Shown here: in pieces, positions 1 to 64,000 of the stretch
Position numbering within the stretch: position 1 is the stretch's first letter
Layout of the letters: each line of letters opens with the position of its first letter
Assembly: GCF_963678245.1 (NCBI RefSeq)
Contig: NZ_OY782767.1
Coordinates: 558,001 to 622,000 of the forward strand
Origin: an uncultured Sunxiuqinia sp.
GTDB taxonomy: Bacteria > Bacteroidota > Bacteroidia > Bacteroidales > Prolixibacteraceae
Length of the DNA stretch: 64,000 nt
Direction: 5' to 3'
Position numbers and translations under genes: made by a program
The notes under the pieces: model-generated
What the model saw: the letters and a program-made list of their open reading frames with translations, nothing else
What the model was told of the DNA's origin: nothing
Database searches by the model: none

Positions 1-380
1 ATATTCTGAATAAGATTACCACTGGAAAAGGAACCCAAAAAGACTTGGAGGAACTGAGGTATTTAGCTGACTGGACCAAAAAAGGAAGTTTGTGTAACCT
101 GGGAAAATCGGCACCAAATCCGATTATTACTACTTTACGCTATTTTTCTGATGAATATGAAGCTCACATTGAGGGGCGATGTCCGTCAGGGAAATGTGCC
201 GAAATGATTAGCTATTCTATCAACGACGAATGTATCGGCTGTACGAAATGCGCACAAAAATGCCCGGTTGAGGCCATCAAATTTGAGCCCCATAAAAAGC
301 ATTCGGTCAATATGGAATTGTGTATTAAATGTGATGCTTGCCGGCAAGTATGCCCGGTTGATGCAGTTATCGTAGAGTAA
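1..380 (+). CDS. NuoF/HndC-like NADH-binding flavoprotein subunit, 3' end only
   Basis: The frame is open from base 3 and ends at TAA 378-380; the start lies before the window. The visible 125 residues match the C-terminus of NuoF-like subunits of soluble NAD(P)-linked oxidoreductases (hydrogenase HndC/HydB, formate dehydrogenase and bifurcating-enzyme types). A GSLCNLG segment corresponds to the last cysteine of the NuoF [4Fe-4S] site. It is followed by a linker and two CxxCxxCxxxCP motifs, i.e. a 2x[4Fe-4S] ferredoxin tail absent from complex I NuoF. The FMN and NADH domains are outside the window. It probably passes electrons between NAD(H) and the FAD/Fe-S protein encoded at 924-2516. The partner catalytic subunit cannot be seen, so the substrate is unknown. 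Confidence 0.85.
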   Translation, partial: ILNKITTGKGTQKDLEELRYLADWTKKGSLCNLGKSAPNPIITTLRYFSDEYEAHIEGRCPSGKCAEMISYSINDECIGCTKCAQKCPVEAIKFEPHKKHSVNMELCIKCDACRQVCPVDAVIVE

Positions 381-461
381 ATGTCTGAACTGAGATTTTA
401 TGGATTACTGGGATTAATGGGTTTAAGATGATTGGAGGAAATACTTTATAAAATAGAATAA

Positions 462-866
462 ATGAAATATGAAGAGTTGACCCATAAAATTATTGGATGC
501 GCCATGAGAGTGCATTCGGCTTTGGGAAATGGTTTTCAGGAAGTCATTTATCAAAGAGCCTTGGAAATTGAAATGGCAGATTGTGGCATTCCTTTTTCCA
601 GGGAGTACGAGATGCCTGTTTTTTATAAAAACCAGCAAATAGGAACAAGACGGGTTGATTTTTTGATTGAAGGAAAGATATCTGTAGAATTGAAAGCGAT
701 TATTCACTTGAAGGATGTTCATTTAGCACAAGCCATTAATTATCTCGAAGCCTACGATTTGGAAGTTGGGCTGCTTGTCAACTTTGGAGCAAGAAGTTTG
801 GATTTTAAACGGCTCGTCAATAAAAAGTTTAACCAAAAGAATCAAGGAAATCCTTTAATCAATTAA
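462..866 (+). CDS. GxxExxY family protein
   Basis: A 134-residue protein with the family hallmark near residues 23-31 (G-F-Q-E-V-I-Y, i.e. GxxExxY), an RVDFLIEG strand and an SVELKAI motif. The D..ExK arrangement resembles the PD-(D/E)XK nuclease fold to which these proteins are usually compared. The family is widespread in Bacteroidota; its biological role is not established. It sits 81 bases after the NuoF-like gene and 57 bases before the ATG of the FAD/Fe-S subunit, in the same orientation, so it interrupts what should be a two-subunit redox operon. Family assignment is strong; nuclease activity is only inferred from the fold. Confidence 0.85.
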   Translation: MKYEELTHKIIGCAMRVHSALGNGFQEVIYQRALEIEMADCGIPFSREYEMPVFYKNQQIGTRRVDFLIEGKISVELKAIIHLKDVHLAQAINYLEAYDLEVGLLVNFGARSLDFKRLVNKKFNQKNQGNPLIN

Positions 867-923
867 ATCTTGGTTCTGACGATTAATCGAATAATCGAAC
901 TTGTAATCCGTAACCTTTTTACA

Positions 924-2516
924 ATGATCAAACTAAAAATAAATAACCAAGCCATAGAAGTTTCGGAAGGTACTACACTTTTAGAAGCGGCCCGGAAACT
1001 GGAGATCGACATTCCAACGATGTGTCATCTGGAGGGAACGGGGCATTTTACCTCATGTATGGTGTGTTTAGTGAAAGATGTACGCAATGGAAAGTTGATG
1101 GCTTCATGCTCAATGCCGGCGATGGATGGAATGGAAATTATAACGGACGATGCAGAATGCAGTGAATCGCGAAAGGCCTCACTGGAATTGCTGTTGAGTG
1201 AGCACGTGGGCGATTGCGAGGCGCCCTGCCAGTTGGTATGTCCGGCACACATGAATATTCCATTGATGAACCGCCTGATAGCTTCTGGCAATTATGCAAA
1301 AGCTATAGAAGTGGTGAATCGCGATATTGCACTGCCTGCTATTTTAGGTCGAATCTGTCCTGCTCCTTGCGAAGCGGGATGTCGGAGAAAGCAAGTTGAT
1401 GATCCGGTTTCGATTTGCCTGTTAAAAGGTTTTGCTGCTGATCAGGAATTGGAAAAAGGGATTGCTCCTCTGGTTCAACTGAAAGAAAAATCGGGTAAAC
1501 AAGTGGCGATTGTTGGTGCTGGGCCAGCCGGATTAGCAGCGGCTTTCTATCTGAATAGAACAGGACATGAGGTGGTCCTTTTTGAGAAAAATGAAAAAGC
1601 TGGCGGTGAGCTATTGGAAATAGAGGAATCTGTTCTGCCAACCAAAATCAGAGAAGCTGAAATCAGCGCTATTTTGAATTCATCAATTCATATTAAATAT
1701 AATTCAGTAATTGATCAGGTACAATTTGAGAAATTGCAAGAGGACTATGATGCGGTAATAATAGCTGCGGGAGGTTCAACTGATCAATGGAAATATTATG
1801 GACTATCTTTTTCTAAAACAGGTGTCGAAGTCGACAAAGCAACTTATCAAACGTCCATCGAAAACGTATTTGCCATCGGTAACGCGCTACGTCCGTCTAA
1901 GTTAGCGGTTCGTTCGGTTGGGCAGGGCAAAGAACTGGCTTTTGTATTGGATAAGCTTTTCCAAACAGGGGAGCTAAAAGCTTATCCCAGCCGTTTTAAT
2001 TCGAAGTTTGGAAAATTACAAGAGCCCGAGTTTGGTGAGTACCTGAAGGAATCAAACGATTCAAAACGTCAGGAGGCGAGCCGCGGAAAATCAATTGGCT
2101 TTAATAAAGAAGAAGCTATCGCCGAGGCTAAACGTTGCCTGCATTGCGATTGCCGTAACCCGGAAAGCTGTAAGTTACGGGAGTTGTCCGATACATTTGG
2201 TGCGGTGCAAAGGCGCTTTCAATACACGGATCGTTTTCCTATTCAAAAAGAGTTTGCACCCCAAAACATTATTTACGAAAGCTCCAAGTGCATTAAGTGT
2301 GGTATTTGTGTGCGCATTACACAGCAACATCAGGAAACCTTTGGATTCTCATTCATTGGCCGTGGTTTCGATGTCAAAGTAGGTGTTCCTTTTTCGGAAT
2401 CGGTAGAAAAAGCATTGGAAAAAACCGCTGCTTTGGTAGCGGAAAAATGTCCGACAGGTGCGCTTGCAAAAACTGATTCTGAAGAACAGCTCAATAATCT
2501 AACGAAATCCTCCTGA
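924..2516 (+). CDS. FAD/iron-sulfur oxidoreductase with NuoG-like 2Fe-2S domain and GltD-like core
   Basis: I place the start at ATG 924 (MIKLKINN), which begins exactly at a ferredoxin-like 2Fe-2S domain; an upstream TTG in frame at 870 adds 18 unconvincing residues. Order: 2Fe-2S domain (residues about 1-80, cysteines around CHLEG, CMVC and ASC); GltD-type N-terminal iron-sulfur region with CEAPCQLVCP and CPAPCEAGC; an FAD Rossmann motif GAGPAGLAAA near residue 198; a C-terminal segment with CIKCGIC and a later CPTGAL cysteine, as in NuoG. In GltD and NfnB a second Rossmann domain for NADPH is inserted after the first FAD segment; here the chain runs directly from VIIAAGG to VFAIGNA, so that domain seems absent. 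It likely pairs with the NuoF-like subunit, which would supply NAD(H) binding. Confidence 0.75.
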   Translation: MIKLKINNQAIEVSEGTTLLEAARKLEIDIPTMCHLEGTGHFTSCMVCLVKDVRNGKLMASCSMPAMDGMEIITDDAECSESRKASLELLLSEHVGDCEAPCQLVCPAHMNIPLMNRLIASGNYAKAIEVVNRDIALPAILGRICPAPCEAGCRRKQVDDPVSICLLKGFAADQELEKGIAPLVQLKEKSGKQVAIVGAGPAGLAAAFYLNRTGHEVVLFEKNEKAGGELLEIEESVLPTKIREAEISAILNSSIHIKYNSVIDQVQFEKLQEDYDAVIIAAGGSTDQWKYYGLSFSKTGVEVDKATYQTSIENVFAIGNALRPSKLAVRSVGQGKELAFVLDKLFQTGELKAYPSRFNSKFGKLQEPEFGEYLKESNDSKRQEASRGKSIGFNKEEAIAEAKRCLHCDCRNPESCKLRELSDTFGAVQRRFQYTDRFPIQKEFAPQNIIYESSKCIKCGICVRITQQHQETFGFSFIGRGFDVKVGVPFSESVEKALEKTAALVAEKCPTGALAKTDSEEQLNNLTKSS

Positions 2517-2580
2517 ATTTGCTTCTGGATCTTTGTCAATTAAGATAATGGTCTTTATAGCGTTTGTAAAAGATAAAAGT

Positions 2581-2640
2581 ATGAAACGAGCATGTTTAGT
2601 CAAAACACAAAAGGCAATGATTAAAGTGCGAGTTCCATAT
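2581..2640 (+). repeat. Degenerate repeat, copy 1 (upstream of the beta-propeller gene)
   Basis: In the 154-base gap before the beta-propeller gene, the ordered blocks ATGAAAC, CGAGC, TTTAGTCAAAA, CACAA, ATGATTAAA and GTTCCAT recur, with gaps and substitutions, at 3807-3890 just after that gene. No open frame is preserved in either copy. It could be a decayed coding duplicate or a diverged intergenic repeat. Similarity judged by eye only. Confidence 0.3.
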
Positions 2641-2670
2641 GATACCTTATAAATAGACAATTTTAATCAG

Positions 2671-3777
2671 ATGAAGTACAAAATCCTATTCTTTTTAATC
2701 ATTCTGGCCAATACCTTGCTGGCTCAATCTCAATGGCCCATCTTCCGGGGCGATCAACAATTGACTGCGTCTGTGTCCGCTAAGCTTCCGGAGCAACTTC
2801 AACTTTTAGCCTCTTTTCAAACCGATGATGATATCAAGGCATCTCCCGTTGTTAAGGATGGAATTGTTTATTGTGGATCGACCGATGGTTTTTTCTATGC
2901 GTTCAATTTGAAAGGAGAGTTGAAATGGAAGTTTAATGCTGAGAATGCGATTGAAGCTCCCGCGATTTTATTGGATGGAAAAGCCATTTTTGGCTCTTTG
3001 GATGGCTGGCTTTTTTGTTTGAACCAGACAGATGGTAAGCTGGTGTGGAAATATAAAACCGACAATCAAATTATAGGTTCGGCCAATTGGCACACTGAGG
3101 GAGCCAGAACAGTGATTGCCGTGGGAAGTTATGATTATTATTTACACGGAGTAGACCTTGAAAATGGACAAAACCTATGGAAATATGAGTCCGATAATTT
3201 TATCAACGGTGCTCCTGCACTGTATCAGGAAAATGTTGTTTTTGGTGGTTGTGATGGCTTTTTACATTTGGTGAATCTTCAAACCGGACAGGCAACCCGC
3301 AAAATTGAATTGTCGACGTATGTGGCTTCATCGCCTGCTATTATTGGAAAAGAAGCATATATTGGTGATTATGACGGGCGTTTTTTTGCGGTGGAGTTAA
3401 ACGAAGGAAAAATTCTATGGATCTATGACGATCCTGATAAGAATTTACCTTTTGTGTCGTCACCGACAGTTGCAGGAGATTACATTGTTATTGGAAATGA
3501 AGATCGGAATCTTTACTGTTTTAATCGAAAAGATGGTAAATTAGTTTGGTCGAAACGCTTATCAAACCGGGTCAACTCATCATCCATAATTATTGGAAAT
3601 AGAGTAATTACCGCAACGATGGATGGTATGCTTTATATGAATGCATTGAAAACCGGAGAGGAACTATGGAGTTACGAAATTGGAAGCCAGATGGTAAGTT
3701 CTCCGGCCTATTACGAAGGCAAGATAATTATTGGCGCGAATGACGGTCGATTGTATATATTGGGAGAATCGAATTGA
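2671..3777 (+). CDS. Secreted PQQ-binding-like beta-propeller protein
   Basis: A 368-residue protein with a Sec signal peptide (KYKILFFLIILANTLLAQ), so it should be periplasmic or outer-membrane associated. The rest consists of about seven PQQ-like propeller blades, each with a G-x-L-x-W-x-Y type strand (GELKWKF, GKLVWKY, GQNLWKY, GKILWIY, GKLVWSK, GEELWSY) followed by an S/A-SP turn. The fold matches BamB/PQQ-enzyme-like propellers. I see no catalytic or cytochrome domain, so a protein-binding or scaffold role is more likely than dehydrogenase activity. It lies between the redox pair and a glycosyltransferase gene in the same direction; whether they form one unit is unclear because the gaps are about 150 bases. 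Confidence 0.8.
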   Translation: MKYKILFFLIILANTLLAQSQWPIFRGDQQLTASVSAKLPEQLQLLASFQTDDDIKASPVVKDGIVYCGSTDGFFYAFNLKGELKWKFNAENAIEAPAILLDGKAIFGSLDGWLFCLNQTDGKLVWKYKTDNQIIGSANWHTEGARTVIAVGSYDYYLHGVDLENGQNLWKYESDNFINGAPALYQENVVFGGCDGFLHLVNLQTGQATRKIELSTYVASSPAIIGKEAYIGDYDGRFFAVELNEGKILWIYDDPDKNLPFVSSPTVAGDYIVIGNEDRNLYCFNRKDGKLVWSKRLSNRVNSSSIIIGNRVITATMDGMLYMNALKTGEELWSYEIGSQMVSSPAYYEGKIIIGANDGRLYILGESN

Positions 3778-3806
3778 CGAATGATAAATCAAGCAACGAT
3801 CAATTC

Positions 3807-3890
3807 ATGAAACTAACACGAGCTTTTTTAATCAAAAATTCACAAGCAAGGATGATTAAAAAAGTTTATGTGAGAGCGGAGCGGTTCCAT
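3807..3890 (+). repeat. Degenerate repeat, copy 2 (downstream of the beta-propeller gene)
   Basis: Counterpart of the block at 2581-2640, longer by insertions. Near its end a 9-base stem (3872-3880 with 3890-3898, one G-U pair) is followed by an A/T-rich tract, a weak candidate terminator for the beta-propeller gene. Confidence 0.3.
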
Positions 3891-3941
3891 CCGTTCTCAA
3901 ATTTTAAAGAGAGTTTTTAAAAACTTGAAAATTTTAAACGA

Positions 3942-5231
3942 ATGAAAATTGCACACATCATACCCGGTTCGGGCGGTAGCTTTTACTGCGGTAACTGCCT
4001 GCGCGATAGTAAGTACATGAAGGCTCTGCAGGATTTAGGTCAAGAGGTGATTAAGGTCCCTTTATACTTGCCGTTGTTTGAAGATGCGCATGACTTAAAC
4101 GACATCCCTGTTTTTTACGGGGCTGTGGATATTTATTTGAAACAGCGCTTCCCAATTTTTCGCCATATGCCAACATTTGTCGATAAAATGTTGAATTCAA
4201 AATCGGTTCTTCATCTTGCTGCTCAAAATGCCGGATCGACCCGTGCAAAGGGTTTGGAAGAAATGACTGTCTCCATGCTTTTGGGAGAAGAAGGCTTGCA
4301 GAAAGAAGAACTGGAACGCTTGGTGGAGTGGTTGCGCGATGACGCCAAGCCGGATGTTGTGCACCTTTCGAACGCACTGCTTTTGGGGCTTGCCCGACGT
4401 ATTAAGCAGGAAATGAATATTCCTGTAGTTTGTTCATTGCAGGACGAAGATGTATGGGTAGATGTGATGAGCGATAAGCATCGTGAAGAGGTTTGGCAAT
4501 TGATGGAAGAACGCGGTAGGGAAGTGGATGCCTTTGTCGCTGTCAGTCATTTTTACGCGAAAGAGATGTTGACGCGAATGCATATTCGCCGCGATCAGCT
4601 TTTCATCAATCATATTGGTGTAGATGCAGCCGATTACTCGGTAAAACCAGTTGAGCAAAAGGAGCCGATTATCGGATTCATTTCGCGCATGTGTGAAGAA
4701 AATGGCTTGGGCATATTGGTTGATGCTTTCATTCATTTAAAAGAAGATGAAGCTTACCAGTCGGTGAAACTTAAAATTACCGGTGGAAGAACAAACGACG
4801 ATACTCATTTCATTAAAGAGCAAAAGAAAAAAATTGCGAAAGCCGGGTTAGAAGGTGACGTATTTTGGGTCGAAGAATTTGAAAATCCTTCCCGTCAGAA
4901 ATTTTTTGATACCGTGGCATTATTGACGGTTCCTGTTTTGAACGGAGAAGCTTTTGGTTTGTATCAGCTGGAAGCATTAGCGTCAGGTATTCCTTTAGTG
5001 CAACCTAAACTTGGGGCTTTCCCTGAAGTGGCTGAGATTTCCGGTGGCGGATTGACTTATCATCCGAACAGTGCAAAGAAGTTAGCCAAAGTTTGGAAGA
5101 CGGTCATTTTGGATCAAAAAGAGCTGGCAAGGATGAGCCAACAAGGTTTGAAGGGAGTGAAGGCCCATTTTGATATTCATAAGCAGTCGGAAAAGCTCGT
5201 AGAAATTTATAAGAAGGTAACGATAAAATAG
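3942..5231 (+). CDS. Glycosyltransferase family 4 protein
   Basis: A 429-residue GT-B fold glycosyltransferase. The N-terminal domain opens with MKIAHIIPGSGGSFYCGN, the sugar-acceptor Rossmann fold. The C-terminal domain begins around residue 240 with PIIGFISRMCEENGLGILVDA and holds the nucleotide-sugar motif GEAFGLYQLEALASGIPLV near residue 328, where the two acidic residues are the usual E-x7-E pair of GT4 retaining enzymes. No signal peptide, so cytoplasmic. Donor and acceptor cannot be read from the sequence. It is followed after 60 bases by an ABC exporter pair, which makes an envelope-glycan or lipid role plausible but unproven. Confidence 0.85.
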   Translation: MKIAHIIPGSGGSFYCGNCLRDSKYMKALQDLGQEVIKVPLYLPLFEDAHDLNDIPVFYGAVDIYLKQRFPIFRHMPTFVDKMLNSKSVLHLAAQNAGSTRAKGLEEMTVSMLLGEEGLQKEELERLVEWLRDDAKPDVVHLSNALLLGLARRIKQEMNIPVVCSLQDEDVWVDVMSDKHREEVWQLMEERGREVDAFVAVSHFYAKEMLTRMHIRRDQLFINHIGVDAADYSVKPVEQKEPIIGFISRMCEENGLGILVDAFIHLKEDEAYQSVKLKITGGRTNDDTHFIKEQKKKIAKAGLEGDVFWVEEFENPSRQKFFDTVALLTVPVLNGEAFGLYQLEALASGIPLVQPKLGAFPEVAEISGGGLTYHPNSAKKLAKVWKTVILDQKELARMSQQGLKGVKAHFDIHKQSEKLVEIYKKVTIK

Positions 5232-5291
5232 GAATGCAAAGATTGAGTTTGTTTTTTTATTCGAAACTCAACGCACGAAACCCAAAAAAAT

Positions 5292-5972
5292 ATGCTCGAA
5301 ATAAAATCACTAACCAAAAATTTTCAATCCGGATCGGGCGAAAAAAGAGTCATTCTTGATGGATTGAATTTAACGGTAAAGGAAGGCGAAAGTGTGGCCA
5401 TTGTAGGGCCGTCCGGCTCAGGGAAAACCACATTGCTGAATATGTTGGGAGCATTAGACCAACCAGATAGCGGCGATGTTTTGTTGGATGGCGAATCCGT
5501 TTTCACAAAAAATGAGAAGGAGCTGGCTGCATTTCGCAACCGGTCGATTGGCTTCGTATTTCAATTGCACCATTTGCTGCCGCAGTTAAACTTGTTGGAG
5601 AACGTGCTGCTTCCTGTTATTGCCCAACAAAAGCAAGTTGATGAGTCTGCTAAAAAGCGAGCAGAAGAGTTGACTTATAAATTGGGAATTGAAGCCTTGC
5701 TTTTACAGAAGCCGGGACAGCTTTCAGGTGGCGAATGCCAGCGCACAGCAGTTGCCCGGGCATTGATCAACCAACCCAGAATATTGCTGGCCGATGAACC
5801 AACCGGGGCGTTGGATCAGCATGCATCGGATCAACTAACCGATTTGTTACTGCAACTCAATAAAGAGCACAAGACAAGCTTGATTGTGGTTACTCACTCG
5901 ATGAACCTCGCTTCAAAAATGGATAAAATTTATCATCTCAACGAAGGGAAACTACAACTGAATAAGGCATGA
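5292..5972 (+). CDS. ABC transporter ATP-binding protein, LolD/MacB type
   Basis: A 226-residue nucleotide-binding subunit with Walker [10 protein letters not shown] (about residue 40), Q-loop in FQLHHLL, signature LSGGECQR and Walker [13 protein letters not shown], then the H-loop VVTHS. The [10 protein letters not shown] form and small size are typical of the LolD/MacB/FtsE group that drives mechanotransmission-type permeases rather than classical importers. Its stop overlaps the start of the permease gene by four bases (ATGA at 5969), indicating translational coupling. Substrate unknown: lipoprotein release, efflux or envelope stress functions are all possible. Confidence 0.92.
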
Positions 5973-8900
5973 ATAGTTTGAAATATGCGCTTAAATCGTG
6001 GCTTCACTATTGGAAATTAAACCTGACTATTGTACTTGGTGTAGCGCTGAGTGCCGCCATTTTGTTTGGCGCCTTTATCATCGGTGATACCGTAAAATAC
6101 AGCCTCCAACAAATCACCCTGCAACGATTAGGCGAAACCAATTGGGTTGTAACAGGTGGCGAACGATTGTTTCGCGCGGATTTAGCAAGTGAAATTGTGA
6201 CCGAAAGCAATGAGGCAACTTCGATTTTGTTTGCCAACGGTATGGCCGTGTTGAACGGAGGCCAAGCGCGGGCAGGTCAATTACAAGTTTGGGGAGTAGA
6301 AAATGGTTTTAATGGTTTTGTCGGAGTCGACAGTTTATATACGTTTAACGGAAATGAAGCGGTAATTAACGCGCAGCTGGCCGAAGTATTGGGCGTGAAT
6401 TTGGGAGAGGAAATCCTGCTAAGGGTGAACAAACAGAGCACCTTTCCGGCAAATACGCCTTTTGTGTCGGCCGATGAAAGTATGGTTTCATTTCGTGTGA
6501 AGGTAAAGGCCATTGCCGGGCAGAACGAAACAGGCAATTTCAATTTACAAAACATTCAATCGGTTCCTAAAAATGTGTTCCTGTCGTTGGACTTTTTAAA
6601 CCGACAAATGGACTTGAACGAAAGGGCAAACGTTATTTTGGTGAATGCCGGGGAAATGCAGGAAAAAGATCTGTATGAACGGATTTCGGTGCATTGGAAG
6701 TTAGAAGATTTGAATCTTGCCATCCGGGAAAATGTAGCTTTGGATTATACTGAGTTGATCTCTGACCGTGTTTTTGTTGAGCCATCCATTCTTGATAAAA
6801 TAGTACACAGAGAAGAAAAAGCCTATCCGGTGTTTTCTTATTTCGTCAACAAATTTCAGTTGGGTGATCGGCAAACGCCTTATTCGTTTGTTACAGGTTT
6901 GCCCGGGCAAATAGCTGCTATCGGTGATGGCGAAATGATCATCAATCAATGGTTAGCCGAAGATTTGCAGACTGAACTTGGTGACTCTATTTCGGTGACT
7001 TATTTTGAGGTTGGCCCGCTTCGTCAGTTGAAGAAAAAGACAGCTCGGTTTCAAATTTCCGGGGTTGTTGAAATGGAAGGACAGTGGGCCGATCTGAACC
7101 TGATGCCTGATATCCCGGGCTTGTCAGATGCCGGGCACTGTAGCGATTGGGAAACAGGTGTTCCCATTGATTTGTCTGACATCCGCCAGAAAGATGAAGA
7201 TTATTGGAATAAATATAAAGGAACACCAAAGGCATTTGTCAGCCTGAAAACAGCTCAAGAATTGTGGGGTAATCGCTTTGGAAAGGCCACAGCTATTCGC
7301 GTTAATCATAGCGATGAAGCTGATTTAGAAAAATTGGTATTATCGACGCTTCAGCCACAGGATATTGGTTTTCAAGTGAAAGATGCTAAAGCGAATGGTT
7401 TGCAAGCTGCATCGCAAGGAAGCGATTTTAGCGGTCTGTTTATAGGCCTTAGCTTTTTTGTGTTGTTTGCGGCTTTATTATTGGCTTATCTGATGTTTGA
7501 ACTGTATCTGAATTTTCGTCGGCGCGAAATCGGAACCTTACATGCTATGGGATTCTCTCCATCCAGAATTCAACAGTTTTTCTTCTCCGAAGCCTTATTT
7601 ATTGTGTTCACAGGAATCATACTCGGCTTGCCACTCGGCTTGGCATACAACAGCCTGATTATGGATGCCATCAATTCCATTTGGCGCGATATTGTGCGAA
7701 CTTCTATTTTGCACGTTTTGGTTAGGCCAATGGCTGCTTTACAAACGATTTTAATTGTGCTTGTTATTAGCTTGACAACAGTATGGTTTGTGTTGAGGCG
7801 CTTTGCCAAACAGGCAATCGTATCCGTTCAGCAACAGCAAGTTCCAAAATCCAAATCGGGTAAACGATCATTTTGGATTGGGATAAGCTTGGTTGTTCTA
7901 TCTGTTATGTTGATGCTCTGGCAGGGGATTGGTCAGGAATTAAATGCTGAAATCTTTTTCATCAGTGGTTTTGTCTTACTTCCCGGCTTAATTTTGTTGG
8001 TAAATAATTGGTTTATTCGGAACGAAACTGATGCTTCTTCGAAACTGTCAGCAAACTACATTTCGTATAAACTGATTCTGGCTAATTGCCGAAGAAATAT
8101 GTTGATCATTAGCTTCCTTTCGATCGGCGTGTTTTTAGTGCTTTCTACCGGGCTTAACCGTAAAGATTTGACGAGTCATGCCGATCAAGCTTCGTCTGGT
8201 ACCGGTGGCTATGCTTTTTTTGCTCAAACCAGTTATCCTGTTTTGTATGATTTAAATGCTGCGGAAGGTCGATTTGAATTAGGCTTTGAAGAATCTCCAG
8301 CTCAATTTGTACAGTTTCAGGCGCTACCGGGTGATGATGCCAGTTGCCTGAACCTGAACCGGGTGAAACGGCCTCGGATTTTAGGTTTCGACGTGACAAA
8401 ATTTGATCAACGTCAGGCGTTTACCTTTGCCACAAAGTCTGATGAGTTGGATGCAGAGCATCCGTGGATGACCCTGGAAAAGCCGTTGGAAAATGGGCAA
8501 ATTCCGGCTGTTGCCGATCAAACGGTCATAAAATGGGGATTGGGAAAATCAGTTGGCGACACGCTCGTATATCAAAATGAAGCGGGAAAACAAATTGTGT
8601 TGAAGTTGGTTGGTGGATTAGCTAATTCTGTTTTTCAGGGAAATATTTTGATTGCCGACAGTTTGTTTTATGGTAATTTCCCATCGGTAAGTGGTTCGCA
8701 AGTATTTTTAGTTGACGCACCCATTTCGGAGGAAGAAAGCCTTCGATCAGCCTTTCGGAATTATGGTTTGGAGATTTTAACAACCAAAGAACGCTTATTG
8801 CTTTTTTATCAGGTTGAAAACACTTACCTGAACATCTTTTTATTGTTAGGTGCCTTGGGCTTGCTTATTGGAACAGCCGGGCTTGGTATTATTATTTTTC

Positions 8901-9202
8901 GGAGTATTTATGAGAGTCGCACACAGTTTGCCTTGTTGGAAGCAACCGGTTTTCGAAAACAGAATATCCGACAACTCGTTTTACGCGGTCACCTGCTTCT
9001 TGTTTTGGTGTCGCTTGTGTTAGGGGTCATACCGGCGATTCTTTCCGCTTTACCTCGTTTGTTGTCTGCATTGTATGTCGGTTTGCTTTACTGGAGCTTA
9101 TTAATTTTTGTAATTGTCCTGCTGAGTGGCTGGCTTTGGGTTTTTATCGGCAACCGACTGGCCATGCGAGGAAATTTATATCAATCGCTTCGAAATGAAT
9201 AA
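5969..9202 (+). CDS. ABC transporter permease, FtsX/MacB superfamily, two fused halves
   Basis: A 1077-residue membrane protein. One transmembrane segment follows the N-terminus (VVLGVALSAAILFGAFIIG), then a large extracytoplasmic domain, then a three-helix FtsX module near residues 490-610 with the cytoplasmic RRREIGTLHAMGF motif. A second module follows: a helix pair around residues 630-670, a second periplasmic region, and a final FtsX module near 950-1060 with the SRTQFALLEATGF motif. This duplicated layout is that of long MacB/LolCE-like permeases where one polypeptide supplies both halves. It is coupled to the ATPase by a 4-base overlap. Likely a lipid, lipoprotein or peptide exporter; the substrate cannot be assigned. 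Confidence 0.88.
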   Translation: MNSLKYALKSWLHYWKLNLTIVLGVALSAAILFGAFIIGDTVKYSLQQITLQRLGETNWVVTGGERLFRADLASEIVTESNEATSILFANGMAVLNGGQARAGQLQVWGVENGFNGFVGVDSLYTFNGNEAVINAQLAEVLGVNLGEEILLRVNKQSTFPANTPFVSADESMVSFRVKVKAIAGQNETGNFNLQNIQSVPKNVFLSLDFLNRQMDLNERANVILVNAGEMQEKDLYERISVHWKLEDLNLAIRENVALDYTELISDRVFVEPSILDKIVHREEKAYPVFSYFVNKFQLGDRQTPYSFVTGLPGQIAAIGDGEMIINQWLAEDLQTELGDSISVTYFEVGPLRQLKKKTARFQISGVVEMEGQWADLNLMPDIPGLSDAGHCSDWETGVPIDLSDIRQKDEDYWNKYKGTPKAFVSLKTAQELWGNRFGKATAIRVNHSDEADLEKLVLSTLQPQDIGFQVKDAKANGLQAASQGSDFSGLFIGLSFFVLFAALLLAYLMFELYLNFRRREIGTLHAMGFSPSRIQQFFFSEALFIVFTGIILGLPLGLAYNSLIMDAINSIWRDIVRTSILHVLVRPMAALQTILIVLVISLTTVWFVLRRFAKQAIVSVQQQQVPKSKSGKRSFWIGISLVVLSVMLMLWQGIGQELNAEIFFISGFVLLPGLILLVNNWFIRNETDASSKLSANYISYKLILANCRRNMLIISFLSIGVFLVLSTGLNRKDLTSHADQASSGTGGYAFFAQTSYPVLYDLNAAEGRFELGFEESPAQFVQFQALPGDDASCLNLNRVKRPRILGFDVTKFDQRQAFTFATKSDELDAEHPWMTLEKPLENGQIPAVADQTVIKWGLGKSVGDTLVYQNEAGKQIVLKLVGGLANSVFQGNILIADSLFYGNFPSVSGSQVFLVDAPISEEESLRSAFRNYGLEILTTKERLLLFYQVENTYLNIFLLLGALGLLIGTAGLGIIIFRSIYESRTQFALLEATGFRKQNIRQLVLRGHLLLVLVSLVLGVIPAILSALPRLLSALYVGLLYWSLLIFVIVLLSGWLWVFIGNRLAMRGNLYQSLRNE

Positions 9203-9207
9203 CACCT

Positions 9208-9244
9208 AAAAAGGGAGCAATTCATGTTGAATTGTTCCCTTTTT
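9208..9244. terminator. Bidirectional terminator between permease and rhodanese genes
   Basis: A 16-base stem (9208-9223 with 9229-9244, one G-U pair) with a 5-base loop, flanked by A5 on one side and T5 on the other, so it can end transcription from both convergent genes. Confidence 0.85.
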
Positions 9245-9267
9245 GTGTATTGACTTCTATCTAAATT

Positions 9268-9480
9268 TTATTTCCGCATCATCATGTGCATAATTCCACC
9301 ACCATTACTGACACTCTCAAATCCGGCTTGTTGCAATATTCGTTGACCGTATGCTGAACGGGCTCCGGAGGCACAGTAAAGTGTAATTTCCCGCGATTTA
9401 CTACCCAGTTCTTTCATACGACCGGTTAATTCATCCAGTGGAATATTAATGGCGTTTGGATAAGCACCACCTTGGAATTC
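9268..9480 (-). pseudogene. Third rhodanese domain, cut off by an in-frame TAG
   Basis: The minus-strand frame of the CoA-disulfide-reductase-like gene continues for 70 sense codons after its TAG at 9481-9483 and ends at TAA 9268-9270. The 70 residues are a good rhodanese half-domain: EFQGGAYPNAINIPLDEL at the start, active-site loop YCASGARSAY, and a NGGGIMHMM end. They align with the preceding intact repeat (EFESGAYPDAINIPLDEL, YCASGARSGY), and the VDVRTP just before the TAG completes the domain start. So the native protein was probably 758 residues with a GAG or CAG codon where TAG stands. Whether it is a mutation or a base-call error cannot be told here. Confidence 0.85.
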
Positions 9481-11544
9481 CTAGGGAGTGCGCACATCTA
9501 CCACAATTGGTTCATTTGAAGCAGTAGTTGTTTTTTCCTTGGGTTTTTGGTTTGCCATCATGGTTGTCAAACCACCGCCATTTTTTACATTGCTAAAGCC
9601 AACTTGCATGAGCATTCGTTGTGCATATCCCGAGCGTGCGCCTGAAGCACAATAAACGACAATCTCACGCGAAGCATTTTCTCCCAATTCTTCAAATCGG
9701 TACATTAATTCATCCAACGGAATGTTAATCGCATCGGGATAAGCGCCGCTTTCGAACTCTTCAACAGTACGCACGTCAACAACAATTGGTGAATGATCGT
9801 CGATTACCTTGCTGGTTGTCTGTTCTTCTTGCTCAGCTACTTCTTCTTCTAAAGTCTTATTTTCGATCTGTAGCAAATCAATCGCAATATGTTCAAATCC
9901 GATCGTTCTGGCGTGACGTTGCAATGACGTATGACCACCTGATATGTTGGTTACATCGCTAAATCCAGCTCCACGCAGTGTTCTCAGAGCTTGATGGCCT
10001 TTTTTGCCGGTTTCGTCATAAACGATTATTTGCCGGTCGGAAGGTATTTCATCCAATTGCTGTGATAGTAATTCGAGCGGAATATGAATCGCCCCTTCAA
10101 TATGAGTTTTTTCAAAAGCAAAAATGTCGCGCACATCAATGTAAACCGGATTTTTATCCGCTACAAAACTATCCAATTCAGAAGCTGTAACCGATGGACT
10201 GAAGCCTGACTTTCTGTTTTCAGCTGTGTACGCAGCCATATTGATGGCATCGTTTGCTGTTCCAATAGGTGGTGAGTAAGCCAAATCAATATCGGCCAAA
10301 TCGTGAATCGTTAGTTTGGTGGCAGCAGCAGTAGCAATAACGTCCAGACGTTTGTCTGCGCCTTTATAGCCGGCAGTTTGTCCACCTATAATAACTCCGG
10401 TGTTTCGATCGTAAACCAAAAGGCTGGTCACTGTTTCTGCTCCCGGATAATAGGCCGTGTGATGTTCTTTATGAACGGAGACAGCATCGGCATCAATTCC
10501 CAAAGCACGGGCTTGTTTTAATGACAAACCCGTAATTCCGGCAACAGCTTCAAAAACACGAACCACAGATGTTCCGATAGCTCCTCTGTATTCATGATTG
10601 CCTCCTAAGGCATTTTCGGCAGCGATTCGTCCTTGACGGTTAGCCGGTCCTGCTAAGGGAATACGGACTTTTTTACCGCTCACACGATGTTCAATTTCCA
10701 CCATGTCGCCAGCTGCGTAAATATTAGGATCGGAAGTTTGTAACTGAGTATTAACCAACAAGCCTCCCGCTTCTCCTAATTCTAATCCGGCATCTTTTGC
10801 GAGTTGCAGGGTAGGGCGTACACCAATCGACATGATTACGATATCAGCGTCTAATGTTTTTCCGTTACTGAGCGAAACGGTGTTGGATTTTATTGTGGTT
10901 ACTCCGGTGTTCGTGTGAATTCCCACTCCGTATGAAAGTAATTCATTTTCAATAAATCCGGCAGTTTCACCTTCCATAATACCCATTACGTGCGGCATCA
11001 TTTCAACTACATTTACGTTTAACCCTTGTTTTGCCAGGGCTTCAACCATTTCAAGTCCAATAAATCCACCACCTACAACTACGGCATTCTTTGGTTTTTT
11101 CTGTTCCAGATGCTCTGCAATTTGATCCATGTCATTCAACGTCCACAAGCTGAAAACATGATCCAGATCAGCGCCTGGTAATGTTGGATTGATTGGTTTC
11201 CCTCCCTGGGCCAAAATCAGCTTTGTGTACTCATAAGCTTTTTTTTCGCCGGTAATTGCATGAGAGGTCAACACTTGAAGTGCAGCTCTATCTATTTTAA
11301 CAACAGCGGTATTTGTATGCACATCTACGTTATACTGTTCCTTAAAACTTTCCGGACTCTGTAAAATCAGTTTTGAACGGCTTTTGATGTCTCCGCCAAT
11401 GTAATAGGGCAATCCGCAGTTTGCAAATGAGATGTCTGGCCCTGCTTCGAGCATAATTATTTGAGCTGAGGAGGAAATGCGTCTCACTTTTGCTGCAGCT
11501 GTTGCTCCGGCTGCAACTCCTCCTATAATTACAATTTTTTCCAT
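9481..11544 (-). CDS. CoA-disulfide reductase-like FAD oxidoreductase with rhodanese domains
   Basis: Residues 1-450 form a pyridine nucleotide-disulfide oxidoreductase: FAD motif GGVAAGATAAAKVRR, the single redox cysteine in SFANCGLPYYIGG (as in CoA-disulfide reductase), NAD(P) motif VVGGGFIGLEM, FAD motif IYAAGDMVE and a dimerization domain. A rhodanese domain follows (about 455-545), but its loop reads YDETGKKG, lacking the catalytic cysteine. A second rhodanese (about 585-670) has an intact YCASGARS loop. A third is truncated after VDVRTP by TAG 9481-9483. The family reduces CoA disulfides, persulfides or polysulfides using NAD(P)H. It lies 37 bases downstream of a thioredoxin gene, fitting a thiol or sulfane-sulfur pathway. 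Confidence 0.88.
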   Translation of the reverse strand: MEKIVIIGGVAAGATAAAKVRRISSSAQIIMLEAGPDISFANCGLPYYIGGDIKSRSKLILQSPESFKEQYNVDVHTNTAVVKIDRAALQVLTSHAITGEKKAYEYTKLILAQGGKPINPTLPGADLDHVFSLWTLNDMDQIAEHLEQKKPKNAVVVGGGFIGLEMVEALAKQGLNVNVVEMMPHVMGIMEGETAGFIENELLSYGVGIHTNTGVTTIKSNTVSLSNGKTLDADIVIMSIGVRPTLQLAKDAGLELGEAGGLLVNTQLQTSDPNIYAAGDMVEIEHRVSGKKVRIPLAGPANRQGRIAAENALGGNHEYRGAIGTSVVRVFEAVAGITGLSLKQARALGIDADAVSVHKEHHTAYYPGAETVTSLLVYDRNTGVIIGGQTAGYKGADKRLDVIATAAATKLTIHDLADIDLAYSPPIGTANDAINMAAYTAENRKSGFSPSVTASELDSFVADKNPVYIDVRDIFAFEKTHIEGAIHIPLELLSQQLDEIPSDRQIIVYDETGKKGHQALRTLRGAGFSDVTNISGGHTSLQRHARTIGFEHIAIDLLQIENKTLEEEVAEQEEQTTSKVIDDHSPIVVDVRTVEEFESGAYPDAINIPLDELMYRFEELGENASREIVVYCASGARSGYAQRMLMQVGFSNVKNGGGLTTMMANQKPKEKTTTASNEPIVVDVRTP

Positions 11545-11581
11545 GTCTTTCGTATTTTAATTTGGGTGAAAAGGCTACTTT

Positions 11582-12004
11582 TTAGCTGGCCTTTGCAATT
11601 TCATTCAATAAATATTTTTTGCTTTTAATTCCGACGAAGCGTCCAACTTCTTTTCCGTTTCTAAAAAGGATGAGGGTGGGAATATTTCGAACTTTAAATT
11701 TTTGAGCTAATATCTGGTATTGCTCGATATTCACTTTCCCGATGTAGGAGTTTCCATTTAATTCTTCTGATACATCATTTAAAATAGGGGCCATCATTTT
11801 GCATGGTGCACACCAACTGGCCCAGAAGTCAACCAAAACCAATTTGTTTTTTGTTTTTTGTTGAAAATTTTTGTCTGTAAGTGTTATAATGTTTTTGTGG
11901 TCATCAACCATTGGCGTATTTTTCATTTTGTTTTTGGCAACTTTAGCTAGAATGAAAAATCCGACAATGACGAGAGCAAGTATTCCAATAATTATTTGTG
12001 CCAT
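11582..12004 (-). CDS. Membrane-anchored thioredoxin
   Basis: A 140-residue protein with an N-terminal transmembrane segment (IIIGILALVIVGFFILA) followed by a thioredoxin fold containing WASWCAPCKMMAP, i.e. a CxPC-type redox site of the WCAPC form, and the cis-proline in RNIPTLILF. By topology, the lysine-rich stretch after the helix (KVAKNKMKN) suggests the domain stays on the cytoplasmic side, but a periplasmic placement cannot be excluded. It precedes the CoA-disulfide-reductase-like gene by 37 bases, so the two are probably one operon, running away from the Crp/Fnr gene. Confidence 0.9.
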   Translation of the reverse strand: MAQIIIGILALVIVGFFILAKVAKNKMKNTPMVDDHKNIITLTDKNFQQKTKNKLVLVDFWASWCAPCKMMAPILNDVSEELNGNSYIGKVNIEQYQILAQKFKVRNIPTLILFRNGKEVGRFVGIKSKKYLLNEIAKAS

Positions 12005-12092
12005 TTTTTTTGTTTAATTGTTTTCGTGACAAAAGTATTTCTAATGCACATCGTGTGAAAGAGTATTGACTGAAGGCTTTCCAACTTTCGGG

Positions 12093-12106
12093 TTGAAATA
12101 CATCAA
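12093..12106. promoter_or_regulatory. Crp/Fnr-type palindrome in the divergent intergenic region
   Basis: TTGAAATACATCAA differs by one base from the FNR consensus TTGAT-N4-ATCAA. It lies in the 155-base gap between the thioredoxin gene (start 12004, minus) and a Crp/Fnr-family gene (start 12160, plus), 54 bases before the latter's ATG. It is the natural operator for that regulator acting on itself and/or on the thioredoxin-rhodanese operon. Binding is inferred. Confidence 0.6.
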
Positions 12107-12159
12107 CTTTTTTATTGATTTATTCCTAACTTCACAACTTCATAAATTATTAGAATTTC

Positions 12160-12855
12160 ATGAAGACGATTTCAGAAAACGATAAAGATTTTATTTGCGA
12201 CATACAGGCGCCTTGTTTCCAGGTGCTTGAGCCGGAAGAGGTGGAGCTGGTGCGATCAAGCCGTGCTCAGGTACATTTTAGGAAAGGGGATAACTTAACC
12301 AAGCAGGGGGCTTTTGCTTCATATATTCTATTTATTATCAGTGGTTTGTCTAGACAGTATTTGGAGGGTGAAAATAATAAAGTTTATAATCTCAAAATAA
12401 TACAGCAGGGTGAGTTTGTTGGGCTATCATCTGCCTTTGTGAATAATACCTTTGATTATTCGGCCGTAGCATTAACCGATTGTATGGCATTTTTGATCGA
12501 AAAACAGGCAATTGCAAAAGTTGCTAACCAAAATGGTTTGTTTGCTTCCACTTTTATTCAGCGGTTTTGCAAGCAAGAATCCGGACTGTATGAAACAATA
12601 AGACAGGTTCTTTACAAGCAAATGAATGGGCGATTGGCCGAAACTTTGCTTTATTTGAATGGTTTTAAAGCTAGTAATCCAGAAATTTTTCAGTTGCTTA
12701 CCCGAAAGGACTTGGCTGATTTTGCCGGCATATCTATGGAAAGTGCGGTTAAACTTTTGAAAGGATATGAAAAAGACGGGTTGATCGAATTGAAAGATAA
12801 AGATATTACCATTTTGAAAAGTGAAATGTTGCAGGAGATTAGTTTGAGAGGGTAG
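12160..12855 (+). CDS. Crp/Fnr family transcriptional regulator
   Basis: A 231-residue regulator with an N-terminal cyclic-nucleotide-binding-like beta-roll (residues about 25-130; KGDNLTKQGAFASYILFIISG) and a C-terminal winged helix with LTRKDLADFAGISMESAVKLLKGYEKDGLIEL as the recognition region (residues about 178-210). Two N-terminal cysteines, in ICDIQAPCF, lie at the place where FNR holds part of its Fe-S ligand set, but a full four-cysteine set is not evident, so oxygen sensing by a cluster is uncertain. It is divergent from the thioredoxin/CoA-disulfide-reductase-like operon, with a fitting palindrome between them. Confidence 0.88.
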   Translation: MKTISENDKDFICDIQAPCFQVLEPEEVELVRSSRAQVHFRKGDNLTKQGAFASYILFIISGLSRQYLEGENNKVYNLKIIQQGEFVGLSSAFVNNTFDYSAVALTDCMAFLIEKQAIAKVANQNGLFASTFIQRFCKQESGLYETIRQVLYKQMNGRLAETLLYLNGFKASNPEIFQLLTRKDLADFAGISMESAVKLLKGYEKDGLIELKDKDITILKSEMLQEISLRG

Positions 12856-12873
12856 TGTTACTATGAACCTACC

Positions 12874-12915
12874 AAAAACAACAATGGGAACCACTCGTTA
12901 TGAATAGCTCCCATT
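12874..12915 (-). terminator. Minus-strand terminator of the candidate RNA
   Basis: On the minus strand a perfect 7-base stem (AATGGGA paired with TCCCATT; 12909-12915 and 12883-12889) is followed by GTTGTTTTTGG. No T-tract follows it on the plus strand, so it serves leftward transcription. No minus-strand protein gene lies immediately upstream of it. Confidence 0.55.
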
Positions 12916-12923
12916 CACTACTT

Positions 12924-12942
12924 AACAACCGGAGTTGTTTTT
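12924..12942 (+). terminator. Plus-strand terminator of the Crp/Fnr gene
   Basis: A perfect 6-base stem (AACAAC, loop CGGA, GTTGTT) runs into TTT on the plus strand, 69 bases after the regulator's stop codon. Confidence 0.55.
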
Positions 12943-13419
12943 CGTGTCAGGCTACTGTTATTTTGACTGGCTGATCCTTGAATCGAGGATTCTGGTTTTC
13001 AACCCCTGGCTTTCCGGTAGTGCCTTTTACAGCAAAACTTTCCAGCTGTCCTTTCAACAAACCCGAAGGTTATTTTCCGGGACGAAGTTTTCGATAGCTT
13101 TTGAGTATTTCGGGTCTTTCGATCCTCTATTTCCCAAATTTTGATGTCTAATGAACGTGAGTTCCTTCGATCTCTTGTTTTCTTTCGGGAACGAATTCCT
13201 TTCAGAAAACAGCCATCAATCTTAAAATTACTTTCGTCTTACCGAAGTAAGTTGATTTCGTTTTAATCAAGCTTTTAAAGAACTGGTCTTTGGTTGCTTA
13301 AACTTCGGCTCTTACGATGTGCAAACCCTGAGGTTTGGATGATTTGACGCTGGTTCAACTAAGTACTTTTGTCGCCTCCACATCTTCGGAGCGGTCTTTT
13401 ATCGCTTACCTGATACAAT

Positions 13420-13451
13420 CAAAATTACGACACAAAAGCTATATAAGGCAA
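13420..13451 (-). promoter_or_regulatory. Bacteroidota-type promoter for the candidate RNA
   Basis: On the minus strand, TAATTTTG (13427 to 13420) matches the -7 consensus TAnnTTTG exactly. A TTG (13451 to 13449) lies 21 bases upstream as a partial -33 element. Transcription would start near 13413 and run leftward. Confidence 0.45.
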
Positions 13452-13848
13452 CTATTTTAACTCTTTTAAATTAACGCTGTTTCAACCAGAGAAATTAACA
13501 ATTGTTAGTAAGCTACACATCTCTTTATTTACGGGTAGTTGTAGAGGTTTTGGGTCTGGAGAATTGGTTGTTATTAACGGTTTATAGCGAGTTTTTGAAT
13601 TGTGTTTTTAACAATTGCCGTTTTTTCTTATAAGATTATTGACCAATTCGATAGGAAAGTTTTAATAGAAAGACGCTGTGTGGTTTTCCATTAGAGCTTG
13701 TCAATATCTCTTCCAAGGCCAAAATTGGAATCAACTGCTGATGAGTTGCTGTTTTGCAACCAAACAATAAATAAAGATCATCCGGGGCGAATATACCCTG
13801 GGAAGTACCCTCTCGAATAAAAGGTTACTTTGGAGGGATCAATTTTCG
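13452..13848. other. Intergenic region without recognised gene
   Basis: Between the candidate promoter and the gltA terminator I see no open frame with recognisable features. The base composition is A/T-rich up to about 13640 and then less so. Nothing else supportable. Confidence 0.5.
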
Positions 13849-13879
13849 AAAAAAAATGCCCTTTTTTCAAAGAGCATTT
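13849..13879 (-). terminator. Terminator of gltA
   Basis: On the minus strand an 11-base stem with one G-U pair (13869-13879 with 13854-13864) is followed by a run of T residues (13849-13853 beyond the stem). It ends the acn-icd-gltA direction 25 bases after the gltA stop and separates it from the interval at 12874-13413. Confidence 0.85.
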
Positions 13880-13903
13880 CAAGTCATTTATTTTAAATAT
13901 TAA

Positions 13904-15223
13904 TTAACATCCGCCATTTTTGTCACCTGCTTTTTCATGATACCATTTGAGCGGGAATGAAGAAGGACGTTCTATTGGGAGACCGTATAAACGATCCATC
14001 ACCAAACTTGCCAGTACTCCAAGTGCTCTTGAAACACCAAATAATACGGTATAGAATGAATGTTCTTTCAATCCGTAGTGGTAAAGCAATGCTCCAGAGT
14101 AAGCATCGACGTTTGGCCAAGGATTTTTAACCTTTCCGGTATCTTCCAAAATTGGAGGAACAACTCGGTGAAGCGTATTTACAATATTGATTAATTTATC
14201 GTCTTTCACATACTTTTTAGCAAACTCTTGCTGTGCAGTAAATCGTGGATCTGTTTGACGTAACACAGCATGACCGTATCCCGGGATTACACGACCTTCA
14301 CCCAAGGTTTTCTTTGTGTAAGCGATAATATCCTCTTCTGTTGGATCGTCTTTATCCAATTCCTGAATCATGTCGAAAATCCAGTTAATTACTTCCTGAT
14401 TTGCGTAACCATGAAGCGGACCGGCTAATCCCAACATTCCGGCAGCATATGAGTAATAAGGATTACTCAATGCGGAACCGACCAGATGCGTGGTATGCGC
14501 CGAAACATTTCCACCTTCATGATCAGAATGAATTACCATATACAAACGCATTAAGCGCTTTACTTCCTCCGAATCATGCCCCATCATGTGCGCCAGGTTT
14601 CCAGCCCAGTCTAAGCGTGGATCCGGCTCAATATGTTCGTCGTTATAAAACTGACGACGATAAATGTAAGCTGCAATTCTTGGCAAGCGTGCAATAAGGT
14701 TCATCACATCTTCATAAGTCGTATCCCAATAGTGCTTTTTATGTACTCCTGCTCGGTATGCTTTTTGGAAAATAGAGTCAGTAGCCATACTTAAGATGGC
14801 GGCACTAAACTGTGTCATCGGACGCGAAGTTTTGGGTAACGCATCAATGACATCAAAAACGTGCTGAGGTACATAAGCACGAGTTGCCCAGTCTTTACTA
14901 ATGTTTAAAACATCATCTCTTTCAGGAATTTCACCAATTAGCATTAAGTAAAAAAGTCCCTCGGGTAGTGGTTCTCCCTCAGGGTTTAGCCTTGGCAATT
15001 TATCACGCAATTCTGGTATTGTGTGACCTCGAAAGCGAATCCCAGTTGTTGGATCTAACTTTGAAGTGTCAGTAATTAAGCTCGGAACTCCTTTCATACC
15101 GGTCATAACTTGACCGATAGTAACATTCGCAATCACTTTGTCACCATGCTCATTTTTTAGCTTTTGGTATTCACCGATGCACTTGCTGGCTTTTTGATAA
15201 AACTTATTCTTAATGTATTCCAT
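13904..15223 (-). CDS. gltA: Citrate synthase, eukaryotic-like type
   Basis: A 439-residue citrate synthase that condenses acetyl-CoA and oxaloacetate. The catalytic residues are visible: histidine in HSDHEGGN, histidine in GYGHAVLR and aspartate in NVDAYSGALL; the AGPLHGYANQEV helix is also typical. The close match in motif spacing to mitochondrial-type enzymes fits the citrate synthase group found in many Bacteroidota. It is the last gene of acn-icd-gltA, 86 bases after icd, and has its own strong terminator. That gap is large enough for an extra promoter, which I could not identify. Confidence 0.95.
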   Translation of the reverse strand: MEYIKNKFYQKASKCIGEYQKLKNEHGDKVIANVTIGQVMTGMKGVPSLITDTSKLDPTTGIRFRGHTIPELRDKLPRLNPEGEPLPEGLFYLMLIGEIPERDDVLNISKDWATRAYVPQHVFDVIDALPKTSRPMTQFSAAILSMATDSIFQKAYRAGVHKKHYWDTTYEDVMNLIARLPRIAAYIYRRQFYNDEHIEPDPRLDWAGNLAHMMGHDSEEVKRLMRLYMVIHSDHEGGNVSAHTTHLVGSALSNPYYSYAAGMLGLAGPLHGYANQEVINWIFDMIQELDKDDPTEEDIIAYTKKTLGEGRVIPGYGHAVLRQTDPRFTAQQEFAKKYVKDDKLINIVNTLHRVVPPILEDTGKVKNPWPNVDAYSGALLYHYGLKEHSFYTVLFGVSRALGVLASLVMDRLYGLPIERPSSFPLKWYHEKAGDKNGGC

Positions 15224-15309
15224 TCTTATTTTATTTTAGTTTTCATTTTACTCATAAGTTAACAAATATTTCAGACTATATAATTCAACCCTACCGATTC
15301 TACCATTAT

Positions 15310-16542
15310 TTAGTTTGCAGTTAAACTATTTCTCAAGTTTTCATCAATGGCATTTAAAAACTCTTGGGTCGTCAGGTAGTGTTCTTCTTTTAAATCTTTC
15401 CCATGAATAATTAAAGCCAGGTCTTTTGTCATCTTGCCACTTTCAACCGTGCTGATACAAACCTGTTCAAGTGTGTTGGCGAAATCAATCAATGCTTGGT
15501 TCTCATCCAGTTTCCCACGGAAAGCCAGTCCTCTTGTCCATGCAAAAATTGAAGCAATTGGGTTGGTCGATGTTGGATTTCCTTTCTGGTGCTGACGGAA
15601 ATGTCTGGTAACTGTTCCGTGAGCAGCTTCAGCTTCCATTGTTTTTCCATCGGGCGTCACTAATGTTGATGTCATTAATCCGAGTGATCCAAAGCCTTGA
15701 GCAACGGTGTCTGACTGAACATCACCGTCATAATTTTTACAAGCCCAAACAAAGCCACCTTCCCATTTCATGGCTGCAGCTACCATGTCATCAATTAAAC
15801 GATGTTCATAGGTGATGCCGGCTTCTTCGAATTTTTCTTTGAACTCGTCATTAAAGACTTTCTCAAAAATATCTTTGAAGCGCCCGTCGTATTTTTTGAG
15901 AATAGTGTTTTTGGTGGACATGTACAGTGGCCATTTTTTTGCAAGAGCTTGGTTCATGCATGCGCGGGCAAAGCCAAAAATAGATTCATCGGTATTGTAC
16001 ATTGCCATTGCGATACCGTCACCTTCGAAATCATAAACGTCGTATGACTGTACTTCACCGCCGTCTTCAGGTGTGAATGTAATGGTTAGTTTTCCTTTTC
16101 CTTTTGTTAGGAAATCGGTTGCACGGTATTGGTCACCAAAAGCATGACGTCCGATACAAATGGGTTTTTTCCAACCTGGCACCAATCGGGGAATATTATT
16201 AATGATAATGGGCTCTCTAAATACAGTACCACCTAAAATATTACGGATGGTACCGTTTGGAGATCTCCACATGCTTTTCAAATTAAATTCGGAAACTCGC
16301 AACTCGTCGGGAGTGATGGTTGCACATTTGATGCCTACTCCGTATTTTTTTATTGCGTTGGCTGCATCAACTGTAATCTGATCATCGGTTTCGTCACGTT
16401 TTTCCATGCCCAAGTCGTAATACTTGATATTAAGATCAAGATATGGGAAGACTAATTTTTCTTTAATGAATGACCAAATAACCCGGGTCATTTCATCTCC
16501 GTCTAGCTCTACTACTGGATTTGCTACTTTGATTTTTTCCAT
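15310..16542 (-). CDS. icd: NADP-dependent isocitrate dehydrogenase, eukaryotic-like dimeric type
   Basis: A 410-residue enzyme converting isocitrate to 2-oxoglutarate. It carries substrate-loop residues [19 protein letters not shown], the catalytic tyrosine region [14 protein letters not shown], the metal-binding [19 protein letters not shown] and the NADP-binding [14 protein letters not shown], where arginine and histidine indicate NADP rather than NAD. These segments follow the human IDH1/IDH2 pattern rather than E. coli Icd. The gene starts 23 bases after the aconitase stop, so the two are co-transcribed. Confidence 0.95.
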
Positions 16543-16565
16543 TTTCGGGTGTCTAAAAAATTTTA

Positions 16566-18827
16566 TTAGTTATTTTGTTGTCTGATTAAATTTAAGGCTG
16601 AACCTGCTTTGAACCAACCAATTTGTTGACTATTAAATGTATGATTTAATTCGATTACCTCCTTATTGCCATCATCATGAACCAATTCTACATGAAGTGT
16701 TTTACCCGGCGCAAAATCCTCAAGATCGATAAAGTTGAATGTGTCGTTTTCCTGGATTTTATCGTAATCAGCTTCGTTCGTAAAAGTTAAGCCCAACATG
16801 CCTTGCTTTTTCAGATTTGTTTCATGAATTCGGGCAAATGATTTTACAATGACAGCTTTTACACCTAAATGACGTGGTTCCATGGCAGCATGCTCGCGAG
16901 ATGAGCCTTCTCCATAATTGTGGTCACCCACAACAACTGTTGGAATATTAGATGCTTTATATGCTCTTTGAACCTTCGGAACTTCATCGTATTCACCATT
17001 CAATTGGTTTTTTACTTTGTTGGTTTCACCATTGAACGCATTTACTGCACCAATCAACATGTTGTTCGAAATATTGTCCAAATGCCCACGAAAGCGTAGC
17101 CATGGTCCAGCCATGGAAATATGGTCGGTTGTGCATTTCCCTTCAGCTTTAATCAAAAGCTTTGCTCCAGTCATGTTTTTTCCATCCCAGGGTTCAAAAG
17201 CTTCAAGCAATTGGAGTCGTTTTGACTCAGGAGAAACTGCTATTTTTACAGAAGAACCATCTTTTGCCGGACTTTGATATCCTGCATCTTCGACTGCAAA
17301 ACCTTTGCTTGGTAATTCTTCGCCTGTTGGCGGATCAAGTTTCACCTTTTCTCCCGAGTCATTAACCAATGAATCAGTTAGCGGATTAAAGGTTAAATCT
17401 CCGGCAATTGCCAACGCTGTAACTAGTTCTGGCGATGCTACAAAAGCATGTGTATTTGGGTTCCCATCGGCACGTTTTGAGAAGTTTCTGTTAAAGGAAT
17501 GGACAATGGTGTTTTTCTCGCCTTTGTCTGCTCCCGCACGATTCCACTGGCCAATGCAAGGTCCGCAGGCATTGGCAAATACACTGGCTCCAATCTTGTC
17601 AAAAATATCAATAAATCCATCGCGCTCAATGGTGTAGCGTACTTGTTCTGAACCAGGTGTTATTGTGAATTCTGATTTCGTTTTCAAATTTTTATCTACG
17701 GCCTGTTGCGCCAAAGACGCTGCTCTCGAGATATCCTCGTAAGAGGAGTTTGTACAAGAACCAATTAAGCCAACTTCAATTTTTGTTGGCCAGCCATTTT
17801 TTTCAGCAGCTTCGGCAACTTTTGAGATTGGAGTTGCCAGGTCTGGAGTGAATGGTCCGTTCAAATGAGGCTCTAATTCATCCAGATTGATTTCAATAAG
17901 CTCATCAAAATATTTTTCAGGATTAGCATACACTTCATCGTCAGCAGTTAAATGCTCTTTAATCCTGTTAGCTTCATCTGCAACTTCAGATCTGCCAGTC
18001 GCACGCAGATAGCGTTCGATCGATTCGTCGTATCCGAAGGTGGAAGTTGTTGCACCAATTTCAGCACCCATGTTACAGATTGTTCCTTTTCCGGTTGCCG
18101 AAAGTGATTTTGCACCTTCGCCAAAGTACTCAACGATGGCTCCAGTTCCACCCTTTACTGTTAAAATTCCTGCAACTTTAAGGATAATATCCTTAGATGC
18201 AGTCCATCCACTCAGTTTTCCGGTTAGCTTTACACCGATCAATTTTGGAAATTTAAGTTCCCAGGCCATTCCTGCCATGACGTCAACAGCATCGGCACCA
18301 CCAACTCCGATAGCGACCATACCAAGTCCACCAGCGTTAACGGTATGCGAGTCAGTACCGATCATCATTCCTCCGGGAAATGCGTAATTTTCGAGCACCA
18401 CCTGGTGGATAATTCCCGCTCCGGGTTTCCAAAAGCCAATTCCGTATTTATTTGATACCGATTCTAAAAAGTCAAATACTTCTTTATTATTGTTGAGGGC
18501 AAACTTCAAGTCTGCTCGTCCACCTACGCTAGCTTGAATCAGGTGATCGCAATGAACGGTTGAAGGAACAGCTGTTTGTTCTTTCCCTGAATTCATAAAC
18601 TGAAGCAATGCCATTTGTGCTGTCGCATCCTGCATAGCTACTCGATCAGGAGCAAAGTCAACATAGTCAACACCACGCTTGAACGCCTCTACTTTTTCGG
18701 GATCAAAAAGGTGGGTATACAATATTTTTTCGGCCAAAGTAAGGGGCCTTTTAAGTACGTTTCTGGCCGATTTTATACGAGGGCCAAAATTCTCGTAGGT
18801 TTTTTTTATTAAATCCAGATCAAACAT
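16566..18827 (-). CDS. acn: Aconitate hydratase, mitochondrial-like type
   Basis: A 753-residue aconitase interconverting citrate and isocitrate through a [4Fe-4S] cluster. Cluster cysteines are visible in [10 protein letters not shown] and [10 protein letters not shown]; substrate motifs include [15 protein letters not shown] and, in the C-terminal swivel domain, [16 protein letters not shown]. Length and motifs match the mitochondrial aconitase group rather than AcnA/IRP1 (about 890 residues) or AcnB. It is the first gene of acn-icd-gltA, giving the complete oxidative route from oxaloacetate to 2-oxoglutarate. Confidence 0.95.
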
Positions 18828-19367
18828 ATTATGGTTTTTTAATCAATTGTATCTTTCGAGGTAAAATAAATTCATCTTCCTTAACAAAAACAGGGCATAA
18901 AGGTTTGTTGCAACGGCATTAAGATATCAAAAAAATATGAGATTTGGCAGGTTTATACACTCATGTTGTAGAAGCGTATTCTTTTATTTAGAATTAATAA
19001 AAAGAAGCGGATTGCTTTTTTCTTGATGAAATGAGTTGGTTGAAAATTGGAAATCGGAATTTAGTAGTGCTGATATTAATGAAAGAGACAAAAGCTGATT
19101 TTTGATTGTCGCAGACTTCAAACTTGCAGAAATTATAGAGTTTCTCGCTCATCCTTGTAGAATGTATATTCCATTTTAACCGAATGTGTTGGATAAATAT
19201 ACAGTGTTGAAAAAATAAACAAATATTTTAAGAGGTAGAAATACAGGTAGATAGGTGAATTCGGGGTGTTCACTGTTTAAAAATTCAACAATCCTTTCTG
19301 TTGAATCATTTAGCGATTTCACTTTCAATTGCCTGAAATTGAGATTGTTGATACCTGTGTGTTTTTT
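18828..19367. other. Intergenic region between acn and the redox module
   Basis: This divergent gap holds the leaders of acn (leftward) and of the PstS-like gene (rightward). I found no convincing small gene; a 65-codon minus-strand frame at 19176-19373 has no recognisable features. A clear TAnnTTTG promoter for acn was not identified. Confidence 0.4.
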
Positions 19368-19384
19368 TGGCACTCTATTTGGCT
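19368..19384 (+). promoter_or_regulatory. Possible sigma-54 promoter of the redox module
   Basis: TGGCAC (19368-19373) matches the -24 element. TTTGGC (19378-19383) lies near the -12 position, but the GG-to-GC spacing is 11 instead of the usual 10, so the match is imperfect. It is 85 bases before the ATG of the PstS-like gene. A GAFTGA-bearing NtrC-type regulator is encoded at the end of the same cluster, which is the reason for considering it. Confidence 0.3.
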
Positions 19385-19467
19385 AATGACTAATCAGATG
19401 AATTATTGATCAGCATATCAGAGTGTTAAGCATCTATTAGTAATTGAAACCAATTAATATCAACACA

Positions 19468-21150
19468 ATGAAAACCTTTTTATTATTTTTTTCTCTGTTA
19501 TCATTGATTATTTGCAGCGTGACAGGTTTTTGCAATGAGGTCAGTGATACCCAGACAGGAGATGAGCCCACGTCCGGCGAAGTAAGATCTTTGTAGCTAA
19601 TGAGTTCTCCTGAGTTATCTGAACTGACATTGAATTGGGTGGACGACTTCGGTAAAACAAAGCCGGATCTAAAAATCGCTTTCTCACAAATAGACGATGG
19701 GGCAGCGATTGAACCGGAAACCCTCTATTTTCTTGATACCGATCAACAGGCAATGGATCAAAACGAGCTTGCGTGGAAGATGGTTATCGCCCACGATGTG
19801 ATTGTACCAATCATCAATTCCAAAAATCCACTTCTTGAGGAAATATACAGGATTGGGATTACTGCAGAAGATTTAGGAAAGGTTCTGTCTGAAGATTCGG
19901 GTTGGTCTTTAGTTGTGGATGGCGCACCCGAAAAGCCTATTAATTGTTTTATGTTGGATAATCAGCAGGTAGCTTCAACGATTACCAATTATACAAAAAC
20001 AGAGGTGCCAGCGTTTCAGACGACAACAATTGTTTCCGCACAGGACTTAATTTCATCCGTTCAGAGAGATCCATATGCGATTGGCTTTTGCAAACTTGTC
20101 GACGTTCTGCAACCGGAAACAAATGCTTTTACCGATCAAATCAGTATTCTTCCGGTTGACAAAAATAGAAACGGACGTCTTGATAGTTTTGAAAACATGT
20201 ATGACAGTCCCGATCAATTGACTAGGGGAGCTTGGATTGGAAAGTATCCACGGAGTTTATCTGGGAATATTTATGCACTGGCAACTTCGGAACCATCCAA
20301 TCAAACAACTTTAGACTTTTTGGTGTGGTTGAACAAGAATGGACAAAACTATTTAAATAACTCAGGCTATAGCATTCTTTCGGGTAGAGAAAAGACGGAA
20401 AACCTTCTGGCGTTGGTCAAGCCGGAGGCACAACCAACTTTGGCAGACGCTCCTTTAATTCCTTTGGGCTGGAAACTGGCGATTGGTACAATGATTTTAC
20501 TTTTACTTATCGTTCTGATCCGGTCCAGGCGTAAAGAACAGAATGGTATCCTAAGTGAAGATATTGCCACTACAAATTCGCTGAACGAGAAGTCCATTCA
20601 TGCACCCGCTGGTTTGTATTACGGAAAATCACACACCTGGGCTTATATGGAACCGGATGGAATGGTAATTGTCGGGATTGATGATTTTATGCAACATCTC
20701 ACCGGATCCCTCACTCAGGTTATAATGAGGGAATCAGGTGAGAAAATCCGCAAAGGTGAAAAAATTATAACTCTGGTTCGCGAAGGAAAACAATTGGATC
20801 TTTATTCGCCGGTTTCAGGAGTGATCAAACTACAAAATCAGCGATTGCATGATCATCCTGCCGGTATCAATGCAGCACCATACACTGATGGGTGGACCTA
20901 TTTAATTGAGCCGGCAAACTGGCATCGGGAAACCCGGTTTTTGTTAGTGGCTGAAAAGTACAAGGAATGGCTCGAAGATGAATTCAACCGGCTGAAGGAT
21001 TTTCTGGCCAATTCAGCCAATGCCAACGATAAGGTTTTTAATCAACTCATCATGCAGGATGGTGGCGAACTGACTGACCATGTTCTGGCCAACCTTTCAC
21101 CGGAAGTTTGGCAAGATTTTCAAACCGAATTTATTGATCATGCCCGCTAA
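19468..21150 (+). pseudogene. PstS-like/GcvH-like fusion, interrupted by an in-frame TAG after the signal peptide
   Basis: From ATG 19468 the frame reads a Sec signal peptide (MKTFLLFFSLLSLIICSVTG), 42 codons in all, then TAG (19594-19596), then continues uninterrupted for 517 sense codons. The first internal ATG (19600) would give a product without its signal. After the TAG come a PstS-like periplasmic binding domain (about 300 residues, with HDVIVPIINSKNP, DPYAIGF and a FLVWLNKNGQNYL end) and an EF-hand-like loop DKNRNGRLDSFE encoded at 20158-20193. A transmembrane helix (LAIGTMILLLLIVLI) and a cytoplasmic GcvH-like domain (SHTWAYMEPDG, LYSPVSGVIK) complete it. The typical lipoyl-lysine spacing is off by one residue. 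First gene of the redox module. Confidence 0.8.
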
Positions 21151-21183
21151 CGAATTTGAAAATCCTCACTAAATATTGAAACT

Positions 21184-22044
21184 ATGGGATTAAATCGACG
21201 AGGCTTTTTTAATGTACTGGCTGTCACAGGAGCATCTCTGGCAGTTGGTAAAAAGACGGTTGCCTCACCAAAAAGTGAAAAAGAGATTGAATTCTACGGG
21301 ATTTTATACGATTCTACCCGTTGTGTGGCTTGTCGCACCTGCGAGTATGAATGCGCTGCTGCACATGGATTGCCTGAACCTCCGGCAGAGGTTGAAGCTA
21401 TTCGAAAAACGGACGAAACCTGCAACACCGTGGTTAATACCTTTCAAACTGAAAACGGGGAAGTGTATACGAAACGGCAGTGTATGCATTGTAATGAACC
21501 AGCCTGTGCATCCGCCTGTCTCACTCAGGCGATGCATAAAAGCAAAACCGGCCCGATTACCTGGAATGGCGATAAATGTATGGGATGCCGATACTGTATG
21601 GTTTCCTGTCCGTTTGACATGCCAAAGTTTGAATACCAGAGTACCAACCCCAAAATTCAGAAATGTGACATGTGCATGGAGAGGCAACAAGCTGGAGAGG
21701 TACCAATCTGTGTTGCAAATTGCCCTGCCGAAGCCGTTCTTTTTGGGAAACGCCGGGATTTGATTAACGAGGCCCGAAGGCGAATTTATGAAAATCCTGA
21801 TCAGTATGTTGATCATATTTATGGCGAACACGAAGCTGGAGGAACCGGATGGCTCTACTTATCTTCTGTACCATTCGAGGAACTAGGAATGAATACGCAC
21901 CTGCGACAGTCTTCTTACCCCGAGCTTACGAAAGGGTTCCTGTACAGTGTTCCATCAGTATTTGTGCTGGTGCCAACTTTATTATTGGGCATTCATCAGG
22001 CAACAGTAAACAATCACCTAAAAGTAGATGATAACGATGAATAA
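21184..22044 (+). CDS. Four-cluster [4Fe-4S] ferredoxin subunit, HybA/DsrO-like, with TAT-type signal
   Basis: A 286-residue protein. The N-terminus NRRGFFNVLAVTGASLAVG resembles a twin-arginine signal. Cysteine groups follow the HybA/DmsB/DsrO pattern for four [4Fe-4S] clusters: CVACRTCEYEC, CMHCNEPACASAC, CMGCRYCMVSC with the later CDMC, and CVANC. A C-terminal hydrophobic segment (FLYSVPSVFVLVPTLLLGI) would anchor it in the membrane, as in HybA. In related complexes this subunit relays electrons between a catalytic partner and an NrfD/HybB membrane protein. Its 3' end overlaps the next gene by up to 17 bases. No hydrogenase, molybdopterin or cytochrome catalytic subunit is encoded nearby. 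Confidence 0.88.
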   Translation: MGLNRRGFFNVLAVTGASLAVGKKTVASPKSEKEIEFYGILYDSTRCVACRTCEYECAAAHGLPEPPAEVEAIRKTDETCNTVVNTFQTENGEVYTKRQCMHCNEPACASACLTQAMHKSKTGPITWNGDKCMGCRYCMVSCPFDMPKFEYQSTNPKIQKCDMCMERQQAGEVPICVANCPAEAVLFGKRRDLINEARRRIYENPDQYVDHIYGEHEAGGTGWLYLSSVPFEELGMNTHLRQSSYPELTKGFLYSVPSVFVLVPTLLLGIHQATVNNHLKVDDNDE

Positions 22045-23266
22045 AGAAATTCAACTAGCAGCCGACCGTGATGGAAAATCCATCTGGAAATTTCTTCTAA
22101 GTGAGCTAAAACCCAGAGGCAAATGGCTCATGCCTTTTAACCTGATCTCCATACCGATTATTCTGGTGGGTCTGGCTTTAATTGTCCTTCGCTTCGCAGA
22201 AGGGCTCGGTGCCGTTTCAAACATCAACCAGGAAATTCCCTGGGGCTTGTGGAAAGGCTTTAATGTGGTAACTGGTGTGGCTTTTGCCGGAGGAGCTTAT
22301 GTATTGACTTTCATTGTTTATATTCTGAAGGTCGATAAGTATCACTCCATTGTTCGGGTAACGGTGCTGAATGGCTTTTTGGCCTATTTGTTCTACGCCG
22401 GGGCGCTGGTACTCGACCTGGGCAAACCCTGGAACATCTTCAACCCGATTATTGGCAATAGTTTTGGAGCCAGCTCTGTATTGTTTCTGGTTGCCTGGCA
22501 CTTTTTGTTGTATATTGTTGCCCAGCTCATTGAGTTCTCGCCGGCAGTAGCCGAGTGGTTGGGAGCAAAGCGGGCTCACAAAATTTTATCGGGGCTGACC
22601 TTGGGAGCCGTTATTTTTGGTATCACCTTGTCAACCTTACACCAGTCAGGTTTGGGGGCGCTGTTTCTCATGGCCAGCGAGAAAATTCACCCCCTGTGGT
22701 ACAATGAATTTATTCCACTTCTGTTTCTGGTGTCCAGCGTTTTTGCTGGCTTGTCGATGGTCATTTTTGAAGGCTCAATCAGCCAGCGCGTGTTTTTCAG
22801 GAAGATCAGCTCAAAGAATCGTGAAGCACGCAACAATATGGTTCAAAGCTTGTCGAAGATTTGTGCTTTCGGTATGTTTGCCTACCTGTTCATGCAATTT
22901 CTGGTGTTTATTCACGGACAGCACTGGGACTTGCTGAACACCCCCATGGGATACTGGTTTCTGCTTGAAATCATTGGTTTCGTGGCTGTTCCGACGATTT
23001 TGTTTTTCTATGCCTCTCGCACATCCAGCTTGTTGCTGAGCCGGGTGGCCGCCATCATCACCATTGTGGGAATTATTGTGAACCGGCTCAATGTGTCAAT
23101 TATCGCTTTTCGCTGGGATGCTGCCGTACGCTATGTTCCTTCCTGGATGGAGATCGTGGTCAGCATTACCATCATATTAATTCAAATTTGGATTTTCAGG
23201 TGGGTCATTAGCCGCATGCCGGTACTGGACGAACCCCCTAAATGGGCTAAAAATAACAGTCGTTAA
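22028..23266 (+). CDS. NrfD/HybB-like polytopic membrane subunit
   Basis: A 412-residue integral membrane protein with about nine to ten hydrophobic helices and the HybB-like segment WGLWKGFNVVTGVAFAGGA near residue 72. NrfD-family proteins bind quinone and couple with ferredoxin subunits to exchange electrons between the quinone pool and periplasmic redox partners, sometimes with proton movement. Two in-frame starts, ATG 22028 and ATG 22037, both overlap the ferredoxin gene, indicating translational coupling; the latter (MNKEIQ) is equally plausible. The neighbouring ferredoxin subunit fits a two-subunit membrane module. Confidence 0.9.
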   Translation: MITMNKEIQLAADRDGKSIWKFLLSELKPRGKWLMPFNLISIPIILVGLALIVLRFAEGLGAVSNINQEIPWGLWKGFNVVTGVAFAGGAYVLTFIVYILKVDKYHSIVRVTVLNGFLAYLFYAGALVLDLGKPWNIFNPIIGNSFGASSVLFLVAWHFLLYIVAQLIEFSPAVAEWLGAKRAHKILSGLTLGAVIFGITLSTLHQSGLGALFLMASEKIHPLWYNEFIPLLFLVSSVFAGLSMVIFEGSISQRVFFRKISSKNREARNNMVQSLSKICAFGMFAYLFMQFLVFIHGQHWDLLNTPMGYWFLLEIIGFVAVPTILFFYASRTSSLLLSRVAAIITIVGIIVNRLNVSIIAFRWDAAVRYVPSWMEIVVSITIILIQIWIFRWVISRMPVLDEPPKWAKNNSR

Positions 23267-23309
23267 ACCCCCTTGTTGCCAATAAAGAACAACCTAGAAA
23301 TAAAATGTT

Positions 23310-24020
23310 ATGGACGGATTTACATATACCAATATTTTTGAAACCAAAGGAATCGAATACCTGGCTATCATTGCCTTCTTTCTGATTATGGTTCCTTTTT
23401 GGATGTTATTGACACGAAAGTCGAAACAAACCATGCAACCCCAACTGGCTGACGGACTCATCACGGCCAAATCACTGCGTATTCCTCAAGGAATCTTTTT
23501 TAGCAAGTTTCACAGTTGGGCCTACCTTGAGAAAACCGGTAAAGCCCGGGTTGGACTCGATGACCTGCTGCTTCATCTGACTGGTGAGGTAAGTATCAGC
23601 CATCTGCGGGAGCCGGGCGAGCAAGTACTAAAAGGAGAGTTATTAACCCGAATTAACCACGATGGTAAAAGTCTGAAAATTTTTGCTCCCATCTCCGGCG
23701 AAGTTATGCGAACCAATGAACAGCTGGTGGACGATCCCGGTCTGATGAAGGCCGATCCGTACCAACAAGGATGGATGTACGTGATTAAGCCATCGAACTG
23801 GAAAGTTGACACTGATACCCATTACCTGGCCGAAGATGCCAGCGCTTGGGCTGCCCGTGAGCTGGATCGTTTCAAGGACTTTTTGTCGGTCTCGGTGATG
23901 AAGCATTTGGCCAACCCAAATCAGGTGGTGCTACAGGATGGTGGTGAACTGATTGACCAGCCGCTGGCTGAACTTCCGGAAGAAGTCTGGAGCGATTTTC
24001 AGCAGACTTTTCTGAGTTAA
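23310..24020 (+). CDS. Membrane-anchored GcvH-like (biotinyl/lipoyl-fold) protein
   Basis: A 236-residue protein with one N-terminal transmembrane helix (IEYLAIIAFFLIMVPFWMLL) and a cytoplasmic GcvH-like domain: FHSWAYLEKTGKARVGLDD, a hairpin GKSLKIFAPISGEV and a WMYVIKPSNW strand, then a helical tail ending in LPEEVWSDFQ. The tail parallels that of the PstS-like fusion (LSPEVWQDFQ), so the two are paralogues. In glycine-cleavage H protein the lipoyl lysine lies six residues before the aromatic of the Y-[SA]-P-x-S-G strand; here a GK pair places lysine at five. Modification is thus uncertain. It ends the redox module at a strong terminator. Confidence 0.82.
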   Translation: MDGFTYTNIFETKGIEYLAIIAFFLIMVPFWMLLTRKSKQTMQPQLADGLITAKSLRIPQGIFFSKFHSWAYLEKTGKARVGLDDLLLHLTGEVSISHLREPGEQVLKGELLTRINHDGKSLKIFAPISGEVMRTNEQLVDDPGLMKADPYQQGWMYVIKPSNWKVDTDTHYLAEDASAWAARELDRFKDFLSVSVMKHLANPNQVVLQDGGELIDQPLAELPEEVWSDFQQTFLS

Positions 24021-24042
24021 GAGATTGAATAAAACAATTGCT

Positions 24043-24092
24043 TCCGACTGGTAACACTTTAGCATGACTAAAGTGAGCCAGTCGGATATTTT
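24043..24092 (+). terminator. Strong terminator after the redox module
   Basis: A nested hairpin: outer stem TCCGACTGG (24043-24051) with CCAGTCGGA (24078-24086), inner stem CACTTTAG (24055-24062) with CTAAAGTG (24068-24075), followed by TATTTTTG. It separates the structural genes from the two-component system. Confidence 0.8.
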
Positions 24093-24233
24093 TGTTTCCG
24101 GACGCAGGCCTTTTGTGGTATCTTTTTTACTTAGAATAATGAACAGGTGTTGTAAAACAAGATCACGAATCGAATCTGGTTTCAATTATAAAAATTAACT
24201 TCGTCCTGAGTAACTAACTTTTTGCCTTTACCT

Positions 24234-25899
24234 ATGCCTTGGTATAAAAGAATGAAAAACAAAAACCATATCGGAACACCCCTTGTCAAAGGGTATGTCA
24301 AGTTCCGGTCGTCCATCTACGGACGTGTTGTATTTATTATCACAATCGCTTCGCTAGTGCTGTTTGTTTCTTTCGGGGTTATTTTTCGCTCGGTCAATGA
24401 AAATTACATGAAATCGGTGATCAGCGAAAACGGCAATAACATTGGCTATCTGGTTGAAGGTGCTTTGTACGATGCCATGTTAAAAAATGACCAAGCTTCG
24501 CTCCAAAGAACCTTGGATCTTATCAACTCCATGTCGGGTATTGATAACGTGAGTATGTATGATAACAGCAACAACCTGGCCTATACGTCAATTTCGCCCA
24601 ACTCGCCCAATCATAGCGATCCTGACTGCGCCAGTTGCCACGAGGATTTTGAGCATTTCGCGCGACGAAAAATCTTACCGCATTATAGAAGCGAAAAGCG
24701 AATGCATTATGAACCCGGAGAATGACAGCATTCGTAACTTGATGATCAAGTCGCCCATTCTGAATAATCCATCCTGCTTCACTGCGGCATGTCATGCCCA
24801 CAGCGCAGACGAAAAAGTGCTTGGATCGTTAATCATTAAAATGCCGCTAAAAAAGTTGGACAGCGCATTACAAGAATCAACCACTGATTTCTTTTTGATG
24901 GCCGCACTGATGACTGTCATACTTATTGTGTTTTTAATCCTGTTCACCAATAAGAAAATTAAAAATCCACTCAACAAGATTATTTTGGCCTCAGAGGCAG
25001 TAGCCAAAGGAGACAAAAATACACGACTGGAAATCAGATCAAACCAGCTTTCAGACATGCGCATGGTTTCCTATGCTTTCAACAAAATGCTGGATAACCT
25101 GCAAACGGCAACAACGGAGCTTCAAAATTGGTCACAACAACTGGAATACAAAGTCCAGAAGAAATCAGAAGAACTGGGACAAGCGCAGAATGAGTTAATT
25201 AATATTGAGCGGATTTCGTCACTCGGCAAATTATCCCTTTCGGTTGCCCATGAAATCAACAACCCACTTTCGGGCATTTTAGTGTACACAAAGTTGATCC
25301 ACAAACAGCTAAGCAATCCAAACCTGGATCAGGATAAAGTTGGCACGATGCTAAAACATTTAAAATTTATTGAAAGCGAAACGAAGCGTTGTGGAGACAT
25401 TGTGAAAGGATTGCTGGACTTTTCAAGAAAAGACCAAGAAGGTTTTGAGCCACGCCATTTGCATGAAATCCTGACGGACACTGTGGAACTGATGACCCAC
25501 CCTATGAAAATTGCCAACATTCATTTTCTATCCGATTTTTCTGCCAAAAAGGATTTAATCTCGTGTAGTCCCAATCAAATTAAACAAGTCTGCATTGCGA
25601 TTTTGGTCAATTCCTCGGAAGCCGTTTCTGAGAATGGTGAAATTGTCGTTTATTCCCATAACCCAGACAATGAACAGATCAGGATCGAATTTACTGATAA
25701 TGGAATTGGAATTGCAGAAGAAGATCTTCCCCACGTTTTTGAACCCTTCTTTTCAACCAAGGAGAAAGCTAGCGGTATTGGCCTTGGCTTGTCAGTAGTA
25801 CATGGCATTGTGCAAAACCACAAGGGAAAGATTGAAGTGAAATCAGAACGTGGGAAAGAAACGACTATAGCCATCACCTTACCTTTAATAAAGACATAA
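24234..25899 (+). pseudogene. Membrane sensor histidine kinase with heme-binding motifs, +1 frameshift
   Basis: Starts at ATG 24234 or 24252. Order: TM1 (VVFIITIASLVLFVSFGVIF), a periplasmic domain with CASCH (24627-24641) and CFTAACH (24775-24795, a C-x4-CH form), TM2 (FFLMAALMTVILIVFLILF), HAMP, a coiled coil, the DHp box with phospho-acceptor histidine in SVAHEINNPLSG, and a HATPase with DNGIGIAEEDL and GIGLGLSVVHGI. The frame breaks between the two heme motifs. Dropping one A from the A5 run at 24668-24672 restores a continuous product (ARRKSYRIIEAKSE). The two motifs suggest covalent c-type heme and redox, oxygen or NO sensing. Paired with the regulator that starts 10 bases later. Confidence 0.82.
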
Positions 25900-25909
25900 A
25901 AAACAAACC

Positions 25910-27251
25910 ATGGCGAAGAAAATATCCATATTGATTGTTGATGATGAAAGGTCTGTCAGGGACTCCCTGTGCAGTTGGTTTATCGAAGACGGTTACCGTG
26001 TTGTCTCTGCAGAAGATGCAAAAAAAGCATTGTCGCTAATTGAATCCGAAACTTTCGATATTGTGCTGGCCGATATTAAAATGCCCGGAATGGATGGGCT
26101 GGAGATGTTGAAGCGGATCAAAACCATCCGAAAAGAGGTCATTGTCATTATGATGACGGCGTTTGCGATGGTTGATACCGCGGTGCAGGCGTTAAAAGAT
26201 GGCGCATTCGATTATGTGACTAAGCCTTTTGATCCGGACGACCTGTCTCATTTGATTCGCAATGCCTCCAGACAGATCAGTCTGATGGAGGAAAATGAGG
26301 TGCTAAAAGATAAAGTGGTTTCGCTTGAAAATGTGGAAGACCTGATTGGCGAAAGTAAGGCTATGCAACAAGTACTTCTAGAAATTGAGAGTGTTGCACA
26401 ATCCACCGCTTCGGTTATTATTACTGGTGAAAGCGGAACCGGAAAGGAACTGGTTGCCCGTGCCATTCATGTCAATTCGCCCCGCAAATTTTTCCCATTG
26501 GTTAGTGTGCATTGCGGAGCTTTGTCCGAAAGTTTGCTGGAAAGTGAATTGTTCGGCCACGAAAAAGGAGCTTTCACAGGAGCTGTTTATAACCGGAAAG
26601 GTCGGTTTGAAATGGCTGACAATGGAACAATTTTTCTGGATGAAATAGCCACCATCTCAACAAAAATGCAGGTAGAATTATTGCGAGTGCTGGAAACCAA
26701 AAGCTTTGTTCGGGTTGGTGGAAACAAGGAGACCAAGTCCGACTTTCGGGTTATTTGTGCGACCAATCGCGACCTAAAAACGATGGTGGACAATGGAGCA
26801 TTCAGAGAAGATTTATTTTTACAGGCTCAATGTGGTCAATATTCGTGTTCCGCCGTTGCGCGAGCGAACGGAAGACATTCCTTTGTTGACCGAGTATTTC
26901 ATCAAAAAGTACTGCACTACCATGAACCGGCCGGTCATGTCTATCGAGCCGGCAGCATTGTCGCGGTTAGCAGAGTTTCCGTTTCCTGGCAATATTCGCG
27001 AACTGGAGAATATGATAGAAAGGGCAATTGTGGTTGGGAACGGCAAAAAGATCTGCTTGAAAGATTTGCCAATCGAAAAAAACAAATCGATGCCGTCCTT
27101 TGAGAGTCTCAATGAACTGGAGAAACATCACGTCCTTCAAATTCTGGACAAATACAATTGGAATATTTCCGTTTCTGCAAAGGCCCTGAAAATTGACCGG
27201 GTGACTCTGTACAATAAAATTAAGAAGTACAATTTAAAACAAAGCAACTAG
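25910..27251 (+). pseudogene. NtrC-type sigma-54 response regulator, +1 frameshift
   Basis: Receiver domain (residues 1-120; phospho-acceptor in VLADIKMPGMDG, switch lysine in VTKPFDP), AAA+ domain with Walker A GESGTGKE, the sigma-54 loop GAFTGA and Walker B TIFLDE, then a Fis-type helix-turn-helix (SVSAKALKIDRVTLYNKIKKY). The frame breaks inside the AAA+ domain. Removing one T from the T5 run at 26816-26820 gives the expected REDLFYRLNVVNIRVPPLRER. As sequenced, the product would stop at 27103 without its DNA-binding domain. It follows the kinase gene by 10 bases, so they form one transcription unit. The likely target is the redox module just upstream. Confidence 0.85.
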
Positions 27252-27264
27252 ATTGGCATTGAGA

Positions 27265-27816
27265 ATGAAGCCGGAAAGCATCAAATTAATTTCATTTGGA
27301 TATTTTGGGAGAGATTTTCTCGCCGAAATCATTCATGATGTGGAACGCGAATTCTCGGTACTGGTAAGAACACAGGAAGGATACCTCGATTTAAGCGAAT
27401 ATTTTGAGCCTGCCCGCAAACAATATGATGGCAATAGATTGTTGGAAGAAATTGGAAGGCGTTTTGCTTCGGACAAATCAAAAACCTTAGGGATTTTAAA
27501 TGTTGATCTTTACATCCCTATTTTAACGTTCATTTTTGGTCAGGCTTATTTAAACGGAAGATGCGGCATCGCATCAGCGTACCGTTTGAAAAACGAACGC
27601 TATGGGCTTGAAGCCGATGAAACGGTTTTCGTTGACCGGTTGCGCAAAGAAGTGATTCATGAACTCGGTCACACCTTCGGTCTGATCCACTGCCAAAATC
27701 CAGTCTGCGTGATGCGTTCAAGCACTTACGTTGAAGATATCGATCAAAAAAGCTGGTCATTCTGTTCCAAATGCAGGACGAAATTGGATACTTCATTTGT
27801 TTCAGAATCTATCTAG
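27265..27816 (+). CDS. Archaemetzincin family zinc peptidase
   Basis: I choose ATG 27265 (MKPESIKL) as start; a TTG at 27253 in the same frame is less likely. The 183-residue protein has the extended metzincin motif in HELGHTFGLIHC, then CVMRSSTYVEDID with the conserved MRSS turn, and a CSKC pair, the zinc-binding pattern of archaemetzincins (AMZ, M54). The glutamate in HELGH should be the catalytic base. Physiological substrates of bacterial members are unknown. It begins 13 bases after the response regulator stop, so it is probably co-transcribed with the two-component genes. Confidence 0.88.
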   Translation: MKPESIKLISFGYFGRDFLAEIIHDVEREFSVLVRTQEGYLDLSEYFEPARKQYDGNRLLEEIGRRFASDKSKTLGILNVDLYIPILTFIFGQAYLNGRCGIASAYRLKNERYGLEADETVFVDRLRKEVIHELGHTFGLIHCQNPVCVMRSSTYVEDIDQKSWSFCSKCRTKLDTSFVSESI

Positions 27817-27862
27817 AATAAGAAAAACCTGTGGGCTCTGTCTCTCTTAATTGATCAAAAAA

Positions 27863-27885
27863 AACCACCGTTGAGAGCGGTGGTT
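27863..27885. terminator. Bidirectional terminator, archaemetzincin and comA-like genes
   Basis: An 8-base perfect stem (AACCACCG with CGGTGGTT) with a 7-base loop, preceded by A7 (T on the minus strand) and followed by T and A/T-rich sequence; it lies between convergent genes. Confidence 0.85.
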
Positions 27886-27913
27886 TCAAATATCTTTAGG
27901 TGAAAATTCTTGT

Positions 27914-28672
27914 TTATGGAAGAAAGCTAAGTAGGGTATCTCCCCGAAGCCCTCTGCGAAGTGTTTCTAGTGGAATCACTTCGGTGTTTGAAATATTACC
28001 GAGGTTTACATTGGCTCCTAATAGTTTGATAAACCAAACTTGCTGACTTTTAAGTGGTGCTTCCCACAAAATATCTTCCGTATTAATTTCTTTTTTGATA
28101 TCCATTACCAAATTGCAATTGGCTGATCCATCTTCTTTGTAGATGCCCATGTTGCCACTCTCACGTGCTTCGGCAATTACTTTCCACGCTCCCGCTTCCA
28201 GCTCGCTTTTCATCCACGAAACCCACTCGATGTTGCTAATCTCTTTTCCTTTTAATTTTGTGCCTACTTCTGAAAAGGTTTGGAAGTCTTTTGATAACAC
28301 CCGAATATATTCGCATTTTTTATCGTGGTTGATCGGCAAAACACCATCGGAAACTTCAGCGGCTTCAACGCCACTGTCATCAATAAATCGACGGTAGTCA
28401 TCAAACATATTCCGGGCGATGAAGGCTTCGAAAAGTGTACCGCCAAAATAGGGCGTAATTCCGGCCTGTTTATAAACGTTTATTTTTTCCTTCAGTCCCG
28501 GAGTTAATAGCCCGGTGCCAAATCCAAGTTTTACAAAATCAGAATAATCCGATGCGACTTCACATAGACTTTCGGCTTCTTTAAGGCTTAATCCCTTATC
28601 CATTACCATGGTTAAGCCAGAAGATCTTGGTTTTTCCGGACGCTCAGGAATAAACGGTAAGTTGAAATTCAT
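27914..28672 (-). CDS. comA: Phosphosulfolactate synthase (ComA family)
   Basis: A 252-residue TIM-barrel protein with ComA-family signatures: TMVMDKGLS, DFVKLGFGTG, YFGGTLFEAF, EVSDGVLP and IAEARESGN. In methanogens ComA adds sulfite to phosphoenolpyruvate, the first step to coenzyme M; in Bacillus the homologue makes sulfolactate. In Bacteroidota the product is not settled, and a role in sulfonate or sulfonolipid precursors is a guess. No ComB/ComC homologue is next to it. It is transcribed with or just after the TPR gene (2-base gap), ending at the shared terminator. Confidence 0.88.
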   Translation of the reverse strand: MNFNLPFIPERPEKPRSSGLTMVMDKGLSLKEAESLCEVASDYSDFVKLGFGTGLLTPGLKEKINVYKQAGITPYFGGTLFEAFIARNMFDDYRRFIDDSGVEAAEVSDGVLPINHDKKCEYIRVLSKDFQTFSEVGTKLKGKEISNIEWVSWMKSELEAGAWKVIAEARESGNMGIYKEDGSANCNLVMDIKKEINTEDILWEAPLKSQQVWFIKLLGANVNLGNISNTEVIPLETLRRGLRGDTLLSFLP

Positions 28673-28674
28673 TA

Positions 28675-30102
28675 TTAAAATTTGGTTGATTGGTATTCTT
28701 TTATCAATTGTTTGATGGACTCGTTTTGTTGGGCTTTCGGGTAATAATCAAATAAGGTGTTGTATCCGTTAAAATCAGCTTTAAGTGCGATTTTAAAATA
28801 GTCAGTAGCTGATCGCTCATCGTTGTTTTCAAGCAGATAAGCTGTCAAACGATAATTAATGCTCGAATCATCAGCAATCATATCATGAGCTTTCTTCAGT
28901 ATGGTTATTGACTCTTGAAGCATGCCTCGCTCGTACTGCATTTCGGCGTAAGCAATCCAGCTTTCACGGTTATCAGGATCAAGATTGGTTGCTCTTTCAA
29001 ATGCTGTTTCTGCCAGATCGTAAATACTCAGTTCGTGGTTTATTTTACCGTACATCAGCCAGAATTCAGGATTTTCATCTTCCAGTTTAATGGCTTTTTT
29101 AATGAGAATTTGACTTTCATCTATTTGGTTTTCAATCCACATCACCAGGCCTGATCCATACCACGCATTCGCGTTGTTTTTATTAATCCGAATAGCTTTT
29201 TGATAATATACCAAGGCTTCACTATAACGATCCAGATTCAGATAACATTCGCCTAAATAACAATAAGCATCATCGTTCTCTTTGTCGATCTCAATGTAAT
29301 CCTGGTAGCACTTGATGGCTTCTTCGTATTGGTTATTATTTGATAAGGCATTGGCTTTATTAAAAAGTGCTTGTTCAAACTCATCGTTAAGCGCGATTGA
29401 AAAGTCATACGCTTCGATCGCTTTGTCGTGCTTTCCTAATCGGTTTAATGAAATGCCCAGATTGTACCAAACTGACGAATTAAATGGATCAATGTCGAGG
29501 TATTTGTTGTAGTAATGAATGCTCTTTTCATCCAGACCTTCTTTGTCACAATAGTAAGCCAATTCGTATAAAACCTGTTCATTGCCTGGGTTTGCACGGT
29601 AAGCACGTTCCAGAAATGAAATCGCTTTTTTATACTCATCAGCTTGCCCGAGCGTGATGCCGATGTTGTATAGCAACTCATCTTCTTCGTCGTAATTGTG
29701 AAAAACAGATTGCTCATAGGCCACAATTGCTTCGTCAATCATCCCCATCATAATTAACGCTGAACCTTTAATCAGATAGATGTCCGAATTGCTGTTTTCG
29801 ACCATTTCGACTAAGTGAATTAAATCAAGTGATTTTTCCACTTTCCCATCAACCAGAAGTAGTTGTGCTTTCTTAATTTGAAGGGCTATTGAAGAAGGAT
29901 GAATTTTGATACCATTATCGATGGCTAAATTGGCCATGCTAATTTTACCTTCATCCAAAAAATAATCAACAATACCTTCCACTTCAAAAACATCAAAGTA
30001 GTCTGTTTGATCGGAGTTCATCATCCTCTTGAAGCGTCTGACCGCTTCATCAATTTCCTCATTTTCGTAAAAGTCCCTTGAGTCTTCTTCCATAGAATCC
30101 AA
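28675..30102 (-). CDS. Tetratricopeptide repeat protein
   Basis: A 475-residue cytoplasmic protein without signal peptide, made almost entirely of about eleven TPR units, for example AWYGSGLVMWIENQIDES, AYCYLGECYLNLDRYSEA and VWYNLGISLNRLGKHDKA. The N-terminal 40 residues are acidic. It should act as a protein-protein interaction scaffold; nothing in the sequence tells the partner. It is separated by 2 bases from comA and by about 40 from the upstream DUF4301 gene, so a three-gene operon is likely. Confidence 0.9.
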   Translation of the reverse strand: MDSMEEDSRDFYENEEIDEAVRRFKRMMNSDQTDYFDVFEVEGIVDYFLDEGKISMANLAIDNGIKIHPSSIALQIKKAQLLLVDGKVEKSLDLIHLVEMVENSNSDIYLIKGSALIMMGMIDEAIVAYEQSVFHNYDEEDELLYNIGITLGQADEYKKAISFLERAYRANPGNEQVLYELAYYCDKEGLDEKSIHYYNKYLDIDPFNSSVWYNLGISLNRLGKHDKAIEAYDFSIALNDEFEQALFNKANALSNNNQYEEAIKCYQDYIEIDKENDDAYCYLGECYLNLDRYSEALVYYQKAIRINKNNANAWYGSGLVMWIENQIDESQILIKKAIKLEDENPEFWLMYGKINHELSIYDLAETAFERATNLDPDNRESWIAYAEMQYERGMLQESITILKKAHDMIADDSSINYRLTAYLLENNDERSATDYFKIALKADFNGYNTLFDYYPKAQQNESIKQLIKEYQSTKF

Positions 30103-30143
30103 AAAATAGCAGGTGCAAATTTAATAATACTTTTTAGAATTAC

Positions 30144-31676
30144 TTAATCTGGCTGGTGCTCTTTTCGTAATAAGTCGTTCACCGTTTTTACCGGATTGAA
30201 AGTCAGGATTGGAACTTCCACAAAAAGTGTGTTCCAATCAGCCATAGCTCCATTCCAAAGTCCAGGCAATTCCTGGGCTTTTAGTTCTTTTCCATCTTTT
30301 GACTTATAAGAAATAAATCCTGTTTTAGGATCTCTGTATTCTAGCAAATTATACGCTTCTCCTTTGTAATTTTTCACCCCGCAAACCAGATCAACCGGAT
30401 TGAAGTGGCTGGCTTGTTGGGCGATTAATTTTTGTTGCTCAATTTGCATGTCAATCTGGCTGCTTTCAACAACCTGAAGCGAGACTGAATCATCGGCGTT
30501 TTTTGCCCAAAACGGACCACCGCCGGGTTCCCCTTCATTTTTCACCATCCCACAAACCCGAATTGGGCGATTGAATTTTGATTTCAGGTAGTGATATAAT
30601 TCTTCTTTTTCGGTGTAATATTGATTGGATGGTGGTTTTATATTTAAAACATGTTCGAGAAAACTAGATGCTTCAGAATAAAACTTACTATCTAATGCTG
30701 AGTAGTGACGCTCGTCCAAAATTTGCTGGTAGCTGAAGATTCTCTTTTGGTAGTTAAGCAGCAAACCAGCCAATGCCTTTTTATGCTTGACCGTTTCGTC
30801 CTTTAAATAATCAGGGACAACATTGTCAATGTTTTTTATAAAGATCAAATCTGCATCTAAATCATTCAGGTTGTCCAGCAAAGCTCCGTGTCCTCCGGGC
30901 CGGAAAAGTAAACTTTGATCTTCATTGCGAAAAGGCCCGTTTTGCATGTCTACCGCTATCGTGTCAGTCGATGGTTTTTGCTGGCTGAATGTAATGTCGT
31001 AAGTTAATCCGAACTGATCTTCGTAAGTTGATTGTATTTCTTTCAGATGTGCTTGAAAAGCTTCCTGATGTTCGGGCGATACCGTAAAATGAATTTTTAC
31101 TTTTCCCGATGTATCCTTGGAGTAAAGTGCTCCTTCAACACAATGTTCTTCAAAAGGGGTACGTGATTTTTCTCCGTACTGATGGAATTGTAACAGTCCT
31201 TTTGGAAGGTTGCCATAATTCAAGCCACCTTCGGTGAGCACAAGATTTAAAATTTCGAGCGCAGTGAGTTGGTCAATCGGTTTGCCTGCAGCTTTCTTCA
31301 GGTCAGAATAAAACGCAAAATCTGTTAAACGATCGAAAAAAGTTTTGATGTCCTTGTCGTTACAAACTTCTTTCTCGCTTACTCCGCTTTCCAATTTCGA
31401 CTTCGCTTCAAACAAGCTTTTAAACATCCGGCTGGCAGCTCCGGAGGCAGGAACGAACTTCAAGATTGAGATTCCCTTTTCAAGGTTTTTGTCGAAAAAA
31501 TTGATGAATTCTTCAGCATGTTCAGCATTCAGTTGAATGATGCCTTTTCCAATATTGGCTGCTTGTATGATTTCCATAAATGGAAACCCTTTTTCGAAAT
31601 TTTTGACTTGTTCTTTTACGGTGGATAAACTGCTCCCTCTCTCTTCGATAAAATCTAAATCTTTAGCTGTAAACAT
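30144..31676 (-). CDS. DUF4301 family protein
   Basis: A 510-residue cytoplasmic protein that I recognise as the DUF4301 family, common in Bacteroidota and of unknown function. Visible conserved blocks include the glycine/alanine-rich VPASGAASRMFKSL near residue 95, FRPGGHGALLDNLNDLDADLIFIKNIDN around residues 260-285, and RVCGMVKNEGEPGGGPFW near residue 375. The SGAASR and GGHGALL blocks look like nucleotide- or sugar-phosphate-binding loops, reminiscent of nucleotidyltransferases, but this is inference. First gene of a probable operon with the TPR and comA genes. Confidence 0.85.
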   Translation of the reverse strand: MFTAKDLDFIEERGSSLSTVKEQVKNFEKGFPFMEIIQAANIGKGIIQLNAEHAEEFINFFDKNLEKGISILKFVPASGAASRMFKSLFEAKSKLESGVSEKEVCNDKDIKTFFDRLTDFAFYSDLKKAAGKPIDQLTALEILNLVLTEGGLNYGNLPKGLLQFHQYGEKSRTPFEEHCVEGALYSKDTSGKVKIHFTVSPEHQEAFQAHLKEIQSTYEDQFGLTYDITFSQQKPSTDTIAVDMQNGPFRNEDQSLLFRPGGHGALLDNLNDLDADLIFIKNIDNVVPDYLKDETVKHKKALAGLLLNYQKRIFSYQQILDERHYSALDSKFYSEASSFLEHVLNIKPPSNQYYTEKEELYHYLKSKFNRPIRVCGMVKNEGEPGGGPFWAKNADDSVSLQVVESSQIDMQIEQQKLIAQQASHFNPVDLVCGVKNYKGEAYNLLEYRDPKTGFISYKSKDGKELKAQELPGLWNGAMADWNTLFVEVPILTFNPVKTVNDLLRKEHQPD

Positions 31677-31802
31677 AGATTGATGTATTATTGAGTTACT
31701 ATAAAATTAGAAAATAGGTGATACAATAAGAACGTTATCTCACTTGAAGGAGTTTAAAGTTTTTAACATTTGTTGATAAGAAGCAGCTTGTTTTTTCATT
31801 TT

Positions 31803-31838
31803 CAGCTGAATAAGCACATGCGATTCAGCTGTGTGTGC
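31803..31838. other. Inverted repeats in the divergent DUF4301/radical SAM region
   Basis: CAGCTGAAT (31803-31811) pairs with ATTCAGCTG (31823-31831), and an overlapping GCACA (31814-31818) pairs with TGTGC (31834-31838). No T-tract follows, so it is not a terminator; an operator is possible but unsupported. Confidence 0.3.
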
Positions 31839-31917
31839 TATTCTAATAAGTGGATTTCAGATTGAATTTATCTTTATTGAATCACATTTATTTTATTTTC
31901 GCATAATATTTTAAGTT

Positions 31918-32862
31918 ATGAATGATCAAATTTTCCCATGGGGGCATCATAAACGTTATAACGACTTTTCGACACATTTTCGAACGCTGTTTTTCGAACG
32001 CGTACAGAAAATTTCGATTGATGCCAGTTTTACCTGTCCGAACCGCGATGGAAGAAAGGCCCTTAATGGTTGTTCGTACTGTAATAACAAGACATTTCAG
32101 CCTGACTATTGTGGTTTGGAAAAGAGTATTACCGAGCAGGTAGTAGAAGGGATCGATTTTTTCTCGAAGAAGTATCAATCGATGAAGTTTCTGGCCTATT
32201 TTCAGGCTTACTCAAATACCTATGCTAATCTTTCTGTATTAAAGGAACGATATGAAGAGGCTTTGGCTCACCCTAAAATTATTGGGTTGGTAATTGGCAC
32301 CCGACCTGATTGCGTCGATGATGAGATACTGGATTACTTGGCCGAACTTTCGAAAGATTATTATGTGATGGTTGAATATGGCGTGGAGTCGGTAAACGAT
32401 GAAACACTGGAGAGAATAAACCGAGGACATACTTTTGAGCAGGCTTGTTGGGCTATTCGTGAAACAGCTTCCAGGGGTATTCATACTTGTGCGCATCTAA
32501 TTCTTGGTCTGCCGGGCGAAAGCAGGGAGCAATTGTTATCCCAAGCGACAATAATAGGTGAGCTACCGGTTGAAAATTTAAAATTGCACCAGCTACAAAT
32601 TCACAAAGGAACCCGAATGGCAGTCGAGTTTCAGGAGCATCCGGAGGATTTTCAGTTGTTTACAGCCGACGAGTATATCGATTTGGTGATTGAATATCTG
32701 GAGTTACTGAATCCTGAAATTATTGTAGAACGATTTATTAGTCAGGCGCCCAAAGAGTTGTTGATTGCCCCTAAATGGGGATTAAAGAATTTTGAGTTTG
32801 TAGCTAAACTTGAAAAACGCCTGAAAGAACGAAATACCTGGCAAGGACGACTCCGTTCCTGA
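31918..32862 (+). CDS. TIGR01212-type radical SAM protein (YhcC-like)
   Basis: A 314-residue radical SAM protein. The cluster cysteines lie in FTCPNRDGRKALNGCSYCNN, the spaced form used by this family rather than plain CxxxCxxC. Other family blocks are GLVIGTRPDCVDD, VEYGVESVNDETLERINRGH and LHQLQIHKGTRMA. The family is related to the Elp3/HemN-like group but its substrate is not established. It is a single gene divergent from DUF4301, with a start at ATG 31918. Confidence 0.88.
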   Translation: MNDQIFPWGHHKRYNDFSTHFRTLFFERVQKISIDASFTCPNRDGRKALNGCSYCNNKTFQPDYCGLEKSITEQVVEGIDFFSKKYQSMKFLAYFQAYSNTYANLSVLKERYEEALAHPKIIGLVIGTRPDCVDDEILDYLAELSKDYYVMVEYGVESVNDETLERINRGHTFEQACWAIRETASRGIHTCAHLILGLPGESREQLLSQATIIGELPVENLKLHQLQIHKGTRMAVEFQEHPEDFQLFTADEYIDLVIEYLELLNPEIIVERFISQAPKELLIAPKWGLKNFEFVAKLEKRLKERNTWQGRLRS

Positions 32863-32903
32863 GGTTCTTGGTTTCAAATTTCAAATTCAGAAAATAGAAA
32901 TGA

Positions 32904-33653
32904 TTATTGTTTTGAGAAAACCCGTTTCAGCAGGTCTGTAACCCTCGCGGTAGGATCTTGGCGAATGTTTTTCTCTGTTTCTCCAATCTTTAGGAAAAGA
33001 CCATCCATTGCACGTTTGGTAAGGTATGCGCTCAGATCAGTTTCAACTTTATCTAAATCAGCCAGCTGGCCAACAAACGAACCGGCAACCTTATTCCATT
33101 GCCCGGTCATTTCGTCCCACGATTGTTGAGCCGAAAGATTTCCGACCAATTTTTTATCGAGAGAAGTCTCAATTTTAGGCTGGTAAAGGTCAACTAGCGC
33201 ATCGTAGTTGGTGCGTTTCAGGTATTCTGTGGCAGCATTGTCTCCTCCGGTTAAAATGCCGGCGGCATCCTGAATAGTCATTTGCTTAATGCTGTTCAAT
33301 AAAATTGGTGCAGCGTCCTTTGCTGCATCCGACGCTGCCCGATTGATGTTGGCAATCACTTTGTCAACCAAGTCTTGTCCACCCGGAAGTTTACTTAGAT
33401 TTTTGGTAATGGCATCAGCTTCGGGTGGAAGTAGGATTTTTACTGCCTCATCTTTTAAATAGCCATTCAAGCCGGAGAGTTCTGCGACCGAACTGTCGGT
33501 TCCAACAATCAGGGCTTGTTTTAATCCTGCAATTATTTCTGACTGAGACAATGGTGCTTCCTCGTCGTAAATTGTTTTTGCAATTTGTTGCATCTCCGCG
33601 CATCCGGCAAGTACGATCATCAAAATTCCGATAAAGGCAAATTTTATTTTCAT
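32904..33653 (-). CDS. DUF4197 lipoprotein
   Basis: About 250 residues. A lipoprotein signal with lipobox LAGC lies near the N-terminus; the better start is ATG at 33653 (MKIKFAFIGILMIVLAGC), because the upstream ATG at 33668 only adds MKLFT before it. The mature part matches DUF4197 by the segments GLKQALIVGTDSSV, LLPPEADAI and the C-terminal KIGETEKNIRQDPTAR. The family is predicted periplasmic or lipid-anchored and of unknown function. No obvious operon partner; the next gene upstream on the same strand is about 60 bases away. Confidence 0.85.
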   Translation of the reverse strand: MKIKFAFIGILMIVLAGCAEMQQIAKTIYDEEAPLSQSEIIAGLKQALIVGTDSSVAELSGLNGYLKDEAVKILLPPEADAITKNLSKLPGGQDLVDKVIANINRAASDAAKDAAPILLNSIKQMTIQDAAGILTGGDNAATEYLKRTNYDALVDLYQPKIETSLDKKLVGNLSAQQSWDEMTGQWNKVAGSFVGQLADLDKVETDLSAYLTKRAMDGLFLKIGETEKNIRQDPTARVTDLLKRVFSKQ

Positions 33654-33711
33654 GGTAAAAAGTTTCAAATTCTAAATATAAACAAGTGACTAATTGTTCA
33701 ATTACGAATGG

Positions 33712-35592
33712 CTAATTCATAATTTTTTTCAATAAGTCTTTGCGGTTCAATTTAGTTAATTCTTGTCGAATTTGTTGCTGATATTCTCTTTTATACCAGA
33801 AAAAGAATTTACGTTGCGATAGTTTTTCTTTTTTCGATTTAGCCGTGTAAACTTTTTCCATGGTGTACGGATGATAGCCGGTATAATAAATAACGGTGGC
33901 TAACGTCATCGGTGTAGGAGTGAAGTCCTGCACCTGCTCCAGCTTGAAATCCAATTGCTTGGTTTCTGCAGCCAGGTTGGCCATATCGGTGTTTTGGCAT
34001 CCGGGATGACTCGAAATGAAGTAGGGAACTAATTGTTGGTTTAGCCCTTCCTTTTTATTGATTTCGTTAAAAGCCTTATTTAATTTGTAAAATAAACTGA
34101 ATGAAGGTTTTCGCATGATTTTCAATACATCGTCTGAAGTGTGCTCGGGAGCAACTTTTAACCGACCTGAAACATGGTGTTTAACCACTTCGCGTAAATA
34201 GGTCATGTTATTCTTGTTGACCTGTTTATCTTTGGTTTCATGCAAAATCATATCGTAACGAATGCCGCTTCCGACAAAAGCTTTCTTTATTTTCGGGTGC
34301 TGACGGACTTTTCGGTACAAATCGAGCATGGGCTTGTGGTCGACATCGAGATTCTTACAAACATCAGGGAAAATACAGGAAGGACGTTTGCATTTACGAC
34401 AGATTTCCTCATGAATCCCCTTCATTTTATACATATTGGCTGAAGGTCCGCCAAGGTCGGAAATATAGCCTTTAAAGTCGGGCATCTGGGTAACTTGCTC
34501 CAACTCTTTCAAAATGGATTTTTCGGAACGGCTGGCTATAAATTTACCCTGATGTGCCGAAATGGTACAAAACGTACAGCCGCCAAAACATCCCCGGTGA
34601 ATGTTGATCGAGTGGCGAATCATATCGTAGGCCGGAATGGTTTCTTTGCTTTTATATTTTGGATGCGGAAGCCGAGTAAAGGGCAAATCATAAAAGCGGT
34701 CAATCTCTTTTTCTTCCAGTGGCGGCCATGGCGGATTTACAACCACCTGTTTGTTGCCAATTTGCTGGGTAATTTTGTTGGCTTCCGACTTGTTTGACTC
34801 TTCCTCGATGTGCATGAAGTTTTTGGCAAACTTTTTCTTGTCACCCAAACACTCGTCGTGCGAAAACAAATCGATGTTGTTCCACTTTTTATTGGTGGCA
34901 TATTTTTCTCCTTGCTCCACCAAAAAAGCGGTTTGTGGCAAGTTGGTAATGGTTCGGGCATCAACGCCTCGTTTGACTAAATTGGTAAAATCGATAATTG
35001 ATTTTTCGCCCATTCCATAGAAAAGCAGATCGGCTTTTGAATCCACCAAAATGGAGGGCTTTAATTCATTTTGCCAATAATCGTAATGTGTAACCCGACG
35101 CAGAGAGGCTTCAATACCACCCAACATAATTGGAGTTTCAGGATAGAGATCTTTCAGAATGTTGCAATATACAGTCGCAGCATAGTCGGGACGTTTACTT
35201 TGTTGTCCTCCCGGTGTGTAGGCGTCGTTGGATCGCTTTCGTTTGTTGGCCGTGTAGTGGTTTACCATCGAGTCCATATTGCCCGAGGTTACCGCGAAAT
35301 ACAGCCGTGGCGACCCGAGTTTTTTAAAGTCTCGCAAATCATCCTGCCAGTTGGGTTGAGGCACAATCGCAATTCGCAATCCTTCTGCTTCCAATATACG
35401 GCCAATCACAGCAGCTCCAAACGATGGATGATCAACATAGGCATCTCCGGTAAATAAAATGACATCCAATTCATCCCATCCCCTCTGCTCGATTTCTTTT
35501 TTTGTTGTTGGTAACCAATCGCTTGGTTTGTATTTTGCGTATAATTGATTCACGTTATTTCGTTTTGAAATTTGCAACTGTAAAGATACCAT
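33712..35592 (-). CDS. YgiQ family radical SAM protein
   Basis: A 626-residue protein with the YgiQ layout: an N-terminal domain with DVILFTGDAYVDHPSFGAA and MLGGIEASLRR, then a radical SAM core with CFGGCTFCTISAHQG (CxxxCxxC) near residue 333, and a C-terminal block DFTPTPMTLATVIYYTG. The length is normal for the family. Its reaction is unknown; genetic context in other species does not settle it. The basic C-terminus and lack of signal suggest a cytoplasmic enzyme. Confidence 0.92.
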   Translation of the reverse strand: MVSLQLQISKRNNVNQLYAKYKPSDWLPTTKKEIEQRGWDELDVILFTGDAYVDHPSFGAAVIGRILEAEGLRIAIVPQPNWQDDLRDFKKLGSPRLYFAVTSGNMDSMVNHYTANKRKRSNDAYTPGGQQSKRPDYAATVYCNILKDLYPETPIMLGGIEASLRRVTHYDYWQNELKPSILVDSKADLLFYGMGEKSIIDFTNLVKRGVDARTITNLPQTAFLVEQGEKYATNKKWNNIDLFSHDECLGDKKKFAKNFMHIEEESNKSEANKITQQIGNKQVVVNPPWPPLEEKEIDRFYDLPFTRLPHPKYKSKETIPAYDMIRHSINIHRGCFGGCTFCTISAHQGKFIASRSEKSILKELEQVTQMPDFKGYISDLGGPSANMYKMKGIHEEICRKCKRPSCIFPDVCKNLDVDHKPMLDLYRKVRQHPKIKKAFVGSGIRYDMILHETKDKQVNKNNMTYLREVVKHHVSGRLKVAPEHTSDDVLKIMRKPSFSLFYKLNKAFNEINKKEGLNQQLVPYFISSHPGCQNTDMANLAAETKQLDFKLEQVQDFTPTPMTLATVIYYTGYHPYTMEKVYTAKSKKEKLSQRKFFFWYKREYQQQIRQELTKLNRKDLLKKIMN

Positions 35593-35803
35593 GCTTTTGC
35601 TGATTAAAAAGACTTTAAGCTCTTTTTTGAGATGGGAGGTTTAAAAATAGCCGCTTTAAGGTTTAGGTGCTATCAAACCTGTTTTATATTTTGGGAAAAC
35701 CTAATTGGTTGTTTTCAAGAGAAAGAAATTACTAAATATCAATTTGTAATCTAACTTTATTATAAATGCTTTGTTTATTTTTAAAGGATATCAGAATTAA
35801 TCG

Positions 35804-36541
35804 ATGAATTTTAAAATACAATTTATGAGACTTCTTATTGCACTATTTCTTATTGCTAGCATGACACTATCTTCTTGTGTACAGAAAAAGAAGGAACCTG
35901 TTAAACCTATCGATACCAATGCTTTGATGCACCAGGTGACTGTGAATGAAATTGTTCAAACGGATAGTTATACTTATTTGAGGGTTGAAGAAAATGGAAA
36001 AGAATTTTGGATGGCGGTTAACAGTCAGGAAGTTAGTGAAGGTGATAAATATTATTACGATTCGCCATTGGAAATGAAAAACTTTAATAGTAAAGCATTG
36101 GATCGTACGTTTGAGACTATTTTCTTTGTACAGAACTTCAGTACAGAACCTATTAAAGCGACTACGAGTAATCCAATGGCCGGAAAAACTTCGCCTCAGG
36201 GAAAAGCGATTGAAGATTATAATTCGGATATTGACATTCAACCGGTTGATGGTGGGTTGACAATTGCTCAATTGTATGAATCAAAAGCTGATTATTCAAA
36301 CAAAACTGTAAAGGTTAAGGGCAAGGTTGTAAAAGTCAACTTAAATATCATGGGGCGTAACTGGTTGCACATTCAGGATGGTACCAAGTTTGGCGAGAGT
36401 TACGATTTAACGTTTACATCGGATGAAACAGCTCAGGTTGGCGATGTGATCATCGTTGAGGGTGTTGTTGTTTTAGATAAGGACTTTGGAGCCGGCTATT
36501 TTTACGAATTGATTTTGGAACGAGGAAAGATTATAAAGTAA
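35804..36541 (+). CDS. OB-fold lipoprotein, NrfJ-like
   Basis: A 245-residue lipoprotein (lipobox LSSC; start at ATG 35804 or, giving a tighter signal, 35825). The middle part has a beta-rich segment, TDSYTYLRVEENGKEFWMAV, as in periplasmic NrfJ-type proteins. The C-terminal part is an OB-fold, with ADYSNKTVKVKGKVVKVN, NWLHIQDGT and VGDVIIVEG. Such proteins are probably ligand- or protein-binding factors in the cell envelope. It is a monocistronic unit: more than 200 bases precede it and a strong terminator follows 16 bases after its stop. Confidence 0.7.
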   Translation: MNFKIQFMRLLIALFLIASMTLSSCVQKKKEPVKPIDTNALMHQVTVNEIVQTDSYTYLRVEENGKEFWMAVNSQEVSEGDKYYYDSPLEMKNFNSKALDRTFETIFFVQNFSTEPIKATTSNPMAGKTSPQGKAIEDYNSDIDIQPVDGGLTIAQLYESKADYSNKTVKVKGKVVKVNLNIMGRNWLHIQDGTKFGESYDLTFTSDETAQVGDVIIVEGVVVLDKDFGAGYFYELILERGKIIK

Positions 36542-36556
36542 AATATTATAAGCAAT

Positions 36557-36595
36557 AAAAGACTCCTTTGATAAAAAAATCAAAGGAGTCTTTTT
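36557..36595 (+). terminator. Terminator of the OB-fold lipoprotein gene
   Basis: A 16-base perfect stem containing GACTCCTTTGAT and ATCAAAGGAGTC, a short A-loop and a T5 tail. A-rich on the 5' side, so it may also work leftward. Confidence 0.9.
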
Positions 36596-36816
36596 GCTAT
36601 ATTAAGTTGAGTGAATTTGTTCTTGTCTTTGGCTTCGCTCACTCCTAATCCTTGGCTTGCACTTTTTCCGGATTCGATTTGTATAATCAATTTTGCACCT
36701 GATTTTGTGGTTAGTCTGTATATCCGTGGCATAATCTACCGCCTCTATTAGCTCTAATATAGAGCTTCGTTCAAAGTTATCTATCTTCGCACTTCGAAAA
36801 TCGTTGAACTAAGTTT

Positions 36817-37575
36817 ATGGCAATGGAGTGGTACTATTATTTTGCACTGGTAGGTGTCGGACTTGTTGCTGGCATTATTAATGCAATGGCAGCTGGAGGA
36901 TCGATGTTATCTTTACCTTTCTTGATTTTTTTTGGTTTGCCGGCAAATATTGCCAATGCAACTAATCGTGTTGCTATTCTCCTCCAAAATATTGTTGGTG
37001 TTAATTCATTTCGGCAAGAAAAAGTTTTCAATATAAAAACAGACTATAAACTGGCGTTTCCTGCTGCTATTGGGGCAATGATTGGCGCTTTAATTGCCGT
37101 GGAAATCGATCCAGAACTGTTTGAGAAAATTATTGGTGTCGTCATGTTTATTATGCTCTTACTTATTGTTTTTAACCCGGATGCTTGGGTGAAAAAGCAG
37201 GTAGGAGTAGTGAATTCCAAGCCGAGTCTCATTCAATATATTGTCTTTTTCTTTATCGGAATGTACGGTGGTTTTATTCAGTTAGGTGTGGGAGTCTTTT
37301 TGCTGGGTGGGTTGGTTTTAGGATGTGGGTACGATTTGGTTAAGGCTAATGCTATTAAGCTTTTCATTGTATTGGTGTATACCATATTTGCTATAGTGAT
37401 CTTTATTTTTTATGATCAGATTGACTGGCTAAGTGGGTTTATATTAGCTTGTGGAAATATGCTAGGAGTATGGCTCGGAGTAAAGTTCACTATGAAAGGT
37501 GGCGCAAAATTGGTTCGTTATGTGCTAATTGCTGTCCTTGCACTGACAACTGTAAAATTGCTTATCGGCTTATAA
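36817..37575 (+). CDS. TauE/SafE (TSUP) family membrane permease
   Basis: A 252-residue protein with about seven to eight transmembrane helices and the TSUP signatures GLVAGIINAMAAGGSMLSLP near the N-terminus and GMYGGFIQLGVGVFLL in the second half, the two pseudo-repeats of the family. TSUP members export or import sulfite, sulfonates or other small organic anions. The comA-like gene elsewhere in the window hints at sulfonate metabolism, but they are 8 kb apart and no direct link is visible. Single gene, terminated at 37578-37607. Confidence 0.9.
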   Translation: MAMEWYYYFALVGVGLVAGIINAMAAGGSMLSLPFLIFFGLPANIANATNRVAILLQNIVGVNSFRQEKVFNIKTDYKLAFPAAIGAMIGALIAVEIDPELFEKIIGVVMFIMLLLIVFNPDAWVKKQVGVVNSKPSLIQYIVFFFIGMYGGFIQLGVGVFLLGGLVLGCGYDLVKANAIKLFIVLVYTIFAIVIFIFYDQIDWLSGFILACGNMLGVWLGVKFTMKGGAKLVRYVLIAVLALTTVKLLIGL

Positions 37576-37577
37576 AA

Positions 37578-37607
37578 AATAAGACCGGAAGTGATTCCGG
37601 CCTTATT
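37578..37607. terminator. Bidirectional terminator between TSUP permease and beta-lactamase-like genes
   Basis: Stem of AATAAG and CCGGAA on one arm with TTCCGG and CTTATT on the other, one internal mismatch, between convergent genes; it overlaps neither coding region. Confidence 0.75.
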
Positions 37608-37608
37608 G

Positions 37609-38778
37609 CTATTTACTGGATTTTTTTTCTTCGTTCATTTCTTTCATCGGGTCTAGTTTTTCTAAAAACTTGTCAGCAATTTTCGCAATAGGCAGTTCTC
37701 CTATATCATCACCGAGGTTAGAACATAGGGTTACTACCAGTTTCTGATCGGGGAAAATTCCGACTGCTGAGCTGCCGCCAATTGTTGTCCCCAATTTTGC
37801 AATTAATTTCCGGTTGAATCGGTCTGTTGTTGAAATCCAACCAAAACTTCTCAAAACTTCTTGTCCACCGCTTAGTCTGTGTTTATTGTAAAAAAGATCC
37901 AGTGTTTCCTGATTGAAAAAGCCAGGGGTGAGTATTTGCTGAGCTAGCTGATTTAAATCATCGGCAGTTGATAAATATCCCAAGGTTGGAGCAAATGGCA
38001 ACATATTTACTTCTGGCGCTTTAATCAATCGTGCAATGAAATCACGATAATAGGTTTCACTTCTGTTCGGAATAATTACATGTTGGTAATCGATAAGTGT
38101 ATTTTCTATGTTCAAGGTGTCAAGAATCTGATTTTTAACTAATTTGCTAAATTTTTCGTTGCCAATATTCTCTGCCAAAATACCTAATAGGGCGTAATTG
38201 TACTCCGAATCGTTAAAGTAGGTGTCTGGTTCGTATACAAGTGTATCATTCTCCAATTTTTGAACATACTCTTTTAGGTTTTTTAGATCTTTATATTTCA
38301 CGAGATCTTCCATTTTCATATCTCTAAAACCTGAAACACTTGAACCTAGTTCGAGCAGGGTAAAATCATATTTCTTTTTCGGAAAATTGGGAACATATTT
38401 ATAAAAACTATGAGTCAGATCCAGTTTGCCTTGTTCGTGCAATTTTGCAATGAGGTAGCTGGTCAGTATTTCAGACGCGTTTCCAATTCGAAATTTGGTT
38501 TCCCGGGTTGCCGGGGCTTTCAACTCTTTACTGGCAACCCCAATCCCTTCAGACCATACAATTTCACCATCAATCGATACACAAACCGACATACCCGGAA
38601 CAGAACTGCTTATTAGGTAACTTCTTAAGTCATCTCTGGATTTAAGAATCTCTTCTTTGTACTTTTTCTTATAAATTGGAGCATTTTTAGTTTGCTTATT
38701 CGTTTTTTGACACGAAGTAAATACCATTAGAAATGCAACCAGGGGAAGGAACGTTTTCAACACTATTTTCTTTTTCAT
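37609..38778 (-). CDS. Beta-lactamase-like lipoprotein, catalytic residues lost
   Basis: A 389-residue lipoprotein (lipobox FTSC) with the fold of class C beta-lactamase-related serine hydrolases: PGMSVCVSIDGEIVWSEGIG, KFRIGNASEILTSYLIAKL, an YNYALLG turn and GIFPDQKLVVTLCSN. The active site is degenerate. In the SxxK motif (normally G-S-x-S-K) the sequence is G-N-A-S-E, so both serine and lysine are gone. The usual Y-S-N reads D-S-E. It is therefore unlikely to hydrolyse beta-lactams or peptides and may bind a ligand or cell-wall fragment. Full length with an uninterrupted frame, so a stable pseudoenzyme is more likely than a decaying gene. Confidence 0.78.
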   Translation of the reverse strand: MKKKIVLKTFLPLVAFLMVFTSCQKTNKQTKNAPIYKKKYKEEILKSRDDLRSYLISSSVPGMSVCVSIDGEIVWSEGIGVASKELKAPATRETKFRIGNASEILTSYLIAKLHEQGKLDLTHSFYKYVPNFPKKKYDFTLLELGSSVSGFRDMKMEDLVKYKDLKNLKEYVQKLENDTLVYEPDTYFNDSEYNYALLGILAENIGNEKFSKLVKNQILDTLNIENTLIDYQHVIIPNRSETYYRDFIARLIKAPEVNMLPFAPTLGYLSTADDLNQLAQQILTPGFFNQETLDLFYNKHRLSGGQEVLRSFGWISTTDRFNRKLIAKLGTTIGGSSAVGIFPDQKLVVTLCSNLGDDIGELPIAKIADKFLEKLDPMKEMNEEKKSSK

Positions 38779-39054
38779 GTTTGTATTTTTTATTTTTACT
38801 TAGGATCGTGCAAATCTCATACTCTAATGTAGCGCTTTTATATCTTGCATAAGTATATGTAAATTTCAGGTAATGAGACTTCTGTGTGAGTTGGTCTTGA
38901 TCGTCTCGTTATTCTGAAATTTTAGTCTCTTAATGTTGATGTTCTGATGTGTTAAAATGGTTTCGAAAAAGTGCATCTCATTTTCGGGGGCATGAAATTA
39001 AAAAAATCAGGAATAAAAGCGCGTTCTTCGACATGAAAAAAGGTTAATAAATGC
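38779..39054. other. Intergenic region upstream of the beta-lactamase-like gene
   Basis: A/T-rich leader of the leftward beta-lactamase-like gene; no open frame or recognisable element other than the terminator of the C1 peptidase gene at its right edge. Confidence 0.5.
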
Positions 39055-39083
39055 AAAAAAGGCTTTCAAATGAATGAAAGCCT
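39055..39083 (-). terminator. Terminator of the C1 peptidase gene
   Basis: On the minus strand AGGCTTTCA pairs with TGAAAGCCT (39075-39083 with 39060-39068), 6-base loop, then a T run (39059-39055). Confidence 0.85.
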
Positions 39084-39111
39084 CCTTGTATTTGTAGTCG
39101 TGTTAAATGAA

Positions 39112-40362
39112 CTAAAATTTCTCCAGAATGTCTTTTACAGCATCTTTATGAATTGTAAATCCCATCATTTTTAGTTTGATATAGTCTTCGTGGAAAAAAT
39201 AGTAGCCAAATTTCCGATCATCTTCACCTACATTTCTCGAGCCCGAGCTGGAGTCTTTAATCAAGTACCAATCGTCACCACTGCCTTTGTAATTTTCCAA
39301 AATGCCAATCAGGTGCATTCCATGATCGTCAGTGGTCGTTTCATTTGAAAAGCGGAATTGTCGGGCATCCTCATTAATGTATGCTGATGGAATATCATAA
39401 TCGGGAACCATCGCACAATTGGTTTCGCGGCTAAAGCCAGTTTCCGAAACATCACCACCAATACTCATCGTATATCCCTTTTTCACGGCCTTTTTAACAA
39501 CATCCATAAATACGTCGAGCGGAATATTGTAATAGTCATCGCTGTGCCACCAGTTATCCGGCACTTTGTATTCCACTTGCTGCCAGTATGGTTCTTGCTT
39601 GTACGAAAGTATTTCAACAAAATCATTTGGACTTAACTGGAGATAATCAGTCATGTATGTTTGGGGTGTGTATGTTTTTCCCTCTACCGTAAATTCTACC
39701 GGAGGCTCACCAATATGGTGGTTCATGATAGCTTTAATTGTTTCCAGTCCATATTCAACATTCCAGGCATTGTTTTTCTTCAGCGACTCCAGAAATCCGC
39801 GCATTTCTTCCATCATTTTTGCGTGTGTGTGAAATTTCCTTTCATCCAATAAACCAGTATAAACTTCTTCGGGAACAACTCCATAACGGTTCATAATTCT
39901 AGCCACCGCATTACCTTCCGATCCTTCGTCAAACAATGATTCGCCACGTTTCTCAATATAACGGCGGGCTTTTTCAACGTACTCCCAATACACGGTATAT
40001 ATTTCCGAAAGTTCTACTTTTTTCCCAGTTTGCCTGAATATTTCAGACTCGTAAAATGAAGTGGTTGAGAATGACCAGCAAGTTCCTGCATTTCCTTGTG
40101 ATTCAGTTTGATTGCACCAGACAGTTTCATATAAACCCGGATCGTTCGGTAGATCGAGGTCAGACTGATCCATCTTGAATCGTACAAAAGGTTCTTTCTC
40201 TTCGAGCTTCTCATTTATTGCGTTTACGTCTTTCAGGATTGATTCGTAGTAATAACCTTCTCCTTTTTCGAAAACTTCAACTTTCCCTTTACTGGTGTTT
40301 TTTTGTGCATAGCCATTCATGGCCAGACAAATGGCAAATAGGGGTAATAATTTCTTATACAT
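39112..40362 (-). CDS. Secreted C1 family (papain-like, bleomycin hydrolase type) peptidase
   Basis: A 416-residue protein with a Sec signal peptide (KKLLPLFAICLAMNGYAQ). The papain-type active site is visible: the oxyanion glutamine and catalytic cysteine in QGNAGTCWSFST (about residue 93) and the catalytic histidine in DDHGMHLIGIL (about 338). The usual asparagine of the N-S-W block reads D in LIKDSSSGS. In the C1B/PepC-like group this position is normally Asn, so either this subfamily differs or catalysis is altered. Length and layout match the Bacteroidota aminopeptidase C1 group, here exported. Monocistronic, with its own terminator. Confidence 0.88.
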   Translation of the reverse strand: MYKKLLPLFAICLAMNGYAQKNTSKGKVEVFEKGEGYYYESILKDVNAINEKLEEKEPFVRFKMDQSDLDLPNDPGLYETVWCNQTESQGNAGTCWSFSTTSFYESEIFRQTGKKVELSEIYTVYWEYVEKARRYIEKRGESLFDEGSEGNAVARIMNRYGVVPEEVYTGLLDERKFHTHAKMMEEMRGFLESLKKNNAWNVEYGLETIKAIMNHHIGEPPVEFTVEGKTYTPQTYMTDYLQLSPNDFVEILSYKQEPYWQQVEYKVPDNWWHSDDYYNIPLDVFMDVVKKAVKKGYTMSIGGDVSETGFSRETNCAMVPDYDIPSAYINEDARQFRFSNETTTDDHGMHLIGILENYKGSGDDWYLIKDSSSGSRNVGEDDRKFGYYFFHEDYIKLKMMGFTIHKDAVKDILEKF

Positions 40363-40804
40363 TATATCATAATTTTAAAGTGACAAAATACGATCTCTGG
40401 GTGAATCGGTCACTGAGTAATGTCAGGAATTACAAAAGTTAAGAATAATTTTGCAAAACTTTTTCTAGAACTGCAAGCTTTTAAAAAAGAGTTTTTTATG
40501 TCCTTAAATCGGTTATTCGTTGATAAAAAACAGATTTGTCTCATTGGGAGAGAACTTTTTTTCTTATACATTTAGATTTTGTTGAAAATCAGTATTGTAA
40601 TAATTGATTTTGAGCGCTTTTAGCAGACTGGATTGTTTTAGTCGAAGCTGATAGTCAATCTATTCTGTTTTGACATTCCGATGTTTTCGTAAGTATGAAA
40701 TTCCCTGAAAAAGAATCGAGAGCCTTAATATTTTGCACCGGGAAACATAGTTACTTTGGGCGAGTTTCAGTTATTACATTTAAAAAGCAAACAATTGCAA
40801 TCAT
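40363..40804. other. Intergenic region upstream of the heme operon
   Basis: Divergent leader between the C1 peptidase (leftward) and hemN (rightward), 442 bases, A/T-rich. It contains a TTACTTTG about 55 bases before hemN that resembles a -7 box, but the -33 spacing is poor. No Fnr palindrome and no gene were found. Confidence 0.4.
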
Positions 40805-42181
40805 ATGAAAATACCTGTTGAGTTAATTGAAAAATATAATGTTCCGGTTCCTCGTTATACAAGTTATCCGCCAGCCAATTTTTTTTGCGGCGATTTTGAA
40901 ACCGATGATTACCTGGTGGCAGTCGAAGAGTCGAATAAGAAAGAACCTCAAAATATCTCGATTTATTTACACATTCCTTTTTGTACACAACTGTGTTTAT
41001 ACTGCGGATGTAATACACATATTACTAAGGATGAGGATATGATGAAGCATTATATGGAAGCGCTGAAAACGGAAATCCATATGCTAAATAAATTGATTAA
41101 TCATGATCGAAAAATTTCGCAGATACATTGGGGAGGAGGAACTCCAAATGTTTTACCTGCCGAATTGGTTGGTGAAGTGATGGCTATTTTTCATTCGGAA
41201 TATCAATTTATTGATAACCCGGAGATCGCCATTGAATGTAACCCCGCACTATTAGATCAAGCTTATATCGATCAATTGGTATCTTTCGGTTTTAATCGAA
41301 TTAGTCTGGGAGTACAGGATTTTCAGGAGAAAGTGTTAAATGCTGTACGTCGCGAAGTGCCTGAAATACCAATTAGCGAGCTGGTTCACATGATCCGCCA
41401 GCATGCTGGGGTGTCGGTTAATCTCGACTTTATTTATGGATTACCCTATCAAACTGTCGAGTCGTTTGGTGAAGCCATTGAAAAAGCGATTGTCATTAAC
41501 CCTGATCGTTTGGTTACTTTTTCATATGCTCATGTGCCTTGGGTAAAAAAGGCTCAAAAAAAGCTGGAAGATTATGGTTTGCCTGCTGCTGAAGATAAAG
41601 TAAAGATGTTTGAGGAGGCCTGGTCGCTGATGACGAATGCTGGTTATGTTCCCATTGGTCTGGATCATTATGCCAAGCCGAATGATGACATGGCAATCGC
41701 GTTGAGAAATCGCTCGCTTCACCGAAATTTTCAGGGCTACTGTACCCGCGAAACGACGGGGCAAGTTTATGCTTTTGGTGTAACCGGAATTAGTCAGTTG
41801 GAAGATGTATACGCGCAAAATGCGAGAACAGTAAAAGAATATATTGATACCGTTGAAAGCGGATCAATCAAAATTGTGAAAGGTTATTCGCTTTCTGAAA
41901 CTGATAAAATTATCAGACAAATTATAAACGAGATCATGTGCAACCAGTTTTTATCATGGGCACAAATTGCGGATCAATTTCAAACTACAGAAAGGAGTTT
42001 GAAGAAATTGCTCGATTTTAAGGAATCAAAACTAGATGATTTTGTAGCAGACGAGTTGTTGACTTACACGAAAGAAGAGATTTTTATAACTGACTTAGGC
42101 CGTTTCTTTTTACGAAATATTGCCGCCGTATTCGATGTTCGATTGGAAGGAAGCGTGAAAAAGTTTTCAAAATCAGTTTAA
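40805..42181 (+). CDS. hemN: Oxygen-independent coproporphyrinogen III oxidase
   Basis: A 458-residue radical SAM enzyme converting coproporphyrinogen III to protoporphyrinogen IX without oxygen. The cluster motif is FCTQLCLYCGCNT (CxxxCxxC plus the extra cysteine typical of true HemN rather than HemW), with the N-terminal RYTSYPPA segment and later IHWGGGTPN. First gene of hemN-hemG-hemF-hemH; 3 bases separate it from the next gene. Confidence 0.95.
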   Translation: MKIPVELIEKYNVPVPRYTSYPPANFFCGDFETDDYLVAVEESNKKEPQNISIYLHIPFCTQLCLYCGCNTHITKDEDMMKHYMEALKTEIHMLNKLINHDRKISQIHWGGGTPNVLPAELVGEVMAIFHSEYQFIDNPEIAIECNPALLDQAYIDQLVSFGFNRISLGVQDFQEKVLNAVRREVPEIPISELVHMIRQHAGVSVNLDFIYGLPYQTVESFGEAIEKAIVINPDRLVTFSYAHVPWVKKAQKKLEDYGLPAAEDKVKMFEEAWSLMTNAGYVPIGLDHYAKPNDDMAIALRNRSLHRNFQGYCTRETTGQVYAFGVTGISQLEDVYAQNARTVKEYIDTVESGSIKIVKGYSLSETDKIIRQIINEIMCNQFLSWAQIADQFQTTERSLKKLLDFKESKLDDFVADELLTYTKEEIFITDLGRFFLRNIAAVFDVRLEGSVKKFSKSV

Positions 42182-42184
42182 ACG

Positions 42185-43534
42185 ATGAGTAAAAAAGTAG
42201 CTGTTATTGGAGCCGGATTGACCGGGTTAACCACTGCCTATTACCTGAAAAAGAAAGGAATTGATTTTCAGGTTTTCGAAAAATCGGATCGGGTAGGAGG
42301 AGTGATTCAAACGGTTAAGAAGGATGGGTTCATGTATGAAAATGGGCCAAGTACCGGTGTGTTGGGACATCCGGAGGCAGCGGCTTTAATTGAAGAATTG
42401 GGAGATGCTTGCGAATTAGAGATTGCAGATGAAGATGCCAAGTTTCGATGGATTTGGAAAAGTGGCCGTTGGCATGCTTTGCCTTCGGGTTTGATAGGGG
42501 GAATTAAAACGCCCCTGTTTTCGTGGTACGACAAGTTCCGAATCCTTGGCGAACCATTTCGGAAACCGGGGACTGATCCAAACGAGTCGTTGGCCAGTTT
42601 GGTGAGGCGACGCATGGGCGAAAGCTTTCTGAAATATGCTGTTGATCCGTTTATTCTGGGAATTTATTCCGGCGATCCCGAAAAACTGGTTACAAAATAC
42701 GCATTGCCAAAATTGTATAATTTGGAGCAAAAGTATGGCAGTTTTATTGGTGGTGCAATTAAAAAATCAAAAGAACCCAAAACTGACTGGGATAAGAAAG
42801 CAACACGGGAAGTGTTTTCTATGAAAGGTGGTTTGAGGTCACTAGTCAATGCTTTGGCTGATTCCGTTGGAGAAGAACGCATAACGCTAAATCAGAAAGA
42901 TTTGCAGATTGCTCACTCAAATGGTAAATATCAGATTTCAAATAAATCGACTCAATTCGAGGAATTTGATCAGGTAATTTCTACCGTTGGTGGGTATGCT
43001 TTACGCCAGCTTTTTCCTTTTCTTCCTTCAGCTGAAATAGAAAAAATTGAAGCCATGCCTTACGCAAAAGTCGTGCAGGTCTCAGTTGGCTATAATAAGT
43101 GGAACGGAATGCCAATCAAAGCTTTTGGAGGATTGATCCCTTTTCATGAAAACCGCGATATTCTCGGCGTCTTGTTTTTATCAACATTTTTGAAGAACCG
43201 TGCTCCCCATGGCGGAGCGTTATTGTCAACTTTTTTGGGTGGTGTACGAAAGCCTGAAATGCTTGACTTGGCGGATGATGAAATTGTTGGATTGGTTGAA
43301 AAGGAAATGAAAAGCATGCTCGGGCTAACAAAATGGCAACCTGATTTGTTGGTTATTAATCGTTATCAGCATGCTATTCCGCAGTATGGTAAAGAGTCAG
43401 CCGATCGCCTAAAAGCGATTGAGGAAATTGAGTCCACTTATGCCGGTTTGTTGTTGGGAGGAAATATTCGTGACGGTATTGGCATGGCCGACCGGATTAA
43501 GCAAGGACGAATGCTGGCTGAGACTGTCGAATAG
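42185..43534 (+). CDS. hemG: Protoporphyrinogen oxidase, HemY/PPOX type
   Basis: A 449-residue FAD protein with the N-terminal dinucleotide motif VAVIGAGLTGLTTAYYLKKKG, GGVIQT, and the C-terminal FAD block LLLGGNIRDGIGMADRI. It oxidises protoporphyrinogen IX to protoporphyrin IX. The motif set is that of the oxygen-dependent PPOX family (HemY), not the flavodoxin-like HemG of E. coli; the gene symbol follows common usage for protoporphyrinogen oxidase in Bacteroidota annotation. It overlaps or abuts both neighbours, supporting one transcript. Confidence 0.93.
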   Translation: MSKKVAVIGAGLTGLTTAYYLKKKGIDFQVFEKSDRVGGVIQTVKKDGFMYENGPSTGVLGHPEAAALIEELGDACELEIADEDAKFRWIWKSGRWHALPSGLIGGIKTPLFSWYDKFRILGEPFRKPGTDPNESLASLVRRRMGESFLKYAVDPFILGIYSGDPEKLVTKYALPKLYNLEQKYGSFIGGAIKKSKEPKTDWDKKATREVFSMKGGLRSLVNALADSVGEERITLNQKDLQIAHSNGKYQISNKSTQFEEFDQVISTVGGYALRQLFPFLPSAEIEKIEAMPYAKVVQVSVGYNKWNGMPIKAFGGLIPFHENRDILGVLFLSTFLKNRAPHGGALLSTFLGGVRKPEMLDLADDEIVGLVEKEMKSMLGLTKWQPDLLVINRYQHAIPQYGKESADRLKAIEEIESTYAGLLLGGNIRDGIGMADRIKQGRMLAETVE

Positions 43535-43552
43535 CGCAAATATTTGATTAAT

Positions 43553-44452
43553 ATGAGAAATGAGAGAGTTGCTTCTGCGTATCGTGAAAAACAACAGCAA
43601 ATCTGTTTCGAATTAGCTTCGGCTGATGGGGCTGCCATTTTTGAGACCGACCACTGGGAAAAAGAAATTGGACAAGGCTACACCATGGTGCTTGAAAATG
43701 GCGATGCCATTGAAAAAGCTGCGGTTAACTTTTCGGCAGTTGGAGGTCAGGTTAGTGAGCGAATGCGTCAGGCATTGAGCATTCAGGATGGCGAAGAGTA
43801 TTTTGCTACGGGGATTTCGTCCATCATTCATCCACGCAATGTGCATGTACCTATAACCCATATGAATGTCCGTTTTTTTCAACTAAGCTCCGGAAAAGCA
43901 TGGTTTGGTGGTGGAATTGATTTGACACCTCACTATGTCAATAAAAAGGAAGCTAGTTGGTTTCATCAGGAACTCAAAAAGGTTTGCGATCAGTTCGACA
44001 TGGAGTTCTACCGGGAGTATAAAAAGTGGGCTGACGACTATTTTTATCTGCCTCATCGGGATGAAACAAGAGGCGTTGGTGGAATTTTCTTCGATCATCA
44101 GGATGGTACTTCGGAAGCAAATTTTGAAAAGTTTTTTGCTTTTACACAGGCGCTGGCTGAGGCTTATCCGAAGATATATATTGAGTTATTGAACAACAAT
44201 CGTAAGAAAGAGATCAGCGAAGATGAAAGACAATGGCAACTACTGCGAAGAGGCCGTTATGTGGAGTTTAATTTGCTTTATGATCGGGGAACTAAATTCG
44301 GATTAGAGTCAAATGGTCGCACCGAATCAATCTTTTTAAGCATGCCACCACTGGCATCGTGGACCTACGATTATCAACCTGATAAAGGCTCTAAGGAAGA
44401 AGAGACACTCAGATTATTAAAAAAAGACATCGATTGGATTTACAATATTTAA
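43553..44452 (+). CDS. hemF: Oxygen-dependent coproporphyrinogen III oxidase
   Basis: A 299-residue enzyme; I use ATG 43553 (MRNERV), since the TTG nine bases upstream in frame is less likely. HemF signatures are visible: WFGGGIDLTPHYV, EFYREYKKWADDYF, RGVGGIFFDH and FNLLYDRGTKFGL. It catalyses the same step as HemN but uses oxygen. Both forms in one operon indicate heme synthesis across oxic and anoxic conditions. Confidence 0.95.
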   Translation: MRNERVASAYREKQQQICFELASADGAAIFETDHWEKEIGQGYTMVLENGDAIEKAAVNFSAVGGQVSERMRQALSIQDGEEYFATGISSIIHPRNVHVPITHMNVRFFQLSSGKAWFGGGIDLTPHYVNKKEASWFHQELKKVCDQFDMEFYREYKKWADDYFYLPHRDETRGVGGIFFDHQDGTSEANFEKFFAFTQALAEAYPKIYIELLNNNRKKEISEDERQWQLLRRGRYVEFNLLYDRGTKFGLESNGRTESIFLSMPPLASWTYDYQPDKGSKEEETLRLLKKDIDWIYNI

Positions 44453-44490
44453 ATTTGTTTTGAAAATCATTGATAGGAATACATAAGCTT

Positions 44491-45504
44491 ATGGACAATT
44501 CAAAAAGAACAGCCGTTTTACTGGTTAATGTGGGAACACCTGATGAACCCAAAGTTTCTGCCGTTCGACGGTATTTATTCGAGTTTTTGAATGACCGTAG
44601 AGTGATTGATCTGCCTTTAATTCCACAAAAGTTGTTGGTGAACCTGATTATTGTGCCATTTAGGGCTCCCAAATCCACCAAGCTTTATGAGATGCTTTGG
44701 ACCGATGAAGGTTCTCCTCTATTTGTAAATGCCAATAAAAACAGAGATAAGCTGCAAGCATCATTGGGTGATGACTATCAGGTTTTCACAGCCATGCGCT
44801 ATCAGAATCCGCATTTAAAAAAAGTGCTTCGTCAGGTTCGTGACCAGCGTTTTGGGAAGATGATCATTATTCCGGTGTTCCCGCAGTACGCATCGTCAAC
44901 AACCGGAACCATCGGCCAATTTGTATCAAAGGAAGTGGCTAAATGGACAGTTATCCCTGAGATTCGATTCGTAAGCCAGTTTTACGATCATCCTGCTTTT
45001 ATCAAAGCATTTACTGAACGCATTAAAGAGTTCAAGCCTGAAACATACGACCACATCGTTTTTTCCTATCACGGTTTACCGAACAGACAGGTCGATAAGG
45101 TGCATCCGGAAATTGCTTCAACGGAATGTACCTGCGAACAGGCCATGCCTGAGCATGGTAAATATTGCTACAAGGCAACTTGTTACCAAACAACCCGCTT
45201 GTTGGCAAAGTCACTGGGTCTTAAACCGGATGATTACACTTTATCTTTTCAATCTCGGCTGACCAAAAACTGGCTCAAGCCCTTCTCTGATGAACTGGTT
45301 ATTCAAAAAGCGAAAGAAGGAGTAAAACGAATGTTGTTTGTAGCGCCCGCATTTGTGGCCGATTGCCTGGAAACAACCGTTGAAATTGGAGTTGAATATC
45401 AGGAATTATTTGAAGAACACGGTGGCGAAAAAATTCAATTGGTCGAAAGTTTGAACGATCATCCCTTGTGGATTGAGACCCTGAAAGAATTGATTAATTC
45501 ATGA
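44491..45504 (+). CDS. hemH: Ferrochelatase
   Basis: A 337-residue enzyme from ATG 44491 (MDNSKRTA); an in-frame TTG at 44470 would only add seven residues. It inserts Fe(II) into protoporphyrin (or coproporphyrin) IX. The catalytic histidine lies in SYHGLPNRQVDK, and VLLVNVGTPDEP opens the fold. The CTCEQAMPEHGKYCYKAT cysteines resemble the region that in several ferrochelatases binds a [2Fe-2S] cluster, but the match was not checked. It completes the route to heme and may supply the heme implied by the sensor-kinase motifs at 24.2-25.9 kb. Confidence 0.95.
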   Translation: MDNSKRTAVLLVNVGTPDEPKVSAVRRYLFEFLNDRRVIDLPLIPQKLLVNLIIVPFRAPKSTKLYEMLWTDEGSPLFVNANKNRDKLQASLGDDYQVFTAMRYQNPHLKKVLRQVRDQRFGKMIIIPVFPQYASSTTGTIGQFVSKEVAKWTVIPEIRFVSQFYDHPAFIKAFTERIKEFKPETYDHIVFSYHGLPNRQVDKVHPEIASTECTCEQAMPEHGKYCYKATCYQTTRLLAKSLGLKPDDYTLSFQSRLTKNWLKPFSDELVIQKAKEGVKRMLFVAPAFVADCLETTVEIGVEYQELFEEHGGEKIQLVESLNDHPLWIETLKELINS

Positions 45505-45597
45505 AAAGCCATTTCATTTAGACAAATAACCTTCAGAATCATTCAGATGATAGACTTGATTTTTGACAATAGTACCTTTTAATTAAACATTGAACTC

Positions 45598-46278
45598 ATG
45601 ACAAAGCAATTTCTCTTAGTCCTTGTGCTTTCTTTATTTTTTTTCGCGTGCAACGATGAAGGCCAGAAGCCTGATTATCCTTCAATAATAGAACTAATTG
45701 CTTATGATAATAATTCATTGTCGAAAGAGATGTTGACGACTTTTTGTGCAGAAAATGGTATTGATAAGAACGCTGTGTATAATTGGGAAAATCACTGGGT
45801 TCTCTATTCTCAGTTTCAGGAACTGCAACAAATAAGCGAAAAGTTAGAAGCAAATTTTGCGAATGTTACCATTAAAACTTACGATCAGCCATTTTATAGT
45901 TTTGATCGAACAAGGTGTGATGATTCTTCTATTGCCGAGGAATGGGATAATATTTTGCTGACAGCAAATCTGGTTGAAGATACGTTGAAGCAAAGTGAAT
46001 ATATGGAGTATCACCGCACTCAGTTTGAAGAGTGGCCCGAGGTTGCTCAAGGATTTTGTAATGCCAGTTTTCAGCAATTGTTGGTTTTTCGCACCGGAAG
46101 GCAGTTAATGTTGATTATCAGCATTCCGAAAGGGGAGAGCCTAGATGAGCTAAACCCTAAAACGACAGAAAATAATCTTCGCGTTGATGAGTGGAATGCT
46201 CAAATGAGTCAATATCAAGAAGGCCTTGAAGAAGCACCAGAAGGAGTTGTCTGGCTATTTCTAAATCCGGTTGAATAA
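45598..46278 (+). CDS. Hypothetical lipoprotein
   Basis: A 226-residue lipoprotein with signal and lipobox (LFFFACN). I do not recognise the mature domain. It has a two-part layout: an N-terminal region with tryptophan and tyrosine residues (YNWENHWVLYSQFQEL) and a C-terminal half ending WLFLNPVE. It sits alone between hemH and the ECF sigma factor gene; gaps of about 95 bases on both sides make either membership uncertain. Confidence 0.7.
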   Translation: MTKQFLLVLVLSLFFFACNDEGQKPDYPSIIELIAYDNNSLSKEMLTTFCAENGIDKNAVYNWENHWVLYSQFQELQQISEKLEANFANVTIKTYDQPFYSFDRTRCDDSSIAEEWDNILLTANLVEDTLKQSEYMEYHRTQFEEWPEVAQGFCNASFQQLLVFRTGRQLMLIISIPKGESLDELNPKTTENNLRVDEWNAQMSQYQEGLEEAPEGVVWLFLNPVE

Positions 46279-46376
46279 ATTTATTTTTCTATACTGGCAG
46301 AAGAGAAGACTGAACATTCATAAACACAAGAACTTATTTTTCTTACTTTTGATGAGCATTGCTTGTGCTAATCTAC

Positions 46377-46931
46377 ATGGAAGATCAAGATATTTGGAGA
46401 AATATTGTGGCTGACGATATGAATGCTTTAAAGAGGCTTCATGATAAATACTATTCTCAATTGTTTTTATGGGCTTGTAAATATCTTCAGCAGGAGACGG
46501 TTGTTGAAGAATTGGTTTCCGACTGTTTTATAAAGCTTTGGAATCGGCGGAAGTACATTATTATAGAAAAGTCGCTGAAAGCCTATATATTTCTCGTGTT
46601 GCGCAACCAGATCGTAAGTTATATCAGGAAAAGTAAAAATAAGTTCGAGGTAAAAGTAAAAGAGCTTCCAGAGGTTCCGAATGAAGAATCGATCAATGAG
46701 CAAGAATACTACGCAAATCTTTATAAGGCCATTCAACGAATTCCGGAACAGCGGCGAAAAATTCTGGAACTTGCTGTTTATGAATCACTAACTTATCGAG
46801 AAATAGCTGAGCGTTTAAGGATCTCAATCAATACCGTTAAAACTCAAATTGCCCGATCTTATCAATTTTTAAAGGGAGAATTAGATCCGAAGGATTTTGT
46901 ATTACTACATTTTCATTGCATAAAAAAATAA
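46377..46931 (+). CDS. ECF RNA polymerase sigma-70 factor
   Basis: About 184 residues from ATG 46377 (MEDQDIWR), preferred over the in-frame TTG upstream. Region 2 (FLWACKYLQQETVVEELVSDCF) and region 4 with the helix-turn-helix (ESLTYREIAERLRISINTVKTQIARS) are both clear. This is the FecI-like type that, with the adjacent FecR-type anti-sigma factor and an STN-bearing SusC, forms a trans-envelope signalling unit turning on the polysaccharide locus. Confidence 0.93.
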   Translation: MEDQDIWRNIVADDMNALKRLHDKYYSQLFLWACKYLQQETVVEELVSDCFIKLWNRRKYIIIEKSLKAYIFLVLRNQIVSYIRKSKNKFEVKVKELPEVPNEESINEQEYYANLYKAIQRIPEQRRKILELAVYESLTYREIAERLRISINTVKTQIARSYQFLKGELDPKDFVLLHFHCIKK

Positions 46932-47051
46932 ATAAGTTTCTGGTATATAGTTTATTAGTGTCTGATCGTTTAAGGAAATTAAAAAAAGGAGAAAACTCTG
47001 TCACCCTCATGTGAATCGGATTGCGTCTTACTAGTAGAAATCAATCATTCA

Positions 47052-48047
47052 ATGAGTAATACAAATCAAGATACTTGGGAGCTAATTTCTGGTAAACTTC
47101 ATGCTGAGTTGGGTGAAGAAGAAAAGGAGAAATTTGAGGCATGGAGCAATACCCCGGAAAATCAGAAATTACTTCAGAAAGGCCAATCGATAAAGGATGG
47201 TTTGTTCGAATCGAGAAAACTACAAAAGGCCGATAAGAAAAATTCATGGAACAGGGTTGAGAAGCTCGTTCGCAAACAAAAATTTACGATCTACTTTAAG
47301 CGGACTCTTCAGTATGCAGCTGTCCTTATTTTTGCATTTTTAGTTGGTAACTTTTTTTCACCAATCTTCGAAACTGCTAACAATAATCAGTACGCACAAG
47401 TAGAGGTGATGTATGGTCAAACAAGCCATCTTTTTCTTTTTGATGGAACAGAGGTGTGGCTAAATGCAGGAACCACATTCAGATATCCCAAGAGTTTCAA
47501 TAGCAGCTCTCGCGAAGTCTCTATTGAAGGAGAAGCATTCTTTAAAGTTGCGCCAAACAAACATTTACCATTCAAAGTCAAAACCAGCAAAATGGAGGTA
47601 GAAGTACTGGGTACTTCTTTTAATGTAGCTGCTTATCGTGGCGAAGAGAATCATTCGGTCGTATTGGTCGAAGGAAAGGTGCAGATCAATAATCTTAAAG
47701 GAAAGAAAATAGGAGAAATTGCTCCTGGCCAAATTGCAGTGCAATCAAGTAGAAAACCTCTAACAGTTGCAAACACTGATCCTTATTTTTATACCAGCTG
47801 GAAAGACGGCAAGGTTGCTTTTAATAGAGAGAAGATCAGTGATATTGCCATGCGTCTGGAACGTTGGTACAATGTGGAAATTCAGTTTGAAAAGGAAAGT
47901 TTAAAAGAATATGATTTGACAGGAACCATCTTGTTGAATAAACCTATTGAGCAAACCATTATGGCCTTGGAGTTACTAGCGCCAATAAAATTTGAAACCA
48001 AAGAGAGAGCAAATGCCAGAAATTTAATAACCGTAATTTCAAAATAG
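47052..48047 (+). CDS. FecR-type anti-sigma factor
   Basis: A 331-residue protein with a cytoplasmic N-terminus of about 85 residues, one transmembrane helix (TLQYAAVLIFAFLVGNFF), a periplasmic FecR domain (VMYGQTSHLFLFDGTEVWLNAGT) and a C-terminal DUF4974-type domain (ISDIAMRLERWYNVEIQFE). It should hold the ECF sigma factor inactive and relay a signal from the SusC STN domain across the periplasm. It follows the sigma gene by 120 bases. Confidence 0.93.
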   Translation: MSNTNQDTWELISGKLHAELGEEEKEKFEAWSNTPENQKLLQKGQSIKDGLFESRKLQKADKKNSWNRVEKLVRKQKFTIYFKRTLQYAAVLIFAFLVGNFFSPIFETANNNQYAQVEVMYGQTSHLFLFDGTEVWLNAGTTFRYPKSFNSSSREVSIEGEAFFKVAPNKHLPFKVKTSKMEVEVLGTSFNVAAYRGEENHSVVLVEGKVQINNLKGKKIGEIAPGQIAVQSSRKPLTVANTDPYFYTSWKDGKVAFNREKISDIAMRLERWYNVEIQFEKESLKEYDLTGTILLNKPIEQTIMALELLAPIKFETKERANARNLITVISK

Positions 48048-48071
48048 AATAAATTAAACCATTAACAAAAA

Positions 48072-48107
48072 GGGCGATGAAAGTGCTTGAGACCCATTTC
48101 ATCGCCC
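48072..48107. other. Strong hairpin upstream of susC; minus-strand terminator candidate
   Basis: A perfect 11-base stem, GGGCGATGAAA (48072-48082) with TTTCATCGCCC (48097-48107), 43 bases before the susC ATG. A T5 run follows it only on the minus strand (48071-48067), so it would stop leftward transcription; on the plus strand it is a leader hairpin. Confidence 0.6.
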
Positions 48108-48149
48108 GGAAAATAAAACAATTATTGTTTCATTAAACCTTACAAATTT

Positions 48150-51100
48150 ATGAAAAAACAACGTGAATTCAGCGGACATACTGTGCTGCTGCTAAAATTA
48201 TTGCGTATTATGAAACTAACTAGTTTTTTGATGTTGGTTTTTGCGTTGAGTGTAAGTGCATCTAGTTACTCACAATCAACAAAATTAAACCTGAATGTAA
48301 AAAACGGGACATTGGTTGACGCTCTTAAACAGATCGAGGACCAGTCTGAATTTTACTTTTACTACAGCAACGATGAAATTTCGTCTCTTCAAGATGTTTC
48401 AATTAGTACTGAGAATAAACAAATTCAAGACGTTCTTGATGAGTTGCTAGCTGAAACAGACCTTGAATACAAAATGATTGACCGTTACATCGTTGTTAAA
48501 CGCAAGCAAGGATCTGTATTTGATATGCGGTCAATGCAAACGCTGGATGTTTCCGGAGTAGTAACAAATACTTCAGGCGAAGGTATTCCAGGTGTAACCG
48601 TTGTAGTAAAAGGAACTACTAATGGAACAATTACCGATTTTGATGGTAATTACGCTTTGAGAGAGGTTGTTAACGGTTCTTCTTTGGTTTTTTCTTTTAT
48701 TGGGTTGAAAACAAAGGAAGTTGTTGTTGACGGCCAATCGAGATTAAATGTAACGATGGAAGAAGAAACCATTGGCTTGGATGAAGTTGTGGCTATTGGG
48801 TATGGAACAACATCTATAAAAGATGCAACGGGAGCTATTTCCTCGGTTCGTGCCGACGATTTTAATAAGGGGATGGTTGCGTCTCCCGAGCAGCTAATTC
48901 AAGGTCGTTCTGCAGGGGTGCAGATTACTTCAGCAAGTGGCGAACCAGGTGGAAGCATCAATATTAATATTCGAGGTACCTCTTCGGTTCGAAGTGGCAA
49001 TAATCCTCTTTACGTAATTGATGGTGTTGCATTGAGTGGTGATGCTGTTTCTCCCGGTGGAGAAGATGTTAGTTTTGGCGGAAGTACGGCTCGTAATCCA
49101 CTAAACTTCTTAAATCCTGATGATATTAAAGATATCAGTATTTTGAAGGATGCTTCAGCAACTGCAATTTATGGTTCGCGTGGAGCCAATGGTGTTGTTA
49201 TTATTACTACTAAAAGTGGTAAAGGTGCTGGTGGTGGTATTGAGTATTCTTCATCAGTTGGGTTTAGTTCTATCACTAAAAAGTATGATGTACTAGGCCC
49301 CGATGAGTATTTAAGTGCAATTAATGGTTTAGGGGGTAACTCAAGTAACTTGGATGCGGGATCCAATACTGATTGGCAGGATCAGATATTTAGAACAGGA
49401 GTTTCTCAATCTCATAACATTTCATATGGCACAGCTGATACAAAAGGAGACTACCGTGTTTCAATGAGCTATTTTGATCAGAATGGTATTGTTGAAGAAA
49501 GTAAATTAACGAGATACACGCTTCGTGTAAACGGAAACCGAAGCTTCTTTAATGACAAACTGAAATTATCCAGTCAATTAACAGTTTCTGATGTTGATGA
49601 TCAGGGAGTTCCTATTGGGAATTCGCCCAACCATTATGGAGATTTAATTGCATCAGCCCTCTATATGAATCCAACAGAACCGGTTTATTTGCCTGACGGC
49701 TCATACAATCAGCCATCGTTTGATCGGTTAAACCCCAAAGCCATGTTGGCATATAGTGCCGATAATACCAATACGCTTAGAGCACTCGTCAGTCTTTCTG
49801 CCGAATATCAAATCAGCAAGGACTTGAGCTTGAAGTCGGTTTACGGCCGGGACTTTTCAAAATCGGAAAGGTATTATGCTTATTCACCATTATTGTATGC
49901 CAACTATATTTTTGAAAACGGAAAAGCAGGTTTGAGTTCGGTAACGATGGATAACGGACTTTGGGAAAACTTTTTGAACTACAATAAGGAGTTTGGCGAA
50001 GTCGCTTTTACCGGTCTTTTAGGGTACTCATACCAGTATTTCGAAACAAAAACAGCATCCATGAATGCTGGTAAATTTCGCTTCGATGATCTGGATTTGA
50101 TGATGAATAATTTAGCTGCCGGTGAATCAATTGTAGGAAATACAACGATGCAAAGGGATGAATTGCAATCGTATTTTGCAAGAGTAAACTTTGTAACCAA
50201 AGACAAATGGTTGTTTACAGCGACTGTTCGCGCTGATGGCTCTACCAAATTTGGAGGAAACAACCAGTATGGCTATTTCCCATCAATGGCTTTAGGATAT
50301 CGTATATCGGAAGAAGATTTTATCCCAGAGTCTATTTCAAATTTGAAGGTTAGATTAGGTTGGGGGATAACAGGTAATCAGGAAATTCCTCACAACCTTT
50401 ATTCGCAAAGACAACGCTACGGAAGTTCAACCATTGATGGTTCAGGAAACATTACTACCGGATCATTAGGAAACGTAACCTTCGCTAATCCTGATCTTAA
50501 GTGGGAAACAACTAGTCAATTTAATGCCGGTGTCGACTTCGGTTTCAATAATAATAGAATTCGCGGTTCATTGGATGTATATCAAAAAAAGACCACTGAT
50601 TTATTGCTTCAATTGAAAAGTGCCCAACCAGCACCACAAGCTTACTATTGGACAAATTTAGACGGAAATATTGTCAACTCAGGTGTTGAACTGTCGCTTT
50701 CTGCTGATATTGTTGAAGCAAATGACTTTGATTGGGGAGTTACTGCAAACATGAGCTATAACAAAAATAAGGTTGAAGATTTGTCAACGACAATTGAAAC
50801 AGGAGTATTGGACGGACAAGGACTTTCTGGTGTAACCATTCAGCGAATTACCAATGACTATCCAATGTACACCTATTACATCCGGGTATTTGAGGGATTT
50901 GATGAAAATGGTATTGCTATTTACGATGGTGATAATCCTCAATTTACCGGCGATAGTCCGATCCCTAAATTTACAATGGGTTTGACTAATACGTTCAGAT
51001 ATAAAAACTTTGATTTCAATGTGTACTTGAATGGACAGTTCGGTCATAAGATATACAGTAACACGGCTAATGCATTTTTCTATGCCGGTAACTTGGCGAT

Positions 51101-51431
51101 CGGACGTAATGTAACTAGCGACATTGTTGGGAATGGTGAGGCTGCTATAAATACAGCTGACCCTTCTACTCGCTTCCTCGAAGATGGTTCATTTGTTAGA
51201 TTACAGGACGTGAGTTTAGGCTATAACGTTCCTTTCAAAAACTCTAAATACATCTCAAAACTAAGATTGTATGTAACCGGTCAAAACTTATTTGTAATTA
51301 CAAATTATAGTGGACAAGACCCTGAGGTGAATGTTAACAAGGGGAGTGGTGGCGTACCTTCTATGGGTATCGACTATACAACATACCCTCGTGCAAGAAC
51401 AATATTGATGGGACTTAAAGTACAATTTTAA
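48150..51431 (+). CDS. SusC/RagA-type TonB-dependent transporter with STN domain
   Basis: A 1093-residue outer-membrane transporter. Order: signal peptide, with start at ATG 48150 or the internal ATG 48210 (MKLTSFLMLVF) just before the hydrophobic core; STN secretin/TonB domain (about 50-115, VKNGTLVDALKQIEDQ); carboxypeptidase-like domain (GVVTNTSGEGIPGVTVVVKG); TonB box and plug (LDEVVAIGYGTTSIKDATGA, YGSRGANGVVIITTKSG); a 22-strand barrel ending in LMGLKVQF. The STN domain signals ligand import to FecR. It imports oligosaccharides with its SusD partner, 20 bases downstream. Confidence 0.96.
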   Translation: MKKQREFSGHTVLLLKLLRIMKLTSFLMLVFALSVSASSYSQSTKLNLNVKNGTLVDALKQIEDQSEFYFYYSNDEISSLQDVSISTENKQIQDVLDELLAETDLEYKMIDRYIVVKRKQGSVFDMRSMQTLDVSGVVTNTSGEGIPGVTVVVKGTTNGTITDFDGNYALREVVNGSSLVFSFIGLKTKEVVVDGQSRLNVTMEEETIGLDEVVAIGYGTTSIKDATGAISSVRADDFNKGMVASPEQLIQGRSAGVQITSASGEPGGSININIRGTSSVRSGNNPLYVIDGVALSGDAVSPGGEDVSFGGSTARNPLNFLNPDDIKDISILKDASATAIYGSRGANGVVIITTKSGKGAGGGIEYSSSVGFSSITKKYDVLGPDEYLSAINGLGGNSSNLDAGSNTDWQDQIFRTGVSQSHNISYGTADTKGDYRVSMSYFDQNGIVEESKLTRYTLRVNGNRSFFNDKLKLSSQLTVSDVDDQGVPIGNSPNHYGDLIASALYMNPTEPVYLPDGSYNQPSFDRLNPKAMLAYSADNTNTLRALVSLSAEYQISKDLSLKSVYGRDFSKSERYYAYSPLLYANYIFENGKAGLSSVTMDNGLWENFLNYNKEFGEVAFTGLLGYSYQYFETKTASMNAGKFRFDDLDLMMNNLAAGESIVGNTTMQRDELQSYFARVNFVTKDKWLFTATVRADGSTKFGGNNQYGYFPSMALGYRISEEDFIPESISNLKVRLGWGITGNQEIPHNLYSQRQRYGSSTIDGSGNITTGSLGNVTFANPDLKWETTSQFNAGVDFGFNNNRIRGSLDVYQKKTTDLLLQLKSAQPAPQAYYWTNLDGNIVNSGVELSLSADIVEANDFDWGVTANMSYNKNKVEDLSTTIETGVLDGQGLSGVTIQRITNDYPMYTYYIRVFEGFDENGIAIYDGDNPQFTGDSPIPKFTMGLTNTFRYKNFDFNVYLNGQFGHKIYSNTANAFFYAGNLAIGRNVTSDIVGNGEAAINTADPSTRFLEDGSFVRLQDVSLGYNVPFKNSKYISKLRLYVTGQNLFVITNYSGQDPEVNVNKGSGGVPSMGIDYTTYPRARTILMGLKVQF

Positions 51432-51451
51432 AATTGAATAATTTGATTAAT

Positions 51452-52942
51452 ATGAAAAAGAATTATAAATATATACTGATTGTTTGTGGTCTGGTGGCAG
51501 GATTTTTTATGCCAGGGTGCACTGACCTCGAAGTTGAATTTAACGATTCCTATTTTGTTGAACAATCGGATGACGGCTTTTCAGCTGTTGATGTGGCCGC
51601 CGTTTTGAACTCAGCTTACGGAAAGCTTGGAGATATCGTTGGAAGTTCGTACACCGGTGTCGCCGGGTTAAATGAACCCACTTCTGATGAAATGATCATC
51701 CCGACTCGTGCAACCGACTGGGGAAATGGTGGCGTATTTCGTTTGTTGCACACGCATACCTGGGATCCAGCTCATACGTACATCCTGGATACTTGGGATG
51801 ATTTGAACGTTGGTGTCTATTATTGCACACAAATTTTAGCATCAAACCCTTCAGCCCAACAGGCCGCAGAAGCGAAGACCTTAAGGGCTTATTTCATGTA
51901 TCATATCATAGATTTGTTTGGGCAGGTGCCTTTTCGTGAGGTTAATCAAGGAGTTGATGTATACCCCGCGGTTTGGACTCGTTCTGCTGCTTTTGATTAT
52001 GCCGTGAGTGAATTGGAATCTGCAATGGCAGATCTTCCTGACGGTGGTCCGGAATCTGCCGATCCAACCCAGGTTAGTAAAGCTTTTGCTCATGCTCTGC
52101 TTGCAAAATTATATATAAATAAGGCTGTTTATAAGGCCGATAACCCTGCTGGTCCTTACAGTTTTGATGCTGCTGACATGAATAAAGTGATTGAGCATTG
52201 TGATGCTGTTGAGTCGTATGGTTTTGAACTGGAAGCCAACTATTTTGACAACTTCAATCAAAACAGCAAAAAAGAGAAGATTCTGACTTACACCAGATGG
52301 TGGAATGGGATGTGGATTTGGCCTCAGCTGCACAACAGCCAGGGAGGTTGGAATGGAGCGACAACTTTAGGAAGCTTCTATGATATATTTGAAGACAACG
52401 ATAACCGCTTTTACTACAACCCCGATGGAGGAAGGGGATTTGGATTCTTAGCCGGAGCTCAAACAAAGAGTGATGGAACCCCTTATTTGAATCGTTCTGG
52501 GGAACCATTAGTCTATACGCGAGAGATTCTTCTTTCGGGAAATACCGATTATGCTGGAATTCGGGTATTGAAGTACGATCCGGATAGCGACGATGGTTTT
52601 GTATTGATGCGTTATGCTGATATCCGGTTGATGAAAGCTGAAGCGATTTTGCGTGGAGGGGCACCAACCGGAGGTGAAACCGCACAGAGTATTGTTGATG
52701 AATTGAGAACCATTCGTGGTGCCAGTAGCATCTCAGTAAATATCGATATGATGCTGGATGAAAGAGGTCGTGAATTGTATTGGGAAGGAATGCGTAGGAC
52801 GGATCAAGTTCGTTTCGAAACCTTTACAAAAACAACATGGGAAAGCAAATCGGTACTAGATGATAATATGGTGTTGTTCCCAATTCCACAGCGAGCAATG
52901 GACTCGAATCCGAATTTTACACAAAATGCTGGTTATAAGTAG
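51452..52942 (+). CDS. SusD/RagB family outer-membrane lipoprotein
   Basis: A 496-residue lipoprotein (lipobox MPGC) from ATG 51452; the TTG at 51434 is an in-frame extension without support. TPR-rich SusD core with ALLAKLYINKAVYK, and the C-terminal block SIVDELRTIRGAS, MLDERGRELYWEGMRRTDQVRF typical of SusD. It captures glycan at the cell surface and feeds the SusC partner. A perfect terminator follows 35 bases after its stop. Confidence 0.95.
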   Translation: MKKNYKYILIVCGLVAGFFMPGCTDLEVEFNDSYFVEQSDDGFSAVDVAAVLNSAYGKLGDIVGSSYTGVAGLNEPTSDEMIIPTRATDWGNGGVFRLLHTHTWDPAHTYILDTWDDLNVGVYYCTQILASNPSAQQAAEAKTLRAYFMYHIIDLFGQVPFREVNQGVDVYPAVWTRSAAFDYAVSELESAMADLPDGGPESADPTQVSKAFAHALLAKLYINKAVYKADNPAGPYSFDAADMNKVIEHCDAVESYGFELEANYFDNFNQNSKKEKILTYTRWWNGMWIWPQLHNSQGGWNGATTLGSFYDIFEDNDNRFYYNPDGGRGFGFLAGAQTKSDGTPYLNRSGEPLVYTREILLSGNTDYAGIRVLKYDPDSDDGFVLMRYADIRLMKAEAILRGGAPTGGETAQSIVDELRTIRGASSISVNIDMMLDERGRELYWEGMRRTDQVRFETFTKTTWESKSVLDDNMVLFPIPQRAMDSNPNFTQNAGYK

Positions 52943-52976
52943 ACAATTGTTGACTAACTGATACTAATACTAGATT

Positions 52977-53008
52977 TTGGGAACCTTTAATTCGTTAGAG
53001 GTTCCCAA
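52977..53008 (+). terminator. Terminator of the susCD transcript
   Basis: Ten-base perfect stem TTGGGAACCT with AGGTTCCCAA, 12-base loop, followed by a moderately T-rich stretch. Partial read-through into the downstream enzyme genes is possible. Confidence 0.65.
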
Positions 53009-53083
53009 TTCGTTTCTACTGGTCGGCTTTAAAGGAATTATGGAAGATGGGTTTTTGAATTTCGAATTTAATTAACAAAGCAT

Positions 53084-53197
53084 ATGTGTAAAAAGATGTC
53101 TGTGAAAACGTTTTCATCTTTGGTTCTGGCTCTGTATCTTTACAGCTTGAGTTTGTCTAAAACTTATCGTGAATCAGCAGGAGCAGTTCGTTTTTAA
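53084..53197 (+). other. Small ORF with signal-like segment, 37 codons
   Basis: ATG 53084 to TAA 53197 encodes 37 residues with a hydrophobic stretch (FSSLVLALYLYSLSLS) after a basic start, as in a signal peptide, then only about 14 residues. In the 376-base gap between the susD terminator and the GH2 gene there is nothing else. It may be the start of a lost gene or a chance frame. Confidence 0.3.
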
Positions 53198-53318
53198 GAA
53201 GTGCAATGCGATTTTAGCATAGGGGTAACTCAACTATAGTTGTTTATAGAGTAAAGTATTCTATCAAATTAGTTAATCGAATTTTATCAATTAAGAAAGC
53301 GGTAATATTTCCATAGTT

Positions 53319-56150
53319 ATGATTTTATTCCTCCGAAAAAAGTTAACTCTTACAATTTTCTCTCTCTTTAGTTTATGTGTTTCAGCTCAACAAACTGAAA
53401 CAAAATACCTTTCCGGAACTGGTTGCGACCATACCGTTGATTGGCAGTTCTATTGTGCCGATGGTCTCCGGTCGGGTGAGTGGACAACCATACCCGTTCC
53501 GTCGAATTGGGAGCTTCAGGGATTTGGTGAATACAATTATGGGCACGTTAAAGAAGACGAACGCGTCAATGAAAAGGGCTTGTACAAATATGATTTTTCA
53601 GTTCCGGCAGACTGGAAGCAACAACAGGTCAATATCGTTTTTCAAGGCTCGATGACAGATACCGAAGTGAAGATTAATGGAAAATTAGCCGGGCCAATCC
53701 ATCAGGGAGCTTATTATGAGTTTCGTTACGATATCAGCAAATTGCTGAAGTATGGGCAATCAAACTTATTGGAGGTTACAGTGGCCAAGCTTTCAGAGAA
53801 TGAGTCGGTCAATAAAGCCGAACTGCATGGTGATTACTGGATTTTTGGAGGAATTTTTCGGCCTGTATTTTTGGAAGCCAAACCCAAAGAAAGTATAGAA
53901 CGCGTAGCCATTGATGCAAAAGCTGATGGCAGTCTTACGGCTGATGTTTTTCTGAAAAACAGTCCGAAAGATGGAGAATTGCGAGCGCAAGTTTTCACCC
54001 TTGACTATCAAAAGATCGGGGAACCTTTTCATGTACCGGTTTCGAAAGAGGTCGAAAAAGTTAGAGTTCAATCCAAATTAGAGAATATTGAAAGCTGGAA
54101 TCCGGAAGATCCCAATTTATACCGGGTAAAATTTGAGTTGGTTTCAAAAGGAAAAACGATTCACGAAACCACGACTCGTTTTGGATTCCGGACGGTTGAG
54201 GTTCGTCAGCGCGATGGTATTTATGTAAATGGTGTAAAAGTGAAATTCAAAGGCGTGAACCGCCACACATTTCGGTCAACTTGTGGACGTGCTTCAAGTA
54301 AGGCATTAAGCATTGAAGATGTTGAACTGATTAAGTCTATGAATATGAATGCCGTGCGCATGTCGCATTATCCACCCGATTCTCACTTTTTGGATGTTTG
54401 CGATTCCCTTGGTCTGTTTGTGTTGGATGAGCTGGGCGGATGGCATGGTAGCTACGATGATGTGGTGGGGCCGAAACTGGTTAAAGCAATGGTGACACGT
54501 GATGTGAATCACCCTTCGATTGTGATGTGGGACAATGGGAATGAAGGCGGCCATAATCCGGATTTTGATTCCTTGTTCGCACAATACGATATTCAAAAGC
54601 GAGTGGTTATTTACCCTTGGATGGAGCACAATGGAATAGCAACGCAGCACTATCGTGGTTATAATTACGGTGCCGGAACATTTTGGAACGGCCCGCTAAT
54701 TACATTGCCTACCGAATTTTTGCACGGGATGTACGACGGAGGCCATGGAGCCAGCTTGTATGATTATTGGGAATATATTTGGAACAAACCCAAGGCAGCA
54801 GGTGGCTTCCTCTGGGATTTGTTAGATCAGGGAATTTTACGAACCGATAAGGATGGTGAAGTCTATGACACTGACGGTAATCATGGTGCAGACGGTATTG
54901 TGGGGCCAAAGCTGGAACGTGAAGGTAGCTATTTTGCCATCAAAGAAATTTGGTCGCCGGTTAAACTGGAAGATCGTGAAATTACTGCCCAATGGGATCA
55001 AAAAATCGAAATTGAGAATCGCTACATATACACAAATCTAAAAACATGTTCTTTTAGTTATCAACTGGTAAAACTGCCGTTGCCATCGGAAGAGGCAGAA
55101 CCGGAGGAAGTGAACGGAAGTATTCCATCTCCTGATTTAGCGCCCGGAAGAAAGGGGACCCTTGAGATTCCGGTACCAGCCAATTGGGCTAAATACGATG
55201 TGCTTTATATCACGGCTACTGATCAATATGGCAAGGAACTTTATACCTGGAGTTACCCGCTGGTGATTCCGGCAGATATTGTTGCGGAATTGGTGACTAC
55301 AGCTACCAGCAATTCGGATTTGTCTCTCACTGAAACTGCTGATTTGCTTCGAATTAATGCTGGAGAAATTGAGTTTTTAATTGGAAAAAATGACGGCATG
55401 TTAAAGAAAGTAACTAATGCCAAAGGGGAAATTCCATTCCACAGCGGACCTGAAATCAGTGCTGGGGTTACCGCCTTTAAAAGTCTTACAACAAATACTT
55501 ATAATGATAGTTTGACCGTTACCTGTTCGTTTGAAACTGAAAAATCAGATTCATCGCGCATGAAAGAGTTCACCTGGACTTTTTACCCAAATGGCTGGGC
55601 AAAGTTGCACTTGTATTATACCTCGCCGCAGTACGATAAGGATTTCGACTACATGGGCGTGAACTTTAGCTATCCTGAAGAACTAGTTGAGGGAGTTAAA
55701 TGGTTGGGAAGTGGCCCTTATCGGGTCTGGAAAAACCGCATGCACGGAGTCGAATTCGGCATTCATCAGAAGGACTATAACAATACAATCACTAGTGTCA
55801 GTCCAATTATTTACCCCGAATTTAAAGGCTACCATGCCAATTTGTATTGGGCAAAAATTGAGTCAACAGAACAATCCTTTACGGTGGCTACTTCAACTGA
55901 CAATGTCTTCCTGAGGTTATATACCCCTGCGCAACCCGATCAATTCGATCCACGCGTGGTTCCAGCTTTCCCTGAAGGAGATATTTCTTTTATGCAGGCC
56001 ATTCCAGCTATTGGGTCAAAAACCAACGAAGCCTGGAATATTGGGCCATCGGGGCAAAAGAATAAATTTTTCGATTACGGGCCATTTGACGATTGGCGGA
56101 TTCGCAGTCAGCAAATGACGCTCTATTTCAACTTCACTTCAAACCAATAA
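53319..56150 (+). CDS. Glycoside hydrolase family 2 protein
   Basis: A 943-residue exported enzyme (signal peptide FSLFSLCVSAQQ). GH2 layout: N-terminal jelly-roll (SGEWTTIPVPSNWELQGFG), immunoglobulin-like domain, TIM barrel beginning with KFKGVNRHTFRS, then further beta domains. The general acid/base glutamate is in WDNGNEGG near residue 408 and the nucleophile glutamate in PTEFLHG near residue 466, spaced as in beta-galactosidases of the LacZ group. The substrate may be a beta-galactoside, glucuronide or related sugar; I cannot fix it. First of three secreted enzymes downstream of susD. Confidence 0.92.
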   Translation: MILFLRKKLTLTIFSLFSLCVSAQQTETKYLSGTGCDHTVDWQFYCADGLRSGEWTTIPVPSNWELQGFGEYNYGHVKEDERVNEKGLYKYDFSVPADWKQQQVNIVFQGSMTDTEVKINGKLAGPIHQGAYYEFRYDISKLLKYGQSNLLEVTVAKLSENESVNKAELHGDYWIFGGIFRPVFLEAKPKESIERVAIDAKADGSLTADVFLKNSPKDGELRAQVFTLDYQKIGEPFHVPVSKEVEKVRVQSKLENIESWNPEDPNLYRVKFELVSKGKTIHETTTRFGFRTVEVRQRDGIYVNGVKVKFKGVNRHTFRSTCGRASSKALSIEDVELIKSMNMNAVRMSHYPPDSHFLDVCDSLGLFVLDELGGWHGSYDDVVGPKLVKAMVTRDVNHPSIVMWDNGNEGGHNPDFDSLFAQYDIQKRVVIYPWMEHNGIATQHYRGYNYGAGTFWNGPLITLPTEFLHGMYDGGHGASLYDYWEYIWNKPKAAGGFLWDLLDQGILRTDKDGEVYDTDGNHGADGIVGPKLEREGSYFAIKEIWSPVKLEDREITAQWDQKIEIENRYIYTNLKTCSFSYQLVKLPLPSEEAEPEEVNGSIPSPDLAPGRKGTLEIPVPANWAKYDVLYITATDQYGKELYTWSYPLVIPADIVAELVTTATSNSDLSLTETADLLRINAGEIEFLIGKNDGMLKKVTNAKGEIPFHSGPEISAGVTAFKSLTTNTYNDSLTVTCSFETEKSDSSRMKEFTWTFYPNGWAKLHLYYTSPQYDKDFDYMGVNFSYPEELVEGVKWLGSGPYRVWKNRMHGVEFGIHQKDYNNTITSVSPIIYPEFKGYHANLYWAKIESTEQSFTVATSTDNVFLRLYTPAQPDQFDPRVVPAFPEGDISFMQAIPAIGSKTNEAWNIGPSGQKNKFFDYGPFDDWRIRSQQMTLYFNFTSNQ

Positions 56151-56162
56151 ACGAACAGCACA

Positions 56163-58895
56163 ATGAATCAATCAATTCTTCATCCTTTAGCGAACAAATA
56201 TTTTCTCGTTATCACAATCGCTCTGCTATCTTTTGCATGTGGACAAAACAAAAAAGTTAGTCTTGTTTCAAAACAGCAAAATAGCCGGGAGGAGTATGCT
56301 GTTCAAAAATTAAACAGTGCACTTATTGCAGAAGGCTACCAAGTGCAGATTGCAACAAGCCCGGTAAATGAAGAGGACACAAGACAAATCGTGGTGGGTA
56401 ATTTAGGAGACGATATTTTTGAAACTAGTCATATTCAGCAGCCAGATTCACTATTGGCAGAAGGGTTTGTTATCAGTACTTCAGCTCAAAATATTTACGT
56501 GGCGGGAGCAGATGCCAGTGGTACGCTTTATGGTTGTATTGAGCTAATTGACCGACTAAAATCGACTGGTGAATTGCCTGAGAAATTGAATCTGGTTGAT
56601 CAACCGGAAATGGTGATGCGAGGAACGTGTATTGGTCTTCAAAAGACAGAATACTTGCCGGGTCGCACGGTTTACGAATATCCATATACGGAAGAGAGTT
56701 TTCCATGGTTTTACGACAAGGAGCTTTGGATTGAGTATTTAGACATGTTGGTCGAAAACCGCTACAATTCACTTTACTTGTGGAATGGCCATCCTTTTGC
56801 CTCATTGGTGAAATTGGAGGACTACCCATATGCCGTCGAGGTTGATGAGGAAACGTTCAAAAAGAACGAAGAGGTATTTGCATTTTTAACCGAAGAGGCT
56901 AATAAACGCGGAATCTGGGTGATTCAAATGTTCTACAATATTATTGTTTCAAAACCTTTTGCTGAAAAGCATGATATAAAAACACAGGAACGCAGCCGAC
57001 CAATTACTCCGGTTATTGCAGACTACACCCGAAAATCGATTGCCGCTTTCATTGAAAAATATCCGAATGTGGGCTTATTGGTGACTTTGGGAGAGGCAAT
57101 GCACACAATTGATGATGACGTAGAATGGTTCACCAAAACCATTATTCCCGGAGTGCAAGACGGACTGAAAGCGCTCGGAATTAAAGAGGAACCGCCGATT
57201 GTTTTACGTGGACATGATACGGATGCGAAACGTGTGATGGAAGCTGCCTTGCCTATTTATAAGAATTTGTACACGACTTTCAAATACAATGGCGAATCGC
57301 TTACAACCTACGAGCCGCGCGATGACTGGTCGTCTATTCCAACAGCATTAAGTGAGCTCGGTTCGGTGCATATCTCGAACGTGCATATTTTAGCGAATCT
57401 AGAGCCTTTCCGCTATGGGTCGCCCGATTTTATTCAGAAAAGCGTTCAGGCCATGCATGAAAAGCAGGGAGCCAACGGGCTTCATTTGTATCCTCAGGCT
57501 TCTTATTGGGATTGGCCTTATACGGCAGATAAAACCGATCCTCGCTTACTTGAAATCGAGCGTGATTGGATTTGGTATCAGGCGTGGGCACGATATGCTT
57601 GGCAAGCCGATAGAGAGCGAGCCGACGAAGTGACTTATTGGAGCTCCAATCTAGGTAATTTTTATGGTACATCTCAGGGAGAAAATATCCTGGAAGCTTA
57701 TGAGCAAATAGGGGAAATTGCTCCGAAATTACTGCGAACTTTCGGAATATCAGATGGGAATCGTCAAACGCTGTTGTTGGGAATGTTTATGGGGCAGTTG
57801 GTTAATCCATACAAATATCATGTTTATGAAAACTTTTTGACTTCGAACGGGCCAGTTGGTGAGATACTGATAGATTATGCAGAAAAAGAGTGGAAAGGCG
57901 AGAAACATGTTGGCGAAACACCACCACAAATTATAAACGAGGTTTTGACTCACGCCAATGTAGCCGTCGAAGCGATAGAAAGTGCTGCATCTTCGGTTGG
58001 AAAAAATGAAGCAGAATTTGAACGGCTTAAAAATGACGTCTATTGTTATGAAGCTTTCGCCAAATTTTTTGCTGAGAAAGAAAAAGCAGCTGAATTGGTG
58101 TTGCGTTATCAGTATTCCGATGATATTGATGATTTAGAAAAAGCCTTACCACATCTTGAAAAAAGCTTCAACCACTTTAATGACTTGGTAAAATTGACTG
58201 AAGAAACTTATTTGTACGCGAACAGCATGCAGACAGCTCAGCGTAGGATTCCTATTACCGGGCGGGATGGAAAGAACAAAACATGGAAAGAGTTGCTTCC
58301 ACATTACCACGATGAATTGGAAAACTTCAGAAGAAATCTGAATATGCTGAAATCAGAAGATGGGCAGGTTTTTACGAATTTTGAAGCATATAGCCCGGCT
58401 GAAGTCACTGTTTTAAATAAAGATGCTAAACGCTATTCTTTAACGAAGGGACAGCAGGTGTATACCGACAACTCAGCAAAAATCAAAGACGTGGCGCCGG
58501 AGTTGGAGAATTTATCAGGTGTCCGTTTTTCCGATGAAGAACAACAAGAGAAAGGCACTGTCTTGCGGTTTAAAACAGAAGAACCTGTGAAGGTTTTAGT
58601 CGGGTATTTCAATACTAACTCATATACAACCTTGAAACCCCCAACATTGGAAACCAATGCGCATGCCAATGATCGAGGACAAGCAGATATAAAAATAGCT
58701 AATGCTATGTTGATTCCCGGCTTATATCCGGTCAATATTTATTCTTATCGCTACGAATCCGGAGAACATGAGTTAGTCTTGGGAAAAGGACGTGTCCTCG
58801 TGCTTGGCTTTATCAATGGCGAAACGAATATTCCAATACATGATGCCGGAGTCGGAGTAGAAGGAGAGGCCTCTGTAGATTGGTTGTTTTACTAG
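56163..58895 (+). CDS. Putative secreted glycoside hydrolase, family not assigned
   Basis: A 910-residue lipoprotein-like protein (ALLSFACGQ). The N-terminal domain (residues about 40-160: YAVQKLNSALIAEGYQ, IYVAGADASGTLYGCIELID) looks like the alpha/beta domain in front of the barrel in GH20, GH67 or GH84. A TIM-barrel-like region follows with WIEYLDMLVENRYNSLYLWN and VGLLVTLGEAMHTIDDD; the glutamate in TLGEA could be catalytic. The C-terminal half is helical, then beta-rich. It belongs to the locus (12 bases after GH2) and should act on a sugar acid or amino sugar, but no family or activity can be claimed from sight. Confidence 0.55.
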   Translation: MNQSILHPLANKYFLVITIALLSFACGQNKKVSLVSKQQNSREEYAVQKLNSALIAEGYQVQIATSPVNEEDTRQIVVGNLGDDIFETSHIQQPDSLLAEGFVISTSAQNIYVAGADASGTLYGCIELIDRLKSTGELPEKLNLVDQPEMVMRGTCIGLQKTEYLPGRTVYEYPYTEESFPWFYDKELWIEYLDMLVENRYNSLYLWNGHPFASLVKLEDYPYAVEVDEETFKKNEEVFAFLTEEANKRGIWVIQMFYNIIVSKPFAEKHDIKTQERSRPITPVIADYTRKSIAAFIEKYPNVGLLVTLGEAMHTIDDDVEWFTKTIIPGVQDGLKALGIKEEPPIVLRGHDTDAKRVMEAALPIYKNLYTTFKYNGESLTTYEPRDDWSSIPTALSELGSVHISNVHILANLEPFRYGSPDFIQKSVQAMHEKQGANGLHLYPQASYWDWPYTADKTDPRLLEIERDWIWYQAWARYAWQADRERADEVTYWSSNLGNFYGTSQGENILEAYEQIGEIAPKLLRTFGISDGNRQTLLLGMFMGQLVNPYKYHVYENFLTSNGPVGEILIDYAEKEWKGEKHVGETPPQIINEVLTHANVAVEAIESAASSVGKNEAEFERLKNDVYCYEAFAKFFAEKEKAAELVLRYQYSDDIDDLEKALPHLEKSFNHFNDLVKLTEETYLYANSMQTAQRRIPITGRDGKNKTWKELLPHYHDELENFRRNLNMLKSEDGQVFTNFEAYSPAEVTVLNKDAKRYSLTKGQQVYTDNSAKIKDVAPELENLSGVRFSDEEQQEKGTVLRFKTEEPVKVLVGYFNTNSYTTLKPPTLETNAHANDRGQADIKIANAMLIPGLYPVNIYSYRYESGEHELVLGKGRVLVLGFINGETNIPIHDAGVGVEGEASVDWLFY

Positions 58896-59013
58896 AATTT
58901 GATGGTAATAAATTTAGAGATTTGATGTGGATTGTTAAGTGAAAAGAAGCTAGATGTTGGGTAGAAAGTGGAGCAAAAGCCAAATGAGAAGAATTTATTA
59001 AACACATAGAACG

Positions 59014-61161
59014 ATGAGTCAAAAACAAAAACGTACAATTTTCTTATTCCTTGCTTTGTTAGTTCTGCTTTCCATTGGAGGGCGGGCTCAACAAGTTTTT
59101 TACGTTGCGCCACACGCAGACGAAAAAGGGGCGGGAACTCTCGAAGCTCCCTTTAACTCAATAGATCAGGCGATGGAAGCCGTAGCTAAAGAAAATGTGA
59201 GTATGAAGGAAGATATTGTGGTCTATCTGAGAGGAGGAAACTATTCATTAGTGACGCCCATCATATTTAGACAAAAAGACTCGGGCATGAATGGTCACAA
59301 GGTAATCTATAAAGCTTATCGTGATGAAAAACCAGTGCTAAGCGGAGGTGTCAAAGTTTCCGGATGGGAGAATGTAGAGGGACATATCTACAAAGCCAAA
59401 CTGGATAGGGATACCAAGTTAAGATCGTTATTTGTTAACGGAAAAAGAAAACATATGGCTGGAACGGATATACCCGTCAGTGGACTTGGAAACTGGGGAA
59501 GATTTGAAGTTCAGGGAAATGAACCATGGGCGTTTGGCGCGGGATCTGCCATTGATGGGATAAAATTTGCTACCGAAGATATCAAACAGTATAAGAATCC
59601 GGAAGACGTCGAGCTGGTTCAGTTTAATGTATGGACTGAGAAAATACTTTGCGCAAGAGAAATTGAGCAATTTGGAGATACGTCGGTCATCAAACTACAA
59701 CAACCGTATGGAGCTATTGCTACCTCTATGGCTTGGGCGGGTGCAATTAATTATGAAAAAGATTTTGTCATTCGAAATGCTTTTGAGTTGTTGGATTCTC
59801 CAGGTGAGTTTTATTTTGATCGTAACAAGAAAGAGCTTTATTATTGCAGCGAAGGTGAAGATATGGCTACGGCAGAAGTTATTGCACCTACTGCTGAAGG
59901 GCTGATTCGAATTGAAGGAGATTCAAAAGAGTCACGAGTGAGAAATATTGGATTTGAGGGAATTACCTTTTCATACGACCATTGGCCGTTAATGAATGTT
60001 GCCGGATCTCACGGGTTTGCAGGCATTCAGAGCTTAGGATTAGCCGTCAGGTACGTTCCCGGAGGAAACTGGCATCCAACGAAGTACAACAGTACCGATG
60101 TTCCGAGAGGCAGTGTTCAAGTCGAAAACGCAGAGAATATTTCGTTTGTCCGAAACAGGTTTGAAGCAATAAGCTCTGCGATTGCAATCAATTTGGTTAA
60201 TGACGTCAAAAACAGCAAAGTTGAAGGGAATTATTTCAATGACTTGCTTGGTAATGCAGTAAGTATTGGTTATACCCAACACTATGAAATTGGAGATGAA
60301 GCTAAATCCGCTAAAAGTGCAGAGAATATAAGAATGAATCCTAGGTCTTCTCGGGAGATGAGCGGTCCCGTAGGTGTCAACCTAGTTAGAGGTCTTAATG
60401 ATAGTCATGTGAACGCTGATTACGATAACAACCAGTCAGGGAGGCTGGAGGAAAAACGCCCCCAGCAACATTATAGAGCCGGAGTCGAAGGGCTCTGCGA
60501 ACACATCTCAGTGGCCAACAACTACATCCGAAATATTAGTCTGGACTTCAGACAAGTGGAAGCAATCACTTCTTTTTTTGTTGCCAATATGATTATTGAA
60601 CACAATGACATTGCAGGAACACCTTATGGGGCAATTACTTGTGGTTGGTGGTGGGGAAATGCAGAAATTCCGGCCTCAAAGGTTTCAAAAGATAATAGCA
60701 TTCGTTATAACAAAGCAGGAGATACTCATCAGGTACTCGACGACGGGGGAGTTATTTATATGCTTGGAGAACAGCCAGGGTCCAGAATTGAAGGTAATTA
60801 CGTTTTTAATGGTCCCAGATGTATTTATCCCGATGACGGATCAGCCTATTTGACAATTACGCGAAATGTAGTTTATAACCCCAGCTATAAATGGATGTGG
60901 CTTCACTTCTGGACTAAAAGGTGCCACGATAATGTGGTGTTTGATAACTACGTCAAGAATAATCTACTTATGGATAATGGAACAAACAACACCATAGAGA
61001 AAACTCATTCATATCGAGAAGAAGAATTTTCGGGTGAGGCACTTAAGATTATTGATAACGCCGGAATAGAGGAAGAGTATAAAAATATTATGCCGGAATC
61101 AGAGCCCCCGAAAATCAATATTTATCCAGAAGATTTTAAGGAAGGTGATGTTTTTCATTAG
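59014..61161 (+). CDS. Secreted right-handed parallel beta-helix protein, GH141-like
   Basis: A 715-residue exported protein (signal around FLALLVLLSIGGRAQ). The mature N-terminus, FYVAPHADEKGAGTLEAPF, is the usual opening of beta-helix glycan-active proteins. The helix coils include EGITFSYDHWPLMNV, NISFVRNRFEAISSAIA, VEGNYFNDLLGNAVSIG and IEHNDIAGTPYGAITCGW. Layout and length resemble GH141 and related helix enzymes; polysaccharide lyase or pure binding is possible. Clustered with GH2 and the 910-residue protein, it probably trims the same polysaccharide. Confidence 0.7.
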   Translation: MSQKQKRTIFLFLALLVLLSIGGRAQQVFYVAPHADEKGAGTLEAPFNSIDQAMEAVAKENVSMKEDIVVYLRGGNYSLVTPIIFRQKDSGMNGHKVIYKAYRDEKPVLSGGVKVSGWENVEGHIYKAKLDRDTKLRSLFVNGKRKHMAGTDIPVSGLGNWGRFEVQGNEPWAFGAGSAIDGIKFATEDIKQYKNPEDVELVQFNVWTEKILCAREIEQFGDTSVIKLQQPYGAIATSMAWAGAINYEKDFVIRNAFELLDSPGEFYFDRNKKELYYCSEGEDMATAEVIAPTAEGLIRIEGDSKESRVRNIGFEGITFSYDHWPLMNVAGSHGFAGIQSLGLAVRYVPGGNWHPTKYNSTDVPRGSVQVENAENISFVRNRFEAISSAIAINLVNDVKNSKVEGNYFNDLLGNAVSIGYTQHYEIGDEAKSAKSAENIRMNPRSSREMSGPVGVNLVRGLNDSHVNADYDNNQSGRLEEKRPQQHYRAGVEGLCEHISVANNYIRNISLDFRQVEAITSFFVANMIIEHNDIAGTPYGAITCGWWWGNAEIPASKVSKDNSIRYNKAGDTHQVLDDGGVIYMLGEQPGSRIEGNYVFNGPRCIYPDDGSAYLTITRNVVYNPSYKWMWLHFWTKRCHDNVVFDNYVKNNLLMDNGTNNTIEKTHSYREEEFSGEALKIIDNAGIEEEYKNIMPESEPPKINIYPEDFKEGDVFH

Positions 61162-61204
61162 ACAGATAGTGAAATTTCAGAGAAAGACGATAGACTATTT
61201 TTTG

Positions 61205-61303
61205 ATGAAACAAACCAACGATCAACTTTTTGATTTTATAGATTTTGATCCTGCAATTTTTGGAAAGGTAGGAAGTTTAACATACGATTATTTCGATGCG
61301 TAG
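61205..61303 (+). pseudogene. Truncated duplicate of the GH31 gene's 5' end
   Basis: From just before ATG 61205 for about 65 bases, the sequence repeats the start of the GH31 gene at 62612 with about seven mismatches: MKQTNDQLFDFIDFDPAIFG here against MKQTNYQLFDFMDFDPAMSG there. It then diverges and stops at TAG 61301-61303. The two copies flank the AraC-family gene as direct repeats. A remnant of a former GH31 gene start or of a segmental duplication. Confidence 0.85.
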
Positions 61304-61380
61304 GCTACAAAGCTTAGTCCGGCGAAATCTACTGATTTTGATTTTGAAAAAATCAGTTGTTAACTTCTTCACCTAATTAC

Positions 61381-62367
61381 TTAGCGTTGCGATTTTTTAT
61401 ATTTCCCGGGACTGATTCCGATACGTTGCGAAAAAATGGAAGTAAAATGTTGGAGTGAGGAAAAACCACAAGCAAAGGCAATGTCCGATAAGCTTTTGTC
61501 ATTTTTCATTAACTCAATTGCTTTCTCAATTTTTAGGTTGATGATGTAGCTGTTCGGTGGATAGCCTGATACTTCTTTGACTTCGTTGGTGAATTTAGTT
61601 TTACCCATTCCAAACTGATGCGCTAAATCGTCAATAACCCACTTTTTATTCAAGTCCACATTTATTATTTGGTTGAGCTTTTCGATAAAATTATCCTCAT
61701 GCTCTGTCTTTTGTTTTATAAAGGAAAGGTTCCGATGTAAATCGATAAAAAGATTCTCAATAATATTACCAACCATAATTTCAAAGCCACTTTGCTGGGT
61801 CGTCAGTTCTTTCTTTAATTCCACAAAGTACTTTTTGAAAATTTTAGCCTTTTTTATAACAATGGCACCTTCGTGAATCAACATGTGCCCCAAGCTTTCC
61901 TGAAACTCTTTCGATAGTTTTGTCCACGTACCAAGCTGAAGGGGCGTGCTTTCAGAATACTGTTCGGGCTTAATTACAATCCAGGTGATTTCGCCAATAT
62001 CCATTTTTCCGGCAGGGCTTCCGTTTAGTTGCCAAGGAGTTGTTATCGAAAGGTTATCGGGTAAAAGTTCAATTTCCTTTCCTTCAACTACCCATTTGTA
62101 TTTTCCACTGTTCACGAAATGAATCTCAATGCCGTCATTTAAGTGAGGTAACATGGTTGCGTCCATTCTTACCTTTGAAAATTTCATACTCCCATATTGC
62201 CTGATATAAGGAGTTGCATTTAACGGACCTGGATTGTCTTTGTGCCACCAAATTCCCTGGTTTCCAATTTTCTTTTTCGGGTTGAATGTATTGGGTGATG
62301 TTAATTTTTTCATGTGAAAGCGATTAGGGATTGGGTCTTTTAAGCCTCCTGTTTTCAGGCCGATCAT
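61381..62367 (-). CDS. AraC family transcriptional regulator with cupin-like sensor
   Basis: A 328-residue regulator, opposite in direction to the enzymes around it. An N-terminal cupin-like domain (IEIHFVNSGKYKWVVEG, ITTPWQLNGSPAG) precedes an AraC DNA-binding domain with two helix-turn-helix motifs (WVIDDLAHQFGMGKTKFT and SLSDIAFACGFSSLQHFTSIF). The start could be the ATG at 62367 or an internal ATG 54 bases downstream (MKKLTSPN). It probably senses a sugar released by the locus and controls GH31 and perhaps the enzyme genes. Confidence 0.92.
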   Translation of the reverse strand: MIGLKTGGLKDPIPNRFHMKKLTSPNTFNPKKKIGNQGIWWHKDNPGPLNATPYIRQYGSMKFSKVRMDATMLPHLNDGIEIHFVNSGKYKWVVEGKEIELLPDNLSITTPWQLNGSPAGKMDIGEITWIVIKPEQYSESTPLQLGTWTKLSKEFQESLGHMLIHEGAIVIKKAKIFKKYFVELKKELTTQQSGFEIMVGNIIENLFIDLHRNLSFIKQKTEHEDNFIEKLNQIINVDLNKKWVIDDLAHQFGMGKTKFTNEVKEVSGYPPNSYIINLKIEKAIELMKNDKSLSDIAFACGFSSLQHFTSIFSQRIGISPGKYKKSQR

Positions 62368-62611
62368 TCAAAAATAAGAAAAAGAATTTATAGAATCGAC
62401 CGCCGATTGAAAATGGCATTTTATTTTTATTAAAATTCAGATATTTGATTTCGGATTACAATTATTATTGATCTGGTATTTAGAGAAATAGAATCGGATG
62501 GATTGTGATTTGAATAGCAAAAGCTAACTAATGATTAAAATGATAGGATTGAACTGATGATTTTGACAATAATTTACTGCTGTCATTTATTCGTTAAAGA
62601 AATAATTTTTG

Positions 62612-64000
62612 ATGAAACAAACCAACTATCAACTTTTTGATTTTATGGATTTCGATCCGGCAATGTCTGGAAGGGAGATTTTATGGAAGGCTTGTGCTCC
62701 GGTATCATTGGAGGTTGATGGAACAGATGTGGTGTTCGAAATTCCATTTCAGAAACAAAAAGTTTCGAATGATATTGAACCCGATAAAGAAACTCCACGA
62801 AAAATTTATTCGCTTCGAATCCGTGCCTACGGATCAAAGATCGTTCGGTTAGCTATTGGTTTTGAAACAGCTGCCATGCCCGATTCAGTGATGTTGGATA
62901 TGCATCCGGAACTCCAGCTTAATCCGCTTCATGTCGAAAAAACGGACAAAGAATGGCTAATTAAGGATGCTCGCGGAGTTTTGAAAGCTTCGTTAAATCG
63001 TCAGCCGATAGAATTGGACTTTTGGAGCGATTTGGTTCCGGCACCGGAAGAAACTCTTGATTTGAAGCTGTATCCTGATGGAATAAAGGAAGTTAAATTA
63101 AGTGCTTACGATCAGTTCTTTCCGGCGCGCCACGATGCCTATGCATTAGCCGTTGTTGAAGATAATGGTAAGTTCGATCGAACAACCCTGTCTTTTCTCG
63201 CGCAGCCTGATGAGAAATTTGTTGGTTCAGGTGAACGGTTCTCCAAATTGGATTTGTCAGGACAAACATTTCAGCTAAAAAATCAGGACGGGCAGGGAGT
63301 CAATAACCGACGGACTTATAAGAATGTACCCTTTCTGATGTCCAGTCGGATGTATGGAATATTTATGCACACTTCGGCTCACGGGAAATTATCAGTAACC
63401 GATCATTCTACTCGCTCGGTGCAATTGCTGGTAGAAGAGCCGGCGATTGATGTTTTTCTGATTGGGGGAGATGAGCCCGAAGAAATTTTAAAAGGCTATC
63501 GTCAACTAACAGGTTTTCCGACCATGCTTCCAAAATGGAGTTTCGGTACCTGGATGAGCCGGATGACCTATTTTTCGGAAGAGGAAGTAACTGAAATTTG
63601 TAATCGCCTACGGAAGGAAGACTTCCCCTGCGATGTCATTCATTTGGATACGGGGTGGTTTAGAACTGATTGGTTGTGTGAGTGGAAATTTAATCCGGAA
63701 CGTTTTCCTGATCCGAAACGATTTGTACAGAATTTGCGCAACGATGGTTACAAGGTAAGTTTGTGGCAAATGCCCTATATTGCTGCCGAAGCGGAACAAC
63801 TTGAAGAGGCACACGACAATAATTACATGTGTAAAGTGAACGAAGTTAAGCAGCAGGGTGGCTCAAATTTCAGCGCATTAGATTATGCGGGCACTATCGA
63901 TTTTACCTACCCCAAAGCTGTTGAATGGTATAAAGAATTGCTGAAGGAGCTACTCGAAATGGGAGTGGTTTGTATTAAAACTGACTTTGGCGAAGACATT
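62612..64000 (+). CDS. Glycoside hydrolase family 31 protein, 5' part
   Basis: Open from ATG 62612 to the window end (463 codons); the 3' end is missing. GH31 signatures of the alpha-xylosidase/YicI branch are visible: PKWSFGTWMSRMTYFSEEEV, VIHLDTGWFRTDWLCEW and KTDFGED, whose aspartate (residue 458) is the catalytic nucleophile. No signal peptide is seen (MKQTNYQLFDF), so it acts in the cytoplasm on imported oligosaccharides. An alpha-xylosidase would fit xyloglucan or another xylose-bearing glycan, but alpha-glucosidase activity is not excluded. Confidence 0.88.
   Translation, partial: MKQTNYQLFDFMDFDPAMSGREILWKACAPVSLEVDGTDVVFEIPFQKQKVSNDIEPDKETPRKIYSLRIRAYGSKIVRLAIGFETAAMPDSVMLDMHPELQLNPLHVEKTDKEWLIKDARGVLKASLNRQPIELDFWSDLVPAPEETLDLKLYPDGIKEVKLSAYDQFFPARHDAYALAVVEDNGKFDRTTLSFLAQPDEKFVGSGERFSKLDLSGQTFQLKNQDGQGVNNRRTYKNVPFLMSSRMYGIFMHTSAHGKLSVTDHSTRSVQLLVEEPAIDVFLIGGDEPEEILKGYRQLTGFPTMLPKWSFGTWMSRMTYFSEEEVTEICNRLRKEDFPCDVIHLDTGWFRTDWLCEWKFNPERFPDPKRFVQNLRNDGYKVSLWQMPYIAAEAEQLEEAHDNNYMCKVNEVKQQGGSNFSALDYAGTIDFTYPKAVEWYKELLKELLEMGVVCIKTDFGEDI

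What the first reader, a model, noticed from the sequence alone, without database searches (positions are those of the whole stretch)
19468..27816. Uncharacterised redox module with PstS-like, NrfD, ferredoxin and two GcvH-like membrane proteins, next to a heme-motif sensor kinase
Seen: a periplasmic PstS-like domain joined through one membrane helix to a cytoplasmic GcvH-like domain; a four-cluster ferredoxin with TAT-like signal and C-terminal anchor; an NrfD/HybB-like membrane subunit; a second GcvH-like membrane protein; then a kinase with CxxCH and C-x4-CH motifs, an NtrC-type regulator and an archaemetzincin. Known: ferredoxin plus NrfD pairs connect the quinone pool to a periplasmic catalytic subunit in Hyb, Dsr, Hmc and related complexes. 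Here no such subunit is encoded. Inference: this is a distinct electron-transfer or signalling complex in which GcvH-like domains sit at the inner membrane face and a PstS-like domain senses or binds an anion outside. It could be an undescribed respiratory or sensory module.
Basis: partly seen in the sequence, partly recalled or inferred. Interest (0 to 1): 0.8.

Follow-up and report, generated by a model that had tools for sequence, protein, structure and literature searches.

The report
Signal-controlled quinone electron-transfer gene block
A conserved, apparently unstudied set of seven bacterial genes pairs a membrane electron-transfer unit with haem-sensing regulators and a protease; three of the seven genes look broken in this strain, and relatives suggest that its odd GcvH-like parts are outputs of a signalling relay.

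Summary
Missed: three look broken here (in-frame stop, two frame breaks); relatives carry intact copies. The block recurs in the family, the order and other classes of the phylum. No enzyme recurs beside it over lineages; multihaem cytochromes do. Archaemetzincin is co-inherited with it (72 of 75 carriers against 2 of 65 in the family; 31 of 33 against 3 of 362 in a phylum sample), in some genomes unlinked. The GcvH-like domains lack the lipoyl lysine. In sister operons the same kind of GcvH-like membrane protein carries a receiver domain, next to the haem kinase. That suggests the GcvH-like domain is an output module of a phosphorelay acting on a quinone-linked, Hyb/Hmc-type electron-transfer pair that exchanges electrons with multihaem cytochromes. 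A sigma-54-like promoter and a palindrome lie upstream. The PBP domain kept none of the phosphate loops compared, so anion sensing is unsupported. The core is of a known kind; GcvH/receiver control and the protease partner appear in no paper listed by ten full-text searches. The mechanism is inferred.

The parts
19284..19305 (+). palindrome TTCAACA-N8-TGTTGAA, candidate binding site of the NtrC-type regulator
   Evidence: 0 in 100 shuffles of the window; 3 exact sites in the whole genome, the other 2 inside genes; left half TCAACA in all 6 Sunxiuqinia upstream regions aligned, right half variable
19366..19382 (+). sigma-54-like promoter element TTTGGCACTCTATTTGG, about 90-100 bases before the first ATG
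   Evidence: TGG[CT]A[CT]N5TTG upstream of 30 of 34 PBP-type relatives against 7 of 582 other genes; the -12 half reads TTGG, not TTGC
19468..19596 (+). signal-peptide start of the PBP-TM-GcvH gene, ended by an in-frame TAG (19594-19596)
19600..21150 (+). rest of PBP-TM-GcvH protein (516 aa): PBP_like_2 domain, EF-hand-like loop 20158-20193, one TM helix, non-lipoylated GCV_H-like domain 20614-20979, helical tail
21184..22044 (+). Tat-type tail-anchored ferredoxin, 16 conserved Cys (room for four 4Fe-4S), HybA/HmcB-like
22028..23266 (+). NrfD/HybB/HmcC-like membrane subunit, expected to react with quinone
23310..24020 (+). TM + non-lipoylated GCV_H-like domain + conserved helical tail
24234..25899 (+). 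histidine kinase with periplasmic CxxCH/CX4CH domain; frame broken near 24655
25910..27251 (+). NtrC-type response regulator (REC, sigma-54 AAA+, Fis HTH); frame broken near 26817
27265..27816 (+). archaemetzincin (M54) with intact HExxHxxGxxH

Best explanation
A quinone-linked electron-transfer unit of the HybA/HybB (HmcB/HmcC) kind: NrfD-like subunit in the membrane, four-cluster ferredoxin tail-anchored in the periplasm, exchanging electrons with multihaem c-type cytochromes encoded elsewhere. Its two GcvH-like membrane proteins are not lipoyl carriers but regulatory subunits that dock at the cytoplasmic face and turn electron or proton transfer up or down. They descend from, or are paralogous to, TM-receiver-GcvH proteins that the neighbouring haem kinase would phosphorylate in sister operons. 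The kinase senses periplasmic redox state through c-type haems and, through the sigma-54 regulator, switches on the operon. Archaemetzincin belongs to the regulatory half (kinase-regulator-protease) and probably removes or trims one component. Shown: gene content, order, conserved motifs, receiver fusion, co-inheritance, promoter footprint. Inferred: docking, gating, electron partner, haem binding, protease target. In the window's strain the copy is probably recently disabled.
For: GcvH-like domain lacks the lipoyl Lys: 5 of 132 sequences have K there. Seven of 71 NrfD genes (in L161, L163, L178, L179, L192, L193, L195) have receiver-GcvH neighbours (both domains found by Pfam in six proteins from three of these loci). 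A profile of 21 window-type TM-GcvH proteins scores eight TM-receiver-GcvH proteins at 97-116 bits against 71 for the genome's true GcvH, and in two of them runs on through the helical tail. Same kinase type: 65 of 65 with CxxCH, 64 of 65 with CX4CH. Multihaem proteins within 7 kb on the same strand of 13 of 71 NrfD genes; apart from the regulator they are the neighbour class seen to recur across lineages of both clades; a homologous cytochrome cluster lies elsewhere in this genome. Archaemetzincin: 72 of 75 against 2 of 65, 31 of 33 against 3 of 362; kinase-regulator-protease stays together when separated from the other genes in three genomes. Promoter and palindrome.
Against: No docking or phosphorylation is shown; the window's own GcvH-like proteins have no receiver. 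Soluble receiver-GcvH proteins score below true GcvH with the window-type profile (47-62 against 71 bits). 0 of 34 PBP-type NrfD genes has a multihaem protein within 7 kb on its strand (one, L190, within 9 kb). A c554-type cytochrome is only weakly associated with the block in the family (43 of 75 against 23 of 65). In the other NrfD clade 22 ferredoxins lack a Tat signal, so topology is not uniform. Structure models were poor. The promoter's -12 half departs from the usual TTGC, and by the classical consensus the signal is weaker.
Confidence: 0.42

Rival explanations
1. A plain respiratory complex in which the GcvH-like proteins are static structural subunits; kinase and regulator act on transcription only, archaemetzincin is a maturation protease.
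For: sigma-54-like promoter and palindrome upstream of the operon suffice for control by the NtrC-type regulator; GcvH-like proteins of the window have no receiver.
Against: The same GcvH-like protein family is fused to receivers next to the same kinase type beside seven NrfD genes over two NrfD clades.
Confidence: 0.32
2. A sensory device rather than a respiratory one: NrfD and ferredoxin report the state of the quinone pool or periplasm to the kinase; no net respiration.
For: No multihaem gene within 7 kb on the same strand of any PBP-type NrfD gene (0 of 34); kinase, regulator and protease are co-inherited; in one clade the ferredoxin has no signal peptide.
Against: Sister operons contain 13- to 19-haem cytochromes and b-type cytochromes, as in electron-transfer chains; keeping four clusters (16 or more Cys in 63 of 65) is costly for a sensor.
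Confidence: 0.17
3. A lipoyl-dependent pathway (GcvH or sHdr-LbpA style) with lipoylated H-like carriers.
For: GCV_H Pfam matches above cut-off.
Against: Lipoyl Lys absent in both window proteins; of 132 sequences (these two included) 127 lack it; NCBIfam GcvH cut-offs not met; membrane anchoring and receiver fusion.
Confidence: 0.02
4. In this strain the block is a dying relic, or carries sequence errors, and does nothing here (compatible with any of the readings above for its relatives).
For: Three of seven genes broken by three different kinds of change, one a multi-base deletion; sampled background 6 of 97 genes, four of these only stops in the first 27 residues.
Against: dN/dS of the pieces 0.01-0.15 against the nearest relative, so any loss is recent; the break in a T run could be a sequencing error.
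Confidence: 0.6

Closest known systems
Hmc complex of sulfate reducers (HmcA-F; NCBIfam NF045715, NF045714)
   Same: Best NCBIfam hits of ferredoxin and NrfD subunit; sister operons also hold multihaem cytochromes
   Different: Scores below the curated cut-offs; no HmcA, HmcE or HmcF hit in the window's block; GcvH-like proteins, haem kinase and archaemetzincin have no counterpart there that I know of (recalled)
Hydrogenase-2 HybA/HybB of E. coli
   Same: Tat ferredoxin with C-tail beside a NrfD/HybB-type subunit
   Different: No hydrogenase subunits in the block; below cut-offs
Tail-anchored ferredoxin + HybB-like quinol oxidase modules (PMC10924467, section 12 read)
   Same: Gene pair and order; c-type cytochromes in place of a catalytic subunit in several loci described there
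   Different: That section reports no pattern of conserved flanking genes for its three-gene module and names no GcvH, receiver-GcvH or metzincin partners
GcvH, glycine cleavage H protein
   Same: Profile match over the domain
   Different: No lipoyl Lys; TM anchor, helical tail, receiver or PBP fusions
Class 40H c-haem sensor domains (PF21563; Geobacter origin recalled)
   Same: Periplasmic CxxCH in a two-TM receptor; weak hit of a sister kinase (E 0.005)
   Different: Second CX4CH motif; attached to histidine kinase

Membership tests
Hmc complex | HmcB and HmcC equivalog scores | tested here: not met
   323.5 of 420 and 381.6 of 550 bits
Hmc complex | 16-haem HmcA, HmcE, HmcF in the operon | tested here: not met
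   no hit in the nine frames scanned; no CxxCH-rich ORF seen in the block
Hydrogenase-2 (HybOABC) | HybA and HybB equivalog scores | tested here: not met
   227.2 of 263 and 248.3 of 450 bits
Hydrogenase-2 (HybOABC) | hydrogenase large and small subunit beside the pair | tested here: not met
   no such hit in the nine frames of the block; frames outside the block were not scanned
Tail-anchored ferredoxin / HybB-like module | Tat signal, 16 Cys, C-terminal hydrophobic tail, HybB-like gene directly downstream | tested here: met
   (signal and tail by reading the sequence)
Tail-anchored ferredoxin / HybB-like module | adjacent c-type cytochrome gene | tested here: not met
   none in the window's block; 0 of 34 PBP-type, but 13 of 71 NrfD genes in all
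GcvH (lipoyl carrier) | lipoyl lysine and curated score | tested here: not met
   Gly at the place in both proteins; 72.9 and 63.8 of 115.85 bits
PstS phosphate-binding protein | PBP fold profile | tested here: inconclusive
   28.2 bits, cut-off 27; the S. dokdonensis copy 17 bits
PstS phosphate-binding protein | phosphate-binding loops | tested here: not met
   alignment with 4gd5: the GST, GSS/GSG, SR and SGT loop residues (roles recalled) are not kept
NtrC-type regulator | REC + sigma-54 AAA+ with GAFTGA + Fis HTH | tested here: met
   in two pieces because of the frame break; GAFTGA read
c-haem sensor kinase | haem c motifs in the periplasmic domain | tested here: met
c-haem sensor kinase | covalent haem and redox response | not testable with these tools
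   needs protein
Archaemetzincin | curated score and HExxHxxGxxH with Cys zinc site | tested here: met
   162.2 of 145 bits

The most novel reading that the evidence does not exclude
Non-lipoylated GcvH-like domains are a new class of response-regulator output: phosphorelay-controlled subunits that gate a quinone-linked membrane electron-transfer complex from its cytoplasmic face, with archaemetzincin as the dedicated protease of the system. Respiration would then be switched post-translationally by a periplasmic haem redox sensor.
Probability: 0.35. Interest if true: 0.85.

Novelty: new variant of a known kind. Interest (0 to 1): 0.62.

Why it matters
It would be a widespread, unnamed branch of the NrfD electron-transfer family with a dedicated redox-sensing control system, and a direct phosphorelay-to-respiratory-complex link through an unexpected domain. 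It also gives bacterial archaemetzincins, for which two searches listed no paper on an operon role, a strong functional context: a system with which one branch of them is almost perfectly co-inherited in this phylum.

Tried and rejected
Anion sensing by the PBP domain: not supported, for lack of phosphate loops. Lipoyl carrier: rejected. Molybdoenzyme as partner: recognised only in L183 and L184, which lack GcvH and kinase. Other enzymes as partner: neighbours were clustered, not all scanned; apart from the regulator and multihaem proteins, the recurrent clusters that were named (a PQQ/BamB-like propeller in 8 loci, saccharopine dehydrogenase in 6, GH3 in 4) lie in family-level genomes only. 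c554-type cytochrome as obligate partner: not supported. Regulon search by the palindrome: the two other sites lie inside genes. AlphaFold models of the PBP-GcvH protein (pLDDT 52.6) and of the kinase sensor (54.5) were too poor to search with. Plasmid searches (one search capped at 5000 records) showed, in the rows listed and annotated, receivers and other signalling proteins, HybB and true GcvH. Presence outside the phylum could not be tested. Literature: ten searches (one search was on Sunxiuqinia genomes) listed no paper that by its title or start of abstract is on the block; only PMC10924467 was opened (passages and section 12).
Full report
WHAT IS THERE. The window lies in a genome of the genus Sunxiuqinia or very near it (family Prolixibacteraceae): the nearest named locus is S. 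indica, 95% identical over the second GcvH-like protein. Seven genes stand in a row on the + strand: (1) PBP-TM-GcvH, (2) ferredoxin, (3) NrfD-like, (4) TM-GcvH, (5) histidine kinase, (6) NtrC-type regulator, (7) archaemetzincin. Upstream neighbours look like aconitase, isocitrate dehydrogenase and citrate synthase (named by eye, no call); as a row of three beside the block they are seen only in S. indica among the loci mapped.

THREE GENES LOOK BROKEN. Gene 1 starts at 19468, meets TAG at 19594-19596, and resumes at 19600 without its signal peptide; gene 5 breaks near 24655 and gene 6 near 26817. Five other Sunxiuqinia loci (L002-L006) have full frames. Of 280 S. indica ORFs in 20 stretches, 104 had a testable counterpart in the stretches held of this genome; 9 were flagged as broken, 3 of them in this block. 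Of the other six, four have stops only within the first 27 residues, one has a stop at residue 688 of 758, one has a frame break plus a stop. 3 of 7 against 6 of 97 gives p 0.013. In the reverse direction 3 of 106 were flagged, one being the regulator itself. dN/dS of the pieces of the block is 0.01-0.15, so any loss is recent.

CONSERVATION. Within the family 75 of 140 genomes have a block-type GcvH-like protein (best E below 1e-40; counted). Neighbourhoods of 72 loci were read (a first set); they held 71 NrfD genes over 250 bits in 69 loci (L008, L047 and L057 had none). The loci were picked for a hit, so the counts describe architectures, not frequencies. Within 7 kb on the same strand, a GcvH-like protein lies by 66 of 71; archaemetzincin by 55 of 71 (32 of 34 PBP-type); a multihaem protein (three or more CxxCH) by 13 of 71; a molybdopterin enzyme by 2 of 71 (L183, L184, without GcvH or kinase). 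Other enzymes were not scanned for one by one; instead 347 further neighbour ORFs (150 aa or more, within 9 kb, same strand, from 67 loci) were clustered. The regulator recurs in 54 loci; next come a PQQ/BamB-like protein in 8 related loci, multihaem proteins in 8 loci (L160, L161, L185, L190, L192, L193, L195, L198), lineage-bound neighbours, a 12- to 13-haem family in 6 loci and a 4-haem family in 3 (names). The NrfD profile found 59 of 395 phylum genomes and 33 of 295 order genomes at E 1e-50.

TWO CLADES, TWO FORMS. An NrfD tree of 71 rows (midpoint root, the program warns of long branches) splits into 41 rows (34 PBP, 3 AMZ, 2 receiver, 2 molybdoenzyme type) and 30 rows (20 AMZ, 5 receiver, 5 other). 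So AMZ type and receiver type both occur in both clades. By a strict pattern 35 of 65 ferredoxins have a twin-arginine start; of the 30 others, L160, L162, L180 and L181 show one by eye, L007 and L031 were called from an inner start, L183 and L184 are the molybdoenzyme type, and 22 of the second clade (receiver-type kin excepted; the start of L169 is doubtful) have none.

GCVH-LIKE DOMAINS. Both window proteins have Gly where lipoyl Lys sits in the genome's true GcvH; 5 of 132 block-type sequences, the two of the window included, have Lys there. The genome holds one further GCV_H match, the true GcvH. Near the receiver-type NrfD genes the proteins are REC-GcvH and TM-REC-GcvH (Pfam on six of them). 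A profile made only from 21 window-type TM-GcvH proteins scores eight TM-REC-GcvH proteins of the seven loci at 97-116 bits, against 71 for the true GcvH, and in two (L178, L179) runs on through the helical tail. Because receivers are cytoplasmic, this places the GcvH side in the cytoplasm. The soluble REC-GcvH proteins and the second GcvH-like proteins of the other clade score 47-62 bits, below the true GcvH.

SENSOR AND PROTEASE. 65 of 65 kinases near NrfD have CxxCH and 64 of 65 CX4CH (L185 lacks the latter). Archaemetzincins: 56 of 57 keep HExxHxxGxxH, 54 of 57 the Cys part in the form tested. Co-inheritance in the family is 72 of 75 carriers against 2 of 65 non-carriers (the misses G019, G050, G137 and the extras G017, G029 are all assemblies of 410 or more contigs). 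In the phylum sample it is 31 of 33 against 3 of 362, the two misses being the receiver-type genomes G274 and G449; 26 of the 31 are linked within 10 kb, 5 are not, four of these lying on other contigs. The cut-offs there (NrfD 397 bits, archaemetzincin E 1e-40) were set after seeing gaps in the lists; at E 1e-12, 52 genomes match the archaemetzincin profile, 21 of them without block-type NrfD, 18 of these by weaker hits (E 4e-25 or worse). Related genomes are not independent, so p-values overstate. In G110 and G132 kinase, regulator and archaemetzincin sit together away from the NrfD genes (in G132 beside a second PBP-GcvH gene); in G108, where no NrfD was seen in the stretches read, away from the PBP-GcvH gene.

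CONTROL REGION. TGG[CT]A[CT]N5TTG lies within 250 bases upstream of 30 of 34 PBP-type, 8 of 23 AMZ-type, 0 of 7 receiver-type and 1 of 7 other operons, against 7 of 582 other genes of the same loci. Within Sunxiuqinia it stands out of largely unconserved sequence. The last base of the -12 half is mostly G or A, unlike the usual TTGC (consensus recalled). Scoring by the classical consensus was less striking: 23 of 71 score 12 or more of 14, against 21 of 582. Upstream lies TTCAACA-N8-TGTTGAA at 19284-19305, in none of 100 shuffles; two further exact copies in the genome lie inside genes.

PBP DOMAIN. Its profile finds PstS structures at E 5e-6 at best, aligned piecewise. 33 of 35 copies over 430 aa have an EF-hand-like loop, in the window DKNRNGRLDSFE (L007 and L181 differ), which suggests bound calcium.

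ELECTRON PARTNER. Sister operons carry 13-haem and 19-haem cytochromes and b561-type proteins. In one order-level relative (L185) three multihaem genes lie directly upstream of the block; five proteins of that cluster have homologues, 33-58% identical, and a nearby Crp-like regulator one of 39%, on contig 10 of this genome, in a cluster with NapC/NrfH-like, b-type and c554-type proteins. This is one case only.

MECHANISM. See Best explanation: composition and links are shown; docking, gating and the partner are inferred. Closest described systems are Hmc, Hyb and the tail-anchored ferredoxin modules of PMC10924467 (section 12 read); the equivalog cut-offs of Hmc and Hyb are not met. Ten searches of the open library, which lacks most subscription papers, listed no paper on the block.

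Noticed in passing
window 9271-11544 (-): ORF ends at a TAG 70 residues before the end of its S. indica relative (residue 688 of 758).
   Followed up: partly
L204 (G000 contig 10, 298001-318000): Multihaem cytochrome cluster (6-, 7-, 6- and 4-haem proteins, b-type cytochrome, CcsB-like protein, Crp-like regulator), homologous in part to the cluster next to the block in L185.
   Followed up: partly
L059, L056, L058, L164, L173 and others: Second GcvH-like protein with an N-terminal Cys motif (C-x-W ... C-D-x5-C-x2-C), possibly a metal or Fe-S site; 14 of 96 GcvH-like proteins by pattern.
   Followed up: partly
L183, L184: Related ferredoxin-NrfD pair beside a molybdopterin oxidoreductase, without GcvH or kinase.
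   Followed up: partly
L182, L187, L198: Duplicated haem kinase or archaemetzincin genes inside or next to the block.
   Followed up: no
L057 (G146): PBP-like protein (324-aa frame) matching the first gene at E 1e-32 without GcvH or NrfD beside it; context not explained.
   Followed up: no
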